Assembly (NCBI GenBank): GCA_000317655.1
Contig: CP003940.1
Location: 310,001-374,000, forward strand
From: Cyanobacterium stanieri PCC 7202
Lineage (GTDB): Bacteria > Cyanobacteriota > Cyanobacteriia > Cyanobacteriales > Cyanobacteriaceae
Direction: 5' to 3'
DNA length: 64,000 nucleotides
The translations under genes were made by a program, and so were the position numbers. Of this stretch, positions 1 to 64,000 are shown piece by piece. Numbering within the stretch: the first letter of the stretch is position 1; every line of letters begins with the position of its first letter. The notes below the pieces were generated by a model. The model had not been told where the DNA came from. It did no database searches and was given only the letters and a program-made list of their open reading frames with translations.

Positions 1-1
1 C

Positions 2-2014
2 CTGCACATCGATAAGGAAAAAATTACCCCCGAAGATAGCCTGATGGATTTAGGGATGGATTCATTGATGGTAATGGAAGCCATCAACCACCTAAAAACC
101 GACTTACAACTAATGTTATACCCTCGGGAAATTTACGAGCGCCCCCAAATTTCTACCCTGGCGCAGTATTTAGCCCAAGAGTTTGCCACCAGCCACGATA
201 CACAAACCCCCCCCATCATCTCCCCCCAAAAAGAGATGATAATCTCCCCATCCCCCGAAGACGAGGAAGAAACTCCCACCTTTAACCCCACCAATCACCA
301 ACCTATCGCCTTTATTTTATCAAGTCCGCGCTCAGGTTCAACTCTCCTACGAGTCATGTTAGCCGGGCATCCTGACTTGGTTTCCCCCCCCGAATTACAT
401 CTATTACCCTTTGCCACCATGGAGGAAAGACAACGGGAATTAGAATCATCTCACCTCGGAGAGGGGTTAATTCGCACCATCATGGATTTAAAACAAATTA
501 GTGCCGAAGAAAGTGAAGCATTAATTAATCAATGGGTAGAGGAAAATTTGACCATCGCCCAAGTATATGAAATCCTGCAGTCTCTCGGCGAAAATCGTAT
601 TTTAATCGATAAATCGCCCACTTATGCCAACAGCAAAAATACCCTTTACAACGCAGAAAATATCTTTTCTCAAGCTAAATACATCCACCTAGTTCGTCAC
701 CCATATTCTGTTATTGAATCTTTTGCACGGATGAGAATGGATAAATTACTAGATATAAAGGACGCAAACCCTTACAAAATTGGCGAAAATATTTGGTATC
801 AAAGTAACAATAATGTAGAGAAATTTGGTCAATTAATAGACAGTAATAAAATACTTACTGTTTATTATGAAAATTTGGTGACTAATCCTGAAAAGGAAAT
901 GCGAAAAATCACTAAATTTTTGGGAATTAAATATAATAAATCATTATTAAATCCCTACGAAGGGGAAAGAATGACCGCAGGATTATATAAACAATCCATG
1001 TCCGTGGGCGATCCTAACTTTAATAGTCGTAAAACCATCGATCCTAACTTAGCCAATCACTGGAAAAAAGTTCAATTACCCATTTTATTAAACCCTGCCA
1101 CCAGACAATTATCGGAACATTTTACCTATGAATTACCCCATGAATTAAAAACCATAGAAACCCAAGAAAAATATCTTAAAATCAGAGATTTAAACCTTTG
1201 TTATAGTAGTTGGGGTAATGAAAATAATCCTCCCCTATTTATTACCCATGGTATTTTAGATCAAGGATTAGCATGGGAAAAAGTAGCCCAAAACTTAGCC
1301 CAGAAAGGCTATTACGTCATCGCCCCCGATTTGCGAGGTCATGGAAAATCTGACCATAACAGTTTAGGATGTGCTTATAATTTGCTTGATTTTGTAGCAG
1401 ATTTAGACTGTTTAATTAACGAACTATCTCAAGATGACAAAATAACTTTATTAGGTCACTCTTTTGGTTCCATGATAACTGGAATTTATGCCAGTATGCG
1501 TCCTGAAAAAGTTGAACAATTGTACCTTGTTGAACCTATTTTACCCGCAGAAAATAAAGGTAACCAAGACATAGAAAACATTAGTAGTCAATTAAATAAC
1601 TTGCTCAATGTACCTCCACTACCCGTATTTGCCACAGTGGAAGTAGTCGCCCAAAGACTGCAAACCACCGCCCCCAATATGGATGGAGACTTTGCCCTCA
1701 AACTTGCCCAGAGGATGACTAAACCCGTAGATGGTGGAGTTACATTTACCTATGCTCCCCTCTTAGCAACGAGGGTAGGGGTTGGTTTTAACAGTATTCC
1801 CCGTAGTCAATATCTCCAACTGCTATCTCGTATCAGCGCCCCTATTACCCTAGTATATGGCGATAATAGTTCCTTTAATCGTCCTCAAGATTTGGAGGCA
1901 CAAAAAACTGCCATGGCAAAGGCTCAGATTTTCACTCTCTCAGGAGGGCATAACTTACATTTGGAAAATCCTGCAAATCTAGCAGAGATTGTATCAGGAT
2001 TTGCCAAAAAGTGA
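2..2014 (+). CDS. ols: Olefin synthase (type I PKS), C-terminal part: ACP-sulfotransferase-thioesterase (5' end outside window)
   Basis: The reading frame is open from the first bases, so this is the 3' end of a larger gene. Visible in order: the end of an acyl carrier protein with the phosphopantetheine motif LGMDSL; a sulfotransferase with a PAPS-binding loop (SSPRSGSTLL) and a second motif VRHPYSVIESF; and an alpha/beta-hydrolase thioesterase with GHSFGSM nucleophile elbow. ACP-ST-TE is the terminal module order of cyanobacterial olefin synthase (Ols, CurM-like). There the beta-hydroxyacyl chain is sulfated and then undergoes decarboxylative elimination to a terminal alkene such as 1-nonadecene. 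The assignment rests on domain order; a CurM-like natural-product PKS is the alternative. The loading, KS, AT and KR domains would lie left of the window. It converges on the next gene with a 12-bp gap. Confidence 0.85.
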   Translation: MHIDKEKITPEDSLMDLGMDSLMVMEAINHLKTDLQLMLYPREIYERPQISTLAQYLAQEFATSHDTQTPPIISPQKEMIISPSPEDEEETPTFNPTNHQPIAFILSSPRSGSTLLRVMLAGHPDLVSPPELHLLPFATMEERQRELESSHLGEGLIRTIMDLKQISAEESEALINQWVEENLTIAQVYEILQSLGENRILIDKSPTYANSKNTLYNAENIFSQAKYIHLVRHPYSVIESFARMRMDKLLDIKDANPYKIGENIWYQSNNNVEKFGQLIDSNKILTVYYENLVTNPEKEMRKITKFLGIKYNKSLLNPYEGERMTAGLYKQSMSVGDPNFNSRKTIDPNLANHWKKVQLPILLNPATRQLSEHFTYELPHELKTIETQEKYLKIRDLNLCYSSWGNENNPPLFITHGILDQGLAWEKVAQNLAQKGYYVIAPDLRGHGKSDHNSLGCAYNLLDFVADLDCLINELSQDDKITLLGHSFGSMITGIYASMRPEKVEQLYLVEPILPAENKGNQDIENISSQLNNLLNVPPLPVFATVEVVAQRLQTTAPNMDGDFALKLAQRMTKPVDGGVTFTYAPLLATRVGVGFNSIPRSQYLQLLSRISAPITLVYGDNSSFNRPQDLEAQKTAMAKAQIFTLSGGHNLHLENPANLAEIVSGFAKK

Positions 2015-2026
2015 GTTAAATTGCCA

Positions 2027-3109
2027 TCACTTTGATTGATTTTTAATTCGACGATTGCGCCATACTTGCCAAGAAACATAAGTTAAAAGCATTGTGGCGC
2101 CAATCACATACACCCCCCCGCTGGGAAAACCAGAAAACACGAGGGCAAAACTACCCACCCATAGGGTAAGAGAATAAATGAATAATACCGTTAATCTTTG
2201 GGATATACCAGCCTCAAGCAGTCGATGATGTAAATGTCTTTTGTCGGGTAAAAAAGGAGATTTTCCTTGGAGAATACGGGATAAAATCACAATGGACATA
2301 TCCACAATAGGCACTGCTAAAATAATGTATGGTAATACCACCGCAGTAACCGCAGCGGTTTTGGCTAGTCCGATTACCCCTACTCCTGCCAAGAGGAAAC
2401 CCATAAAATAAGCCCCTCCATCCCCCATAAAAATTTGGGCAGGGTTGAAATTGTAGCGTAAAAATCCTAAAGCGCCCCCTGCTAAGGCAGCGGCAATGAG
2501 GGCAGCAGCAGGTTGATTCATAAATAAACTGACCACTAACATCACCACCGCAGCGATGCCACATACCCCCGCCGCCAATCCATCCAAGCCATCAATCCAG
2601 TTGATGGCGTTGACCATACCCACCAACCAAATGATGGTAATGGGTAAACTAAGCCACCAAACGTCGATTTGGACTAATCCATGGAAGGGGATAGTCAAAA
2701 AGTCAATTCTGACTCCCTGCCACCATGCAAAACTGGAGACAATGGATTGGATGATCAGTCGAAAACTGGCTGAAAGGCTGAATAAGTCGTCCGCAAGACC
2801 AATGAAAAAAAATAAACAGGCCCCTATGGTTACTCCCCAGATTTCTGCATCTTGTTCGGGGGGAAGGATGCCAAAGCCTCCCATCCACCACACTATCAAC
2901 AATGAACAGGTAACGGCGACAAATATGGCAACCCCTCCTATTCTGACGATGGGCTTTCGATGTACTTTTCTTGGATCTGGTTTATCTACATGACCACTTT
3001 TTAAGCCAATGCTTTTGACGACGGGAGTTGACCATAAAACCAAGTTCATGGATACCAGAAAGGCGACGAGATGATAGGTTTCTTGGGTCGGGGTAAATTC
3101 ATAATTCAT
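2027..3109 (-). CDS. MraY/WecA-family polyprenyl-phosphate sugar-1-phosphate transferase
   Basis: A 360-aa integral membrane protein of glycosyltransferase family 4. Family motifs are visible: a GLADDLF segment near residue 104, NAINWIDGLDGLAAG near 170 (the catalytic Asp-rich loop), FMGDGG near 228 and the DKRHLHHRL loop near 290. About ten hydrophobic segments are spread along the chain. These enzymes move a HexNAc-1-phosphate from a UDP-sugar to undecaprenyl phosphate, starting cell-envelope glycan synthesis. The HLHHRL loop is more typical of the WecA/TagO branch than of MraY, but the acceptor sugar cannot be fixed from sequence. Its 3' end faces the olefin synthase gene. Confidence 0.88.
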   Translation of the reverse strand: MNYEFTPTQETYHLVAFLVSMNLVLWSTPVVKSIGLKSGHVDKPDPRKVHRKPIVRIGGVAIFVAVTCSLLIVWWMGGFGILPPEQDAEIWGVTIGACLFFFIGLADDLFSLSASFRLIIQSIVSSFAWWQGVRIDFLTIPFHGLVQIDVWWLSLPITIIWLVGMVNAINWIDGLDGLAAGVCGIAAVVMLVVSLFMNQPAAALIAAALAGGALGFLRYNFNPAQIFMGDGGAYFMGFLLAGVGVIGLAKTAAVTAVVLPYIILAVPIVDMSIVILSRILQGKSPFLPDKRHLHHRLLEAGISQRLTVLFIYSLTLWVGSFALVFSGFPSGGVYVIGATMLLTYVSWQVWRNRRIKNQSK

Positions 3110-3204
3110 GATTGACGACTAGAAAAGGATGACAATCTTATCTTTTGGCTAATATTACTTTCACTAATTTTAAGTCATTTTATGATCATTATTGGTTTAG
3201 AGGT

Positions 3205-3405
3205 AGAAGTAAAAAGTGGAGTCATTGGGGTGGGGAATAGGCAATGGGCAATGGGCAATGGGCTTAAACCCCTTGTTACCTTAAGTATGAGTAATCAGTT
3301 ATCAGTAAAGATAACTGTGTCGCCCTCTAAATCTCTGCTCCTCTTCCTTCGGTATCCCCACTATACTGACAACCACTATCCCGAATTGAAGTTAATTTAT
3401 CTTGT
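3205..3405. repeat. Dispersed intergenic repeat, copy A, with short tandem heptamers
   Basis: Non-coding spacer. It starts with a segment like AAAAAGTGGAGTCATTGGGG, carries tandem units of the type GGGCAAT, and ends with ACTGACAACCACTATCCCGA followed by a TTGAAGTTAA tail. The same start and end occur at about 18708-18920, and the end recurs at about 27352-27537. The heptamer arrays resemble cyanobacterial STRR sequences. An ATG-initiated 79-codon frame across it has no protein-like features. Confidence 0.6.
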
Positions 3406-3417
3406 TGAAAATTCATG

Positions 3418-3447
3418 TTGACATTTTTATTTGAGGTTGGCTATAAT
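3418..3447 (+). promoter_or_regulatory. Near-consensus sigma70 promoter for the tRNA pair
   Basis: TTGACA at 3418-3423, an 18-bp spacer, and TATAAT at 3442-3447. The -10 box ends 20 bp before the mature tRNA-Tyr, the expected geometry for a stable-RNA promoter. Both hexamers match the consensus exactly. Confidence 0.8.
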
Positions 3448-3467
3448 AAATAACTGTGGAAACACAA

Positions 3468-3549
3468 GGGTCGATGCCCGAGTGGTTAATGGGGGCGGAC
3501 TGTAAATCCGCTGGCTATGCCTACGCTGGTTCAAATCCAGCTCGGCCCA
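3468..3549 (+). tRNA. tRNA-Tyr (GTA)
   Basis: An 82-nt class II tRNA. The acceptor stem GGGTCGA pairs with TCGGCCC (one G-U), the anticodon loop CTGTAAA gives anticodon GTA, there is a long variable arm, and the T-loop is TTCAAAT. The discriminator base is A and CCA is not encoded. It lies 3 bp from tRNA-Thr and is probably co-transcribed with it. Confidence 0.95.
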
Positions 3550-3552
3550 CTT

Positions 3553-3624
3553 GCCTTTGTAGCTCAGTGGTAGAGCACACCCTTGGTAAGGGTGAGGTCA
3601 CGAGTTCAATCCTCGTCAAAGGCT
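3553..3624 (+). tRNA. tRNA-Thr (GGT)
   Basis: A 72-nt tRNA with a perfect acceptor stem (GCCTTTG with CAAAGGC), anticodon loop TTGGTAA giving GGT, and T-loop TTCAATC. It sits directly after tRNA-Tyr, a common cyanobacterial pairing, and is followed by a terminator hairpin. Confidence 0.95.
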
Positions 3625-3682
3625 TCTAAGTAATTGACAGTTAACAATTGATAATTAATACTGAATTCCTAAGCCCCCTAAA

Positions 3683-3714
3683 TCCCCCAAGTTTGGGGGA
3701 CTTTTATTTTTTAT
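3683..3714 (+). terminator. Intrinsic terminator after tRNA-Tyr/tRNA-Thr
   Basis: A perfect GC-rich hairpin (TCCCCCAA, 2-nt turn, TTGGGGGA) is followed by a T-rich tract. It matches the end of the tRNA operon and precedes tilS. The hairpin also belongs to a CCCCCTAAATCCCCC-type dispersed motif seen elsewhere in the window. Confidence 0.75.
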
Positions 3715-3744
3715 AATAAACTTGATTTTTTTTGGTAACAAAAG

Positions 3745-4707
3745 ATGTGGAGTGATTACCATGCAAGGTTACATCAACTCTTGAAAAGTAGGCATATCTT
3801 GCCAAAAGGTAGCAAAATCCTTGTGGCTTTGTCTGGGGGGCAAGATTCCCTTTGTTTAACTCGTCTTATTTTAGATTTACAGGATAAATGGGGGTGGCAG
3901 GTGGCGATCGCCCATTGTGACCATAATTGGGAATTGGATGAGGGTTTAGGGGAACATATTGAAGGTATCGTCCATGAATGGGGGGTAAATTTGTATTTAG
4001 AAAAAGCCACTACCGCAATTCCTGAAAAGGAAGCAGCGGCGAGAAAATGGCGTTATCAGGTATTGACGGATATAGCGGTAAGCCATGGTTTTAAATATGT
4101 GGTCACAGGGCATACTAAGAGCGATCGCACCGAAACCTTTTTATATAATTTAATCAGAGGTGCGGGAAGTGACGGTTTAACCTCTTTATATTGGACAAGA
4201 AAACTAGGAGAAGATATAGAATTGGTGCGCCCTCTGCTGGAATTTAGCCGTCAAGATACAGGGAACTTTTGCCAAAAATTTCAGTTACCCATCTGGGAAG
4301 ATTCATACAACCAGAATAAAAAATTTGTCCGTAACCGCATCCGCCTTGATTTAATCCCCTATCTACAAAAAGAATTTAACCCCCAAGTAGAAAAGCACAT
4401 CGCCCATACCGCTGAAATTTTGAGGGCAGATCGAGAATTTTTGGACACCCAAGCCAGACAACTTTTCGCAGAAGCGATTATAAACAAAGATACCATCGAC
4501 CGTGAAAAGTTAAAGCATCAACCCCTCAGCCTACAAAGAAGGGTAGTTAAACTATTTTTAGGTCAAATTTTGCCTAAAATGCCCAGCTTCGAGCAAATAG
4601 AAGAAGTTGTTAAATTAATAGATGCCCCCAATGGTTCTCAGACATCTAGTTTTGCCAAGGTAGGGGCGATCGCCGTTAAGGATGATTATATAACTCTAAG
4701 ACAGTAA
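3745..4707 (+). CDS. tilS: tRNA(Ile)-lysidine synthase TilS
   Basis: A 320-aa PP-loop ATPase. The signature SGGQDSLCL lies near residues 29-37, followed by the N-type ATP-pyrophosphatase fold with VVTGHTKSDRTETFLYNL, which matches the TilS GHxxxDxxET motif. It converts C34 of tRNA-Ile(CAU) to lysidine using lysine and ATP, making the tRNA read AUA. The length fits the short cyanobacterial form with only a small C-terminal region. It follows the tRNA operon and precedes pnp on the same strand. Confidence 0.93.
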   Translation: MWSDYHARLHQLLKSRHILPKGSKILVALSGGQDSLCLTRLILDLQDKWGWQVAIAHCDHNWELDEGLGEHIEGIVHEWGVNLYLEKATTAIPEKEAAARKWRYQVLTDIAVSHGFKYVVTGHTKSDRTETFLYNLIRGAGSDGLTSLYWTRKLGEDIELVRPLLEFSRQDTGNFCQKFQLPIWEDSYNQNKKFVRNRIRLDLIPYLQKEFNPQVEKHIAHTAEILRADREFLDTQARQLFAEAIINKDTIDREKLKHQPLSLQRRVVKLFLGQILPKMPSFEQIEEVVKLIDAPNGSQTSSFAKVGAIAVKDDYITLRQ

Positions 4708-4720
4708 TTAGGGGTTGCTG

Positions 4721-4850
4721 AAAAAGTGGGGTAATTAAGGCGGGGAATGGGGAATAGGGAATGGGCAATGGTTTCCATGTTGTAATTGATTACCCTCCGT
4801 TGAGACACATTAAACCCATAACCTGACACCTGACACCTTAACCCACTGAA
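4721..4850. repeat. Dispersed STRR-like repeat upstream of pnp
   Basis: Contains a GGTTGCTGAAAAAGTGGGG start block, tandem heptamers GGGAATA/GGGCAAT, then ACCTGACACCTGACACC-type units. The same modules occur at 3205-3405, 18708-18920 and 44917-45226. No coding or RNA-gene signal is seen. Confidence 0.55.
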
Positions 4851-4856
4851 AATTTT

Positions 4857-5006
4857 ATGTTCAACTCAGATATTGTCAATATTCCTGCCCATGAATTACC
4901 ATCTGCCGTGCTACGATCTGTAAATGATAGAGAAATGAAGAATAAGGAAAAACTTGAATGGAAGAATATGATAAGTCAATATCTTTTTTTGAAGGAAGAG
5001 ATATAA
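4857..5006 (+). CDS. Putative 49-aa upstream ORF overlapping the pnp start
   Basis: An ATG frame of 49 codons begins 101 bp before pnp and ends 49 bp inside it in another frame. It opens [20 protein letters not shown] and has reasonable amino-acid composition. I do not recognise it. It could be a translated leader coupling or dampening pnp translation, a decayed remnant of a former upstream gene, or chance. Confidence 0.25.
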
Positions 5007-7120
5007 AAATAAAAGTAGGATTGTTAGCACCTCAAGCAGGAGGTTCAGTATTAATCGAAGCAGGAGAAACATCTGTTTTTGTAACCGCCACTCGTTCTCA
5101 AGGCAGAGAGGGCATCGACTTTTTACCTTTAACCGTTGATTATGAGGAGAGATTATATGCCGCAGGACGTATCCCAGGGGGATTTTTGCGCCGTGAAGGA
5201 AGACCACCAGAAAAAGCGACTCTTACCAGTCGTTTAATAGATCGCCCCATGCGTCCTCTTTTTCCTTCTTGGTTAAGAGATGACTTACAAATTGTCGCTA
5301 CCACCCTATCCATGGATGAAGATGTCCCCCCCGACGTTTTGGCGGTGACGGGTGCATCTATTGCCACCCTTGTGGCACAAATTCCTTTTGCCGGGCCTAT
5401 GGCGGCGGTAAGGGTGGGGTTAGTTAAGGATGAGTTTATCATCAATCCCACCTTTGAGGAAATCGATAACGGTGACTTGGATCTTGTGGTGGCAGGTACT
5501 CCTGACGGGGTGGTAATGGTGGAAGCTGGGGCAAACCAACTGCCCGAACAGGACATTATCGAAGCCATTGAGTTCGGTTATGAGGCTATTTTAGAATTAA
5601 TCCAAGCCCAAAAAGATCTCATCCAAGAGTTGGGTATCGAGTTGGTGGTTGAACCTAAGCCTGATACTGATTCTAGTGCTGATTTAGAAAAACTCATCGC
5701 CGATAAAAGTACCGATGAAATCAAAAAGGTTCTTTCTAATTTTGATTTAGATAAAAAAGGTAGGGATGAAGCCCTAGATGCTATCAAAGCTGATATTGTG
5801 GAAGAGGCGATCGCATCTTTACCAGAAGACGATCCCATCAAGGTGGCAACGGTGGAAAATCCTAAATTATTGGGCAATCTTTTCAAACAGTTGACCAAAA
5901 AATTGATGCGTCTGCAAATCATCGAGGATGGCGTAAGGGTTGATGGTCGTAAACTCGATCAAGTGCGCCCCATTTCCTCCCGAGTGCGTCTTTTACCCCC
6001 TAGGGTTCACGGTAGTGGTCTTTTCCAAAGAGGTTTAACCCAAGTCCTCTCCATTGCTACCCTCGGCACCCCTGGAGATGCTCAAGATTTGGCGGATGAT
6101 CTTCATCCTGATGTGGAAAAACGTTACCTCCACCATTACAACTTCCCCCCCTACTCCGTGGGTGAAACTAAGCCGTTGCGATCGCCCGGTCGTCGGGAAA
6201 TTGGTCACGGTGCCTTAGCTGAAAGGGCGATCGTTCCTGTACTACCCCCCAAGGAGGAATTTCCCTATGTCATTCGGGTGGTGTCTGAGGTGCTATCGTC
6301 CAACGGCTCTACTTCCATGGGGTCTGTGTGTGGCTCTACCCTTGCTCTCATGGATGCAGGAGTACCCCTCATTAAACCCGTCAGTGGTGCCGCCATGGGC
6401 TTAATTAAAGAGGGTGATGAGGTGCGTATTCTTACCGACATCCAAGGTATTGAAGATTTCCTCGGCGATATGGATTTTAAAGTAGCAGGTACCGATGAAG
6501 GTATCACCGCCCTACAGATGGATATGAAAATCACTGGTTTGGAACTAGAAACCATTGCCAACGCCATCAAACAAGCAAAAACCGCCCGTTTGCATATCCT
6601 TCAGGAAATGCTTAAACCCATCAGTGAACCTCGCAAGGAGTTATCACCTTTTGCTCCTCGTTTGATGACCATGAAAATTGATCCTGAAATGATTGGTTTA
6701 GTGATTGGGCCTGGGGGTAAAACCATCAAGAGTATCACCGAACAAACAGGCTCTAAAATTGATATTAGCGATGATGGTACCGTTACCATTTGCGCTGTAC
6801 AAGCCGAAAGAGCTAGTCAAGCCAAGCGTATCATCCAAACCATGACCCGTAAATTAAATGAGGGTGATGTGTATTTGGGTAAAGTAACCCGTCTGATTGA
6901 CATCGGCGCCTTTGTGGAAGTTTTACCGGGCAAAGAGGGTATGATCCATATTTCTCAATTGGCAGAACACCGTGTGGGCAAAGTGGAAGATGAAGTGGCA
7001 GTGGGTGATGAAATTGTGGTTAAAATCCGTGGTTTTGATAACCGTGGACGTTTAAATCTCACCCGTTTAGGTATTCATCCCGAACAAGCTGCGATCGCCC
7101 GTCAAGAAGCAGAGGCCTAA
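4958..7120 (+). CDS. pnp: Polyribonucleotide nucleotidyltransferase (PNPase)
   Basis: A 720-aa PNPase: two RNase PH-like domains separated by a helical region, then a KH domain near residues 570-630 ([15 protein letters not shown]) and an S1 domain near 640-710 ([20 protein letters not shown]). It degrades RNA 3' to 5' phosphorolytically and can also add tails, and in cyanobacteria it binds RNase E. The chosen start gives [20 protein letters not shown], matching the family N-terminus. A hairpin with a T-tract follows the stop. Its partner gene rne is at 45.9-48.0 kb. Confidence 0.97.
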
Positions 7121-7129
7121 AAGCCATGG

Positions 7130-7168
7130 AGGCAGGAAGTTAAAAATATACTTCTTGCCTATTTTTTC
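7130..7168 (+). terminator. Terminator after pnp
   Basis: The stem AGGCAGGAAGT pairs with ACTTCTTGCCT (one G-U), with a 9-nt loop, followed by ATTTTTTCC. It lies in the convergent pnp/terD gap and overlaps the last bases of the terD-like gene. Confidence 0.8.
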
Positions 7169-7776
7169 CTTTTATTATAAAGATTGACAATTTCAGCCAA
7201 ATCCTTCACCCTCAAGCCATCTCCCTTGGCATCCATTTCCCAGTCATTGCCCTGACGGGTTAACTCCGCCATAACCATGGCAGTTTGCCCCACATATTCC
7301 TCTCCAGATAGGGTGTAACGGACAATTTCTTTTTGATTAGTTAAATTGACTAGACGAATAAAAGCATTTTTTATCTGGCTAAAATCCTGCTGACGGGTAT
7401 AACAAGCATAAATATTAACCACGATGACTAATTTATTAATTTCTGTCGGTAATTGACTTAAATTAATCATAATCTGTTCATCATCCCCTTCTCCTTCCCC
7501 TGTTAAGTTGTCCCCTTGATGAATAATTGCATCGGAATAATGTCTTAAATTGCCAAAATAAATTACATCTTTTTCATGTCTGACCTTTTGATTTTCTGAG
7601 ATACAAATTACTGAGGCATCTAAATCAAAATTATTGTTGGCACTGCTAAATAAATTAGATAAAAAACCCCCTTTTTTTTCCACAACATCCCACCCCAAAC
7701 CACACATTAACTGTTGCAACTTAGGGGCTTCTTTTGTTAAGGATATTCTTTGTCCTTTTTGTAAATTAATAGCCAT
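7159..7776 (-). CDS. TerD-family (tellurite resistance/calcium-binding-like) protein
   Basis: A 205-aa TerD-domain protein. It begins MAINLQKGQRISLTKEAPKL and has the family pattern GWDV...FDLDASVICI near residues 28-60, followed by DNLTGEGEGDDEQIMINL, which corresponds to the acidic metal-binding loop of TerD/TerZ. Family members are stress-linked cytosolic proteins of uncertain biochemistry. No other ter genes are adjacent, so tellurite resistance should not be assumed. It converges on pnp. Confidence 0.88.
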   Translation of the reverse strand: MAINLQKGQRISLTKEAPKLQQLMCGLGWDVVEKKGGFLSNLFSSANNNFDLDASVICISENQKVRHEKDVIYFGNLRHYSDAIIHQGDNLTGEGEGDDEQIMINLSQLPTEINKLVIVVNIYACYTRQQDFSQIKNAFIRLVNLTNQKEIVRYTLSGEEYVGQTAMVMAELTRQGNDWEMDAKGDGLRVKDLAEIVNLYNKRKK

Positions 7777-8101
7777 AAATCTTATTTTTAGTATCTTTTT
7801 TTATCTAAATTGTAGCTTAGTTATTTTCAAAGATTTTGTTAATTTTTTTAAACTTTCTTGCTGATTAATTACCCTATTTAGTTTCTAGCTAATAGATTAG
7901 GATGGTGGCTGAAAATTCCATTTAAATGGGCGATGATTTTGAGGGCTAGAATAAATATTCTCTAATCGGTGCTATGGGATGATGATAGTCCAACAAAGGT
8001 TATAATGGATTTGTGATTAGAGGGATTGTTGCTTTTTTATAACCATCAGGGCGACAATCTCTATTCATGTTAATAAACAATTTTATTTTAGTTTTTAAAA
8101 A
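7777..8101. other. Intergenic spacer between the divergent terD-like gene and ycf4
   Basis: An AT-rich, gene-free divergent spacer that should hold both promoters. A TATAAT lies at 8001-8006 without a convincing -35 box. A hairpin at 8024-8059 (GATTGTTGC with GCGACAATC, 18-nt loop) would lie in the ycf4 leader; its loop starts with a T-run, and its function is unknown. Confidence 0.4.
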
Positions 8102-8653
8102 ATGCAGGTTAACGATTTTATCTTTAGGCAAGATATTACGGGCGCTCGTCGTCTTAGTAATTATTTGGTGGCGATCGCATCTACCATCGGCGGAGTAGGT
8201 TTTTTATTGGCAGGATTATCCAGCTATTTTCATACTAATTTATTAAAAGTTACCGATGTGTCGGGAGTGCAATTTGTCCCCCAAGGAATTGCCCTCACTT
8301 TTTATGGTGTAGCGGGAACTTTACTAGCTTCTTATTTATGGTTAAATATTTTCCTAAATGTTGGTAGTGGTTACAATGAATTTAACAAAAAACAAGGAAA
8401 AGTCACCATTTATAGACAAGGCTTTTTAGGCAAAAATAGAGAGGTAAAAATTGTTTATGATATGGATGATATTCAAGCCATTAGGGCTGAAATAAAAGAA
8501 GGATTAAATCCGAAAAGAACTCTTTATTTACGAGTAAAACCTAAAAAAGATATTCCTTTAACTCCTGTTGGTGAACCCATTGCTCTTTCTTCCCTTGAAA
8601 ATCAAGGCGCGGAGTTAGCCCGTTTTCTCACAGTACCTTTAGAAGGTTTATAA
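8102..8653 (+). CDS. ycf4: Photosystem I assembly protein Ycf4
   Basis: A 183-aa thylakoid protein with two N-terminal membrane segments (about residues 20-45 and 60-85) and a soluble C-terminal half. The stretch VLRFQD-like start FIFRQDITGARRLSNYL, then QFVPQGIALTFYGVAG and the GLNPKRTLYLRVKPKKDIPL region, are characteristic of Ycf4. It acts as a scaffold for photosystem I assembly. A hairpin terminator follows directly. Confidence 0.95.
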   Translation: MQVNDFIFRQDITGARRLSNYLVAIASTIGGVGFLLAGLSSYFHTNLLKVTDVSGVQFVPQGIALTFYGVAGTLLASYLWLNIFLNVGSGYNEFNKKQGKVTIYRQGFLGKNREVKIVYDMDDIQAIRAEIKEGLNPKRTLYLRVKPKKDIPLTPVGEPIALSSLENQGAELARFLTVPLEGL

Positions 8654-8660
8654 ATAGTCA

Positions 8661-8688
8661 GGTGGGCATGGCCCACCTTAAGTTTTTC
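8661..8688 (+). terminator. Hairpin terminator after ycf4
   Basis: GGTGGGC-ATG-GCCCACC forms a 7-bp GC stem followed by TTAAGTTTTTCTT. Closely similar hairpins occur at 18951-18978 and 52334-52350, so it also belongs to a repeated hairpin family. Confidence 0.7.
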
Positions 8689-8789
8689 TTATCAAAGATA
8701 GAAAAAATATATATTGGACTTATATTGTTATTTGCATAACGGATCGCTACACTAAAGACAGTTAAGCAAAAGCAATCATAAATAATTTA

Positions 8790-9110
8790 ATGATAAGTAA
8801 TAATAATATATATGCTCCTAGGATGATCACCAAGTGGAGCCGTGCGATCGCCCTTACACCTTCAAATATCATCAAGCAAAAATTAGATAGTTGGGAAGTC
8901 AGGGAAAAAGAAATGGCGAAAAGGATTGTTAGTTTAATCCCCAATCAATGCCCTTTTGCAAAGGATATTTACTTATTCAACAAGCGGTTATTTACAATCC
9001 CCCCCCTCTGTAAATTAAATCCTTTTTATGAAGATTTGATGATGTTACGCTTTCGTGCCTTATCTTATTTGAGTGAAATCGGAGAAGATATTACCCCCTA
9101 CTGTCAATAG
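8790..9110 (+). CDS. Mo-dependent nitrogenase C-terminal-domain family protein
   Basis: A 106-aa protein whose core SLIPNQCPFAKDI, IPPLCKLNPFYEDLMMLRF and terminal GEDITPYC match the family named for the C-terminus of Mo-dependent nitrogenase. That family is widespread as small stand-alone proteins in cyanobacteria, including non-fixers. No enzymatic role is established. A start at 8823 is also possible, since the first 11 residues are low complexity. It converges on moaC with a 2-bp gap. Confidence 0.85.
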   Translation: MISNNNIYAPRMITKWSRAIALTPSNIIKQKLDSWEVREKEMAKRIVSLIPNQCPFAKDIYLFNKRLFTIPPLCKLNPFYEDLMMLRFRALSYLSEIGEDITPYCQ

Positions 9111-9112
9111 TT

Positions 9113-9598
9113 TTATCCATCAAAAGATGACTTACCACCCGTTTTACTCACTAACTTAATAGATTGGATAATGATAGTTTTTTCTAGTGCCTTTGCCATA
9201 TCATACAACGTCAAAGCCGTTACCGAAACTGCCGTCAAGGCTTCCATTTCCACTCCCGTTTTGCCCTCAGTTTTGACTCTTCCATGAATACGATAACCGC
9301 ATAAATTTTCATCGGGAATTATCTCCACCTCAATTTTACTCAATGGTAGAGGATGACATAAAGGTATCAAATTAGAGGTTTGCTTTGCCGCCATGATTCC
9401 CGCTATTTTAGCAATACCTAATACATCTCCCTTGGGGGCATTCCCTGCCTGTATTTGCTCAAAAGTTCTTTTGGTCATGATTACCTCTCCAGAGGCGATC
9501 GCCTCACGTAGCGTAATGGGTTTCGAGGATACATCAACCATTTGTGCAGAGCCATGTTCATCTAAATGAGATAACTTTTCTTGGGAAAATTCTTGCAT
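9113..9598 (-). CDS. moaC: Cyclic pyranopterin monophosphate synthase MoaC
   Basis: A 161-aa MoaC covering the whole family: [18 protein letters not shown] near residue 21, the [10 protein letters not shown] motif near 77 and [20 protein letters not shown] near 115. It converts the MoaA product (3',8-cyclo-GTP) to cyclic pyranopterin monophosphate in molybdenum cofactor synthesis. No other moa genes are adjacent. Its promoter lies in the short divergent spacer shared with tRNA-Arg. Confidence 0.96.
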
Positions 9599-9621
9599 TT
9601 TTAAAAACTATTGGTTATTAT
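9593..9621 (+). promoter_or_regulatory. Probable promoter of tRNA-Arg
   Basis: TTGCAT at 9593-9598, a 17-bp spacer and TATTAT at 9616-9621, ending 19 bp before the mature tRNA. The -35 box overlaps the moaC start codon region on the other strand. Confidence 0.45.
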
Positions 9622-9640
9622 AGATAAGTGCCTGAATTAA

Positions 9641-9714
9641 GGGTGTGTAGCTTAGTGGATTAGAGCGGCTGACTACGGATCAGCAGGTCGGGGGTTCGAG
9701 TCCCTCCACGCCCG
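9641..9714 (+). tRNA. tRNA-Arg (ACG)
   Basis: A 74-nt tRNA. The acceptor GGGTGTG pairs with CACGCCC (one G-U), the anticodon stem GCTGA/TCAGC closes loop CTACGGA giving ACG, the T-loop is TTCGAGT, and the discriminator is G. The A34 is expected to be deaminated to inosine. Confidence 0.95.
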
Positions 9715-9739
9715 TTAAAATCAATGAAATATCACCCTA

Positions 9740-10570
9740 TCACTTTATCATTTGATTGGGTTTTTTTTCCAAAAAGTTTAAGGGATTGCTCATATTTTTA
9801 GCAAATCCTAATATGCCTTGATCTCGGTGTTCATAAATTAAGTTTCCCTGATTATCAAATAAAAACGTACCCCCTCTTTGGGTAATATAACGATCATCGG
9901 GTACATAGGTTCGCCAATTATTCAAAACCTCCACCATGTTTTGTAATCTGAGGGTGGCTAACTCGAAAGGTCGTTGATAGTTTTTTCCTGCTTTATTAAA
10001 AAATTTTCCTTTAATTGTTGGTAACGGTTTTATTTTGATTTCTTCTTCATTTTTAAATAATGATGGTGAGGTGCGATCGCCCTTATAACCCCTAAAAACC
10101 TCCTTAAGAGTACCTTTACTGCCAATTCCTGCACACATTAACAAAAGATTTAACCAAGCATTTTGACCCTCAGAAAAGAACGGTAAACCCCAATTTAAAC
10201 CCTTATATAAACCTAATTGTTGATGGATTTGGGCCACAGCATCTATAAATAAATATTGTTCAGGAAAACCCGTATATTGACAAAACTTTTTCCCTGATTC
10301 AATATTACCAATGGCGATCGCCCTTACAGCAATGTTATTATTTTCAATAAAATCCCACTTCCTTTGTAACCACCAAGCATATTCCAAAGAGTCAAAATCA
10401 CCGAGTTGAGGTAATACTATCATTAAAGTGCGTCCTGCAAAGCAGATCTCTTCGAGATCGGTATTTTCGCAACCTGTTAATACAGAAACTATCGCACCAT
10501 CGCTTACCCTCTGCCTTCGGATTTGTTGGAATGTAGTATAGGGTTTTTCTAAGGTTGTCGCATTAGTCAT
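9740..10570 (-). CDS. Peroxiredoxin-like (AhpC/TSA-like) protein lacking the catalytic cysteine
   Basis: A 276-aa cyanobacterial protein with a thioredoxin-fold core (TLMIVLPQLGDFDSLEYAWW near residues 48-67; GNIESGKKFCQYTGFP; FLFDNQGNLIYEHRDQGIL near the C-terminus). At the peroxidatic-cysteine position of AhpC/TSA proteins the sequence reads LPQLGDFDS, with no Cys. It therefore looks like a non-catalytic or redirected member of the peroxiredoxin-like family seen in cyanobacteria. Function is unknown. It is separated by an 86-bp spacer from mfd upstream on the same strand. Confidence 0.65.
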   Translation of the reverse strand: MTNATTLEKPYTTFQQIRRQRVSDGAIVSVLTGCENTDLEEICFAGRTLMIVLPQLGDFDSLEYAWWLQRKWDFIENNNIAVRAIAIGNIESGKKFCQYTGFPEQYLFIDAVAQIHQQLGLYKGLNWGLPFFSEGQNAWLNLLLMCAGIGSKGTLKEVFRGYKGDRTSPSLFKNEEEIKIKPLPTIKGKFFNKAGKNYQRPFELATLRLQNMVEVLNNWRTYVPDDRYITQRGGTFLFDNQGNLIYEHRDQGILGFAKNMSNPLNFLEKKPNQMIK

Positions 10571-10656
10571 GGGGAATAATTGATAATTGAGAATGGATAA
10601 TTAAATTTTATCTAATTTTTCCGCCGATTTTGATATAGCAATTCTTTTGAGCCACC

Positions 10657-13600
10657 CTAACTATTCAAACAAGCAAACCAATTAATCAAAGTCTCCAATT
10701 GTTGAGTTGGCTTCATAGCCCCCAAACCCCTCACAATTACCTTTTTCTTGGCATAAACAAAACGAGAATGTAAATGGGAGGGTAACTTTTCCAATAATAA
10801 ATTCCAAGCAGGTTCCAACATTGGAGTTTCTAGGATAATATTTTGCTTACCTTCAGGCTTAATGCGAGAAAAACCAATGGATTTTGCCTTATACTTCAAA
10901 TCCGCCACCTGTAACAACTGTTTCGCAGGTTCAGGAATTTCCCCATATCTATCCAACCAATCCCGCTCAATTTGCTTAACATCTCGCTCACAGCTAACCG
11001 TTGCCACCGCCCGATAAGCGTCCATTTTTTGTTCCATATCAGCAATATAACGATTAGGAATAAACGCCGTCAGGTTTAAATCTATCTGAGTATCTTCCAC
11101 CGTAGGAATTTCCTGCCCTTGAATCTCGTCAATGGCTTCCTTTAACATCTCCGTGTACATCTCAAAACCAATCGCCTCCATTTGCCCCGATTGTTCGGCA
11201 CCCAAAAGGCTACCAACCCCCCTTATCTCCATATCACGCATGGCGAGGTGATACCCCGAACCCAATTGGGAAAATTCCTGTAAAGCCCGTAAACGCTTTC
11301 TAGCCTTCTCAGAAAGACTCACATCATCAGGATATAGTAACCAGGCATGGGCTTGGATACCAGAACGTCCAACCCTTCCTCGCAACTGGTACAATTGAGC
11401 CAAGCCAAATTTTTGGGCATCCTCCACAATAATAGTATTTACCCTCGGAATATCCAACCCCGACTCGATGATGGTGGTACAAATTAACAAATCGGCATCT
11501 CCATTACTAAAACCCAACATAGTGGATTCTAATTCCCCCTCTGGCATCTGCCCATGGGCTACACCAATGCGTAAACTGGGAATCATATTTTGCAACATTT
11601 CCACCACTTTATCCATACCCTCAATGCGTGGTAGCACATAAAATATTTGTCCGCCCCTGTCCAATTCGTTACGAATGGCGGTGCGAATAATGCCTTCATT
11701 AAAGGCGCCAATGTGGGTTTTGATGGGGCGACGACTAGGGGGAGGGGTAGTAATCAGGCTCATTTCCCTGACTCCTGAAATGGACATATAAAGGGTACGG
11801 GGGATAGGGGTAGCGCTGAGGGTGAGGACATCCACGGAGGTTTTCATTGCCTTAATTTTTTCTTTTTGATTTACCCCAAATCTTTGCTCTTCATCTATTA
11901 CTAATAAGCCTAAATCTTTATATTTAATAGTTTTGCTTAAAAGTTGGTGAGTTCCTACGACAATATCTAATTCTCCTGTGGCTAATTTTTGGATAATTTC
12001 TTTTCTTTCGGAGGGGCTACGGAAACGATTTAGTAAGCCGATATTGATGGGATAAGGAGAAAATCTTTCTAGTAAGGTATGGTAATGTTGTTGAGATAAG
12101 ATGGTAGTGGGAGCTAAAAATGCGACTTGTTTATGTCCTGCCGTAATTACTTTAAAAATAGTTCTGATGGCTACCTCTGTTTTACCAAATCCCACATCTC
12201 CACATATTAAACGATCCATGGGGCGATCGCTCTCTAAATCTATTTTTACATCCTGAGTTGCTTTCAATTGATCTGGCGTTGGTTCATAAGGAAAAGAGTC
12301 CTCTAATTCCCTTTGCCAGGGAGAATCTTCTGGATAAACAAACCCTGTTAATTTAGCACGGGTAGCATATAATTTTACTAAATCTACCGCTAATTTTTTA
12401 ATGGATCTACGGGCTTTATTTTTAATATTATTCCATTCTTTTCCTGCTAATTTATGAATTTTAGGATGCTTACCATCTATGGCACGATAACGACTCAAGA
12501 CCTCAGAATTTTCTGCAGGTACTCTCAAAATTCCATCGGCATATTGAATAACTAAATACTCACGACTAGCCAAAGTTTCTAAGTCAATAAATTGACCAAT
12601 GCCATGGTGTTTATGCACCACAAAATCTTTAGGTCTTAACTTGTCTAAATCAACCTGTTTTGAGGCTGCCCTTCTTCTTTTTCTAATGTAAGTGGGAGTG
12701 GCTAAATTGTGTTGTCCAAAAAACTCTTTATCGGTGACAACTGCTATACGAAAAGTAGGTAAAATAAAACCTTCTAATTCTGCTTGTCCTGAATACTTTA
12801 TCGCTACCGCTGTATTTTGGCGATGGGATTTTTCGATGGTGGGAAAATCTAGGGGATTGGAGATGAATTGGGCAGGGCAATCATGCTCTTGTAATAAAGC
12901 AACCGAGCGCATGGGTTGGGCAGAAATTAACCAAGTATTATATTTACTTAAATCGATGGTGTTATATACTTCTTTTTTACCCCTAATTATTTCCCCTATT
13001 TTGGCAAATTGATGGGGGCTAACGGGCAAAGGACGAGATGATAAGTTAAGACTATTTTCTTGATTTTCTTGGGCAATTTCCGAGAGGTGAATTTGGGGAT
13101 ATTTAATAGTTTGTAAAGACTGCTCAAGGGTACGATGGAGGGGCGGTAAAAGATTTCCGTTAGTTTCATTGACTAACTGCCATCTTTCCTCGGCTTGTTC
13201 TGTCCAAATATTACTATGGGCAAAACACTGGCTTGGTTCATCCATCGCCACTAGGGTATCATCATCAAAATAATCAAGAATACTTGCCACAGGGTCAAAG
13301 GCAAAGCCCAGAAAACGAGTCACCCCTTCGGGATAAATGTTGTTTTGCAAGTTGTCTTGCTCTAGGGGGGTCAAGTATGGTTCAATGGTCTGTATAGTGG
13401 GGATGTTTTGCAAAATAATGCTATCCCAAGAACTAGGAGTTAAATTAAGACTTTCAATTTTATCTAAGCTACGTTGAGAAACGGGGTCAAATTCTTTGAT
13501 TTGTTCTAGTTCATCGCCAAAAAACTCTAATCTGATGGGTAATTCGGCGGAAACGGGAAATATATCGATTAAATCTCCTCTTTTTGCCCATTGTCCTTCG

Positions 13601-14112
13601 CTTTCTACTAAATTAACTCTCTCATAACCCATGTTTGCCAAGGTGAGGTCAATTTCTTTACTATTAAGGGTCATGCCCTCGGTTAGGTTTAAACAATATT
13701 GACTAAAAACATCGGCAGGGGGTAAATGGGGCTGTAGGGCTTGTTCGGTGGTAACTACAGCAACAGGTTCTTTTTTACTAATTAAACCGCTAAGGGTCTG
13801 CATCTGTCCCCAAATCATCTCAGATTCGGGGTTAAGGGCTTCGTAGGGACTGGCGGAGGTGGTGGGATAGAAAAAAACTTGTTTCCAGCCCATGGCTTCT
13901 ATATTTGCCATCCAACGGGCGGATTCTTCGAGGGTGGCACAGACTATGAGGAGGTTTTTGTTCTGTTTTTGGGCAAGGGCGGAGGTGACTAAGCCTTTTA
14001 CGAGTCTTGATGCCCCTTGAAGGTGAAAGGGTTTATCGTGGTCAATTTTCTTGGTTAATTCGTTGCTGAGGGGAGAATGTGCGATCGCCTTTATGACAGA
14101 AGAGAAGCTCAT
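10657..14112 (-). CDS. mfd: Transcription-repair coupling factor Mfd
   Basis: A 1151-aa SF2 translocase of normal Mfd length. Regions seen: UvrB-homology N-terminal domains; the RNAP-interaction domain ([20 protein letters not shown]); the RecG-like helicase with Walker A in [21 protein letters not shown] box and [18 protein letters not shown]; and the C-terminal regulatory domain. Mfd displaces RNA polymerase stalled at lesions and recruits UvrA. It stands alone, with STRR-like repeats just upstream. Confidence 0.96.
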
Positions 14113-14148
14113 TTAAGTGATGTTACGCAAAAAAATAATTAGTTGTTG

Positions 14149-14190
14149 GTTTGAGGTGTTAGGTATTAGATGTCGGGTGTCAGGTTTTAA
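14149..14190. repeat. Short tandem repeat of GGTGTTA/GGTATTA type
   Basis: Tandem heptamer-like units (GAGGTGTTAGGTATTAGATG and GGTGTCAGG) lie between mfd and the four-helix-bundle gene. An inverted relative lies at 14586-14632. Same family as the repeats at 18711, 27357 and 4818. Confidence 0.55.
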
Positions 14191-14201
14191 ATCAAAAATA
14201 T

Positions 14202-14582
14202 TTACTCTTTTTTCTTTTGGGCTAATTTTTCCATTAAGCTATGTAGCATTCTGCCAATTTCTTCGCATTTGTTTAAAGTAACCTTTAATTCTTCATCTTT
14301 AAGATAACCTAATCGTCCCACAATCATCAAATGAGTTTCTAATTCCTTAAGTGAGCCATTAGCAATGGAAAGATGACGGATATAATCACCCAAATGATTT
14401 CTCCCTTTTCCTTCTGCAATGTTGGCAGGAATTGAAACTGCTGCTCTTTGTATTTGACTACTTAATCCATAAATTTCGGTTTTAGGAAACTGAGAAGTTA
14501 ATTTATAACATATCACTACCAAATCCATTGATTTTTGCCATACCATTAAATCTCGATAACTTTTTACTTCAGTCATTGTCAT
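14202..14582 (-). CDS. Four-helix-bundle protein (S23/IVP family)
   Basis: A 126-aa protein with the family pattern YRDLMVWQKSMDLVVICYKL near the N-terminus, SSQIQRAAVSIPANIAEGKG near residues 41-60, and SLKELETHLMIVGRLGYL. The family was first named for a protein encoded inside 23S rRNA intervening sequences, but stand-alone copies like this are common in cyanobacteria. Its function is unknown. It is flanked on both sides by STRR-like repeats, suggesting a mobile or recombinogenic context. Confidence 0.85.
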   Translation of the reverse strand: MTMTEVKSYRDLMVWQKSMDLVVICYKLTSQFPKTEIYGLSSQIQRAAVSIPANIAEGKGRNHLGDYIRHLSIANGSLKELETHLMIVGRLGYLKDEELKVTLNKCEEIGRMLHSLMEKLAQKKKE

Positions 14583-14585
14583 TCT

Positions 14586-14632
14586 TTACCTAAAACCTGA
14601 CCCCTAACACCTGATACCTTTCATATCAGGAA
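14586..14632. repeat. Short tandem repeat (CCTGACCCCTAACACCTGAT type)
   Basis: Heptamer-like units in inverted orientation relative to 14149-14190, so the four-helix-bundle gene sits between oppositely oriented repeats. Confidence 0.5.
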
Positions 14633-14663
14633 CTTCGAATATTGTATATTAAAGTCATTTGTA

Positions 14664-14736
14664 TGGAGCTAAGCGGATTCGAACCGCTGACTTTCACAAT
14701 GCCATTGTGACACTCTACCAACTGAGTTATAGCCCC
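14664..14736 (-). tRNA. tRNA-Ala (GGC)
   Basis: On the minus strand the acceptor GGGGCTA pairs with TAGCTCC (one G-U). The anticodon stem TCACA/TGTGA closes loop ATGGCAT giving GGC. The T-loop is TTCGAAT and the discriminator A. 73 nt, CCA not encoded. Confidence 0.95.
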
Positions 14737-14884
14737 TTGCGTGGTAAGCAATAACTATTATGTCATAAACAACAAAAAAAATCAACCCCAATTCCTTAAG
14801 ACTCATAATTATTTGTCTATTGTTTGAGAATGGCTATAAACTATTGATTATTATTCATGATTGACTATTAATAATTTTATTTTT

Positions 14885-15697
14885 ATGAAATGTAGAGTTA
14901 TTGTAATTACTTCTGGTAAGGGGGGAGTGGGAAAAACCACCATCACCTCCAATTTGGGTACAGCCATCGCCCAATTAGGAAAAAAAGTTTGTTTAATAGA
15001 TGCCGATTTTGGTCTAAGAAACCTAGATTTATTGTTAGGATTAGAGCAAAGGGTTGTATATACTATTATGGATGCCCTAGCAGGGGAATGTACCCTAGAA
15101 AAAGCTATTGTGAGGGATAAACGTACAGAGGGTTTACATTTATTACCTGCTGCCCAAAACCGCACCAAAGATGCTATCACCCCCGAACAAATGAAGGAGG
15201 TTATCGAACAACTAAAACCTAATTTTGATTATATTCTTGTGGATTGTCCTGCAGGGATTGAAATGGGCTTTAGAAATGCGATCGCAGCGGCGACGGAGGC
15301 TTTAATTGTAACCACTCCAGAGATTGCGGCTGTCAGAGATGCGGATAGAGTTGTGGGTTTATTAGAAAGTGAAGCAATGCCCAGTATTCGTCTAATTATT
15401 AATCGTTTACGTCCTGAAATGGTACAAATGGACGAAATGATTGGGGTTGAGGATATTCTCGATTTACTGGTAGTTCCTTTAATGGGAATTGTACCTGATG
15501 ATAAAAGAATTATTACATCTTCTAATCGTGGTGAACCCTTAGTATTGAGTAAAGAGCCTTCTTTACCTGCCATTGCCATCAAAAATATTGCCAAAAGATT
15601 GGAAGGGGCTGATGTACCCTATCTCGATTTGATGGCATCCCAAGATACTTTTTTCACCCGAATTAAACGTTTCTTGGGGATGTCTGAAAAAAAATAA
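14885..15697 (+). CDS. minD: Septum site-determining protein MinD
   Basis: A 270-aa ParA/MinD ATPase. The deviant Walker A GKGGVGKTT lies near residue 11, with LVDCPAGIEMGF as Walker B region and a C-terminal amphipathic end (FFTRIKRFLG) typical of the membrane-targeting sequence. It positions the FtsZ ring by membrane oscillation with MinE and MinC. I chose the ATG at 14885; a TTG at 14861 would add eight residues with no family support. minE follows 98 bp later; minC is not beside it. Confidence 0.95.
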   Translation: MKCRVIVITSGKGGVGKTTITSNLGTAIAQLGKKVCLIDADFGLRNLDLLLGLEQRVVYTIMDALAGECTLEKAIVRDKRTEGLHLLPAAQNRTKDAITPEQMKEVIEQLKPNFDYILVDCPAGIEMGFRNAIAAATEALIVTTPEIAAVRDADRVVGLLESEAMPSIRLIINRLRPEMVQMDEMIGVEDILDLLVVPLMGIVPDDKRIITSSNRGEPLVLSKEPSLPAIAIKNIAKRLEGADVPYLDLMASQDTFFTRIKRFLGMSEKK

Positions 15698-15795
15698 CGA
15701 CTATTTTTTGATTGAGCGATGCTTGGTTGTCCCAAATCAAGAACATCTAAAGCTCAATCCTTTTACTCTCACACAATTACTAAACTGATGTAGAT

Positions 15796-16074
15796 ATGAT
15801 GAAAAATATTTTTACTTCCATTACCTCTTGGGGTTCTACGGAAAAAAGCGGTAGAAGCGCCAAGAATCGATTACAGCTAGTCTTAGCCCATGATAGGGCA
15901 GGGGTTAATCCTGAGTTGATCGAAAAAATGCGCTTAGAAATTTTGGAGGTAGTTAATCGCTATCTTGACATTGACATTGAAGAGATGGATTTTTCTATTC
16001 AAAGTAGCGATCGCACTACATCCTTAAAAGCCAATTTACCCATTAAAAAAATCAAAAGAAATCAAGAAATTTAA
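15796..16074 (+). CDS. minE: Cell division topological specificity factor MinE
   Basis: A 92-aa MinE with the conserved core AKNRLQLVLAHDRAGVNPEL near residues 22-41, ILEVVNRYLDIDIEEMDF, and a basic tail (NLPIKKIKRN). It stimulates MinD ATPase. Two ATGs lie three bases apart at the start; either works. It is the second gene of a minDE operon. Confidence 0.95.
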   Translation: MMKNIFTSITSWGSTEKSGRSAKNRLQLVLAHDRAGVNPELIEKMRLEILEVVNRYLDIDIEEMDFSIQSSDRTTSLKANLPIKKIKRNQEI

Positions 16075-16092
16075 ACAAAAATTATCATTAAT

Positions 16093-16203
16093 TTAAGCAT
16101 GGGTGCGGTTAGAAATTACCCAACTAAAAATGGGTAATAAAACCACACTGGCAACGGAAACAATGACCATTATAGTAATAATATCGAGATACTCTGCATT
16201 CAT
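16093..16203 (-). CDS. Small 36-aa single-pass membrane protein, unrecognised
   Basis: A short minus-strand frame starting MNAEYLDIITIMVIVSVASV and ending in SNRTHA. It has an acidic N-terminus, one hydrophobic segment (about residues 8-30) and a polar C-terminus. An AGAGGGG ribosome-binding site sits 9 bases before the ATG. The architecture is that of small thylakoid complex subunits (PetN, PsbX or NdhP/Q class), but I cannot match it to a named one. It lies between minE and the MscS genes. Confidence 0.5.
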   Translation of the reverse strand: MNAEYLDIITIMVIVSVASVVLLPIFSWVISNRTHA

Positions 16204-16335
16204 AAATTATCACCCCTCTAAAGATATTGGATAACAAAAATAGCCGATATATTTTGTATATTTAGCTACATTTATATTGTAACCATTGATTATGTAATGA
16301 AAGGGGAAATGTAACAAAAAAGCAAGATTAGCCCA

Positions 16336-17454
16336 TTACAAAGTAACAGGAGAATCAACATAAATGGTCGGTTCTTGCATGGTAAAGTTGATACCGTGGG
16401 TAATAAGCTGTTGAGAAATCTTATCGTTGGCAAGTTCTAATAATCTCTTTCTCAACTTTATAGAACTTTCATTAGAACCAAGAATAAAAAATGTTACCCT
16501 TGCCCTAGTTTCCTGTTGATTTTCTGGCAAAAATAAAGCCACTTTGGTACTATCAGGATCAATACCAAATAAAGCATTGGTACATTTTTTTACCACATCT
16601 TCCACTAGGGCTTTTTCGCTATCTTCAAGGGTATTGGCAAAATCAAGATATAACAATACCATTACTTTTTTACCCCTTGTCACATTTTCGATTTCAATGT
16701 TTGCCATCATGGAATTAGGCAATATCATCAGGGTACCTTTACCCGGTAGTCTAATTTTAGTTGATCTCAAGCCGATGGATTCTACTCTGCCATACAAGCC
16801 TGTATTTAATCTAATATATTCTCCCACAGTAAAAGGACGGTCTAAATATATTACACAAGTACCTAATAATTGTTCGAGGGTTTTTTGGGCTGCAAAGGCG
16901 ATCGCCACACCCCCCAAACCCACACTAGCTATTAAACCTACCAAATTAATATCTAATCTTCTCGCAAAAGCCAAAGCGGCAATGAAACCAATTAAAACAT
17001 TAACAATGGTTTCCATGACCAACAATAATTCATCTACTTCCTTACCTAATTTTTGAATCAAATTAATACCATAGACAATTATCACCTGACGAAATAGACG
17101 AGAAGCTAACCAAGCAATAATTAGGATTAAACTCAGATCAATGATAAATTGTAAAAAGTTATATAATCCCTCATAATTACGAATAAAATTCAGGGATAAT
17201 GACCATAAAATAAATGTTCCTGCCAAACGAAAAAGATTTTTGAGGGGATCAATTATTCCTTGATAAAATTCATTTAATGGTTTTTGAGAAAATTTAGAAA
17301 TAATAACTTTTACAAAAAATGGGGTATATCTACCGACCAAAAATGAAAGTAATAAACAAAATGTAAAAAAACCAAATTCATAAATAAAGTTTAAAAAAAC
17401 TTGATAGCCTTCTTGGGCTTGTAAAAATTCTATTATATTTGTAATATTTTCCAT
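16336..17454 (-). CDS. MscS-family mechanosensitive channel (second of tandem pair)
   Basis: A 372-aa small-conductance channel protein. It has four or five hydrophobic helices, then the pore/TM3 and beta domain motif GLIASVGLGGVAIAFAAQKT near residue 180, YLDRPFTVGEY, and ESIGLRSTKIRLPGKGTLMI. The C-terminal alpha/beta domain is present. I chose the ATG at 17454; a TTG two codons upstream is possible. It lies 14 bp after the other MscS gene and is probably co-transcribed. Likely roles are hypoosmotic release or regulated conductance. Confidence 0.9.
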   Translation of the reverse strand: MENITNIIEFLQAQEGYQVFLNFIYEFGFFTFCLLLSFLVGRYTPFFVKVIISKFSQKPLNEFYQGIIDPLKNLFRLAGTFILWSLSLNFIRNYEGLYNFLQFIIDLSLILIIAWLASRLFRQVIIVYGINLIQKLGKEVDELLLVMETIVNVLIGFIAALAFARRLDINLVGLIASVGLGGVAIAFAAQKTLEQLLGTCVIYLDRPFTVGEYIRLNTGLYGRVESIGLRSTKIRLPGKGTLMILPNSMMANIEIENVTRGKKVMVLLYLDFANTLEDSEKALVEDVVKKCTNALFGIDPDSTKVALFLPENQQETRARVTFFILGSNESSIKLRKRLLELANDKISQQLITHGINFTMQEPTIYVDSPVTL

Positions 17455-17468
17455 TACCAAAATTTTGT

Positions 17469-18557
17469 CTAAATAGTGATGGGAGAATCTACGTTAATTG
17501 TTTCATCTTCAATGGTGAAATTAATACCATAATTTTTTAATTGTAAGGTAATATTTTCCCTAGCAATATCCAATAATTGACGGCGTAAATCCATGGAAAC
17601 TCTTTCCGAACCAAGCAGGAAAAAACTTACCTGAGCTTGGGTAAATGATTTATTTCTGCCCTGATTTACTTCTTCAAATTTTACCCCTGTATTTTTAGGA
17701 TCAATGCCAAAAATATCTTTGGTACTCTCAATAATTATCTGTCTAATTAATGCCCTTTCATCTTCATCTAGGGGAGTATAAAAGGTGAAATAAACTAGAG
17801 AAATAATTTTCTTGGCACCTGTATAATTTTCTATATTGGCTTGGGTTAAAGCACTATTGGGGATAATCATTAATGTTCCTTTACCTGACAATCTTATCTT
17901 AGTAGATCTTAATCCGATGGATTCTACCCTACCAAATACCCCATCGGGTAAGCCGATATAATCATCAATACTAAAAGGTCTATCCAAATAGATTACGATA
18001 CCTCCTAACACCTGTTCAAGGGTTTTTTGAGCGGCAAAGGCGATCGCCAAGCCTCCAATACCTAAACTAGCCAAAAGTCCAAATAAATTAATTTTATGAA
18101 CTTGAGAAAAGATAAAAACTATCAGTAAAACAATAACAGCATTTGCTACAAATTTACCAACAATTAAAAATTCACTATTAATTTTTTTGTCACTTTTAAG
18201 AGCTACATTAAGCAGATATTTATCAAACAAAATACGAAACCATCTAGTGATCAGCCAAATAGTTAAAACAGCTATTCCCAAACTGAGAAAAATTTCCGCA
18301 ACTTTAACTATTTTAGGTTCTTCATTTACTAAGATATAAATATCCAATAGCCCCAAAAACCATAACAAAACAACCAAATTCAAATCTGGTTGAATCACAT
18401 CTTTATAAAAGCTACTACCATCAGGACTAACAAATTTATTACTAATAAAATTACCTAGTTTTTGTAAATAGATAGTGGTCAGAAAAATTAGAACCGCAAA
18501 CGTAACCAGTATCCCTATTTGTAAGGCAGGGTCAGAATTTAAGAGAGTATCAATCAT
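17469..18557 (-). CDS. MscS-family mechanosensitive channel (first of tandem pair)
   Basis: A 362-aa paralogue of its neighbour sharing almost the same core: GLLASLGIGGLAIAFAAQKT near residue 170, YLDRPFSIDDY and ESIGLRSTKIRLSGKGTLMI. The N-terminal helices differ more. The two genes look like an old tandem duplication; both pores keep the Gly/Ala pattern of TM3, so both are probably functional. Heteromeric channels are possible but not shown. Confidence 0.9.
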   Translation of the reverse strand: MIDTLLNSDPALQIGILVTFAVLIFLTTIYLQKLGNFISNKFVSPDGSSFYKDVIQPDLNLVVLLWFLGLLDIYILVNEEPKIVKVAEIFLSLGIAVLTIWLITRWFRILFDKYLLNVALKSDKKINSEFLIVGKFVANAVIVLLIVFIFSQVHKINLFGLLASLGIGGLAIAFAAQKTLEQVLGGIVIYLDRPFSIDDYIGLPDGVFGRVESIGLRSTKIRLSGKGTLMIIPNSALTQANIENYTGAKKIISLVYFTFYTPLDEDERALIRQIIIESTKDIFGIDPKNTGVKFEEVNQGRNKSFTQAQVSFFLLGSERVSMDLRRQLLDIARENITLQLKNYGINFTIEDETINVDSPITI

Positions 18558-18707
18558 TCTATCTAAATATTAACTCGCACTGACCCAATGGTAACATTAA
18601 GTTTTCAAAAAGTCTTAATGATTAATATTTATAGGCTCAACAAATACCCTCAAAAATAATTATTAAAAAACTCGAATTCGGGATAACATTTTTAGTCTTT
18701 ACAAATA

Positions 18708-18920
18708 AAGGTGTCAGGTATCGGGTATCAGGTGTTAGGTTAAAGAATTTACAAAAAGTCTATGTTAGGGGTTGATGAAAAAGTGGGGTCATGAGGGAGA
18801 ATTGACAATGAACAATGAACAAACTATGACCTGCCACCTGCAACCTGTCGCCTGTACGGACGTAGCATGCTACGTCCCCTACCATACTGACAACTATTAT
18901 CCCGAACTGAGGTTAAAAAA
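18708..18920. repeat. Dispersed intergenic repeat, copy B
   Basis: Begins with GGTGTCAGGTATCGGGTATC-type heptamers, continues with GGTTGATGAAAAAGTGGGGT and AACAATGAAC units, and ends with ACTGACAACTATTATCCCGA plus ACTGAGGTTAA. It shares its middle and end with 3205-3405 and its two ends with 27352-27537. The rest of the 18558-18990 spacer has no gene. Confidence 0.6.
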
Positions 18921-18950
18921 GAAAAATAAGCGATCGCCCAGAGTTAATAT

Positions 18951-18978
18951 AAAAAAAGGGGCGGATAATGCCCACCCC
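18951..18978 (-). terminator. Terminator of the type I secretion operon
   Basis: On the minus strand GGGGTGG, a 7-nt loop and CCGCCCC form a 7-bp stem (one T-G pair), followed immediately by seven T residues. It lies just downstream of the hlyD-like stop codon. Confidence 0.8.
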
Positions 18979-18990
18979 AGAAAAAGAATT

Positions 18991-20709
18991 TTAACGAACT
19001 TGTCTTAAACTATCGACTTTATCGGTAAATAATTCCGTAAAGAGACTGAGTACACTTCTATCTTCCCTTACCTTAATATTTAAACTGACAGACATCCCCG
19101 ATTGTAAATCGATAGGATTACCACGAACAACCAAATTTTGTTGTTCTAGTTCTACCCTGACAGGAAAACGATAGAAATTATAGGTTTGATCAGGAGGGAG
19201 AGCATCAGAGCCGATAAATTGAACGGTGCCTTTAATATCTCCAAATTCACTATAGGAAAAACTATCAATTCTCACATCCACCTGTTGCCCAATTTGTACA
19301 AAACCAATATCTTGGTTAGTCACATAACCCTCAGCAATCAAAGGATTTTCAGGACTAGGATCAGGGACTATCTTTAATAGAGGCTCAGAAATGCCACTGC
19401 GAGGCACAAAACCCGGACTAGCTTGGAGGTCAAACACCGTACCAGATACAGGAGCTTTTAGTTCCTGAAAACGAAGGGTTTGCTGGGCAGAACTAATTTG
19501 ACTATCTAATTCAGCAATTCTTTTTTCATTATCAACAACTATACGGTTGAGTTGGCTATCAATTTCCGATAGTCTTTGATTATTACCTGCGAGGCGATCG
19601 CGCACATCCCTTTCACTGACTGATACAGTATTTCTCAATTCCTGTTGAGCTTGGGAGATTTCTAAATTAATTCTTGATTGTTCCTCTCGAAGTTGTTCGA
19701 TTTGAGCTTGACGAGATTGGATTTGTTGCTGTTGTCTTTCCTCCTCAATTCTGCCATTGCTTCTTTGTTCAATGATACTGGCTTGGCGATCCTGTACTTT
19801 TTGCCGTTGTAAATCAGTTTGTACCCTTGATACGGCACCTTCTTCCGAGAGGGGGGTAAAGTTTGCCAAAATTTCCTCATCAATTCTCAAACTTTCTTCG
19901 GCACGGGCAATGGCATCTCGATTACGGTTGCGGATCTGCTCTAGTACGGCGCGATCATTAATTAGCTGTCTTTGGGCATCCGCTAACTGACTACTATTTT
20001 GACTCCTTTGTCTTTCTAACTGACTAATTTTTAGCTGTGCCACCTGAGAACGGGAATCCAATTCATTATTAGCCGCCGCCAAACGAGAAGCCTGATCAGC
20101 GCTCAGACCATCACCATTACGGCTCCCAATTTGAGATTCGTAAAACTCAATTTCTTCCACCACCGCCGCACGGTTGAGGGCGAGGGCTTGGATTTCGGGG
20201 GCCAGTTCTAGATCCATGACGTTTTGCTCTACCACCGAGGTACTAAAACGAGAACTGGTCAATCCTCGGTAAAAGCGATTTTCCTTGACCAAGGATTCAC
20301 GAATACTAAGTAGGGATTCGAGTTGAGCTTCCGAGGCTTCGGAATCAAAAGTGAGCAAAGGAGAACCTGCTTCGATTCTCTGACCGTCTTCCACATTAAC
20401 GCTACTGACTACCCCATTGATGGGTGCCTGAATTTCCTGCACCGAATTACGGGGTCTAAGTTGTCCTCTGGCGGCCACCACTTGCTCAATACGGGCAAAA
20501 TATGCCCATAATACTGCAAAAACCGTTACTCCCATAATCGTCCAGGTAATGGCCCGGGACCATACGGCAGATTGTTTGAGGATTACCCCTTTTTCAAAGT
20601 CTGAGGTATCTAGGTTTACTTTTTCTTGGGGTGCTTGGGTGGTTTCTGCTTGTCCGTCTCGTTTTAAGAGATTTTCTTGACTTGAATTGCGATTATCGGT
20701 AGATTGCAT
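18991..20709 (-). CDS. HlyD-family membrane fusion protein of a type I secretion system
   Basis: A 572-aa periplasmic adaptor. It has a cytosolic N-terminus, one membrane segment near residues 52-70 (WTIMGVTVFAVLWAYFARI), a biotinyl-lipoyl-like half (VSSVNVEDGQRIEAGSPLL), a long coiled coil rich in Gln/Arg (about 120-410), the second lipoyl half (LKAPVSGTVFDLQASPG) and a beta-barrel C-terminus. It bridges the ABC exporter to an outer-membrane TolC-type channel. It lies 63 bp after the ABC gene, in the same operon. No TolC gene or substrate is adjacent. Confidence 0.9.
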   Translation of the reverse strand: MQSTDNRNSSQENLLKRDGQAETTQAPQEKVNLDTSDFEKGVILKQSAVWSRAITWTIMGVTVFAVLWAYFARIEQVVAARGQLRPRNSVQEIQAPINGVVSSVNVEDGQRIEAGSPLLTFDSEASEAQLESLLSIRESLVKENRFYRGLTSSRFSTSVVEQNVMDLELAPEIQALALNRAAVVEEIEFYESQIGSRNGDGLSADQASRLAAANNELDSRSQVAQLKISQLERQRSQNSSQLADAQRQLINDRAVLEQIRNRNRDAIARAEESLRIDEEILANFTPLSEEGAVSRVQTDLQRQKVQDRQASIIEQRSNGRIEEERQQQQIQSRQAQIEQLREEQSRINLEISQAQQELRNTVSVSERDVRDRLAGNNQRLSEIDSQLNRIVVDNEKRIAELDSQISSAQQTLRFQELKAPVSGTVFDLQASPGFVPRSGISEPLLKIVPDPSPENPLIAEGYVTNQDIGFVQIGQQVDVRIDSFSYSEFGDIKGTVQFIGSDALPPDQTYNFYRFPVRVELEQQNLVVRGNPIDLQSGMSVSLNIKVREDRSVLSLFTELFTDKVDSLRQVR

Positions 20710-20772
20710 AGTTCTTGTTGGATAGGATGGACTGATGAATCTGCCTGAGAATCAAATCTCAGGCTTTAGAGT

Positions 20773-23700
20773 TTACACTTCGGTTTTGAGTTGTTGTTGA
20801 TAGAGATAGTAGTAACGGGCGTGTAGTTCCATCAATTCCTCATGGGTTCCTACCTCCACAATGGTTCCTTTGTCCATTACTACGATGGTATCAGCGTTTT
20901 TGATGGTTCCTAAACGGTGAGTAATAAATAGTACGGTGCGATCGCTAAACGCTGAAATTAGGTTCTGACATACTTGGGCTTCGGTATTATAATCCAAGGC
21001 GCTAGTGGCTTCGTCCAAAATTAGCATCCGAGGATTTTGTAACACTGAACGGGCGATCGCAATCCGTTGTCGTTGACCTCCGGATAAAGATGCACCCCTT
21101 TCCCCTACCCTTGTATTATAACCATTGGGTAAGTTCATAATAAATTCATGGGCCACGGCAATTTTTGCCGCTTCAATAATATCCTCCGTGGTGGCATCGG
21201 GGTTAGTAAGGGCAATGTTATCCATGATCGATCCCTCAAACAAGAGACTCTCTTGGGGTACTACCCCAATTTGACGACGGAGAGAGTACAACTCCACTCG
21301 GTTAACGTCATAACCATCGATCATAATCCGTCCCGACTCAGGCTCATAAAGCCTCGCCACCAATTTGGTTAGGGTACTTTTTCCTGCACCACTTTCCCCG
21401 ACGATACCCACAAAGGTACCCGCAGGAAATTCAATACTCACATTATTAAGCTGTAAAGGAGTATTGGGTTTAAAGCGGAAACAGACATTGTCATATTTCA
21501 AATTCCCTTCAATGGCAGGCATGGGGATATTATCCCGATCCTCTTCACCTTCTTGGGGATGATCCACAATATCCGCTAAACGTTCGAGAGATAGGGCTGT
21601 TTGTTGGAAGTTTTGCCACAACTGAGCAAGGCGTAAAATAGGAGAAGTTACATAACCTGCAATGATACGGAAAGCGATTAACTGCCCTAGGGTTAACTCC
21701 CCTTGTAATACGAGGTAAGCTCCCACCCACAACACCAATAACTGGGATAGTTGATTGAGGAAGTTACTGGCTGAACCTGCCAGAGTTTGAGTAATTACGG
21801 TTCTAAATCCTGTACCTACATAACTGGCATAACGTTCTTGCCATTCCCAACGGGATCTCAACTCGATATTTTGAGCTTTCACCGTTTGAATACCCGACAT
21901 CACCTCCACAAGATGGGATTGAGTCTCGGCGTTACGTTCAGCTTTTTCCCTGAGTTGACGACGAATGAGGGGAGAAAAAACATAGGTGAGGACGATAAAA
22001 ATGGGAATAATCGCCATGGATACGAAGGTGAGAATCGGGCTGTAGATAAACATCACCACGATATAAATCACTGAGAAAATCGCATCTAACACCACTGTAA
22101 GAGCAGTTCCCGTCAAAAATGACCTAATATTTTCCAACTCGTTGATACGGGTGGAAATTTCGCCCACAGGACGCTTTTCAAAGTACCTCAGAGGTAGCCG
22201 TAAAAGGTGGTCAATGATTTCTGAACCCAAAGCCATGTCAATGCGGTTGGTGGTATCCACAAAGGAGTAGGTGCGCAGGGTGCTGAGGATGGCTTCAAAT
22301 ACGGCAAGAACTACGAGGAAGATTCCCAATACTTGTAGGGTATCGGGGCTATTTTGGACGATTACTTTATCGATGATTACCTGAATCATCAAAGGATTTG
22401 CTAGGGCAAAAAGTTGGACGAAGAAGGAGGCAACGAATACCTCTACCAACATCCATTTAAATTTGATCAGGGATGGTATAAACCAATTTAAGCCAAATTT
22501 TTGTTGGGCGGTTTCTTTGTTTTTCTTGAGTAGTAGGGCTTTTCCTTTTTGTCCCCATCTTTCGAGGAAACTAATGGTTTTCATTTCCCGAACTCTGCCG
22601 AGGGTAGGATCTGCCACTACGATGGTTTTATCACTGGTGGAGTAGATGACGACGAGGGATTCTTCTAGTTTCACCAAAACGGGGGCTTCTAGTCGGGGAA
22701 CTGCCCCTGCTGGTACTTCTACCAGTTGACTGTTCAAGCCCAAAAGTTCACCAATGGCTCCACAAACTTCGAGGGATAATTTACCGCTTTTTTCTACTTG
22801 TTGCTTGATAACACGGGTGAGAATATCTCCTTTGTAGGGAATGTTGAAGTATTTACTCAACATCCGAAAACAGGCGATACCGATGTCGGCCTCACTTCTA
22901 CCTGAAAAGTAGGGGTAACTTTTGAGGGATTTTTTTGGTTCTTTGAATAGGGTTTCGGGTTGTTCTTGTAAAACGCTATTGTCTGCTTGGGGAATTTTGT
23001 CCTCGTCCATGAGGACTTTGGGGGTAACGGTGGGGGGTTGTTCCCTTGTGGGGCTGGGGGTTTTGTTTTCCTGCCATGGGTCTTGTTTTTGTTCTTCTGT
23101 GGCTAGGGATGAACCGTTAGGGGGTTCGGGTATGCTATTGGTATGGGCGGCTTCGATCAGCTGAAGATCTAGGGATATGAGCCTGATTTCTGTTTCTGCT
23201 TGGATGGTTTCCCTCGGGTTGACGGTGGCACCGATGGCGAGGTCTTTGATTTTTCCTCCACTAAAGCACCATATATGACCGTCGGGGGCGGGGGGAATTT
23301 GAGTAATTTTGCCTTTTTCTAGGTGGCTGACTTGGGATGTTTTGAGCGCTTCTTGGCTCAACACTTTGAGGTTGCCTTCCCCTGTGGCACGGTGGCTGAG
23401 TTGATAGCCGAGGCTATCGAATATTTCAATGAGTCCGGGGGTGTTTTGGTAGTATTCTCTGATGTTTTGCTTTTGTTCCAACAAATTGAGGAATTTTTCC
23501 CTAGCTAGGGTAAGGGCTACCACGGGGGTAGAGGCGATCGCCGTTTCACAAGCAAAACCCCTCATTAAACTTTGCCAACCGATAACGTTTCCATGGCTAA
23601 CAAGTTTTAAACTTAGGGGTAAACTGGTACGGGGATCATAGCCGATGTAACGGGCTTGTCCTTCGTAGATAATGGATATGTAGGGGGGAATTTTATCTTT

Positions 23701-23838
23701 GACTAGCATGATTTGCCCCATTTCGTATTTGAGGGGGTTAAATTCTTGGGCTAGTTGTTTTATTTCGTTACTTGATAGGCGATCAAAGGGTGCTACAGTA
23801 GGGAGAAACTCTTCTACTGAACCTAAAGTGTATACCAT
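20773..23838 (-). CDS. Type I secretion ABC transporter with cNMP-binding-like and degenerate C39 domains
   Basis: 1021 aa. An N-terminal cyclic-nucleotide-binding-like domain (about 1-150) is followed by a Pro/Gln-rich linker, a C39 peptidase-like domain (about 310-440), six transmembrane helices, and a nucleotide-binding domain with GESGAGKST, LSGGQRQRIAIA and LILDEATSALD. In the C39 domain the catalytic-cysteine position reads DIGIAC instead of DCGxAC, and the His region reads ESLVVIY, so it should not cleave leader peptides. This is typical of exporters of RTX-like proteins with uncleaved C-terminal signals. The first gene of a two-gene operon with hlyD. Confidence 0.9.
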   Translation of the reverse strand: MVYTLGSVEEFLPTVAPFDRLSSNEIKQLAQEFNPLKYEMGQIMLVKDKIPPYISIIYEGQARYIGYDPRTSLPLSLKLVSHGNVIGWQSLMRGFACETAIASTPVVALTLAREKFLNLLEQKQNIREYYQNTPGLIEIFDSLGYQLSHRATGEGNLKVLSQEALKTSQVSHLEKGKITQIPPAPDGHIWCFSGGKIKDLAIGATVNPRETIQAETEIRLISLDLQLIEAAHTNSIPEPPNGSSLATEEQKQDPWQENKTPSPTREQPPTVTPKVLMDEDKIPQADNSVLQEQPETLFKEPKKSLKSYPYFSGRSEADIGIACFRMLSKYFNIPYKGDILTRVIKQQVEKSGKLSLEVCGAIGELLGLNSQLVEVPAGAVPRLEAPVLVKLEESLVVIYSTSDKTIVVADPTLGRVREMKTISFLERWGQKGKALLLKKNKETAQQKFGLNWFIPSLIKFKWMLVEVFVASFFVQLFALANPLMIQVIIDKVIVQNSPDTLQVLGIFLVVLAVFEAILSTLRTYSFVDTTNRIDMALGSEIIDHLLRLPLRYFEKRPVGEISTRINELENIRSFLTGTALTVVLDAIFSVIYIVVMFIYSPILTFVSMAIIPIFIVLTYVFSPLIRRQLREKAERNAETQSHLVEVMSGIQTVKAQNIELRSRWEWQERYASYVGTGFRTVITQTLAGSASNFLNQLSQLLVLWVGAYLVLQGELTLGQLIAFRIIAGYVTSPILRLAQLWQNFQQTALSLERLADIVDHPQEGEEDRDNIPMPAIEGNLKYDNVCFRFKPNTPLQLNNVSIEFPAGTFVGIVGESGAGKSTLTKLVARLYEPESGRIMIDGYDVNRVELYSLRRQIGVVPQESLLFEGSIMDNIALTNPDATTEDIIEAAKIAVAHEFIMNLPNGYNTRVGERGASLSGGQRQRIAIARSVLQNPRMLILDEATSALDYNTEAQVCQNLISAFSDRTVLFITHRLGTIKNADTIVVMDKGTIVEVGTHEELMELHARYYYLYQQQLKTEV

Positions 23839-24192
23839 GATTTAATTTATAGTGAGCAATTGGTTTTATATATTTCAGCTAGATTGTTGAGATGAAATTA
23901 GTAGTTTGGATAAATTTACAATCTATAATATGAGTTTTCTAGGGGTAATTATAGGTGAGATTATTTATAAATGACACCCCCGTTTCGGAAATGAATGATT
24001 TAGGGTTAAGGGTAATTTATCTTAATATGAGTTCTTCTTATTGTCTACGGTGTCTCGAGAGGACGGCTGTATTTCTCAACAATTTTTAACTTTTGAGGTG
24101 TCGCTCAGGTTGGGGTTGTGATGGGAGGAGGATGATATGATACTAGATTATATAATATCGTTCATTTAAATTAAGGTTATATATTCTTTAAC
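23839..24192. other. Intergenic spacer upstream of the Tab2 gene and the secretion operon
   Basis: A gene-free 354-bp divergent spacer. AT-rich TATAAT-like boxes occur near 24150-24160. A GAGGTGTCGCTC segment and a TCTACGGTGT motif (also near 45137) are present. No RNA gene recognised. Confidence 0.4.
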
Positions 24193-25059
24193 ATGGGAAA
24201 AATTTGGGAGTTAGATTTTTATTCACGTCCAATTTTTGATGAGAATAATAAAAAACTGTGGGAGATTTTGATTTGCGAGAGTCCTACGGATATTGATAGT
24301 GATTATGATTCTTTGTTTCGTTATTCCCAGTTTTGTTCTAATAGTGAGGTTAATTCTATCACTTTGGGGGGAGCGATCGCCTCTGCTATGGAAAAAGCGG
24401 GGGAAACTCCTAGTAAAATCAGATTTTTTCGCCGTCAGATGAACAATATGATCATCAAAGCCTGTGATGATGCTGGTATTCCTGTTTTTCCCTCCCGTCA
24501 TACCTATGCTCTCAATCGTTGGTTAGATGAGAGAGAGACTGATTTTTATCCTCATCAAGAGGGTTATCAAGCGCCTAAAAACACTGCTTCGGTACAATAC
24601 CCCCAAGGTAATGCTGTTAGTTTACCTGATGCAGTTAAGGGCGATCGCACTGATAAATGGGCTTTAGTCTCTCTGGGTAGTGATGATTTTCAAGATATGA
24701 GGGAATGGGCGATCGCATTTGGGGAGGCATTTCCCCTTTCCCTAGCGGATATTGAAGACAATACTAAAATTCCCGGATTAATCATCTTCTCAAAAAGAGC
24801 TTTACCCCTTGCCGCTTGGATGTCAGGGTTAGAGTTGGGTTATTTGCGCTTAGAAACAGGACAATTTCCCCGTATTTGCCTAGAAACAGGAGTTAGTGAT
24901 AGTTGGATCTTAGCCAATATCACCGATGATAAAACCCTAGGAGAGGCAGAAGGTTTTGAAACCACCAAACAACAAGCCAACGGAGTCCACTTCCTCGCCA
25001 TTCAATCTTCCCCTGAGTCGGAATCTTTTGAAGGTTTTTGGTTATTGAAACAAGGTTAG
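24193..25059 (+). CDS. Tab2/Atab2-family RNA-binding protein (DUF1092)
   Basis: A 288-aa protein starting GKIWELDFYSRPIFDENNKK, followed by WEILICESP and, at the C-terminus, GVHFLAIQSSPESESFEGFW. These match the DUF1092 family of chloroplast Tab2 in Chlamydomonas and Atab2 in Arabidopsis, which help translation of photosystem mRNAs such as psaB. In cyanobacteria the family is nearly universal. It stands alone and is divergent from the secretion operon. The biochemical role in cyanobacteria is inferred from the eukaryotic homologues. Confidence 0.87.
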   Translation: MGKIWELDFYSRPIFDENNKKLWEILICESPTDIDSDYDSLFRYSQFCSNSEVNSITLGGAIASAMEKAGETPSKIRFFRRQMNNMIIKACDDAGIPVFPSRHTYALNRWLDERETDFYPHQEGYQAPKNTASVQYPQGNAVSLPDAVKGDRTDKWALVSLGSDDFQDMREWAIAFGEAFPLSLADIEDNTKIPGLIIFSKRALPLAAWMSGLELGYLRLETGQFPRICLETGVSDSWILANITDDKTLGEAEGFETTKQQANGVHFLAIQSSPESESFEGFWLLKQG

Positions 25060-25113
25060 TAAAAAAAGTTGTTGGTAAAAATAGTTTTCGGACTAAATAC
25101 CAACATTTTTTTA

Positions 25114-25250
25114 GGCGTTGCTGAATTTTAGGTATGGTTTCTCATGGAGGTGAGGAATAGAGAATGGGCAATGGTGGTAGTATTTTGAATACTAGGTTAT
25201 AAAAATAATTCAACTATATTTCATCTCCTAATTAATCACTCCCAAAAATT
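25114..25250. repeat. Dispersed repeat family 2, copy 1
   Basis: GTTGCTGAATTTTAGGTATG, then heptamer-like GGAATAGAGAATGGGCAATGG, TTTTGAATACTAGGTT and a tail with TCTCCTAATTA. An imperfect copy in the same order lies at 33361-33490. It is non-coding and precedes the iterons of the DarT-DarG gene. Confidence 0.6.
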
Positions 25251-25267
25251 AATTATTAATTAAAGCT

Positions 25268-25322
25268 ATTGATTTGTACAGTGTTATCATTGATTTGTAC
25301 AGTGTTATTATTGATTTGTACG
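25268..25322 (+). promoter_or_regulatory. Three 21-bp iterons abutting the DarT-DarG start codon (probable operator)
   Basis: ATTGATTTGTACAGTGTTAT plus one variable base repeats at 25268-25288 and 25289-25309; a third partial copy (ATTGATTTGTACG) fills 25310-25322 and ends one base before the ATG. The period of 21 bp is two helical turns. There is no Shine-Dalgarno sequence between the repeats and the start. A protein bound here would block transcription or initiation, so autoregulation is a natural hypothesis. Confidence 0.75.
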
Positions 25323-25323
25323 A

Positions 25324-26790
25324 ATGAAAGGCGGACAAAGAAAAGGAGCAGGTAATCCTAGTTGGGTTAACAGACCTACAAAAGTAATAAGAATTCCTCA
25401 TGTATATAGTGATTTTTTGTTGAAATTATCAAGAATGTTAGATAATGGGGAAGATTATGAAGAAATACACAAATATGTAGAAAGTTATTATAAAAATAAT
25501 ATTTTTGATTATGACTTAACGTTTAATAGTATTAATACTGATATAACTATAAATAATTTCTTTGAACAAATGGCAAAAAGAAAAGTTGGTATTGATGGTT
25601 TGTATTATATAACTGATATAAATAATATCCCATCTATATTGCGTAATGGTATTTTGAGTCATTCTAAAATAAATCAACTTGGTATTAAACCAGTTACTGT
25701 TTATGATCAAGACATAGTCGAATTAAGAAAAAATAAAAAAGTTAATGATAAACCTTTGTGGGATTTCGCCAATTTATACTTTCAACCAAGAAACGCAATG
25801 TTGTATCGACTGATAAGAAGTGTAAACTCAGAAAATATATGTATTTTACAAATTAAAAAAACTTTTTTGACGTTAAAAAAGTTTCAATCTAAGATATACA
25901 TATCTGATGGAAATATGGCTAGTTCAGAATCCAAAGCTTTTCCGTTGCAAGAGTCTGAAAATCTTTTTAACGAAATATTGCAGAATATTGATTCGGATTG
26001 GTGGGATAGAAACGATGGATCTCTCAGAAAAATGATGGCTGAATGTTTGGTTTATGATTCAATACCCCCATCTCAAATACAATCAATATATGTTTCTAGT
26101 GACAATAATCGTAAATCTTTAATCAAAAAGTTAAATGCTGAAAATATAAGTTTGTCCAAAATTTCTGTTGTAGCCGAGCCGCATAAATTTTTTAAGCCTA
26201 ATTCTGTTGATTCAATACATGATGATGGTAATGGTACAAGAATACAATTAGTAAAAGGAGACTTGTTTTTTTCTCATGCTCAAACTTTAACTATCAGTGT
26301 TAATTGTGTTGGCGTTATGGGAAAAGGATTAGCTTCTACAGCTAAGGATAGATTTCCTGACGTTTATGTTAAATATCAACAAGTGTGTAGAGATAAAAAA
26401 TTAAGTTATAATCGCCCTTTTCTTTATAAAAGAGAATCATCTGTAGCTGATTCTTTGATAGATAGTTTTTCTGGGGTAAAAGATTTGAATGACTCTCAAC
26501 AAACTTGGTTTTTATTGTTTCCAACCAAATATCACTGGCGTAATAATTCAAGTTTAGATGGCATTGAAAAAGGATTAATTTGGTTATTAAATAATTATAA
26601 GTTAGAAGGAATAACCTCTATAGCTATGCCTTCATTGGGTTGTGGACAAGGAAACTTACAATGGAGAGATGTAGGTAAACTTATGTGTAAATATTTTGTA
26701 CAAATGAAGGGTTTAACTACATCTATTTATTTGCCAAACAAGAATATTGATCCAATTTATTTGACATCTGATTATCTTCTCCCTTTTTGA
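25324..26790 (+). CDS. Single-chain DarT-DarG-like toxin-antitoxin fusion (ADP-ribosyltransferase plus macrodomain)
   Basis: 488 aa in three parts. Residues 1-60 start MKGGQRKGAGNPSW and contain VIRIP, a GGxRxGAG-type module that looks DNA-binding. Residues about 88-265 match DarT, which ADP-ribosylates DNA bases: YYITDINNIPSILRNGI, NLYFQPRNAMLY (Arg156, NAD-site) and MAECLVYDSIPPSQI (Glu240, catalytic). Residues about 306-470 match the DarG macrodomain that removes the mark: VNCVGVMGKGLA (Asn327, Lys334), FPTKYHWR, SLGCGQGNLQW. Normally these are two genes; here one frame holds both with catalytic residues intact. In-frame stops lie just upstream, so ATG 25324 is the start. AT-rich codon use differs from neighbours, suggesting transfer. 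Confidence 0.85.
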   Translation: MKGGQRKGAGNPSWVNRPTKVIRIPHVYSDFLLKLSRMLDNGEDYEEIHKYVESYYKNNIFDYDLTFNSINTDITINNFFEQMAKRKVGIDGLYYITDINNIPSILRNGILSHSKINQLGIKPVTVYDQDIVELRKNKKVNDKPLWDFANLYFQPRNAMLYRLIRSVNSENICILQIKKTFLTLKKFQSKIYISDGNMASSESKAFPLQESENLFNEILQNIDSDWWDRNDGSLRKMMAECLVYDSIPPSQIQSIYVSSDNNRKSLIKKLNAENISLSKISVVAEPHKFFKPNSVDSIHDDGNGTRIQLVKGDLFFSHAQTLTISVNCVGVMGKGLASTAKDRFPDVYVKYQQVCRDKKLSYNRPFLYKRESSVADSLIDSFSGVKDLNDSQQTWFLLFPTKYHWRNNSSLDGIEKGLIWLLNNYKLEGITSIAMPSLGCGQGNLQWRDVGKLMCKYFVQMKGLTTSIYLPNKNIDPIYLTSDYLLPF

Positions 26791-26950
26791 TAGGATGCTT
26801 GTTCAAGAAAAAATTTTGATACCCTACCTTGACATGGGAACACGAAAACTTACAATGGTGGACTAAGGGGATTGAAAAGATATGATGTTAGCAGAGGGAA
26901 ATTTTGAGCAGTATCCCTCTACCAGAAAATAATCTTATGGAGATTCTAAC

Positions 26951-27313
26951 ATGACTACAGTAACGGAAAATGATCTAAAAGAAATCAAAGAGTTAATTAT
27001 TCAATTAAGCGATCGCACTAATAATCAATATACGCAGTTAAACCAAAAGATAAATGATTTGACTTTAGATGTTGCTGTTATGAAGGAAAGTTTATTGGGC
27101 GTTAACAAAAGATTTGATGATGTAAATAAACGTTTAGATGACTGGAAGCCACAAATAACGAAGGCAATCGATAAGACAGATAATGTTTCCGAGAAGATGT
27201 CTGTTTTATCTGAAAAAGTTGGAGAGCTAAAAAATTGGAGACAAGTAGCAATTATTGTTATAACAGGATTGATTACAACTTTATTTTGGCTACTTCGTGA
27301 TGGGAGGTTCTAA
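26951..27313 (+). CDS. Small coiled-coil protein with C-terminal membrane anchor
   Basis: 120 aa. A long heptad-rich region with NKRFDDVNKRLDDW repeats is followed by one hydrophobic segment (VAIIVITGLITTLFWLL) and a short basic end. This tail-anchored coiled-coil layout is common in cyanobacterial genomes near toxin-antitoxin and mobile regions, and has no assigned function. A GGAGATTC ribosome-binding site precedes the ATG. It lies 160 bp after the DarT-DarG gene on the same strand; a functional link is unproven. Confidence 0.7.
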   Translation: MTTVTENDLKEIKELIIQLSDRTNNQYTQLNQKINDLTLDVAVMKESLLGVNKRFDDVNKRLDDWKPQITKAIDKTDNVSEKMSVLSEKVGELKNWRQVAIIVITGLITTLFWLLRDGRF

Positions 27314-27351
27314 AATCTCCTTCACTAATAATGCCTGTAAGTTACGGGGAC

Positions 27352-27537
27352 TTTTGAAGGTGTCAGGTATCAGGTATTAGATTCAAGAATTTATAAAAAC
27401 TGTATGTTAATTAAATTTCCAGTTTACTTCCTTGATAGACTGATAAAGCCTGGTCGTACTCTAAACCTGTAACCTGCAACCTGTCACCCGAAACCTAAAC
27501 CATACCCATCACTAAATGATCCCGAACTGAGGTTAAC
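27352..27537. repeat. Dispersed intergenic repeat, copy C
   Basis: Starts with GGTGTCAGGTATCAGGTATT and AAGAATTTATAAAAAC as in copy B, contains CCTGTAACCTGCAACCTGTC tandem units, and ends ATCCCGAACTGAGGTTAA like copies A and B. It directly abuts the acs stop codon. Confidence 0.6.
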
Positions 27538-29510
27538 TATGCCCCTTCTCTGAGTTTATCTAAAACGCTACGATCTTCTAAAGTAGAAGTATCCCCTGCA
27601 ATTTCTTGTCCAGAGGCAAGGCTACGCAAGAGACGGCGCATGATTTTTCCTGATCTGGTTTTGGGCATCCCATCGGTAAATCGAATTTCCCCCGGACGGG
27701 CGATCGCCCCTATTTCTTGCACTACGTGGGCTTTCAGCTGATTAGCTAAATCCTCATTGGCTTCAAAACCCCCCTCAAGGGTAACAAAGGCACATATTTC
27801 CTCACCCTTCACATCATCGGGCTTACCAACCACCGCAGCCTCAGCCACCGCAGGATGAGACACCAGGGCAGATTCTACCTCCATAGAACCGAGACGATGT
27901 CCAGAAACATTGATCACATCATCCACACGACCCATTACCCAAAAATAGCCATCTTCATCCCTTCTTGCCCCATCACCAGCAAAATAAAGGTAATTTCCAT
28001 TTTTAGGGGGAATATGCTCCCAGTAGGTACGGCAGAAGCGATCTGGATCCCCATATACCGTCCTCATCATACCGGGCCAAGGATGTTTGACCACCAAATA
28101 ACCCCCTTCATTGGCACCGACAGGATTTCCTTCCAAATCCACAATGTCCGCCATGATACCGGGGAAAGGATGGGTAGCTGAACCGGGTTTGGTGGGAGTC
28201 GCCCCCGGTAGGGCCGTAATCATCACTCCCCCTGTTTCCGTTTGCCACCAAGTATCGACGATGGGACATTTTTCCTTACCGATTACCTTGTGATACCACA
28301 TCCAGGCTTCGGGGTTGATGGGTTCGCCCACGGTGCCAAGAAGACGGAGGGAAGATAAATCACGGGCATTGGGATGATGTTCCCCCATTTTGATAAAAGC
28401 ACGGATGGCGGTAGGGGCAGTATAAAAGATATTCACCCCATATTTTTCCACCACATCCCAAAAACAACCGGGATTAGAAGGGCGTGGCACTCCTTCATAC
28501 ATGACGGTGGTGGCACCGTTGGAAAGAGGGCCATAAACGATATAACTATGCCCTGTAATCCAACCTACATCAGCGGTACACCAGTAAACATCATCATCTT
28601 TGAGGTCAAATATCCATTTGCTGGTAATGTGGGCATAAAGGTTATATCCCCCCGTGGTGTGGACTACCCCCTTGGGTTTACCCGTGCTACCGCTGGTATA
28701 GAGGACAAAGAGCATATCTTCGCTGTCCATGGGTTCCGCTGGACAATGGGCAGAAGCCCCTGCCTGTAAGTCATGCCACCAATGATCTCGCCCCGCTTCC
28801 ATCTGTACTTTTTCTTTGGTGCGCTCAACCACCAAAACGTTATCTACACTGGGGGCTTTGTTATCTGCGATGGCTAAGTCAACTTGTGATTTGAGGGCGA
28901 TGGTTTTGTCTTTGCGGAAACCACCATCGGCGGTGATTACTAATTTGGCTTCGGCGGCGTTGATTCTATCCCGTAGGGCTTCGGCACTAAATCCACCAAA
29001 TACCACACTATGCACTGCCCCAATTCTGGCACAGGCTAACATGGCGATCGCACTTTCGGGTATCATGGGCATATAAATGGCGACCCTATCGCCTTTTTTC
29101 ACTCCCAACTGCTTAATGACATTGGCCATCTGGCATACCTCACGGTGGAGTTGAGCGTAGGTGAGGGTGCGACTGTCTCCCGGCTCACCTTCCCAAATAA
29201 TGGCGGCTTTATTGCGTCTCCAAGTGGTAAGATGACGATCTAAACAGTTGTGGGAAATATTGATTTTGCCGTTGACAAACCACTTGGCAAAGGGGGGATT
29301 GCTCCAATCTAGTACCTGATCCCATTTTTCAAACCATTCTAGTTCTGATTCTGCCAACTGCGCCCAAAATTCTGTAGGATTATCTGAGGCTTGTTGATAT
29401 AATTCTTGATATTGTTCCCAACTACTGATAGTTGCCTGATGGGCAAATTCTGGGGAGGGTTTAAATGTTCGTTTCTCTTTAAGGATTGATTCTATGGTGG
29501 GTTGTGACAT
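27537..29510 (-). CDS. acs: Acetyl-CoA synthetase (AMP-forming)
   Basis: A 657-aa ANL-superfamily enzyme of full Acs length. It shows the P-loop motif [12 protein letters not shown] near residue 270, the TWWQTETGG motif near 420, the hinge region [20 protein letters not shown], and [12 protein letters not shown] with the catalytic lysine near 620. It activates acetate to acetyl-CoA through acetyl-AMP. The lysine is a typical acetylation target. It is divergent from aroE. Confidence 0.96.
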
Positions 29511-29672
29511 AAATAATATTATCTTTAAAACACTCTCAACCCTTTACTCTACGATATTTCCATCCTATCAATTATTAAATTTTGTTGATCAATATACTCT
29601 TTTTTTTGATTGTCTTCTAGGGTGATGGGGAAGTACAATGACAAATTGACAGTGCAACATCTCCAGAAATTG

Positions 29673-30533
29673 ATGAACATTACAGGAAAAACAAAAGTTC
29701 TCGGTATTATTGGCAATCCCATTGAACATTCTTTATCTCCTATTATACAGAATCGGGCGATCGCCTTTCTCAATCTTGATTATATCTATGTGCCTTTTCC
29801 CGTTATGGGGGATAGTTTACAAGTTGCCTTGGATGGTTTTCGGGCGATCGATGTCCAAGGATTTAATGTTACAATTCCCCATAAACAGGCGGTAATGCCT
29901 TTTTTAAGTGAAATTAGTGATACCGCCCAATTAATTGGTGCTGTCAATACTGTGTGGCAAACCCCCGAGGGTTGGCATGGTACAAATACTGATATTGATG
30001 GTTTTATCGCTCCCCTCAAGGCTTTAAATCGTGATTGGGAAGATGTTACCCCGATTATTTTGGGTAATGGTGGTGCATCTCGGGCTGTGGTTGTGGGCTG
30101 TGCGCAGTTGGGGTGTCGAGAAATAAAAGTCGTGGGGCGTAGTCTCGATAAACTTCAGCAATTTAAAAATAGTTGGGATGAGCAACTTTTACAAGCCAAA
30201 ATCACCATTCATCCATGGAGTGATTTAAATGATACTTTGCCCCATAGTGAATTAATCGTCAATACAACTCCCCTCGGTATGTCTCCCCATGTCGATAAAT
30301 CTCCCTTGGATGATCAACAAATTTCTTTGTTAAAGTTAGGGGCGATCGTCTATGATTTAATTTATACCCCTCGCCCTACCCTTCTACTCCAAAAAGCTCA
30401 AAATCAGGGTGCCATAATTATTGATGGTACAGAAATGTTGGTGCAACAGGGCGCCGTTGGTTTTCAAATTTGGACAGAAAAAAATGCCCCTGTAGATGTC
30501 ATGCGTCAAGCCCTTTTGGATTTTTTGCCCTAA
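29673..30533 (+). CDS. aroE: Shikimate dehydrogenase AroE
   Basis: About 286 aa. The N-terminal substrate domain shows GIIGNPIEHSLSPIIQNRAI, with later FNVTIPHKQAV (catalytic Lys) and GAVNTVW; the NADP domain has ILGNGGASRAVV and ends with QGAVGFQIWT. It reduces 3-dehydroshikimate in aromatic amino-acid synthesis. I chose ATG 29673 because the family N-terminus begins there. An ATG at 29625, preceded by TAGGG, would add 16 residues. Confidence 0.93.
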   Translation: MNITGKTKVLGIIGNPIEHSLSPIIQNRAIAFLNLDYIYVPFPVMGDSLQVALDGFRAIDVQGFNVTIPHKQAVMPFLSEISDTAQLIGAVNTVWQTPEGWHGTNTDIDGFIAPLKALNRDWEDVTPIILGNGGASRAVVVGCAQLGCREIKVVGRSLDKLQQFKNSWDEQLLQAKITIHPWSDLNDTLPHSELIVNTTPLGMSPHVDKSPLDDQQISLLKLGAIVYDLIYTPRPTLLLQKAQNQGAIIIDGTEMLVQQGAVGFQIWTEKNAPVDVMRQALLDFLP

Positions 30534-30597
30534 AATTGAACCTAACACCTATACAATGAACAAGAGTTATTGAGAAACAAATAAACAACATATCATA

Positions 30598-31545
30598 ATG
30601 CGAATATTCGTCACGGGGGTAAGTGGTTGTATTGGTCATTATATAGCCGAATCCCTCATCACAGAAACAAACCACGAACTCTATTTTTTAGTCAGAAACC
30701 CTGACAAGTTACAATTCGACTACAATTATCGCTCAGGAATTAATATCTTAAAAGGTGATTTAGAAAATATCCTCGACTATCAAGATATTCTGGGTACCAT
30801 AAATGTTGCAATTCTCACTGCCACTTGTTGGGGAGGGGAAAAAGAATCCTATGCAGTGAATGTAGAAGCTAATATAAACCTTATCAATGCCCTTAGTGCC
30901 GAACATTGTCAGCAAATCATTTATTTCTCTACCGCTAGTATTTTAGATCGAAAGAATCAATTATTGCCCGAAGCAGGTAAAATTGGCACCGATTATATTC
31001 GTACAAAATATCAATGTTTTGTCAAACTAGCGGACTTGGAACTATATGATCGTATTATCACTTTATATCCTACCCTTGTATTTGGTGGCGCTTCTGATAA
31101 ACCCTACTCTCATCTTTCTGGGGGTTTAAAAGATATTTTAAAATGGATGGGTTTAATTCGTTGGTTTAATGCTGATGGTAGTTTTCACTTTGTCCATGGT
31201 AAAGACATTGCTACGGTAGTTACCTCTCTGGTGGAAAATGGTCATCGTTTAGACCCTATTTATAATAAAAAATTAGTGTTAGGTAATCAACCCCTAACTG
31301 CTAGTCAAGCTATCAAAATTATCTGCAAAAAAATTAACAAACGGGTTTATTTTCAAATACCATTGCCCATTTGGTTGGCGAATATTTTTATTAAAGTATT
31401 TCGGATTCAGATGGCAGACTGGGATTATTTTTGTCTTAATTATCGTCATTTTACCTATTCACAACCTGTAAATCCTAGTACCTTTTCTCTTTCTACCTAC
31501 GCCCCCACCTTAGAAAGTTTATTGGATGAATTATCTATAAAATAA
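30598..31545 (+). CDS. NAD(P)-dependent epimerase/dehydratase-like extended SDR
   Basis: 315 aa. A Rossmann glycine motif TGVSGCIGHYIAE at residues 6-18 and the Ser...YxxxK triad (FSTASIL and YIRTKYQ) mark an extended short-chain dehydrogenase/reductase. The C-terminal half is variable and does not name a substrate; nucleotide-sugar or flavonoid-reductase-like enzymes share this layout. It follows aroE by 64 bp on the same strand but has no obvious pathway link. Confidence 0.8.
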   Translation: MRIFVTGVSGCIGHYIAESLITETNHELYFLVRNPDKLQFDYNYRSGINILKGDLENILDYQDILGTINVAILTATCWGGEKESYAVNVEANINLINALSAEHCQQIIYFSTASILDRKNQLLPEAGKIGTDYIRTKYQCFVKLADLELYDRIITLYPTLVFGGASDKPYSHLSGGLKDILKWMGLIRWFNADGSFHFVHGKDIATVVTSLVENGHRLDPIYNKKLVLGNQPLTASQAIKIICKKINKRVYFQIPLPIWLANIFIKVFRIQMADWDYFCLNYRHFTYSQPVNPSTFSLSTYAPTLESLLDELSIK

Positions 31546-31594
31546 GTGAACTACCCCACTTTTGGAAAGGAGTGGGGCTTGATCAGTGTTTGGA

Positions 31595-32182
31595 CTAGGT
31601 CTGAGGTAGAATATCCTTGATACCATAACCATCTTTTTCTTTGTCTCCATTGTTTTCTGCCACAAAATCATAATAGTCTTGTACCAATTGAGACATCAAT
31701 CTTTGTTTAATACGCATCAAAACCCCCCTTAGTAAACCATTACCCGTACTTTTTAATAAAGGCTTGGGAGTTAACCATAGGGGTGGTGGTAAATCTACTT
31801 TTACCTGTAAATCGACTTTTCCTTGTAAATAAATTTGCCCTTCTACTTCTTCAGGGGTTAGCTTCCCTTTCAGATACAAAGAAAAACGACGGTTAATATA
31901 TTCAATACCTTTAATCTCGCAGGATTCAGAGTTTAAATATACACAACCAGAAGCACCTGCCCATACTTTTAAAACGACGATGGGTTGAAAATGGTAAATA
32001 TCTAAAAAATTGAGGGGGTGCATTCTCAATTTATAACAATCATTGGGCAACGGAGTCATTAATTTTTCGTCAGCAATGGCTTTCACCAATCGTTGAGGTT
32101 GTCTTAGGTAATGCTGAATGGGGGGGGATTTTTGTTCGACTTTTAATTTTACTTTCTCCGTTGCCTCAAAACAAATATTCAT
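31595..32182 (-). CDS. DUF1997 family protein
   Basis: A 195-aa protein. The region PPIQHYLRQPQRLVKAIADE, then MHPLNFLDIYHFQPIVVLKV, and the late RGVLMRIKQRLMSQLVQDY match DUF1997, a family conserved in cyanobacteria and plastids and resembling lipid/SRPBCC-fold proteins. Function unknown. A hairpin (CCCCACT and AGTGGGG) lies downstream at 31555-31578 but lacks a T-tract. Confidence 0.83.
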   Translation of the reverse strand: MNICFEATEKVKLKVEQKSPPIQHYLRQPQRLVKAIADEKLMTPLPNDCYKLRMHPLNFLDIYHFQPIVVLKVWAGASGCVYLNSESCEIKGIEYINRRFSLYLKGKLTPEEVEGQIYLQGKVDLQVKVDLPPPLWLTPKPLLKSTGNGLLRGVLMRIKQRLMSQLVQDYYDFVAENNGDKEKDGYGIKDILPQT

Positions 32183-32332
32183 AATTGTTAAACAATGATT
32201 GACTTTCTTTTTAATTTTACTTTACATTTCTTAACAGTCATGTTCGGTATTCCCTCATCCTACATTGAAGATGTAGTTTTGGGCTATGGTTACTTAGAAT
32301 TTTGTTATGTTTTTCAACGAAATGGATATATA

Positions 32333-32581
32333 TTATGAATAATGACGGCGAAAACGACGATCTAATTTATCTCGTTTTTGTTGATTACACTTAGCGCACA
32401 GGGTTTGTAAATTACTCATATCATTACTCCCTCCTTTGGCAAGGGGTATTATATGGTCGATATTGAGGGTGGTTTCTTGGTTTTGTTTACCACAACTTTG
32501 ACAACGATAGTTATCCCTTTGATAGATATATTTCCTTACCTCTGGGGGGATAGGAATCCTTGGGGTTTTCTTTTTTTTCAT
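32333..32581 (-). CDS. HNH endonuclease domain protein
   Basis: 82 aa, just one HNH domain: RDNYRCQSCGKQNQE (first zinc Cys pair), NIDHIIPLAKGGSND (the His-containing core) and NLQTLCAKCNQQKRD (second Cys pair). All zinc and catalytic residues are present. Small solo HNH proteins are common in cyanobacteria, and whether they act as nucleases in vivo is unclear. It follows the protease gene by 8 bp on the same strand. Confidence 0.9.
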   Translation of the reverse strand: MKKKKTPRIPIPPEVRKYIYQRDNYRCQSCGKQNQETTLNIDHIIPLAKGGSNDMSNLQTLCAKCNQQKRDKLDRRFRRHYS

Positions 32582-32589
32582 GGCATTGT

Positions 32590-33339
32590 TTAAGGGAAAG
32601 CGCTTCCTAGTCGGGTGGGTTGTTGGTAAACTCTGATGAGGGTGTTTAAGTCTCGGGGGGATATGGTAGGAATGTTACGAGTTTGGGCATAATACATTAT
32701 ATCTTCTTGGTGGGGGCTATGTCCCCAAATTCCGAGGGCGTGTCCTAGTTCATGGGTGATATTATTTACCCAGTAGTCAAAGGTTTGTGTGGGACTAACT
32801 TCGATAATCATTTGATGTTTTAGTTTAGCTGGTTGGGTTTGGGTGGCATAAAATTTAACAGTAGCCGTGGCGGAGGTAATTCGGGGTAAGTCGAAAAGTC
32901 CTGTTTCTGGGTTGAATTTACCTCTCATGGGTGGTGGTTGAAGACGAATAAAAATATCTGCATCTTCTTCTCTGTCAACGGTTTCTAGGGGCATATACGG
33001 TTGCCAGGCTGCGATCGCACTTTGGGCAGCTTGTTGCCATTGTCGGTATCTCTGATAGGCGGATTCAGAGAGATTTTTGTCGGGGGGATTGATATATACT
33101 TTGACGGGGAATTCTGACCAAATCAAATGTCCTACTATATGGGTGTCGAGATTATCAAAATAATCTTCATCGGTATCTAGGGTGAGGGAGGCAAGGGAGG
33201 GGGGTAAGGGCAATGTGCGGGGAGTGGGTAATCTATCGGTAATGTCGGAGGCACTTACTAGGGTTGAGCAAAGGAAAAGGGTTAATATTGTTAACAGAAA
33301 TGTAGGTAAAAATGATTTATTTTTGATTATTTTTTTCAT
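32590..33339 (-). CDS. Secreted matrixin-like zinc metalloprotease
   Basis: About 249 aa from ATG 33339. It has a signal peptide (basic KKIIKNK, then FLPTFLLTILTLFLCSTLVSA) and the zinc site HELGHALGIWGHSPHQ near residue 210 with DIMYY as the Met-turn region, as in M10/matrixin peptidases. A longer frame reaches 33453, but that extension is encoded by a dispersed repeat (33361-33490) and carries no signal peptide, so the inner start is preferred. Likely periplasmic or extracellular. Substrate unknown. Confidence 0.82.
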   Translation of the reverse strand: MKKIIKNKSFLPTFLLTILTLFLCSTLVSASDITDRLPTPRTLPLPPSLASLTLDTDEDYFDNLDTHIVGHLIWSEFPVKVYINPPDKNLSESAYQRYRQWQQAAQSAIAAWQPYMPLETVDREEDADIFIRLQPPPMRGKFNPETGLFDLPRITSATATVKFYATQTQPAKLKHQMIIEVSPTQTFDYWVNNITHELGHALGIWGHSPHQEDIMYYAQTRNIPTISPRDLNTLIRVYQQPTRLGSAFP

Positions 33340-33360
33340 CAATTTATCTTTTTTTAAAAA

Positions 33361-33490
33361 CGACATTGCTGATTTTAGATATGATTTCTCGTGAAGGTAG
33401 GGAATGGGCAACGGTGATAATATTCTGAATACTAAGTTGTTTAAATAATTCAAACATATCCATTCTCTAATTACGCCTTACCAAAAAAAC
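33361..33490. repeat. Dispersed repeat family 2, copy 2
   Basis: Imperfect copy of 25114-25250, with ATTGCTGATTTTAGATATGA, GTAGGGAATGGGCAACGG, TTCTGAATACTAAGTT and a CATTCTCTAATTA tail. It lies directly upstream of the protease gene. Confidence 0.6.
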
Positions 33491-33519
33491 TATAGCATTC
33501 CTAAATGAGTCATGGTAAA

Positions 33520-33553
33520 TTAATCCCCCCTAACCCCCCTTAAAAAAGGGGGG
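33520..33553. repeat. CCCCCCTAACCCCCC hairpin repeat
   Basis: CCCCCCTT-AAAA-AAGGGGGG is a perfect 8-bp hairpin within a TAATCCCCCCTAA motif. A relative lies at 52369-52395 in the opposite orientation. It is downstream of the glycan-cluster genes (minus strand) but lacks a T-tract, so its termination activity is uncertain. Confidence 0.5.
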
Positions 33554-33725
33554 AATCAGCTTTATAATTCTCACAAATAATTTAGGCTCGCTATATATAT
33601 TATATTTGTTTTATAATGACGAAATACAAAATATAAAGTTCATTTTAGATAGCTTTTATTAAATCAATAATTAACATTAATCGATAAATTTTAATCATAA
33701 TAAAAACCAACTTTTGCCTATTCCA

Positions 33726-34949
33726 TTAACCTATTACTTTTTCAAACTTTACACAGGGTTTACTCACAAGGGGAATGGTGGAGGGGATTTTTCCTTGTTT
33801 AACTATCTCATAGTTATTATAGGCGATCGCCTTTAGGGTGTGTAATAATTTTTCTCGGTGGGGTGTGCCTAATCCTGTGGTGGGGGAAGTGGTAAGGGAG
33901 TTGTTTCTTTTGCGTCTAAAATAACCAAATTCAGAACTGTTATATATTTTAAGGTGAAAGTGCGATCGTAGTAAAAATTCCGTATCCGCACCATATAGCA
34001 ACCCATTAGCAAACCCATTCACCTGCAAAAAAGCTGAACGTTTAATCAAAGAAGTAGGATGCAATAAAGCATGTCCCGGTTTTTGCCGTAGTGCCTCATT
34101 CACATTGAGAGGATATACTACTGGGGTGAGGGTATGGTTAATTTCATCCACACGATATTCTTGCATACCCACCATATCAGCCTCCATTTTATCCATTAAT
34201 TCTATACTAATCCCGAGGCGATCGCCCATAGACCAATCATCGGCATCTTGAAATAAATAATAATCATAATTACTATCATTAATAACCGACTGAAAAATTT
34301 GATAAGGACCTACTTTATGCTTACTTTTTAGTAAAGTTACTTGAGGATAATTAGCACAAATATTTTTCGGTATTTTACTAGATTGATCATCTATTACCAC
34401 TATATCGGTTAATTTGACACTTTGATTTACTAAACTAAATAAACAATAATCTAGCCACTGATTGCATTCATAATGAGGAATAATAGCCAAGACTTTTTTT
34501 GACAAACTATCTTTTTTCTTAACAATAAATTTATCCCTCTTTTTTAATGGAATTAACTTAGTCTGAGCAACTACTTTCTTACTAATCAAAAAATGAAGCA
34601 ATACATAATTATCCTTTAAAATTTCCCCATCTTCTGCCAATATTTTTTTAAGTAAACTACCTCTAGCTAACCAAGTAATATTATCCCCTGATAACTGTTG
34701 TGCAGTAAGTTCAGGAAAATCAGAATCTTGCCAAATTAACCATAAAAACTTAAGTGTTTGATCATTAATAAATTGCCATAGAAAAAAATCAACCAAGCTC
34801 TTTTTTAGAACAAAATTAAGGCACTCAGGATAACCTAAAATCCAATCATTATCCTCTAAATTTTCTAATAACTTATTTAAGTTAGATATATTAGTATTGA
34901 AAATTAAGTTATTACTATAAATACTATCTTTAATGACACAAAAAAACAT
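33726..34949 (-). CDS. GT2 family glycosyltransferase with N-terminal extension
   Basis: 407 aa. The first ~150 residues are of unknown type (N-terminal IKDSIYSNNLIFNTN; WILGYPECLNFVLKK). From about residue 155 a GT-A fold begins (VLAIIPHYECNQWLDYCLFS; VVIDDQSSK; FQDADDWS as the DXD motif). It probably transfers a sugar in surface polysaccharide or lipid-linked glycan synthesis. It is the last gene of a minus-strand run with the PaaK-like and SH3-like genes, 37 bp after the former. Confidence 0.82.
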   Translation of the reverse strand: MFFCVIKDSIYSNNLIFNTNISNLNKLLENLEDNDWILGYPECLNFVLKKSLVDFFLWQFINDQTLKFLWLIWQDSDFPELTAQQLSGDNITWLARGSLLKKILAEDGEILKDNYVLLHFLISKKVVAQTKLIPLKKRDKFIVKKKDSLSKKVLAIIPHYECNQWLDYCLFSLVNQSVKLTDIVVIDDQSSKIPKNICANYPQVTLLKSKHKVGPYQIFQSVINDSNYDYYLFQDADDWSMGDRLGISIELMDKMEADMVGMQEYRVDEINHTLTPVVYPLNVNEALRQKPGHALLHPTSLIKRSAFLQVNGFANGLLYGADTEFLLRSHFHLKIYNSSEFGYFRRKRNNSLTTSPTTGLGTPHREKLLHTLKAIAYNNYEIVKQGKIPSTIPLVSKPCVKFEKVIG

Positions 34950-34986
34950 ATATTTAGGGAGCTAAACCGCCAAAAAAAACTATATT

Positions 34987-37062
34987 TTAAAAGACCTTTT
35001 GCTTAAAATTATATAAACGACTGACAGAATCAAACTTGTTGTTAATAGATGAAATATTCTCACACATTAATAAACAATGATAGGCCTTTTCTCTTTCTCC
35101 TTTTTCAAAAAATAATTGAGCAAAATAATTCATAAAAGGTAAGAAAGCGATATTTTTAGTTAACTCTTTTTGATTTCCCTCACTTTGTTGAATTTGCATA
35201 GCCTTAAAGAATATATCAGGATCCACAATATAATTAGATAAAACAACTTGTATCAATAACTCCTTCAATTCCAAAATATTTAAACCAAACAAATTACTTA
35301 AAGTTATATTACTATCACCTTTCCCTAATAAAAAATTTTCCCTTTGTGTTAACTCAGGGGGTAACTTCTCCTTATAATCATCACCAGCATAACAACCCAA
35401 AATAGTCGCCCAATGAGCTAATATACAAGGTAAGCAATCAATGCCATATAAAGGACAAAAATCTAAATCAGAAATAAATAAAGGTAATAAAGGGTTTAGT
35501 TTATTAATTAAACAAGATTCTTTTTTTTGTCTAAATTTTTGAATGGCAAAGGAAACCAATTTGAGAATTAACTGATAATCAAAGCTATCTATGGTTATTT
35601 TAAAAGAAGTTTCTTTTTCTGGTAAAAGTCTGAGTAATTTGTGGTTATTTGTAAATAAAGAGATGGCTAGTAAATCAAGGTATATTAACGACAATTTTTG
35701 ACTACTATCATATTTATAGAAAAGTTTTTCTAACTCATCATTGGTTATCTCTTCTTTGCCAGATGAAAACGCCAATAGTAGATAAAGTTTATCAAGTTTA
35801 ATCTGTTCATCTAAAGGATAACTGTAGTTATCTAATAATCCATTACACTTATCCAAAATAATATCAGGAATATTATAATATATCCATCGATCGCCCTTAA
35901 CCGTATTCAGAAAAAATTGAGGATAATTAAAAATATTAAGAGGTATAAAATCAGAAAAAAATTTATCCTGCATAGGAGGCATCGTTGCCTGATAAAAATC
36001 CATAGGCGAGACAAACTTCTGGATTAATAAACCCGAATCATCAGGAAATATTTTCTTCACCTCTTGGGCAAAAAAATCATCAACTTCCGCCGAATTAACC
36101 CCATTAAGATAACCCACTAATTTTTGACCATTATTAGTAGGCATCACACGATAATAATCAACTCCCTTAATAGGATATATTGATTTGTTTGAGCCAAAAT
36201 TATCATCATCTCGTCCCAAAATAGTTACATTTACATTACCATTAGGACAACAATTATTTTTCTCAATTTTCACCAAATCGCCATTGTAATATCTAATCAT
36301 CGGCATCGTATAACTATACAAATCCGTGACTAACAATCGATTATCCTTTTCCTCAATCAAACATCGCCCTTCATCAATGTGAAGATTACCACACACAGGG
36401 CAAGTAAAACCATAAACCCCACATTCTTGACTACCATATTCCACAATAATAGGACAATCAAATATATTCATTAATAATTGTTTTTGATGGTCGAATAAAG
36501 GTTCCCCAGTGCATATAATAGCCTTAACATGAGAAAAATCGATCCTACCTTGGGCAATTAATGCCACCTCACACAACCGACTAGGATAACCTCGCAAAGC
36601 CACAGGCTTTTGGATGATAAAATTTAATCCCTGCAAAAACTGATTATCAATACCACCGATAAAAGCATAATCTTGATAACGGAGAGGAAATAAACGGCTG
36701 TTAAGGTTAGCAATACTTATTTTTTCATCAATACCCCACCATGCTAAAAACTGATTGAGACTATCCCATCGTTTCTCATTCCAAACACTATCCCGAAAAA
36801 AAACGAAAGCCTCTCCAGTAGTGCCACTGGTAGCGCCACGATAAACTATATTTTGGGTAGTAGCCAACCATTGATAAGGTGCCTTTTTGATGTCTTTTTT
36901 GGTAATCGGGGGAATACTATAAAAAGCCGAAAATAATTCAGCATCACTACAACCATCCAAAAAATGGTCAGTAATACCAAGACAATTTAATTTTTGAGTA
37001 TAAAAAGGAACATTCTTGGCTATCCTTAAAAGTTCCTTTATTTTTACAGACAAATTTAACAC
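34987..37062 (-). CDS. PaaK/CapK-like adenylate-forming protein with a large unassigned C-terminal region
   Basis: 691 aa from a GTG start. Residues 1-340 resemble phenylacetate-CoA ligase/CapK proteins: SIPPITKKDIKKAPYQWL, the P-loop-like YRGATSGTTGEAF, TGEPLFDHQKQLLMNIF, VEYGSQECGVYGFTCPVCGN (with zinc-type cysteines) and a later acidic VTDLYSYTMPMIRYYNGDLV. Residues about 370-691 form a helical region unlike a standard ligase C-terminal domain, with a CPLYGIDCLPC cysteine cluster near 535. CapK-like genes are found in capsule clusters and may activate an acid for transfer. The substrate is unknown. Confidence 0.7.
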   Translation of the reverse strand: MLNLSVKIKELLRIAKNVPFYTQKLNCLGITDHFLDGCSDAELFSAFYSIPPITKKDIKKAPYQWLATTQNIVYRGATSGTTGEAFVFFRDSVWNEKRWDSLNQFLAWWGIDEKISIANLNSRLFPLRYQDYAFIGGIDNQFLQGLNFIIQKPVALRGYPSRLCEVALIAQGRIDFSHVKAIICTGEPLFDHQKQLLMNIFDCPIIVEYGSQECGVYGFTCPVCGNLHIDEGRCLIEEKDNRLLVTDLYSYTMPMIRYYNGDLVKIEKNNCCPNGNVNVTILGRDDDNFGSNKSIYPIKGVDYYRVMPTNNGQKLVGYLNGVNSAEVDDFFAQEVKKIFPDDSGLLIQKFVSPMDFYQATMPPMQDKFFSDFIPLNIFNYPQFFLNTVKGDRWIYYNIPDIILDKCNGLLDNYSYPLDEQIKLDKLYLLLAFSSGKEEITNDELEKLFYKYDSSQKLSLIYLDLLAISLFTNNHKLLRLLPEKETSFKITIDSFDYQLILKLVSFAIQKFRQKKESCLINKLNPLLPLFISDLDFCPLYGIDCLPCILAHWATILGCYAGDDYKEKLPPELTQRENFLLGKGDSNITLSNLFGLNILELKELLIQVVLSNYIVDPDIFFKAMQIQQSEGNQKELTKNIAFLPFMNYFAQLFFEKGEREKAYHCLLMCENISSINNKFDSVSRLYNFKQKVF

Positions 37063-37070
37063 AAGCAGTA

Positions 37071-37640
37071 TTATTTTTGATTTAATTTGTCTAGGATTTC
37101 TGTTTCTAAATTCAAAGCAATATCATTAGGAAAAGAATTATCTGCCATTCCTAAAAGATTTGTTTCAGGGGTAAGGGAAAATATTAAAGGTTTATCACAA
37201 AATTGACCCATATATCTAAGAAAATCAACACTTACCCACCCATCAGAGTTAAAATTAGGCGCACTATAAAAACCATAATAATAAGGAGAAGAAACGTGTC
37301 TCACATACGCCCATCTTCTGGTAGAGTCAAATCTGGCAACATATACCTCCCAACCATTGGGAATTCCACCCACAATGTTTCCTCCGGGAGTTCCTCGTAA
37401 ACGCAATTCTCCCCCTGAAGTCGTTACACGGTAATATCTTTGGGGAAAATCATGGGATGTAAAGATTGTGCCTCCGCTTCTTGTGGTCATTCTTTCCGGG
37501 CATCTCGAAGCGAACAAATTATTGGGTATAGGGTTTTGAGAGTTATTGTCAATCTCTGGTTTTTGGGCTGCTTGACTATTTTCAGCCATCACTAAAGATG
37601 CTATTAATGCAAGGCTACATTGTAATTTACCTTTATTCAT
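37071..37640 (-). CDS. Secreted SH3-like domain protein
   Basis: About 189 aa from ATG 37640 (a GTG three codons earlier is possible). A signal peptide (MNKGKLQCSLALIASLVMA, then QAAQ) is followed by a bacterial SH3-like core: YYRVTTSGGELRLRGTPGGN, IPNGWEVYVARFDSTRRWAY, GWVSVDFLRYMG. Such domains bind peptidoglycan or proteins at the cell surface. It lies 8 bp upstream of the PaaK-like gene, so co-transcription is likely. Confidence 0.75.
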   Translation of the reverse strand: MNKGKLQCSLALIASLVMAENSQAAQKPEIDNNSQNPIPNNLFASRCPERMTTRSGGTIFTSHDFPQRYYRVTTSGGELRLRGTPGGNIVGGIPNGWEVYVARFDSTRRWAYVRHVSSPYYYGFYSAPNFNSDGWVSVDFLRYMGQFCDKPLIFSLTPETNLLGMADNSFPNDIALNLETEILDKLNQK

Positions 37641-37837
37641 TTTCACCAATTATTAAAATTAATATAATGGTAATTATAAATAAAAAGTGTCTTTTGGTAT
37701 CATCTTTTTTTATTTAATTTCCAAGCTGAAAATAGACTATTTTTGACTCAATAAAGTTCCCAGATTGATGTATATAATTTAAGAAAAGTTCAGTATCAAT
37801 CACAAAACCAAAGAAAGAAAAAACAATTATCAATGAT

Positions 37838-38596
37838 TCACGCCTCTCGCTGTAAACTACCATATAACTTACCCATCAAAATCATCTGATTAGAAATGGC
37901 AATATTACGATTACGAGTGAAGATGGGAGACTCTTGAGATTGGTTTCTAATATCATCCCCATGACTTTGATGTAATACAGTGCCCATGGACTTTATCTCA
38001 TATCCCAAAATATTAGCTCGAATTAACAAGTCTTGATCTTCCCATCCCCATCCCTGCAATTCTTCGTTATAACCTCCTAGGGAGAGTAAATTTTTTCTGG
38101 TGACGCAGATTAAACCACATCCAGGGCGTTTTGATAATGAGGAGTCTGTAACTATATCTATCTGAATTTTATCCGCTGTTTTGACGATAGTGGGTTTAAG
38201 ACGAGGGCGTTTGAGGGCGTTATTATTATTGTCTGTTTCTTGGACTTCTTGGATATAAATAATTAGAGGTAAATCAGGGTGACGATTGATGTTTTCGTAA
38301 ATCGTTGTAATGGTGTCTTGATTCCAAATAATATCGGCATCGGAGATGAGAAGAATGTCACCGATACTATTTTTAATACCATGATTTAAATAAAATGTTT
38401 TAGAAAAGGGATATTTACTCAGGTTAATGATTCTTATTTTTTGATGATGGGCAATTTTTGGATCAATTATTGATACTTCATCTCCTGATAAAATCGTAAT
38501 AAGGTCAATTTCTGAAATTTTTAATAAACTAAGGATAGTTTCATTAATACTTGTTCTGGATTTTAACGGTATTAATACTTCAAGAGTTTGAGCCAT
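37838..38596 (-). CDS. GT2 family glycosyltransferase (small, cluster member)
   Basis: 252 aa. GT-A fold with VLIPLKSRTSINETILSLLK, ILLISDADIIWNQDT as a DXD-like motif, and LSLGGYNEELQGWGWEDQDL, the galactosyltransferase-like acceptor motif (GWGxEDxDL). It overlaps the next upstream GT2 gene by 17 bp, so translation is probably coupled. Donor and acceptor unknown. Confidence 0.85.
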   Translation of the reverse strand: MAQTLEVLIPLKSRTSINETILSLLKISEIDLITILSGDEVSIIDPKIAHHQKIRIINLSKYPFSKTFYLNHGIKNSIGDILLISDADIIWNQDTITTIYENINRHPDLPLIIYIQEVQETDNNNNALKRPRLKPTIVKTADKIQIDIVTDSSLSKRPGCGLICVTRKNLLSLGGYNEELQGWGWEDQDLLIRANILGYEIKSMGTVLHQSHGDDIRNQSQESPIFTRNRNIAISNQMILMGKLYGSLQREA

Positions 38597-39329
38597 TATG
38601 GTTATATTTTTGGTAATAGTATTCTCTATTTTTATTAATAATTTCTCGAGAATACCAGTCGGAATTATGTTGATGGTTAAGATGTAAATAAACTAAGTCT
38701 GGCACTCGACAAAGATTATAACCTTCTTGACAATATCTTTGTATAATATCTTGGTCTTCACCTCCCCAACCGACAAAGTTTTCATCCCATCCTCCTATTT
38801 TGTGTAACTCTTCGGTGCGAAATAGGGGTAAAACTCCAAATTTTTCGTGGCTGGTAAGGTGTTTTTTAAGGGCGCTGGGTTGATCTTCGGGGGAAATGGT
38901 AGCCTGTTGTATAATTAAATCTAGGTTATCCTCGTGATCAATAAATGATTGTTGTACCATCAAACGATAACCAGTTATTAAGAATAAAGGTGCAGTTTTT
39001 GCTAATTCTAAGTGAAGTAAAAGGCTATTTTTGTATGGAATTAAATCAATGTCATAGGCCATTAAATATTTAGTTTTAACTAAATTTAATCCATGATTGA
39101 GTAAAGATGTTTTGTGAAAAACACCATCATTATGAATAAAAAAATACTTTAATCCTATTTCTTCTATTTTTTCTTGAACTCCTAAGCTAGGAGTTTTATC
39201 ACTTTCAATGAATATTATATCAGGTAAATTTTGACTTTCATTACTACTATTTATTAGCCAGTTATAAAAGGAATAAAATGCTAGTTGTCTTTTTCTGTAG
39301 GGTATGATCAAGGTAAGAGCATTTTTCAT
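38580..39329 (-). CDS. GT2 family glycosyltransferase (galactosyltransferase-like)
   Basis: 249 aa. It begins LTLIIPYRKRQLAFYSFYNW, has KYLMAYDIDLIPYKN as the DxD region and KIGGWDENFVGWGGEDQDII, the N-terminal galactosyltransferase/chondroitin-polymerase-type motif. It is a paralogue of the adjacent 252-aa protein, with which it overlaps. It opens the pair; a terminator for secG lies just upstream of its start. Confidence 0.85.
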   Translation of the reverse strand: MKNALTLIIPYRKRQLAFYSFYNWLINSSNESQNLPDIIFIESDKTPSLGVQEKIEEIGLKYFFIHNDGVFHKTSLLNHGLNLVKTKYLMAYDIDLIPYKNSLLLHLELAKTAPLFLITGYRLMVQQSFIDHEDNLDLIIQQATISPEDQPSALKKHLTSHEKFGVLPLFRTEELHKIGGWDENFVGWGGEDQDIIQRYCQEGYNLCRVPDLVYLHLNHQHNSDWYSREIINKNREYYYQKYNHNGSNS

Positions 39330-39334
39330 TCTGA

Positions 39335-39362
39335 GAAAAAAATGCCTCCCCGTAAGGAGAGG
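39335..39362 (-). terminator. Terminator after secG
   Basis: Minus strand CCTCTCC-TTAC-GGGGAGG, then CATTTTTTTCTC. A 7-bp stem with one T-G pair. It lies 15 bp after the secG stop and overlaps the leader of the GT2 gene. Confidence 0.75.
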
Positions 39363-39377
39363 AAATGATGGATAAAT

Positions 39378-39608
39378 TTAGCCTAACCAACCTGCACTCA
39401 AAACAACGGTTAGGGCAACAAAAGTAATGCTCAAAGCCCATGTAATACGATTTAGGGTAGCTTCTGCGGTTTTAACGCTAGTAAATAATTGGGCTTGTCC
39501 ACCAATACCACCCAAACCGTCTCCTTTGGGGGAGTGGAGTAGTACGACGACGATTAATAACAGAGCGGATACTGCCCAGATAATTTGTACAAGTTGATAA
39601 GCTGTCAT
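39378..39608 (-). CDS. secG: Preprotein translocase subunit SecG
   Basis: 76 aa with two transmembrane helices flanking a SPKGDGLGGIGGQAQLF loop near residues 27-43, the SecG signature. It is part of the SecYEG channel in the plasma or thylakoid membrane. It follows gpmI on the same strand, an arrangement common in cyanobacteria. Confidence 0.95.
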   Translation of the reverse strand: MTAYQLVQIIWAVSALLLIVVVLLHSPKGDGLGGIGGQAQLFTSVKTAEATLNRITWALSITFVALTVVLSAGWLG

Positions 39609-39718
39609 GAAATTAATATATTGATAGTTTTAATATGGATGCCTTCTCTATTATGGCCGATTATGGGTGAGAAAAAAAGCATTGATGGGTAATAGTCTCA
39701 TCAATACTTGTGGGGATG

Positions 39719-41317
39719 CTAAACAGAGATACTTACAGGGGTACGACTTTCTTTTACATCATACTCTGCTTTGACGATCATCGATCGCCCCGTCATCTCA
39801 GTAGGTTGTGGTAACTGGAGGATTTCAAGAATAGTAGGGGCAATATCAGCCAGTTTACCATCTTCCCGAAGATGAACATCACCACCATGACCGGGAATTT
39901 TACGTTTTTCCCCTTCTACCAAGATAAAAGGTACTTGGTTAGTAGTGTGGGCAGTCCAAGGATTATTTTCCTCATCGCTCATATATTCAGCATTACCATG
40001 GTCTGCGGTAATAATTACTGTACCACTAACTTGGTTAATGGCTTCTAATAGTTTACCTAAACATCTATCCACCGATTCAATGGCTTCCACTGCCTTATCT
40101 AACATTCCCGTATGTCCTACCATATCAGGGTTAGCATAGTTCAGCACCACAAAAGCATATTCTCCCTTGGTGATAGCTTTACAAGCTACTTGGGTTAATT
40201 TTTCCGCAGACATGGCAGGTGCTTTATCATAGGTAGATACCATGGGGCTTTGTACTAATTCCCTATCTTCTCCCTCGAAGGGTTGTTCTAATCCACCGTT
40301 AAAAAAATAGGTAACATGGGGATATTTTTCGGTTTCAGAAGTACGGAATTGTTTTAATCCTGCATTGGCAATGACTTCCCCAAGAAGGTTGGTTAATTGT
40401 TCAGGTTCAAAAGCTACTTTCACGGGTAAATTGGGGTCATACTGGGTAAAGGTAGCAAAACTAAGGGGTTTGATTAATTCTCTCTCGAAGCCGTCAAACT
40501 CTTCCATGGTCAGAGCATAACATAGTTGACGGGCCCTATCGGGGCGGAAGTTATAAAATATTACTCCATCTCCTGCTTCAATGGAACCTTTAGCGAGGCG
40601 AGTAGGTTCGATAAATTCATCATTTATATTTTGATCATAGGATGCCTGAATCAGACTTACAGCACTTTGTTCGATAATATGATCATCTTGGGTATATAAA
40701 TCATAGGCTTTTTTGGTACGATCCCAACGACGATCTCGATCCATGGCATAATAACGACCACAGACAGTTACAATTTTACCAAGCCCAATTTTGTCGATAT
40801 GTTCTTGAATGGCTCTAACATAGTTAATGGCATCAGTAGGATTGGTATCACGCCCATCGGTAATCACATGGACACACACATCGCCAATACCCTGTAATTT
40901 AGCTAAATCCAACAAGCCAATTAAATGATCTAAATGGGAATGTACTCCCCCATCAGAACATAAACCAATTAAATGTAATTTACCCTTAGATGTGATGACA
41001 TCTTGACATACCGACTCTAGGGCAGGGTTACTGAATATTGAGCCATCTTCTACTGCATCGGAAATTCTTACTAATTCTTGGGGTACCACCCTACCCGCAC
41101 CAATATTTAAATGTCCTACTTCCGAATTTCCCATCTGTCCATGGGGTAATCCCACCGCCTTCCCTGAAGCATTGATAAGGGTATGGGGATATACTTCCAT
41201 TAATGTATCCATGATAGGAGTTTTGGCAAGGGCGATCGCATTTGCCCGATCATCTTCACGAAAACCCCATCCATCTAATATTACTAGCACCACTGGAGAA
41301 ATTGCCGCCTGACTCAT
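39719..41317 (-). CDS. gpmI: 2,3-bisphosphoglycerate-independent phosphoglycerate mutase GpmI
   Basis: 532 aa of full iPGM length. LVILDGWGFRED opens the phosphatase-like domain; GQMGNSEVGHLNIGAGR holds the catalytic serine near residue 64; ITADHGNAEYM and HTTNQVPFILV carry metal ligands near the C-terminus. It interconverts 3- and 2-phosphoglycerate; in cyanobacteria this step controls carbon export from the Calvin cycle. It precedes secG by 110 bp. Confidence 0.96.
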   Translation of the reverse strand: MSQAAISPVVLVILDGWGFREDDRANAIALAKTPIMDTLMEVYPHTLINASGKAVGLPHGQMGNSEVGHLNIGAGRVVPQELVRISDAVEDGSIFSNPALESVCQDVITSKGKLHLIGLCSDGGVHSHLDHLIGLLDLAKLQGIGDVCVHVITDGRDTNPTDAINYVRAIQEHIDKIGLGKIVTVCGRYYAMDRDRRWDRTKKAYDLYTQDDHIIEQSAVSLIQASYDQNINDEFIEPTRLAKGSIEAGDGVIFYNFRPDRARQLCYALTMEEFDGFERELIKPLSFATFTQYDPNLPVKVAFEPEQLTNLLGEVIANAGLKQFRTSETEKYPHVTYFFNGGLEQPFEGEDRELVQSPMVSTYDKAPAMSAEKLTQVACKAITKGEYAFVVLNYANPDMVGHTGMLDKAVEAIESVDRCLGKLLEAINQVSGTVIITADHGNAEYMSDEENNPWTAHTTNQVPFILVEGEKRKIPGHGGDVHLREDGKLADIAPTILEILQLPQPTEMTGRSMIVKAEYDVKESRTPVSISV

Positions 41318-41856
41318 AATATTTATTCCTAGTCTTCTACAAATTGTCTAATTAGCTGCAATTTGATAATAACATTGAAAGAGTGAACAGTGAATACAAA
41401 ACCGTAAAGAGTTATCCGTAAATATTAATAAGACTTATAAGCTATATTTCTATTACTGTTGATCAAACTTTTCATAAGAGAAAAAATCAAAAAAACCCTC
41501 TGTTTTAGCAAAAATTGACCCAGATAAAAAAATAAGAGAGATTATATAAAAATAAATTGATTATTGATAGAGCAAATAAAATCCCAAAACCCAAGACGAT
41601 TATTGCTTAAACATAAGCCCATACTCCCTGAAGTTATCCCCACCATGTCACTAAATTAAAAGATATGGACAGGTATATAAATAAAGGCATCAATACATAA
41701 CAAGACTCAAAGACAATTATTAAGGAAAGATTAAACAAAAAAAATTGCTAACAGCTAATATCAATTTTACATAAAACCCCCACTGATTACTTACATTCAC
41801 CACTAAGAATAAACCTCAATCAACATAATTAAAAATAGACATAAAACCCTAAATTA
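41318..41856. other. 539-bp AT-rich intergenic region upstream of gpmI
   Basis: Non-coding and AT-rich. It should hold the gpmI promoter and leader on the minus strand and the 3' region of the TPM gene. I see no tRNA, riboswitch consensus, long repeat or terminator hairpin. Confidence 0.4.
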
Positions 41857-44022
41857 TTACCAACTACCTCCAGCACCACCACCACCACTGCTACCACCAC
41901 CAAAACTACCCCCTCCGCCACTACCGCTACTACCACCACCACTGCTACTATAAGAACTAACCACAATCATCGGGATAGTTTTTTCCCTAATCTCCTCATA
42001 CCCACAACAATGGCAATGGGTAGTAATTCTTTCAAGCCCACTACTGCTAGTTGTGGCAGGGGTAACTTGCTGTTTGGTTTCTATCATGGTTAACTCATCA
42101 CAATGGGGGCAAGATTTAAACTTAGAATTTGTACTGGTATAGATACGAATATGTAAGTCTTCCCGTTGATAATTTTTTCTTTTTCCCTGAGACGAAACCC
42201 ACCCTTCAACTTCGATACTGCCAATTTCTTGGGCAACTTTTTCCTCTTTGGTTAGTAACGGTGACACCATTTCCGATGGCACTTTTTCTAAAGCAATATC
42301 TTTCGATTCATCAGCATAAAATCTAATGTGTGCTTTTTCTTTAATAGGGAAAAACTTGTGAATAAAATTATAAATAATGTTGATGCCAAGCAGTGCTATT
42401 ACTCCTGCTAAAAATATCACTACAATATCAGGGATATTATTAAAGTTAATCTGATTAGCAAGAGTTTGATTATTAAATAAACTCATTGCGACATAAGAAA
42501 ATATATTATTAATAATTAACAAGCAGTTATTTAGCCAATTAGAGAAACTAAATTCCCCCTGTATTCCACTAAAAATAAAAGCAATAGCACCAATAATAAC
42601 AACAGTAAAAGAGCCAAAGAAAATCAAACCTGAAATTAGCACTTTTTTTAATTCCTGAAAGTTAATATCAGCATCCTGTTTATTTACTATCATAAATTCC
42701 ACGATCGCAAAATAAACAATAGATATAACGACCATAGAAAATAAAAATTGTCTTGGAAAAATATCCATCAAAACATTTAATAACAGCCAATTAAAAATGA
42801 AACTAAATCCATAACTTGTCAGTAGTAAAAGTATCTTGTGCCGATTTTGCTGAGATTTAATCATCGAAGAAGTAAATATAAAGGCAGGAATAATAAGCAT
42901 TACTGTACTAATAATGGCAGTCACCAAAAGTAAAGTATTAATTTGCTGACCACCCAATAAAGTACCAGGGTATTCAGTTAAAATAAAATGTAAAACAATA
43001 TTTACATATAAAAAAATAAAAACAAACAGAACAACATAACCAATGGTGTAAAATTTGATTTCTTTTTCTTTATTTTTGACAAGCAAATTAAGGTGTAACA
43101 AAAATAAAAATGAAAAGAAACACCATAGAATAAAAATTAATTGAAAGCTAGTAAAAAAGCGATCAACATTATCAGCAATTATTCCCTCAAAACTGTTGTA
43201 TAAATTGAAATGTAAAGAAGATTGAAAAATACTATTTAGTACCAAAAAATTAATGACTAATCCTAAACCTAAAGTAGCGATGAAGTTAAAGAAACTTAGT
43301 AGTATGGAGCTAGGATATTTTTCTGTAACAGATACCCTTGATGTGGTATCCTTGCGCAGATAAATAGGTTGATCTAATTTTTTCTTTTCCTTATTAATCA
43401 CAAATCCACTGCCCACGGAAATCAATAGGGTTAGTAAGGGCAAAAAATAATTAGGGGAATATAAACGACTATTGACATCTAAAGTTTCAAATTCGTATGA
43501 GACATTAATCGCCTCGATAATTGCCATCGTGCCGTCTAGGATACCTTTTTCATAGTTTCCCTCTCGAAAATTAGGAATAATTTGATTATCGATAATATTA
43601 CCCACCCTTGCATCGGGTAAGATACCCTCCATGCCATAGCCTGTTTCAATTTCTACTCTTCTATCGCCCATAGAAACTAAAAAAAGAATACCATTGTCAA
43701 TTTGGGCTTTGCCGATACCCCAATGATTAAATAATTCGGTGGTAAATTCCTTGGGGGTTGCCCTTGTTTGGGTACTATCTACCGTCACGATGGCAATTTC
43801 TACTCCTTTTTCGGCTTCTAAGTTACTAATTTCTCGGTTGAGGGTGTTTCGGCTATTGTCGCTCAAAACATTTGCCATGTCCGTTACCCACCCCCCATAA
43901 ATAGCTTGGGGATTTGGCACTTCTTGGGGTGTCAAACTATAACTAATGAGGGGAAACAAAAATAAGGATAAGGAAAAAAGTAGGCTGAGTAAAACGCTCC
44001 GACTTAGCAGTTTAATTTTCAT
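41857..44022 (-). CDS. TPM-domain membrane protein with Gly-rich tail
   Basis: 721 aa. After a signal peptide (residues 1-30) comes a TPM domain (about 40-165; GWVTDMANVLSDNSRNTLNR, IGKAQIDNGILFLVSMGDRR, ETGYGMEGILPDARVG), then about eight membrane segments, a zinc-ribbon-like CPHCDEL...CHCCG module near 640-690, and a C-terminus of GGSSGGGG repeats ending AGGSW. TPM proteins act in membrane-protein quality control or photosystem II repair. It is divergent from a LemA gene, its usual partner. Confidence 0.85.
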   Translation of the reverse strand: MKIKLLSRSVLLSLLFSLSLFLFPLISYSLTPQEVPNPQAIYGGWVTDMANVLSDNSRNTLNREISNLEAEKGVEIAIVTVDSTQTRATPKEFTTELFNHWGIGKAQIDNGILFLVSMGDRRVEIETGYGMEGILPDARVGNIIDNQIIPNFREGNYEKGILDGTMAIIEAINVSYEFETLDVNSRLYSPNYFLPLLTLLISVGSGFVINKEKKKLDQPIYLRKDTTSRVSVTEKYPSSILLSFFNFIATLGLGLVINFLVLNSIFQSSLHFNLYNSFEGIIADNVDRFFTSFQLIFILWCFFSFLFLLHLNLLVKNKEKEIKFYTIGYVVLFVFIFLYVNIVLHFILTEYPGTLLGGQQINTLLLVTAIISTVMLIIPAFIFTSSMIKSQQNRHKILLLLTSYGFSFIFNWLLLNVLMDIFPRQFLFSMVVISIVYFAIVEFMIVNKQDADINFQELKKVLISGLIFFGSFTVVIIGAIAFIFSGIQGEFSFSNWLNNCLLIINNIFSYVAMSLFNNQTLANQINFNNIPDIVVIFLAGVIALLGINIIYNFIHKFFPIKEKAHIRFYADESKDIALEKVPSEMVSPLLTKEEKVAQEIGSIEVEGWVSSQGKRKNYQREDLHIRIYTSTNSKFKSCPHCDELTMIETKQQVTPATTSSSGLERITTHCHCCGYEEIREKTIPMIVVSSYSSSGGGSSGSGGGGSFGGGSSGGGGAGGSW

Positions 44023-44114
44023 TACTTTTTTGGGCAGGGGTTTATATTTTTAGGGTAAATTGAAAAAAGATAAACGAGAGAAAAACATAATAAAAATTTA
44101 AATTTGTTAAAAAA

Positions 44115-44858
44115 ATGTCTCACCATGAAGACTTAATTATTCCTGATGATATTGCCGATGAAGTGTTAAATTTGGCGGTGGAATTATATGCCCAAAAGGA
44201 TATTAATGGTTATTCTTTGCAGGAGTTAAAGGAGATTGGGGGCAAGGTTGAGATTCCCCCCGAGGTAATTAGTGAGGCGTTAACTCAAGTCAGGGAGAAA
44301 CACAAGCAAGAAAAAATTGCGAAAGAAAAGTTTGAGGAAAAAATTCAGGGTATAAAGATTGTAAGTTTATTTATGGTTGTTTTAATAAGTTTATGGTCTG
44401 TTTTTACTTACAATGGTCTTAATAACAAGCAACAGGATGTGATGGAGGCTTGGGCGCAGGTGGAAAATCAGTTACAAAGAAAGGCTGATTTAATTCCTAC
44501 TTTAGTTAGTTTAACCCAAGCACAAACTAGGCAGGAGGAGGAGTTAATTTTAAGGTTGGAAAATGCCCGAAATGATTATTTACAGGCGGATGGTATAGAG
44601 GAAAAGTTGGCTTCTACGGAAAATATTAACGAAGCAATTCAGAGTTTTAATCAATATATTGCTGGTAATCAGGGGTTTGTTTCTAGTCAGGCTTTTACAA
44701 ATTTGCAATATGAAATTGCAGGAACTGAAAACAGAATCGCTACGGAGAGAAGGAGATATAATCAATTGGTAAGGCAATATAATCAGAGTTTACAATCTTT
44801 TCCTAATTCTCTTTTGGTGCGGTTATTTAATTTTGAGGAAAAGGCTTTTTATGAATAG
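44115..44858 (+). CDS. LemA family protein
   Basis: 247 aa. A soluble N-terminal part (1-75, helical, starting MSHHEDLIIPDDIADEVLNL) precedes a membrane segment (about 82-100, IVSLFMVVLISLWSVFTY) and the LemA helical core: QVENQLQRKADLIPTLVSL, QRKADL-type, and RRYNQLVRQYNQSLQSFPN. LemA proteins have their long helical domain outside the membrane and are of uncertain function. The divergent TPM gene is a recurring neighbour. Confidence 0.9.
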   Translation: MSHHEDLIIPDDIADEVLNLAVELYAQKDINGYSLQELKEIGGKVEIPPEVISEALTQVREKHKQEKIAKEKFEEKIQGIKIVSLFMVVLISLWSVFTYNGLNNKQQDVMEAWAQVENQLQRKADLIPTLVSLTQAQTRQEEELILRLENARNDYLQADGIEEKLASTENINEAIQSFNQYIAGNQGFVSSQAFTNLQYEIAGTENRIATERRRYNQLVRQYNQSLQSFPNSLLVRLFNFEEKAFYE

Positions 44859-45282
44859 TTAATTCGCCCCCTAAATCCCCTAATTCACCGCAGGGTTGAT
44901 TTATTCTAAAATTTTTTAGTTGGGGCAGGGAATAGGGAACGGGGAATAGGGAACAGTTTTCGATGGTTTATGGTTATAAATTGATAATCTAAACATTTTT
45001 AACCACTTCTTAAACTTGAAAAATCAAAAACGCCGTATTCTTTACTGGCAAGGATTTAAACGTTTTTACATTCTACTTTGAATTACCTCTGCAAGGGTTC
45101 TGGGGGACTTGATACCAAATCCGATTAGTAAAGTTTACAATTATCTACGGTGTAGTAATTAGCAATAAACAATTATTATCTTTTGCCTGTTCCCGGTTCC
45201 CGGTTCCCTGTTCCCCGCCCTAATTAGTATATTATTGAAACGGAATTTAGTATGAGATAAAAGTTCACTTTTTTAGCTCACC
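44859..45282. other. Intergenic region between lemA and rnhB (holds an inverted repeat element)
   Basis: A 424-bp convergent spacer with no gene. It contains a CCCCCTAAATCCCCTAATT block just after lemA, the inverted STRR-like element described separately, and a TCTACGGTGT motif. Confidence 0.4.
44917..45226. repeat. Inverted-repeat element with ~40-bp STRR-like arms
   Basis: The left arm (44917-44956) is made of GGGAATA/GGGAACG heptamers beginning TTAGTTGGGGCAGGG. The right arm (45187-45226) is its approximate reverse complement, ending TTCCCCGCCCTAATTA. About 230 bp of non-coding sequence lies between. The heptamers match those at 3230 and 4740. Mobile-element origin is possible but there is no coding sequence. 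Confidence 0.55.
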
Positions 45283-45906
45283 CTAAAACAAATTCATCTG
45301 TCGAGAAATAGGGGCAAATGAGCGTCGATGATGGGGAGTAATGCCATATTGCTCGATCGCCCTTAAGTGTTTTTTGGTACCATAACCTTTATTATGTTCA
45401 AGGTCATAATGGGGATATTGTTGGCTGTATTCCACCATTTTTTGGTCACGCCATACCTTCGCCAAAATACTAGCAGCGGCAATGAGGGGCGATCGCCCAT
45501 CACCCTGTATCATAGTAGTCTGGGGCAAATCAAGATGGGGTATACGCTGATTACCATCCACCAAACAAAGCTCAGGAGTAAATTTTAAAGTGCTAATGGC
45601 CTCATACATCCCCAAGAGGGAAGCCTGAAGGATATTAATTTTATCAATAGTCGCCACATCCACCGCCCCCACGGCATAATCCCTCACCACAGATTGAATC
45701 TGAGGCACCAAAGCCTCCCGTTTTTTTGGGCTTAACTTTTTACTATCCTTTACCCCCAAATCAGCTAAGAGGTGGATTTTGTGCATAGGCATCACCACCG
45801 CCACCGCTACCACCTCTCCAAAAAGACACCCTCGCCCCACCTCATCAACCCCTGCCACCAAAGCAGTAGGGGCTAGAGATTCTAGGGCAAAGGCATCATC
45901 TCTCAT
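45283..45906 (-). CDS. rnhB: Ribonuclease HII
   Basis: 207 aa. Type 2 RNase H with the motif VAGVDEVGRGCLFG near residue 17, VKDSKKLSPKKREAL, and VDGNQRIP, carrying the DEDD metal ligands. It nicks RNA-DNA hybrids and single ribonucleotides in DNA. Its ATG follows the rne stop codon with no gap, so the two are co-transcribed and translationally linked. Confidence 0.95.
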   Translation of the reverse strand: MRDDAFALESLAPTALVAGVDEVGRGCLFGEVVAVAVVMPMHKIHLLADLGVKDSKKLSPKKREALVPQIQSVVRDYAVGAVDVATIDKINILQASLLGMYEAISTLKFTPELCLVDGNQRIPHLDLPQTTMIQGDGRSPLIAAASILAKVWRDQKMVEYSQQYPHYDLEHNKGYGTKKHLRAIEQYGITPHHRRSFAPISRQMNLF

Positions 45907-47970
45907 TTATTCCTCAGTCTTTTTAGAACGACGACGACGGGTTCTCACTACGGGGCGATCGCCACTTAAAGCCTCCTTCACTACCGCCTCAGCAATGGTT
46001 TCAGGCTCAGACACCTTCGGAGAAATCACCTCAGCATCATCATCCCCATGATCAGCATTGCCATCCTCATCAAAAATTGGGGTTTCCTCAACCTCCTCCG
46101 CCTCACCATCATCCGTCGCCTCAACAGCAAATAAAGGTAAAGAAGAATTGTCATCCCCATCAGAATCCATCTCACCACTATCACCATCCATCTCCACAGA
46201 AGAAGAACTGAAAATCACCTCAGAATCTTCCACCACCCGCTCATCCGCAGAATGATTTTCTTCCTCCACCCCGGACTCATCAGGGGATTGCACATAGATT
46301 AACACAGACTTAGGATCCTTAATTTCTCGCTCCAAATGTAACAAAGGAGAAACCCCCATCATCGCATAAATATCCTGTTCCGCCTCCGACATTTTCACCA
46401 CAACCTTCTCCAACTTACTCTCATCTCGACGGGCGCTTCTCGATAAGTAAGTGCGTTCTTTACGCTCAGGCTTCGGAGAATCCCCTTCACCCTCATCATT
46501 ACCCCCTTTATAACCATTATTGGTATTAACATCATCCTTATTAACCACTCCATCACGACGACGGCGACGACGACGACCATTACCATTATCACCCTCACTC
46601 GCACCATTCAAATCATTATCAACCTCTGCCGCATCCCCATCATCACTGAGAATCGGCTTCTCATCAATGGTTGGCTTCTCAAAACCCTTACTGATAACTG
46701 GTTGACTAAAATTCGTTACCGTTTCCACTTCCTGATGTCCCGGTAAATGAGCCATTAAGCCCAAACCACCGCAATGGGAACAGGTTTGTCCAAACAACTC
46801 ATAAATATTTTTACCCTGACGCTTTCTGGTCAACTCCACTAACCCCAACTCCGTCAACTGGGCAATTTGAGGGGCGGCCTTATCAGACTTGAGCGCCTTT
46901 TCAAAATCTTGAATTAAATCCAATTTATCTTTACGGGAATCCATATCGATAAAATCGATAATAATTACCCCACCAATATTACGTAACTTCAACTGTCGGG
47001 CAATTTCTACCGCCGCCTCTCGGTTTGTCCAAGAAACCGTTTGACGAGAAGTCGCTGAATGGGTAAACGAACCAGAGTTAACATCAATTACCGTTAGGGC
47101 TTCTGTCGGTTCAATGATAATATAACCCCCAGAAGGTAGATCAACCCTTGGCTTGAGGGCTTCCTTAATCGCCGCATTTACTCGGAAATAATCCAAGATG
47201 GGAGTATATCCTTGATGACATTCAATGACCACTCCACTAGGATGACGACTTGCACTCCAATCATTTAGCTGTTTTTTCACCCGCTTGACTGCGTTTTCTG
47301 AGTCAACGACAATGCGGTTTACTTGGTCATTATACATATCCCGCAATACCCGCTGAATAAAATCATCATCACGGTTTAGTAGGGCTGGAGCTTTAACAGA
47401 ATTTGCCTCCTGTTTAATTTTCTCCCATTGCTTTTGTAAGAAATCCAAATCTTCGAGGATGGTTTCCTCTGCTTTACCTTCAGCCTCGGTACGCACCAAC
47501 AAACCCATTCCCGCAGGTTTAGAAAGAATTGATAAAGCCCTTAAACGATTTCTTTCATGCTCATTTTTGATACGCCGAGATAAGCTAACTCCTTTACCAT
47601 AGGGCATTAATACTAAATAACGACCGGGCAAACTGATATTACCTGTCAGACGAGGGCCTTTGTTCCCCGTTGGTTCTTTCATCACCTGTACTAATGCCTG
47701 TTGGTGGGGACTTAATAGTTCGGTAATGGGGGCAGAATTTCTGCGTAATCTCAAAGGGCCTAAATCGGTGACGTGGATAAAGCCATTTTTTTCTGCATCC
47801 CCAATATTGACAAAGGCGGCATCAATGCCTGAGATCACATTTTCTACTGTTCCTAAATAAATATCTCCTACCTGTTGATTTCCTGTAGCGACTACCAACT
47901 CTTGAATCTGATCATCCGCAAAAACCGCCGCAATATGATTTTTTTCAGCAATGATTATTTGTTTCGACAT
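45907..47970 (-). CDS. rne: Ribonuclease E/G
   Basis: 687 aa. It has an S1 domain inserted near the N-terminus (GDIYLGTVENVISGIDAAFV), the 5'-sensor/RNase H-like region, DNase I-like catalytic motifs (IDVNSGSFTH, IIIDFIDMDSRKDK) and the zinc-link GQTCSHCGGLG near 400. The C-terminal ~270 residues are acidic and low complexity with two Arg clusters (GRRRRRRRDG and, at the end, RTRRRRSKK). In cyanobacteria the Arg-rich C-terminal tail recruits PNPase. The catalytic half is complete. rnhB follows immediately, and a long leader precedes it. Confidence 0.95.
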   Translation of the reverse strand: MSKQIIIAEKNHIAAVFADDQIQELVVATGNQQVGDIYLGTVENVISGIDAAFVNIGDAEKNGFIHVTDLGPLRLRRNSAPITELLSPHQQALVQVMKEPTGNKGPRLTGNISLPGRYLVLMPYGKGVSLSRRIKNEHERNRLRALSILSKPAGMGLLVRTEAEGKAEETILEDLDFLQKQWEKIKQEANSVKAPALLNRDDDFIQRVLRDMYNDQVNRIVVDSENAVKRVKKQLNDWSASRHPSGVVIECHQGYTPILDYFRVNAAIKEALKPRVDLPSGGYIIIEPTEALTVIDVNSGSFTHSATSRQTVSWTNREAAVEIARQLKLRNIGGVIIIDFIDMDSRKDKLDLIQDFEKALKSDKAAPQIAQLTELGLVELTRKRQGKNIYELFGQTCSHCGGLGLMAHLPGHQEVETVTNFSQPVISKGFEKPTIDEKPILSDDGDAAEVDNDLNGASEGDNGNGRRRRRRRDGVVNKDDVNTNNGYKGGNDEGEGDSPKPERKERTYLSRSARRDESKLEKVVVKMSEAEQDIYAMMGVSPLLHLEREIKDPKSVLIYVQSPDESGVEEENHSADERVVEDSEVIFSSSSVEMDGDSGEMDSDGDDNSSLPLFAVEATDDGEAEEVEETPIFDEDGNADHGDDDAEVISPKVSEPETIAEAVVKEALSGDRPVVRTRRRRSKKTEE

Positions 47971-48896
47971 TCAATATTCCTCAAAAATTAAACTCTTATA
48001 GCTATGAAAAAATACTTTTAAAAAAGATAAAAAATAAACAACGATCTTAAAATAATCCAATTTTGTGTAATTTATTCATAAGATTACCTATAAAATAAAC
48101 CTGTTTAGTTAAAAACAATTATCTTTTGTTTTATTAAACCAAAGTTTATTTTAATATCTTAAAATAAGTCAAAATTTGAACTAATAAACAAAACTAATAA
48201 ATTATATTTTCAAGATCACTTCCTTTGTTTGCACATAAATCTAATGCCCTGTATTATTTTTATACTCTTCTAACCGAATCACTAAAACAATAGTGATTAA
48301 TTAAAAAATGTCCATCTTCACAATTCCTAAGCTGTGGAAAATAGTTTCTCGAGTTAAACTAATTTCATCAGCTTAACTTCGTCCCAATCTCATCAAAACC
48401 GAAACTTGTGTTTTAGTCAGGATGGTATCCAAGATAAATTTAATTATCTTTGATAATTATTTATCCCGACAACTAAAACCTGTCATAGAATACTGCAATT
48501 AACTTTCCATCAGATAAAACATATAAGTCTGCTTGATTAATTTTCAACGGTTTTAATATTTATGATCGGTAAGACAAAAGTATTCAGATGGTAAAATTTT
48601 TGTTTGGATAGAAGAGAGTGAGAGAAAAAGATTCCTTATATCAGGTTTCATCTTTTTTTCTAGGGACAATCGAAAACAATTTATTGTCACGGGACAAACC
48701 TTATTCCGAGCTATTATTAGCTTTTTGAAAGTTTGTTATTGATTTTATATTATTTTAACTAATTTTACCATTTTTCGGTAATTTAATGAAAGTTAAGGCT
48801 CAGATACTAGGACCAAATTAATTATTTATTATCAATTATTTGCCTCCTGACTTCTCGCACTGTGTCTGGGGTTAATCCATTAAGTATTATTTGATG
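47971..48896 (-). promoter_or_regulatory. rne: Long AT-rich rne leader/promoter region
   Basis: 926 bp with no gene lies between the folD stop and rne. On the minus strand the part nearest rne is T-rich (TTTTTTATCTTTTTTAAAAG near 48020). Cyanobacterial rne is known to be autoregulated through RNase E cleavage of U-rich sites in its 5' UTR, so this is a likely control region. The transcription start cannot be placed from sequence. Confidence 0.5.
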
Positions 48897-49775
48897 TTAT
48901 GACTGTACTTTTTCAGTGGAAACCAAGTAACTTAGATAGGTATTTTGTAACAACATTGCCACTGTCATAGGGCCTACTCCTCCGGGTACTGGGGTAATGT
49001 AGGAGGCAATATCTTTGATAGCTTGATAATCTACGTCACCGACTAACTTTCCTTTACCTTCGCTAGTTTCGATGCGGTTGATACCCACGTCAATAACTAC
49101 GGCACCCGGTTTTACCATATCGGCGGTAATCATTTCGGGTTTACCCACCGCTGCCACAAGAATATCAGCATCTTTGGTCACTTCGGCTAAATTGGCGGTG
49201 CGAGAATGGGCAATGGTGACGGTGGCGTTTTCTTCTAATAGCATGAGGGCGATGGGTTTTCCTACGAGGATACTCCTACCGACGACCACAGCTTTTTTCC
49301 CTGCGATGTCGATGTTATATTCTTTGAGGATTTCCATTACTCCTGCGGGGGTACAACTGCGTAATCCTTTTTCTTGTCTGACTAATTTTCCGAGGTTGTA
49401 GGGGTGGAGTCCATCGGCATCTTTTTCGGGTAGGATTTTTAGGAGTAAGCCTACGGAGTCGAGATGAGAGGGCAGGGGGAGTTGTACTAGGATACCATCT
49501 ACTCGTTCGTCTTGGTTTAACTGGGCGATCGCCTCTTCTAACTCTTCTTGGGTAGCATCAGCTGAAAAATGACGACTAAAGGATTCCATACCAACTTTTT
49601 GGCAAGATTTTTCTTTGTTACGTACATAAACAGCACTAGCAGGGTTATCTCCTACCATTAAAACTGCTAATCCCGGTGCTCTTTTTCCTTGGGCTACTTT
49701 TTCGCTGATTTGATTTTGTAGCTTCGTTTGTATTTTTTGGGCTAAACTTTTACCATCTAAGATTTTAGCAACCAT
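48897..49775 (-). CDS. folD: Bifunctional methylenetetrahydrofolate dehydrogenase/cyclohydrolase FolD
   Basis: 292 aa. Family motifs: [14 protein letters not shown] (catalytic Lys) near residue 51, [14 protein letters not shown] near 94, and [19 protein letters not shown] near the C-terminus; [18 protein letters not shown] is the NADP site. It makes 10-formyl-THF for purines and initiator tRNA. It precedes rne but with a long gap. Confidence 0.96.
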
Positions 49776-49879
49776 GTTAGTAATAATTATCTGAGTTATT
49801 ATGATAGATGAACTTTAACTTTTGATGATTATATAAGCATAGTTTACTTTATGCTCATTTTATCTAACTATTTAACCCT

Positions 49880-50329
49880 ATGAATCGATTTTTTGGCTCT
49901 TGGCGTTCGATTTTAATGGCGATCGCCCTTACCACTACAGGATGCGGATATTTAATCCATGGAGGTTTTGCAGGAGAAAATCAAGTTACCATTGAAGAGA
50001 TAAAAACCTCGGCAGATAGTGAAAATAAATCCGTCAAAATTGAGGGCAATGTAACCCAAGTTATTCCTCTGGTGAATGGTTATGCTTTTGAAATAGAAGA
50101 TAATACAGGATCTATTTGGGTGATGACCACAGGAGAAAAGCCAGAAGTCGGGCAAAAAATCAGTACCCAAGCCACGGTTAACCGTGAAGAAATCATGATC
50201 GCCGAACAGGACATGAGTAGTTTTTATCTCCAAGAAATAGTAGAGGAAGAAGATATTTCCGAGGAAGAAATTGATGATGATACCGTAGAATTTGACGAGG
50301 ACACCCCCACCCCAGAAACCGATGGTTAG
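49880..50329 (+). CDS. Exported OB-fold-like small protein, probable lipoprotein
   Basis: 149 aa. A basic N-terminus and hydrophobic stretch end in LTTTGCGYL, an imperfect lipobox with a Cys at residue 22. The middle (SVKIEGNVTQVIPLVNGYAF, EIEDNTGSIWVMTTGEKPEV, GQKISTQATV) looks like a stand-alone OB-fold of the YgiW/tOB type. The tail is strongly acidic (EEEDISEEEIDDDT). Function unknown. Confidence 0.65.
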   Translation: MNRFFGSWRSILMAIALTTTGCGYLIHGGFAGENQVTIEEIKTSADSENKSVKIEGNVTQVIPLVNGYAFEIEDNTGSIWVMTTGEKPEVGQKISTQATVNREEIMIAEQDMSSFYLQEIVEEEDISEEEIDDDTVEFDEDTPTPETDG

Positions 50330-50349
50330 GAATGGGGTAGTCAGTGAAA

Positions 50350-52071
50350 TTAATTTCGAGGACGGAAAAACAGTCCTAACCCATTATGTACCCGTGCGGC
50401 GGTGACGGGGGAACGATCAATGATTTCACCCCCTAGATAAATTTGGGTGGAACTACCGCCATCAAGGTTGAGGGCATCGGTGGCACCTAATTGTAGGAGA
50501 ATTTGGGCAAACTCTTGTAAGCTAGGGCCAGGGCCCCCTACCCTTTGATGAACAGCTACAAACATGATATTACCCTGATTGTCGAGGGCGACTCCGCTAC
50601 GGGATGCCCTTTGTTGATTAAAGGCATTGCTAAAGCCTTCTGCTTCAGCGTTGAGGACGATTTGACGGTTGGTTAATAGCATCGGCCCTGCCCCCAACAT
50701 ATAGGGAAAATTCGCCATGTTAGGGGGGGTTGTGGTGCTGGTAATTTGTAGTTGTTGCCCTTGGTTAAAGTTGGTGGCAAGTTGGGGAGAGTTGCGTATA
50801 ACGATTAAATAGCCGTTGGCGGGAATAGTGATGGGGTTGCTTCCTGCTTGGGCAACATTTATCTTGTCCCTGATGCGATCCCCCTCTACTACTATAATAG
50901 TCTCATTATTACTTAGGCTCGTGTAACGATCTCCCCAACTACGGGTATAACGGGATACCCCTGTTTGCACATAACCGCTGTTGATATAATCGGATACGAG
51001 GCGATCGCCCGTACTATTATTAGTGATGGTTTCTTGGAGACGAAGACGACTAATTTGGAAACTTCCTGCATCATTCCAAGCCAATACCCCCCGATTGAGA
51101 ATCGGCGCACTTTGCCAATTTTGATTATTTCTGATAGCCCCCAAGGGTAATTGATTATTACGGTTAAAAAAGCCTCCGTTAATAGCTGCGATCGCCCCTT
51201 GACCTTGTGCCATGGTTCTGAGGGGAGCAGTACCAATCATGGTATTATTATCAGGTACGATGGGCCGTAAACTGAGATCCGACCGTTGTAAATTCGCCTT
51301 TAACATCGACACGAAAAAGGTTTCCCCATTACTTAACCTCACATACCTATCTTGCCAACTAAGGTCATTAGACCATGTTATATTTTTCTGCACCTTCGCA
51401 GTGGGACTTAATTCCGCAAAAAGCACATTAGGCGCCGAAGAATTAACCCTCAAACTATGCCCCGCAGGAATATTGATATGCACAAGGGTAGTATTATTAC
51501 TGCGCTCTACCCGAAACAAAGAACCAGAAACAGGAGTTTCACCCCCCCTAATTGTATCTCCTTCATCCTCTAATGCCCCTGTGTTGTTTAAAGGATTAAT
51601 GGAATTACCATTACCCTGTCCCGAAACATTAAAATTCGGTTGCCCTTCGATGATAATTACCCCCTCATCTCTTGCCTGACTAACACGGAAAAAAGTAGAT
51701 CTTTCCAACTCAATTACCACTCTTTTCTGTTGAGGTTGATTAATATCATATACCCGATTTACTCGACTATTGGGAGTATTAATAATTAAAGAATCTCCCT
51801 GTCTTTCTATGGCAATACTTGTATTTTCTAATAATCTTCTGGTATCTAAATAACGATAAGGATTGACAAACCGAGCAGGTAAATTTTGATAAGAATTAAA
51901 CCACTGAATAGGTTGCTCATTCGGATTATTACTATTTAATAATTCCACCCCTAAAGTATTTTGTAAGGCAATATCACTGATACCGATATAGGTTTGATTT
52001 CCCTCTCGCCATTCCATCCAAGGTAGATTGATTTCCCGTTGATTAAGAAAAGTTCTTGTACCTGTTGCCAC
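50350..52071 (-). CDS. Phosphodiester glycosidase family (NAGPA-domain) protein; signal peptide out of frame
   Basis: 573 aa from a GTG at 52071. The N-terminal half holds AMIN-like beta regions; the C-terminal half is a NAGPA-type domain: AIAAINGGFFNRN near 300, SGVALDNQGNIMFVAV, DALNLDGGSSTQIYLGG. Upstream, this frame continues without stop through a hydrophobic NLILVSFLSVLFLDGF and a VFAQ cleavage-like site, but has no start. The only ATG (52208-52210) is offset by one base and is joined by A8 and T8 runs. The protein is probably exported; either a frameshift or an error hides the start. Confidence 0.8.
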   Translation of the reverse strand: MATGTRTFLNQREINLPWMEWREGNQTYIGISDIALQNTLGVELLNSNNPNEQPIQWFNSYQNLPARFVNPYRYLDTRRLLENTSIAIERQGDSLIINTPNSRVNRVYDINQPQQKRVVIELERSTFFRVSQARDEGVIIIEGQPNFNVSGQGNGNSINPLNNTGALEDEGDTIRGGETPVSGSLFRVERSNNTTLVHINIPAGHSLRVNSSAPNVLFAELSPTAKVQKNITWSNDLSWQDRYVRLSNGETFFVSMLKANLQRSDLSLRPIVPDNNTMIGTAPLRTMAQGQGAIAAINGGFFNRNNQLPLGAIRNNQNWQSAPILNRGVLAWNDAGSFQISRLRLQETITNNSTGDRLVSDYINSGYVQTGVSRYTRSWGDRYTSLSNNETIIVVEGDRIRDKINVAQAGSNPITIPANGYLIVIRNSPQLATNFNQGQQLQITSTTTPPNMANFPYMLGAGPMLLTNRQIVLNAEAEGFSNAFNQQRASRSGVALDNQGNIMFVAVHQRVGGPGPSLQEFAQILLQLGATDALNLDGGSSTQIYLGGEIIDRSPVTAARVHNGLGLFFRPRN

Positions 52072-52210
52072 TACTCCTTGAGTGTTATTTTGAGCAAAAA
52101 CAGGCTGTCCAATTCCTTGGGTAATATTAAAATTAAAACCATCTAAAAAGAGAACAGACAGAAAGGAAACAAGAATTAAATTGAGCCAAAAAAAACTTCT
52201 TTTTTTTCAT
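52072..52210 (-). pseudogene. Frame-shifted signal-peptide region of the phosphodiester glycosidase gene
   Basis: ATG at 52210 is followed by eight A, GAAG, and eight T. Removing one base from either run gives KKKKFFWLNLILVSFLSVLF or close, then a VFAQ site joined in frame to the downstream gene. As given, the frame ends at TAA near 52135. Consistent with an indel, phase variation or sequencing error. Confidence 0.6.
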
Positions 52211-52333
52211 ATATTTTAAAACAAAATAAATAGTAATAATATCGTAACTATCAATAATTATAGTTATGTTAAACAAAATAATATAGTTGCCTATTATTAA
52301 TAATTTACTAATAATTACTACAAGTTATCAAAA

Positions 52334-52350
52334 GGTGGGCAATGCCCACC
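52334..52350 (-). terminator. Hairpin terminator after stpA
   Basis: Minus strand GGTGGGC-ATT-GCCCACC followed by TTTTG. It is a member of the same hairpin family as 8661-8688. The neighbouring 52369-52395 block is a CCCCCTT/AAGGGGG hairpin repeat. Confidence 0.6.
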
Positions 52351-52368
52351 CTACTTTTCCGTCAAATT

Positions 52369-52395
52369 CCCCCCTTATTAAGGGGGCTAGGGGTT
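52369..52395. repeat. CCCCCTT/AAGGGGG hairpin repeat
   Basis: Same family as 33520-33553 but in the opposite orientation; CCCCCTT-ATT-AAGGGGG with CTAGGGG flank. No gene in the surrounding spacer 52211-52492. Confidence 0.5.
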
Positions 52396-52492
52396 ATAAT
52401 ATTTTTGATAAATTTTACACTTTAACAGTCGTTAACGACTAATAAAATATTAATTAAATAGAATAACTATTGCCCATTCCCTATTACTTGAG

Positions 52493-53761
52493 TTAATCAA
52501 ATTTACGACTGTTTGCAACATCTGTAAAAAATTGGCAATATTGCTGATGTCCTTGGGGGAAAACCACATTTAATTTTAAAGGTTCGTTATGATCTTCATT
52601 ATCCCCTGGACCTTCTAAAACAATCGTTTTACCTTCATTTTTACCTAATTTAATAGGTTTTCTGTTTTTAATTTCCCCTCCCGAACTATCTATATAAACC
52701 ACCGCATTATCTATGTTTAATTTATCCCCGATATTTTGGATTAATTGTAAAAAGTTGCGATCGCTCCCTCCCCTACGGACGATTTTTTTGCCATTTTGTT
52801 CCATCACGGTACTATTAACCGTATCACCCACACCCATGATAAAAGGCATTTTTTGAGGATCAAAATTATTGACCACTAAATTTAATAATTCCTCTTGAGT
52901 TTTAGGAGCTTTTCTCACATTAAAATCTTTCCCCAAGGGATATTCTCCTGTGTGTAAATAGTAATAGTAATTGAGTAAAAATAATACTCCTGCCTCTTTG
53001 ATTCCCCCTGTCACCATAAATTGAAAATCTGTAGTACCCGAATCAGTTTCTGTGGCAGGGCGTAAAATTTCTAAACCATCATCATCCCTGCCCAAATTAG
53101 GGGCATAATGGACAAAAAATGAGTCTTTTAAACCCTCTTTTTCGGCTTGGTTTAATAACTCGTCCATCAGTAATTTTACTTCATTTTGTAACTGGATATA
53201 AATGGCATTATGGGCGGTTAATTTTTCATAAAAAGTATTAATATTAACTGTGGGAGATACAAAGTTATCAAGAATTACCGCATTAATAATTTGATTAATT
53301 TCTTCGGAACTAAAAAAGCTACATTTTTTTTTACAAAAAGTTGTTAATTTTTCTTTAACAATATTAGGAACATTGGCTAAAAACTTTAATTCATGGTCAC
53401 TAATCCCAGGGTGTTGCACATTACCAAAACAATCCTGCCATTGTACCCCACCCCCTGCTAAACCGGGTAAGTAGTAACCTTTTTCTTTCACTTCTTGGGT
53501 AGAAGAAGCTGATTTTTCCACAATATTATTAACTCCTCTTTTGCCGATATGTTCACCATTGGTAAGCACAAAAAAATGACTGTTCATTTTCTTGACGGCT
53601 TGGACATAATTCCACTGAATAACTCTATTTAATGGATCTTTTACTAAGCCCATACATACTCCATCTAAGTCTTGGATAATTAAGCTATTAGGAGTATCAA
53701 TTAATTTTTGTTTTAATAGGTTATGATCTAAGGATAAATGCAGATTTTTAATGTTAGTCAT
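52493..53761 (-). CDS. stpA: Glucosylglycerol 3-phosphate phosphatase StpA
   Basis: 422 aa, the length of Synechocystis StpA. A HAD-like start (LIIQDLDGVCMGLVKDPLNR) is followed by the family-specific segments FVLTNGEHIGKRGVNNIVE, YLPGLAGGGVQWQD, FFVHYAPNLGRDDDG, DSGTTDFQFMVTGGIKEAG, GVGDTVNSTVM and RRGGSDRNFLQLIQ. It dephosphorylates glucosylglycerol phosphate made by GgpS, giving the compatible solute glucosylglycerol for salt tolerance. ggpS is not in the window. A heptamer repeat lies just upstream. Confidence 0.92.
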   Translation of the reverse strand: MTNIKNLHLSLDHNLLKQKLIDTPNSLIIQDLDGVCMGLVKDPLNRVIQWNYVQAVKKMNSHFFVLTNGEHIGKRGVNNIVEKSASSTQEVKEKGYYLPGLAGGGVQWQDCFGNVQHPGISDHELKFLANVPNIVKEKLTTFCKKKCSFFSSEEINQIINAVILDNFVSPTVNINTFYEKLTAHNAIYIQLQNEVKLLMDELLNQAEKEGLKDSFFVHYAPNLGRDDDGLEILRPATETDSGTTDFQFMVTGGIKEAGVLFLLNYYYYLHTGEYPLGKDFNVRKAPKTQEELLNLVVNNFDPQKMPFIMGVGDTVNSTVMEQNGKKIVRRGGSDRNFLQLIQNIGDKLNIDNAVVYIDSSGGEIKNRKPIKLGKNEGKTIVLEGPGDNEDHNEPLKLNVVFPQGHQQYCQFFTDVANSRKFD

Positions 53762-53799
53762 TATGCTCCTGATAAAGATTAATTACCCTAACATGGTAA

Positions 53800-53890
53800 C
53801 AGGCAATAGCCAAGAGGCAACAGGCAACAGGCAATGGGCAAAAAATAATAATAATTGTCCATTGTCAATTGTTAATTGTCCATTGTTGAC
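53800..53890. repeat. STRR-like repeat between stpA and the FHA protein gene
   Basis: Tandem units GGCAACAGGCAACAGGCAAT, then a ATTGTCAATTGTTAATTGTC block. Similar ATTGTCCATTG units touch the hisG stop near 57925-57945. Confidence 0.55.
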
Positions 53891-53892
53891 AC

Positions 53893-55251
53893 CTAACATT
53901 TTTCTTTTACATATTCATAATAATTTTCGGTTAGGGTGCGATCGGCTTTTTGTAGTAAAATCTCATCATAACTACCATCCTCTGGATATGAAGCCTCCCC
54001 GATACTCAAACTAACTTTTATTTGTTCTTCATTAACAGAAAAAGATTCCTCTGCTACTTGTAAAATTTGATATTTGATTTTTTCTGAATAATCAGATGTA
54101 TTTTGAGCTAATAAAAAAGCAAATTGATCATCACGCCAATGATAAACTATATCTTTCGAGGAAATCAATTGTTTAAATCTTTTGCCGATAGTTTTTAAAA
54201 TTAATTCTGAAACTTCATAGTTATAGTTATAACCAATCTCTTGCCATTCATTTATTTTGACCAAAATTAAAGAAATAAAACCATCATCAAGGGCAGAATA
54301 GTTAGCTAATAGGGAAAAGAAATGCTCTTTAAACAGTTTATAATTGGGAAGATTTGTAACAGGATTATGATAAATTTGATAGCGTAATAATTCTTCAAGT
54401 TTTCTTTGTTGGGTAAGGTCTAAAACTGATAGGCAAATAATCTTTTGACCTAATTTTTCAGTAAATCTTACTTTAAGTTCGACTGATAAAATTTTGTTTT
54501 CTTTTGTTTTGATAACCGAATCCCTTGAAACATCACTATATTGATTATTTAAAAGATAAATATCATCTTTTAAAATTTCTATGTCAAGGGGGAAAAGCTG
54601 CTCAAGATTTAAGTCTAAAATTTCTTCTTTAGTGTCATAACCTAATAGTTTTATCAAAGATAGGTTGCAATCTACAATTTGTAAATGATGACTATCAATT
54701 AAAATAATTCCTTCTATTAATTCAGCAATGGTATTATTACAATAATTATTTTCTTCTCCTAAATATTTTAATTCTTGATAATCATTATTACTGCTAATCT
54801 GATCAAAATGATTTATATCATTTACCTCTGTAGATAAAGGTATTTCGGTAATATGCTTTTTATCAAGAACGCTAAATAATTCTTTTGATCGAATATCTAC
54901 TATGTCATATTTAGCCCGTATTTCTATTCCTCCAAAAATTATAATATCTCCCGGAACTAATTTATGAAGATCAATTTTTTCAGTATTAATAAATAATCCA
55001 TTTCTACTTTTTTGACCTTGCCAATCACCGTCTAAAATCCAAAAAGCAGTATCGGCTTTATTTTCTTTCTTACGGTGATAAGTGGCTTTAATTATAAGGC
55101 TATGATGACGAGAAGTAACTCGATGATTAATAATAATAGAGTTACTAGAACTTCTTCCCACAGAATAAAATTTTTTTTCTAGCAAAAATGTTTTTTTACC
55201 TGTACTCAATTCTAGGGAAAGTAGGTGTTTTAATGGATTATCATCAATCAT
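53893..55251 (-). CDS. FHA-PAS-GGDEF-like signalling protein with degenerate GGDEF
   Basis: 452 aa. Residues about 1-120 form an FHA domain (SVGRSSSNSIIINHRVTSRH). Residues about 165-280 form a PAS domain (IAELIEGIILIDSHHLQIVD, LLGYDTKEEIL). The C-terminal GGDEF-like domain shows NPVTNLPNYKLFKEH and the late SLSIGEASYPEDG, but the signature loop reads WRDDQF instead of GGDEF, so cyclase activity is unlikely. It may bind phospho-Thr partners and a PAS ligand and act as a scaffold. Confidence 0.82.
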   Translation of the reverse strand: MIDDNPLKHLLSLELSTGKKTFLLEKKFYSVGRSSSNSIIINHRVTSRHHSLIIKATYHRKKENKADTAFWILDGDWQGQKSRNGLFINTEKIDLHKLVPGDIIIFGGIEIRAKYDIVDIRSKELFSVLDKKHITEIPLSTEVNDINHFDQISSNNDYQELKYLGEENNYCNNTIAELIEGIILIDSHHLQIVDCNLSLIKLLGYDTKEEILDLNLEQLFPLDIEILKDDIYLLNNQYSDVSRDSVIKTKENKILSVELKVRFTEKLGQKIICLSVLDLTQQRKLEELLRYQIYHNPVTNLPNYKLFKEHFFSLLANYSALDDGFISLILVKINEWQEIGYNYNYEVSELILKTIGKRFKQLISSKDIVYHWRDDQFAFLLAQNTSDYSEKIKYQILQVAEESFSVNEEQIKVSLSIGEASYPEDGSYDEILLQKADRTLTENYYEYVKEKC

Positions 55252-55730
55252 TTAATGTTTAAAGCGTTTGATATTTTCATTTAAAGATAACATACCTTTT
55301 GGCAATAAACAATTTTAATTGAGGAATAATAAGGGATTGTTCACAATATGGGCAAATATAGGCAGAGTATAGGATTCGGTTTTACATCGCTGTTTTACTC
55401 TGTGATGATTGACCAAATGAATAATAGTTGGAAAGATGGGCGTAATAAATAAAAAAAGTGAATCTAAGATGAGGGGAATAATTAGATCAATTTTTTGCCC
55501 ATCATAATAATGAGAGGTAATTAGTTTTTAGGATTAGCCAAAATGATTTTTTTCTGAAGGTAATGTTATTTTGTTATTTTTTTTAACCATTTTGACTGGA
55601 TTTATCAACACAAATCTTACTTTGATTTTACCGATAACTAATTATCTCTGGTTTGTTTTTGTAATTTGATTAATGGATAAAATATTAATAGAAATTTTAA
55701 GATTGAGTCTGTGTAAGTGGTTAAATTTGA
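55252..55730. other. 479-bp intergenic region, no gene recognised
   Basis: AT-rich spacer downstream of the DUF4327 gene and upstream of the FHA gene. A 34-codon plus-strand frame (55348-55452) is present but has no support. No tRNA, hairpin with T-tract or known repeat stands out. Confidence 0.4.
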
Positions 55731-55964
55731 TTAATCGTTATCCCATTCTTCAGAGGCAATTAAATCGCCAATTTGATCTCTCAATAAATAATCACATTTT
55801 TCGAGTTCACATTCTACACATACCCATTCTCTGGCAGGAATATATTGACAAAGGATGTAAATGGGTTGGTGACGGCTAACGGTGCCTTTTTCAACCAATT
55901 GTCTGACTTCATCTTTTATCATATCGATGGAATATCTCGTCGCAGTTTTTTCTAGGGTTTTCAT
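55731..55964 (-). CDS. DUF4327 family protein
   Basis: 77 aa. The core DMIKDEVRQLVEKGTVSRHQ, PIYILCQYIPAREWVCVECE and DYLLRDQIGDLIASEEWDND matches a small cyanobacterial family known only as DUF4327. The conserved Cys/Trp motif (CQY...WVCVECE) is intact. Function unknown. It stands alone with long spacers on both sides. Confidence 0.85.
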   Translation of the reverse strand: MKTLEKTATRYSIDMIKDEVRQLVEKGTVSRHQPIYILCQYIPAREWVCVECELEKCDYLLRDQIGDLIASEEWDND

Positions 55965-56114
55965 CTGCTTGTTCCTCGTTAATTTTGTTTATGTATTTTC
56001 CACTATAGTTTAACTCATGGAAATGGTAAATACGGCATTTTTGTATATTTTATTACATTTTTTCTTAAGATTTACTTTCAACATCTTAATATATATACAT
56101 TTTTGTAATTTAAA

Positions 56115-57689
56115 CTACAAAAAGTTTCCTTTGCTTATGTCAAGAGATTCTGATATTTGGAACAGTTTTTGAGATAAAATATACTGTGCGATCGCCATTT
56201 GACCATAGGAAAAGCCCCAGGGAAGGTTTGGTTTTAGTTGTTTCGTAAACCAGTCTTTGATGTATGGACTCCCATATACTATTATACCTTGTATTTCGGG
56301 GTGTTGAAGTAGTTTAGTATAGGTTGTAAGGGCGATCGCACTTAATCCTGCACTACCACGAAAAGGATTACCACGAATAAAGACTTGTAGGATAAAAGGC
56401 TGGTTAATGGGTTGATTTTCCCAGATATGGAGGTTACGCTGATCAAATACTTGGGCATGATAACCAAAAGTGGCGGGGATGGTAATAGCAGGAGTTTGGC
56501 GATCTAGGAAATCACAGTTTAAAAGGTCGTCCACCACTACTATATTTATACCCTGATCGACCTTTTTTATCCCCTCAAACACCTGTATCTGATTACTTTG
56601 GTCTAAAATATCATTTACAACTTCTTGAGAGGTGCTAGTGCTAATTTGCAAAAAAGAAAAGTCTCCATCTGATAATTTTGCCTTGGCTTTGGCTATTCTC
56701 TGCAAACTTTCATCAATACGACTTTCAGTAATTTCTCCCCTTTGCACCGCTTCCATGATGGAATTAATGGCAACCAGAGGATTTTCAGGCATCAATAAAA
56801 TATCCGCCCCTGCCTGTAATGCCTTGACCGCAATTTTTTCAGGAGGTGCATATTTCGCCACCCCTCCCATGATGAGGGCATCAGTGACAATCAAACCATC
56901 AAAACCCATCTTCTCCCTTAATTGTTTCGTTAGGATGGCGTGGGAAAGAGTGGCAGGATTTTGATTATCATAGGCACTAACCAACAAGTGTGCCGTCATA
57001 ATAGCATCAATCCCGAGGGCGATCGCTCCTTGAAACGGAATTAACTCTATTGCTTCTAACCTTGTACGGGAATGATTAATAATCGGCAAATCCAGATGAG
57101 AATCCGTAGAAGTATCCCCATGACCCGGAAAATGTTTCGCCCCATTCAAGATAGGATAATATTGAGTACCCCGAATAAAAGCCGAACTTAACTCCCTTAC
57201 CACCCCTGGATTATCCCCAAAAGCCCGAACATTAATTACAGGATTATCAGGATTATTATTCACATCCACCACAGGCGCCAAAATCCAATTAACCCCAATA
57301 CTCAAAGCCTCTTGGGCAGTAATTTTGCCCATTTCCTCCGCACACTTTTTGGCTAAAGCTAAATCCTTTTTCGCAATTTGAGCTAATGCCATGGGAGGAG
57401 GAAACCAAGAAGCCCCCGTAAACCTTTGCCCTACTCCTTCCTCAATATCCGCCGCCACCAACAAAGGAGTCTTTGCCCACTCATTCAACTGTTTAGTGCG
57501 TTGGGCAATCTCCGCACAACTTCCCCCCAAAAGAATTACCCCACCGATATTATATTCTGATAACCATGTCTGCAGTTGTTGATTATTGGCTTCCCATGCA
57601 GGATAACGAATTTGATGATCAAATAAATAGCCCGTGGTGCGTACGACTATTAATTGTCCTATTTTTTCTTGGAGAGATAAATTTTTCAT
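56115..57689 (-). CDS. nagZ: Beta-N-acetylhexosaminidase NagZ-like (GH3)
   Basis: 524 aa. The GH3 catalytic domain (about 1-340) has KHFPGHGDTSTDSH, the NagZ His/Asp acid-base loop, near residue 180 and GLIVTDALIMGGV with the nucleophile Asp near 270. A C-terminal ~170-residue domain extends beyond single-domain NagZ and resembles GH3 C-terminal domains. It cleaves GlcNAc from muropeptides during wall recycling. No lipobox or signal peptide is seen, so it is probably cytoplasmic. Confidence 0.9.
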   Translation of the reverse strand: MKNLSLQEKIGQLIVVRTTGYLFDHQIRYPAWEANNQQLQTWLSEYNIGGVILLGGSCAEIAQRTKQLNEWAKTPLLVAADIEEGVGQRFTGASWFPPPMALAQIAKKDLALAKKCAEEMGKITAQEALSIGVNWILAPVVDVNNNPDNPVINVRAFGDNPGVVRELSSAFIRGTQYYPILNGAKHFPGHGDTSTDSHLDLPIINHSRTRLEAIELIPFQGAIALGIDAIMTAHLLVSAYDNQNPATLSHAILTKQLREKMGFDGLIVTDALIMGGVAKYAPPEKIAVKALQAGADILLMPENPLVAINSIMEAVQRGEITESRIDESLQRIAKAKAKLSDGDFSFLQISTSTSQEVVNDILDQSNQIQVFEGIKKVDQGINIVVVDDLLNCDFLDRQTPAITIPATFGYHAQVFDQRNLHIWENQPINQPFILQVFIRGNPFRGSAGLSAIALTTYTKLLQHPEIQGIIVYGSPYIKDWFTKQLKPNLPWGFSYGQMAIAQYILSQKLFQISESLDISKGNFL

Positions 57690-57733
57690 GGAATATTGGG
57701 GAGATTTATATATTACCCCCTAAATCCGCCAAT

Positions 57734-57811
57734 AGACATCGACCGAATTTATTTTTTACTGGCTAGTAGTAAGGGCTTCAGCCCTAAAAATGTTTATTGT
57801 TGGAGATGTCT
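57734..57811. mobile_element. 78-bp MITE-like element with short terminal inverted repeats
   Basis: Ends AGACATCGAC and (reverse complement) AGACATCTCC, matching 8 of 10, flanked on both sides by AAT. The interior has a AGGGCTTCAGCCCT hairpin that is common in cyanobacterial spacers. It lies between hisG and nagZ. Confidence 0.4.
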
Positions 57812-57943
57812 AATACTAGGGGACTTTTTTATTATCTAGGGGTTTGTTTGCCTGAAGAAAACTAAAAAAAATTAATTTAATTCTCCCCTCGCCCCTTGGG
57901 AGAAGGGTTGGGGAAATAAAATTTAATTGTCAATTGTCCATTG

Positions 57944-58576
57944 TCAATTGTTAACCGTCATTTGTTCCACAAAACCAGCAATATTATCACGGTTAAGACG
58001 ATAGAGAAGAGGATTCGCCACCAAATAGGCACTACTTTCAAAAAGCACATCAATTTCAATCAAACCGTTTTCCCGTAAGGTTTTGCCCGTAGAAACCAAA
58101 TCCACGATCGCCTCTGACATCCCCGTAATAGGACCTAATTCTACCGAACCATAGAGGGGTACAATTTCCACAGGTAAATCTAAAGCCCTAAAATGTTCCT
58201 TCGCACAGTTAACAAACTTTGAAGCGACAATGCCATGGGCAGGTAAATCGATGGATTTACGATAAGGACTATCCTTCGGTACTGCCACAGACATACGACA
58301 ATAACCAAATCCCAAATCCGCTAAATGGGCAATATTAGCTTTCTTTTCCTTGAGGACATCATAACCCGCAATACCGAGATGAGCCTGACCATATTCCACA
58401 TATACAGGAACATCTTGCGCCCTGACGAGTAACGCTTTGGCTACCCCAGTGGGATCTTCTATTTGTAGTTGACGGTTACTAGATGATAAAAATAAACTAA
58501 AATCTAGCCCGGCTTTTTGGCATAGTTCGATACTGTCTTTTAGTAATGCGCCTTTAGGAAGTGCGATGGTTAACAT
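57944..58576 (-). CDS. hisG: ATP phosphoribosyltransferase, short form (HisG)
   Basis: 210 aa from ATG 58576 ([20 protein letters not shown]). A TTG nine codons earlier is possible but not supported by the family. The PRPP-binding loop [17 protein letters not shown] near residue 155 and the length below 230 aa mark the short form, which needs the HisZ regulatory subunit. First step of histidine synthesis. HisZ is not in the window. Confidence 0.93.
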
Positions 58577-58806
58577 GGATTTACTTTTGCAATGGTGACT
58601 CAACCAATTATTAACTAAAATCTGTCATCAGACAATGGGTTAATTTTGAAGATAGGAAGATAGACAGTTATCCCCTGCAAACTGCCTTGTCTTAATCATC
58701 TCTTATTCAAAAGTTAATTAGTCGTTAAATCTACTAGGGTACTTTGTTAGACGGCATGGGCAATACTGAGCCGTTATTTCGAGACTACAATCCAACGTAA
58801 ATTATA

Positions 58807-61800
58807 ATGACTATAAATTTTAGTTTGTTCAATCGAGATTTTTTCGCCGAAACCCTAACGGAAGCGACAGATTCTCCCAGTTTTACTCTTCAGTTATTCC
58901 ATTTTGCTGATCAAGAAGCTGGTACTCCTGCTTTTGATGATATACCTCGTTTTTCTGCTGTACTAAATGCCCTCAGAAATCAAGATCTCGATGGTGACGG
59001 TATTCCCGGTTTTGCGAATACTCTAACTCTTTCCTCTGGTGATGCTTATATACCTGGTTTATTTTTTGGTGCATCGGAGGATGTATTTGGAGGATTTGGA
59101 CGGGGTGACATCTTAATTCAGAATGAGTTGGGAGTTCAGGCGATCGCCCTTGGCAACCATGAATTTGACTTAGGTACAGCCTTAGTAAGAGATTTAATCA
59201 TAGGAGATGGTACCTTTGGAGGTACGAACTTCCCTTATTTAAGCTCTAACCTCGACTTTAGCACCGATGCTAATTTAGCAGATTTAGTCGTGGCAGATGG
59301 TCAAGCACCTCAGCCCAACAGTATCGCCGCTAGTGTCGTGTTTGATGTTAATGGTGAGCAAATTGGGGTAGTCGGTGCCACCACCCCCATCCTTCGCTCC
59401 ATCTCCAGCCCGGGGAACGTTGGTGTTTTCCCTTCGGTATTTAGTGCTAATCCCACCGAGGAGCAGTTAGACGCTTTGGCGGCAGAAATTCAGGCGGATG
59501 TGGATGCCCTTATTGCCTCTAACACCAGCTTGAACAAGATAATTTTACTCGCCCACATGCAGCAGTTGAGCATCGAGTTAGAGTTAGCCCAACGGTTAAG
59601 GGATGTGGATATTATCGTTGCGGGGGGTTCTAATACCCGTTTATTTGACGAAAACGATCGCCCCAGGGCAGGGGATACGGTACAAGGACCATACCCCATC
59701 TTTGGCACCGATGCAGACGGAAATCCCATTGCGGTGGTGAACACCGATGGTAACTATAAATATGTTGGTCGTCTCGTCATTGATTTTGATGAAAATGGCT
59801 TTATTATTCCCGAAAGCTATGATCCCCTTGTCAGTGGAGCCTTTGCCACCGATGAGCAAGGGGTGGCAGATTTAGGAGCCCAAGATTTAGTTAACCCTGA
59901 AATTCAAAATATTGTCAATCAGTTGAGGGAGGTGGTGGTTGCCCAAGAGGGGAATTTTTTTGGTATCAGTGATGTATTCCTTAATGGCAGTCGTGGTAGT
60001 GTGCGCACCGAAGAAACTAACCTCGGTAACTTAACTGCCGATGCTAACTTGGCGATCGCCAAGGAAACTGATCCTAGTGTGGTGATTTCCATCAAAAACG
60101 GTGGCGGTATCCGTGACAACATTGGTCGTACGTTCATTCCTACGGGTAGCATTGGGGATGTGCAATTTTTACCCACCGAGGAAGTGGTGGATGCTAATGG
60201 AAATATCGTTAAACCCCAAGGAGGTATTTCCCAAAATGACATCGCCAATGCTCTGAGTTTCAATAACGGCTTAACCTTAGTCACCGTCACTGCCCAACAG
60301 TTGCTCGACATCCTAGAACACGCTGTTTCTGCCAGTGCGGCGGGTGCTACCCCCGGACAATTTCCCCAAGTCAGTGGGGTTGCTTTTAGCTTTGACATCA
60401 ATCAACCCCCCGGCGATCGCATCAGGTCGGCGGTCATTCAAGATGAAAATGGGCAAACCATCGATGTAGTGGTAGCCAATGGACAATTACAAGGACAGGG
60501 CGATCGCACCTTCCGCTTAGTGACATTAGGCTTCTTGGCAGATGGTGGGGATGGTTATCCCTTCCCCCAAGGGGAAGCCGTCAATCGGGTGGATTTAGCT
60601 CAAAATGATGATGCCCCCCGCACAGGCAATGCAACCTTTGCCCCCGATGGTACAGAACAAGATGCCCTCGCCGAATTTCTTTTTAACAACTTCCTCGAAA
60701 CCCCCTTCAATGAACAGGACACCAGCCCTGTAGAAGACACACGCATTCAAAACCTTGCATTTCGTAACGATTCTTTGATACCAACAAATTCCATGGCAAT
60801 TAATTTAAACTTAATCGGCAACTATCGCACAGGCATATTTGGAGAAAGCGCAGCGGAAATTCCTGCCTATGATCCCATCACCCAGAGATTATTTGTGGTC
60901 AATGCTCAATCTGCCTCGGTGGATGTTTTAGATATGAGCGATCCCACCAACCCCACCAAAATTGGGGAAATCATCGGGGAAAATGTGGGCGGCATTGTCA
61001 ACAGTGTGACGGTGAAAAACGGCATCGTTGCCGTGGCAGTGGAGGCTAATGTTAAAACTGATCCCGGTAGTATAATTTTATTTAGCTCTAACCGTGACTT
61101 TAGTTCCTTTATTCAACCTGAAAACATTTTACCCGCAGGTTCCTTGCCTGATGCCATTACCTTTACCCCCGATGGCACAAAAATTCTTGTCTCCAACGAA
61201 GGGGAACCCAACGACGACTACACCATCGATCCTGAAGGTTCCGTAACCATTATTGACGTGAGCAATGGTATCCCTAATGCTATGGTTACTCAAGTTAATT
61301 TTAACGCCTTTGACGATCGCCTCGAAGAACTCAGAGCCTCTGGGGTGAGAATTTTTGGTCCTGGTGCCACGGTTTCCCAAGATTTAGAACCCGAATGGAT
61401 TGCCGTTAGCAGTGATTCTAAAATAGGTTATGTTTCCTTACAAGAAAACAATGCGATCGCCATTCTCGACATCGAAAACGGTGTCATCCTCGACATCAAA
61501 CCCCTAGGATTCAGAAATCACAGCTTACCCGGTAACGGCTTAGATGTAAGTGATCGGGATAATGCCATCAACATCGCCAACTGGCCCGTCTTCGGTATTC
61601 CTCAACCCGATTCCATTGCCACCTATGCAGTGGGCGGTCGTCAATTTGTGGTCACTGCCAACGAAGGAGATGCCAGAGACTATGATGGCTTTAGCGAAGA
61701 AGTAAGGGTAAATAGTATTATCCTTGATCCCGTTGCCTTTCCCAATGCCTCCGAGTTACAACAAAATAGCCAATTAGGAAGATTAAGCATCACCAACACC

Positions 61801-63378
61801 CTCGGTATCAGTGATCGGGCGATCTTTGTTTCTGAACTCACAGGAGAGCAACAGGTGGAACCATCCGTAACCACCGATGCCCAGGGTTCTGCCCTCACAT
61901 GGGTTGATGACAACGGCTTTTTAAACATCGAATTAACCGTTTCTGGATTAGACTTTGGCAGAGAAACAGGAAACTTTTTAAGCAGTGATACGGGGGATGA
62001 CGTAATCCTACTCCACATCCACGAAGGAGCCAGAGGAGCTAATGGTGGGGTAGTATGGGACATATTAGAAGACCCTGACACCATTATCAATGTAGATAAT
62101 AATGGGGTAGCTACCATTACCAGTATTTGGCAAGAAAATACCATCGCCAAAACCCCTCAAGGAGAAGATGCACCCTTTTACTTCAACATCCACACCGAAA
62201 GAAATCAAGCAGGGGAAATTCGTGGTCAAATTGTTGGGGAAATTGGTTACGACGAAATCTATGCCTACGGTAGCAGATCTTTTTCCATCTATGATCAAGA
62301 CCTAAATCTGATCTTCGATTCTGCTGATCAATTTGAGCAACTTATCGCCCAACATATCGCCGTGGGTGCTTTACCTTTTGAAGCCTTTAATGCCAATAAC
62401 AGCGAAAACGATAGCTTTGACAGTCGCTCTGACAACAAAGGCCCTGAACCTGAAGGCATTGCCATTGGGGAAATTGACGGTGTTCCCTATGCTTTTGTCG
62501 GTTTAGAAAGAATCGGTGGGGTAATGGTTTACGATATTAGTAACCCTAATAATCCTCAATTTATTCAATATCTCAATAATCGAGATTTTGGGGTGGAAGC
62601 GCAGTTGCCTGATGGTTCTACTAATCCCGCAGTAGGTGATTTGGGGGCAGAGGGTTTGATCTTTATTGATGCCCAAGATAGTCCCAATGGAGAGCCTTTA
62701 TTGGTAGTGGCTAACGAAGTCAGTGGTACTACTAGCATTTTTGAAATTCAACCTTTCGCTCCTGTGTTCGATTTATCTCAAAATCCTGAAGATATTACCG
62801 TCAGGGCAGATGATGATATTTTGAGTCGTACAGATGCTAGTTTCCATAATATTGTTGGTTTATACCGAGTAGAAAATTCCCGTGGTGCGGTTCTTGATAC
62901 TTTTGATTTAAATAATAATGGTTCTACCACCGATTTCTTAAATCCGGGGGATCAAGGTTATGCTTTCACTGCCATTGCTAATGCGGTCAGTAATTTTAAC
63001 TTGGAGTTAGGTGCAGAGGGAGATATTAATAAAAATACCACCGCCGGGGCTTTTGGGGATGTGTTATTGGAAGGGGGACAAATTTATGCTCCTTTCATCA
63101 TTGCTAATGGTGGCAATTTAATTCCTGATGGTGGTACGGTACAAGATGCTTTCAATGCTTTTCTTGATCTTAATCCCAATAATGTGGGGGCAACCATAGA
63201 AAATTTTGAAAGTCACATCGTGGCTTACTTTAGTTTCCTTGGTGCAAATCCTGATAATTCTCTCCATGTACGCAATTATGGTAATAATATCTTTGGCTTT
63301 GAAGATTTACCGGGTAACTTGGGAGTGAGTGATTTTGATTTTAACGATGCCTTGGTTAGATTTACTCCCATAGCTTAG
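58807..63378 (+). CDS. Giant extracellular 5'-nucleotidase/choice-of-anchor I/CHRD/DUF4114 protein
   Basis: 1523 aa. Residues about 25-640 are a 5'-nucleotidase-type metallophosphoesterase with LQLFHFADQEAG and GNHEFDLG metal motifs. Then a choice-of-anchor I beta-propeller-like region (about 660-1260) with an inserted CHRD domain (about 1005-1145, FVSELTGEQQVEP), and a C-terminal DUF4114 domain ending FGFEDLPGNLGVSDFDFND. No N-terminal signal peptide is evident, which fits a type I secretion route. It probably scavenges phosphate from nucleotides outside the cell. Low-pI, Asp/Asn-rich composition. Confidence 0.85.
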   Translation: MTINFSLFNRDFFAETLTEATDSPSFTLQLFHFADQEAGTPAFDDIPRFSAVLNALRNQDLDGDGIPGFANTLTLSSGDAYIPGLFFGASEDVFGGFGRGDILIQNELGVQAIALGNHEFDLGTALVRDLIIGDGTFGGTNFPYLSSNLDFSTDANLADLVVADGQAPQPNSIAASVVFDVNGEQIGVVGATTPILRSISSPGNVGVFPSVFSANPTEEQLDALAAEIQADVDALIASNTSLNKIILLAHMQQLSIELELAQRLRDVDIIVAGGSNTRLFDENDRPRAGDTVQGPYPIFGTDADGNPIAVVNTDGNYKYVGRLVIDFDENGFIIPESYDPLVSGAFATDEQGVADLGAQDLVNPEIQNIVNQLREVVVAQEGNFFGISDVFLNGSRGSVRTEETNLGNLTADANLAIAKETDPSVVISIKNGGGIRDNIGRTFIPTGSIGDVQFLPTEEVVDANGNIVKPQGGISQNDIANALSFNNGLTLVTVTAQQLLDILEHAVSASAAGATPGQFPQVSGVAFSFDINQPPGDRIRSAVIQDENGQTIDVVVANGQLQGQGDRTFRLVTLGFLADGGDGYPFPQGEAVNRVDLAQNDDAPRTGNATFAPDGTEQDALAEFLFNNFLETPFNEQDTSPVEDTRIQNLAFRNDSLIPTNSMAINLNLIGNYRTGIFGESAAEIPAYDPITQRLFVVNAQSASVDVLDMSDPTNPTKIGEIIGENVGGIVNSVTVKNGIVAVAVEANVKTDPGSIILFSSNRDFSSFIQPENILPAGSLPDAITFTPDGTKILVSNEGEPNDDYTIDPEGSVTIIDVSNGIPNAMVTQVNFNAFDDRLEELRASGVRIFGPGATVSQDLEPEWIAVSSDSKIGYVSLQENNAIAILDIENGVILDIKPLGFRNHSLPGNGLDVSDRDNAINIANWPVFGIPQPDSIATYAVGGRQFVVTANEGDARDYDGFSEEVRVNSIILDPVAFPNASELQQNSQLGRLSITNTLGISDRAIFVSELTGEQQVEPSVTTDAQGSALTWVDDNGFLNIELTVSGLDFGRETGNFLSSDTGDDVILLHIHEGARGANGGVVWDILEDPDTIINVDNNGVATITSIWQENTIAKTPQGEDAPFYFNIHTERNQAGEIRGQIVGEIGYDEIYAYGSRSFSIYDQDLNLIFDSADQFEQLIAQHIAVGALPFEAFNANNSENDSFDSRSDNKGPEPEGIAIGEIDGVPYAFVGLERIGGVMVYDISNPNNPQFIQYLNNRDFGVEAQLPDGSTNPAVGDLGAEGLIFIDAQDSPNGEPLLVVANEVSGTTSIFEIQPFAPVFDLSQNPEDITVRADDDILSRTDASFHNIVGLYRVENSRGAVLDTFDLNNNGSTTDFLNPGDQGYAFTAIANAVSNFNLELGAEGDINKNTTAGAFGDVLLEGGQIYAPFIIANGGNLIPDGGTVQDAFNAFLDLNPNNVGATIENFESHIVAYFSFLGANPDNSLHVRNYGNNIFGFEDLPGNLGVSDFDFNDALVRFTPIA

Positions 63379-63391
63379 TTTTGATGATCAA

Positions 63392-63417
63392 AAAAGAGAC
63401 CTTTTTAGGTCTCTTTT
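63392..63417 (+). terminator. Terminator after the nucleotidase gene
   Basis: A perfect 11-bp stem AAAAGAGACCT / AGGTCTCTTTT with a TTTT loop, the 3' arm ending in T-run. It lies 14 bp after the stop codon. Confidence 0.85.
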
Positions 63418-63424
63418 ATGCTTT

Positions 63425-63721
63425 GTGAACTACTCAAATCCGCTACGCTGAAATTTGAGCTTCCTACCCAATCAATTGCTTTCTACTGCAAAACAATAGC
63501 GAGTCTTACATCAAGGCGGTAGGCTTTGCCCCACGTTCCGTAGGTCATTTACACGGTATCATAGAATTACTTTATGTATTTGGCTTGGTTATCGCCATTA
63601 TTCGCCCGTGTGCGTTATTCTAACTTATCACAAATTTCTAAATTGTGATATGTATTTTGGCAAAATTCATCCTCTAATCCGCTACTCTGAGATTAGGGAC
63701 TTCTTTTGCCATTCACGTTAA
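63425..63721 (-). mobile_element. IS200/IS605-derived short element (PATE-like), with TnpB 3' end/omega-RNA-like scaffold
   Basis: Read on the minus strand, it starts right after TTGAT (63722-63726, at the pdhA stop codon), a known IS605-type target. It has a left hairpin (CTAATC / GATTAG around 63671-63700, inside TGGCAAAA / TTTTGCCA). It ends in a scaffold-like GGAAGCTCAAATTTCAGCGT with a CTCAAAT/ATTTGAG hairpin (63433-63459) and GTTCAC at 63425-63430. The two hairpins share the AGCGGATT core, as IS605 left and right ends do. The interior keeps a remnant of a tnpB 3' end, but no transposase is coded. Confidence 0.5.
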
Positions 63722-63722
63722 A

Positions 63723-64000
63723 TCAAGCGAAAATGTAGTCGTATAATTCGCTGGGGTCTGGTTCAGGACTTTCTTCGGCGAATTTTACGGCATCCTCGAT
63801 GGTTTCCATTACTTTTTTGTCGATCGCATCTAGTTCTGCTTGAGTTACGATATTATTTTCAGTGAGATATTGGGCAAATTTTTTGATGGGATCTCTTGCG
63901 TTCCAAAATTCTTTTTCCTTCGCATCCCTTAATTCGTCAGGATCAGCGAGGGAGTGTCCACGGAAACGATAGGTTAAGGCTTCGATGAGGGTAGGTCCCT
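63723..64000 (-). CDS. pdhA: Pyruvate dehydrogenase E1 component subunit alpha, C-terminal part (5' end outside window)
   Basis: Reads on the minus strand [20 protein letters not shown], then [20 protein letters not shown], and ends [15 protein letters not shown]. These are the C-terminal motifs of cyanobacterial E1 alpha, which decarboxylates pyruvate with thiamine diphosphate. The start is beyond 64000. The stop codon overlaps the TTGAT target of the adjacent element. Confidence 0.93.

Follow-up and report, generated by a model that had tools for sequence, protein, structure and literature searches.

In ordinary toxin-antitoxin operons regulation follows the ratio of two proteins, and in type II systems a DNA-binding domain on the antitoxin side acts on the operon's own operator. 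The operators of the ribbon-helix-helix superfamily are palindromic and often repeated. Structure 7omu, presumably from Thermosipho, carries DarT and a macrodomain on one chain in the same order as the cyanobacterial protein analysed here (E 2.3e-105 over query residues 93-486), and since it is already a DarT-macrodomain fusion, the joining of toxin and antitoxin is not in itself new. The alignment begins at residue 26 of the 406-residue 7omu chain and does not extend to residues 1-92 of the query, which indicates that 7omu is without the N-terminal domain (the head) with which we are concerned; it has Ala at the position of our Glu240, presumably as an inactivated construct. RptR, which controls the DarTG2/type I restriction-modification island of EPEC, is a separate, small (79 aa), all-helical DNA-binding regulator, and its three direct repeats overlap the -10 and have a 6-bp palindromic core, TAGCTA, two sites being enough (available excerpts of PMC12255303). 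Two ribbon-helix-helix repressors, Arc_1 and Arc_2, are described beside type V-K CAST (available excerpts of PMC9938897). None of the literature titles and abstract openings that we saw described a cyanobacterial DarTG with a DNA-binding head joined to it.

Our analysis of a 64,000-nucleotide stretch of the Cyanobacterium stanieri genome (hereafter the window; the genome is a single contig of 3,163,381 bases) concerns a gene on the + strand at 25324..26790, stop included. According to domain and structure matches, its 488-residue product consists of a head, a DarT-type ADP-ribosyltransferase (residues 93-290; 25600..26193) and a DarG-type macrodomain (residues 307-476; 26242..26751), all read from the + strand. 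The Pfam DarT profile PF14487 matches residues 94-290 over its whole length (1-201 of 201) with E 4.5e-45 and 154.3 bits against a gathering score of 22.5, and Pfam Macro matches residues 400-453. In PADLOC the DarT match spans residues 92-289 and that of the DarG macrodomain 307-476, the latter with E 2.3e-44 over positions 2-150 of a 329-position profile. The NCBIfam equivalog for DarT, NF048013, gave 81.5 bits and missed its cut-off of 150, for which reason we regard the DarT part as a divergent member; the DarG equivalog, NF048014, gave 144.6 bits, below 250, over profile positions 1-153 of 338. By the PADLOC and NCBIfam profiles the C-terminal half of DarG is absent from the fusion protein, so that any antitoxin action would need the macrodomain alone. 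Residues of catalytic type are conserved throughout the alignments: the invariant Glu240 (26041-26043), which we take to be catalytic in DarT, and the invariant Lys402 (26527-26529) of the FPTK motif, to which we assume a role in DarG, are unchanged in both alignments (22 rows; 19 rows), and Y152, F153 and R156 of the YFxPRN motif are unchanged in the 22-row alignment. These matches suggest that the fusion protein has both toxin and antitoxin activity.

Directly before this gene, on the same strand, stands an array of tandem repeats (25268-25321). Iteron 1, ATTGATTTGTACAGTGTTATC, occupies 25268..25288 with a TGTACA core at 25275-25280; iteron 2, ATTGATTTGTACAGTGTTATT, which ends in TTATT, occupies 25289..25309 with its core at 25296-25301; and a 12-bp partial iteron 3, ATTGATTTGTAC, occupies 25310..25321 with an incomplete core, TGTACG. 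The array thus amounts to 2.6 copies of 21 bp, two full units and a 12-bp third, with 32 of 33 positions equal at a lag of 21, and two bases (GA) separate its end from the ATG at 25324. A preliminary description of this DNA had named three 21-bp iterons ending one base before the start codon; the 21-bp repetition holds, while the copy number and the gap are to be corrected as given here. That the repeats are real was confirmed in several ways. Their exact tandem match of 20 nt is the longest in the window at lags 4-79, and no other 12-mer there recurs three times running at one period (8-59). First-order Markov resamples never reached 20 nt, the longest run being 14 both for the whole window (n=60) and for the local 264 nt at 28% G+C (n=3000). 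A second copy of the two-unit pattern was not found in the 3.16-Mb genome with up to 3 mismatches allowed, as would be expected of a dedicated operator. We also considered a host LexA or NtcA box as the array's identity and rejected it, since the array did not match the consensus of either box.

The partial iteron contains a TGA (25312-25314) in frame with the fusion gene, and no in-frame ATG, GTG or TTG lies between it and 25324; hence, among standard start codons, a complete head can be read from ATG 25324 alone. As previously described, there is no Shine-Dalgarno site, the words GGAG, AGGA and GAGG being absent from the + strand between 25200 and 25340. Iterons 2 and 3 overlap an extended -10-like element on the + strand, TGTTATTAT (25303..25311), a consensus match only, with 9 of 12 consensus positions and a TG ahead of the second hexamer; the search that returned it gave 3 promoter-like sites in the region against 1.5 in shuffles. 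Together, this element and the lack of a Shine-Dalgarno site are compatible with leaderless or Shine-Dalgarno-independent translation. Further downstream on the + strand, Met83 (MAKRKVGIDGLYYIT, 25570..25572) lies near the position at which head-less DarTG fusions typically begin, and it is a possible internal start; if used, it would give a head-free toxin-antitoxin.

The first 82 residues (25324..25569, + strand) are the unusual part of the protein. A profile built from eight heads gave matches in 127 of 388 genomes from the order (E<=1e-4) and in 30 of 386 genomes of a phylum sample (E<=1e-5), mostly in open frames of about 75-180 residues among the matches listed. The C. stanieri genome has a single head at E<=1e-4, that of the fusion protein, and so no close paralogue competes for the array, whose reader is most simply the protein encoded behind it. 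Among 57 head members scanned, PADLOC gave no match, NCBIfam one family and Pfam three (each in one member, none DNA-binding), and PHROGs seven families, the two commonest of which (15 and 8 members) have no function. By these searches the head is part of a widespread cyanobacterial family that Pfam, NCBIfam and PADLOC leave unnamed. Genome contigs scanned with the fusion protein alone as query gave no match. On plasmids we saw one head relative (a Kovacikia plasmid, 40 residues at 47.5%) and 78 records matching DarT or the macrodomain, all 78 of which cover less than 80% of the query; the 40 rows listed begin at residue 89 or later.

The family's conserved pattern is GGxRxGxGxKxxW, then TKxIRVP, then two helices, which in C. 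stanieri takes the form of a GGQRKGAG arm, TKVIRIP, helices at residues 26-40 and 45-59, and a linker. An hhalign comparison of the head core (16 of 57 head rows, the 41 with at least 15 gaps dropped) with cyanobacterial RHH_1 (28 stretches from 30 loci) gave a probability of 67.9 and a score of 22.0, against 11.9 for the best of 100 column shuffles, and paired TKVIRIP and the next helix with the strand and helix of RHH_1. In the structure model of the head both helices are present and no strand is modelled; the full-length model gives the head's helices moderate confidence and the linker, at residues 60-88, low confidence. The isolated head model gave no useful match to PDB folds (7 matches, best E 8.5), and searches by sequence gave no useful relative of solved structure. 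The one profile comparison suggests that the head core may be ribbon-helix-helix-like.

If the head reads the array, one would look for related sites before other head genes. We assembled a first set of 99 loci (L042-L140), hand-picked from the matches listed, in which 107 profile matches reduced to 94 unique records and, after 3 under 30 bits were dropped, to 70 clusters at 70% identity. An unseen set of 48 further loci was picked from the remaining matches, partly in the same genomes as the first, and 12 of these were dropped as too like each other or the first set, leaving 36 clusters. The core, TGTACA or TGTNACA, was defined by eye on the first set, tested there, and then tested on the unseen set. 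The start of a head gene was taken as the nearest ATG upstream of the head, and some distances may be wrong.

In the first set the core lies within 100 nt of the start in 34 of 70 head genes (33/69 without the C. stanieri gene); of 69 other genes taken from these loci 1 has it, and shuffled upstream DNA of the 70 head genes gave a mean of 5.6 and a maximum of 11. Cores per gene come to 0.71 in the last 100 nt, against 0.015-0.20 in the other 100-nt bins. A test of all 6-mers in the 120 nt upstream of the 70 head genes put GTAACA first (19/70 against 29/824 windows) and GTTACA second (21/70 against 45/824), followed by the AT-rich words TATAGA, AATCTA and ATTATA in third to fifth place and by GTCACA and GTGACA in sixth and seventh; TGTACA ranked lower (9/70 against 18/824). 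The control upstream regions have 37.7% G+C, against 32.6% for the head genes. With the motif fixed beforehand, 18 of 36 head genes of the unseen set had the core. It occurred in 1 of 29 upstream regions of other genes and in 14 of 508 windows, and shuffles of the unseen set gave a mean of 2.0 and a maximum of 8.

The earlier expectation that repeats would stand upstream of homologues is thus borne out, as far as the core goes, for about half of the head genes. It fails for the other half, 36 of 70 first-set and 18 of 36 unseen-set head genes having no core near the assigned start, so that about half of the head family is left unexplained by it. Repetition of the core is rarer still, at least two cores within 100 nt being seen in only 15 of 70 first-set genes (14/69 without C. 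stanieri) and 2 of 36 unseen ones. The same earlier account had cast GGQRKGAG as the operator reader. As the main determinant this was rejected, the core being commoner before heads without GGxR (20/30) than before heads with it (13/39); the reader is likelier to be the ribbon-helix-helix-like stretch after GGQRKGAG, that is TKVIRIP and the two helices.

We also tried conservation of the whole 21-mer and rejected it, the best ungapped matches before relatives averaging 12.1 of 21 positions and those in shuffles 12.2. The feature common to the relatives is the core, in some loci within a TTGAT(T)TTGTAC form (L062, L063, L067) or a TTGA(A/G)ATTGTACA form. The nearest look-alike precedes a stand-alone head (L232) and has three TTGA(A/G)ATTGTACA units, TTGAAATTGTACA, TTGAGATTGTACA and TTGAAATTGTACA at 165, 192 and 213, spaced 27 and 21 bp. 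Paired cores lie 19-22 bp apart in three loci (L130, L132, L105). A separate observation concerns a TTTAGATATTGACACAAAATCAAAA-like upstream stretch in five loci (L049, L068, L071, L075, L077), of which a sixth (L045) has only the ACACAAAATCAAAA part; the heads of these subfamilies are mostly of the GETQTIRVP type. This stretch is likely a second operator type, and it falls outside the TGT(N)ACA count, as does the TTGACACAAAATC-like stretch shared by, for example, L049, L071 and L077.

The company that the head keeps is varied. In a scan of 10 proteins we found it fused to an SNF2-type helicase (L117, L118), an AAA_30 ATPase (L113), a dynamin (L119) and an ArsR-type HTH (L132). Ten proteins downstream of heads were picked by eye, 8 with a Pfam match, and these include KilA-N (L043, L065, L072), Rha (L093), Bro-N (L069), a C5 DNA methylase (L050) and a transposase (L129). 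In a locus of the same genus (L103) a stand-alone head gene with TTGTAACA and TTGTTACA sites is followed, after 383 nt, by an hsdM-like gene of type I restriction-modification, an arrangement reminiscent of RptR. Elsewhere (L128), tandem repeats of about 35 bp, TTTATTAAACTTGTTAACGGGTTTTAATTATAATG, lie upstream of a GIY-YIG protein.

Among 28 other fused DarTG loci examined, which are part of all DarTG matches, the head is absent in 26. The intact head-less genes number 22 (16 of 20 loci, leaving out L142 with its head and the broken L147, L150 and L153, together with 6 of 7, leaving out the split L242), and in the 150 nt before the start only 1 of the 22 (L013) shows a core, a lone one at a distance of 100 nt. 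The second intact head-DarT-macrodomain protein (L142, fetched shortened as L112) is 49% identical to that of C. stanieri over residues 2-487, with a head match at E 6.8e-17; no TGT(N)ACA core lies in the 160 nt before its GTG. By eye we noted an inverted pair, TTGAAACAT/ATGTTTCAA, within 60 nt before that GTG, which is perhaps its own operator form. A third case (L012) is decayed: a head remnant (E 0.0046), of which 20 residues align ahead of a stop, lies directly before DarTG, and TGTTACA is still present about 19 nt upstream of the ATG of this remnant. In a tree considered for a single origin of the fusion the three fall into one nine-row part (support 91/90); the head-bearing rows form no supported group there, and the backbone is weak.

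Between an upstream Tab2-like gene and the iterons lies a dispersed repeat of about 130 bp (25114-25246), which has 12 further matches across the genome and inverted-repeat-like ends, GGCGTTGCT/AGCAATGCC, in several copies; it is probably a MITE-like element. In the genus relatives G056, G485 and G495 the Tab2-like gene is kept and a search for DarTG at E<=1e-20 gave no match. The next gene in G495 and G056 encodes a protein starting TNTLVVEKEK or TNTLIVEKEK, which we take to be peptide deformylase, and in G485 a different gene follows.

How could a gene of this kind keep itself in check? We think it probable that it encodes a self-regulating DarTG toxin-antitoxin protein whose head binds the iteron cores and represses its own gene, no partner being needed. 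As a ribbon-helix-helix-like DNA-binding domain, the head would dimerise and bind the TGTACA cores, and the two complete cores, helically phased at 21 bp or two helical turns, would allow cooperative binding. Since the sites overlap the promoter-like TGTTATTAT and reach the start codon, head dimers lying over the one and up against the other would block transcription and keep the gene low. Expression would rise once there is less of the protein or its head is lured elsewhere. The toxin part would ADP-ribosylate thymidines of single-stranded DNA, and the macrodomain of the same chain would take the ADP-ribose mark off. The idea of an autoregulated unit of head, toxin and antitoxin, already present in the preliminary description, is partly supported: it appears right in outline, with an array in front of the gene and comparative evidence behind it, once the part given there to GGQRKGAG is set aside.

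Other readings of the array have to be weighed against this one. The iterons could be the operator of another host regulator, with the head binding elsewhere or serving as a localisation or dimerisation domain. The half of head genes without a core and the coreless intact relative L142/L112 would suit such a regulator, but the core tracks the head: it stands before 1 of 69 and 1 of 29 neighbouring genes in the two sets and before 1 of 22 intact head-less DarTG genes. Moreover, the consensus LexA and NtcA boxes go unmatched and the genome holds no second array, so that we find this reading unlikely. A functionless array, born of chance or slippage and coincidentally like those of relatives, is suggested by its shortness (2.6 copies), its AT-richness and the adjoining dispersed repeat element; however, neither the 60 nor the 3000 resamples reached it, and the core class is the most enriched class of upstream words in the family and held in the unseen set. 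We regard a chance origin as extremely unlikely.

The array might also act in RNA, at the 5' end of an mRNA with little or no leader, or chiefly shape initiation without a Shine-Dalgarno site. The missing Shine-Dalgarno words and the closeness of the repeats to the start codon agree with this, as do the leaderless cvkR and cas12k mRNAs reported for cyanobacteria (available excerpts of PMC9938897). Yet the cores of relatives are scattered over distances of 4 to 148 nt upstream of the start, within the 160 nt searched, and the two copies of a pair may be separated by 60-70 bp; this suits DNA sites and makes a role in RNA very unlikely. Finally, the head may activate rather than repress, or act only with the protein on ADP-ribosylated or phage DNA. 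The location of the sites, across a promoter-like element and up to the start codon, favours repression instead, and RptR, with three direct repeats over the -10 before the DarTG2 island, represses (available excerpts of PMC12255303); we consider an activating or conditional head highly improbable.

More generally, one may ask whether this gene is one case of a wider scheme. On that broader proposal our judgement is evenly divided: a three-in-one gene, with an operator-binding head, a DNA-ADP-ribosylating toxin and a DNA-de-ADP-ribosylating antitoxin on one chain, would repress its own promoter and exemplify a cyanobacterial family, widespread and still without a name, whose heads would read operators. 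Such heads are either joined to effectors of defence type (DarTG, SNF2-type helicase, AAA ATPase, dynamin) or placed before phage antirepressor-like, methylase or restriction-modification genes, and many have TGT(N)ACA sites of their own. A single chain has no ratio of two proteins to follow; it has to respond to its own abundance, to its substrate or to something that lures the head away. In the boldest extension, invading DNA rich in TGT(N)ACA could titrate the head and so switch the toxin gene on. The protein may have a role in phage defence. If the head works as proposed, the gene is a defence unit both minimal and self-contained, and the family of heads, found in the genomes counted above, would offer a protein-to-operator map with a predictable core motif and varied effector fusions.

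Thus the locus shares features with several described systems. Like RptR, it has direct repeats with a 6-bp palindromic core before a DarTG locus; unlike RptR, a separate protein (available excerpts of PMC12255303), its putative regulator lies within the toxin-antitoxin chain, and it is set apart from that system by its core (TGTACA at 21-bp spacing rather than TAGCTA). The head may resemble RHH_1 in a putative strand-helix-helix pattern, with a profile similarity above that of shuffles, but no Pfam or NCBIfam model names its family as ribbon-helix-helix, and many heads have an extra GGxRxGAG...W arm. In type II toxin-antitoxin systems the operator is read from the antitoxin side, whereas here toxin, antitoxin enzyme and the presumed operator-binding head form a single polypeptide, so that the level of this protein, and not a toxin-to-antitoxin ratio, would be sensed.
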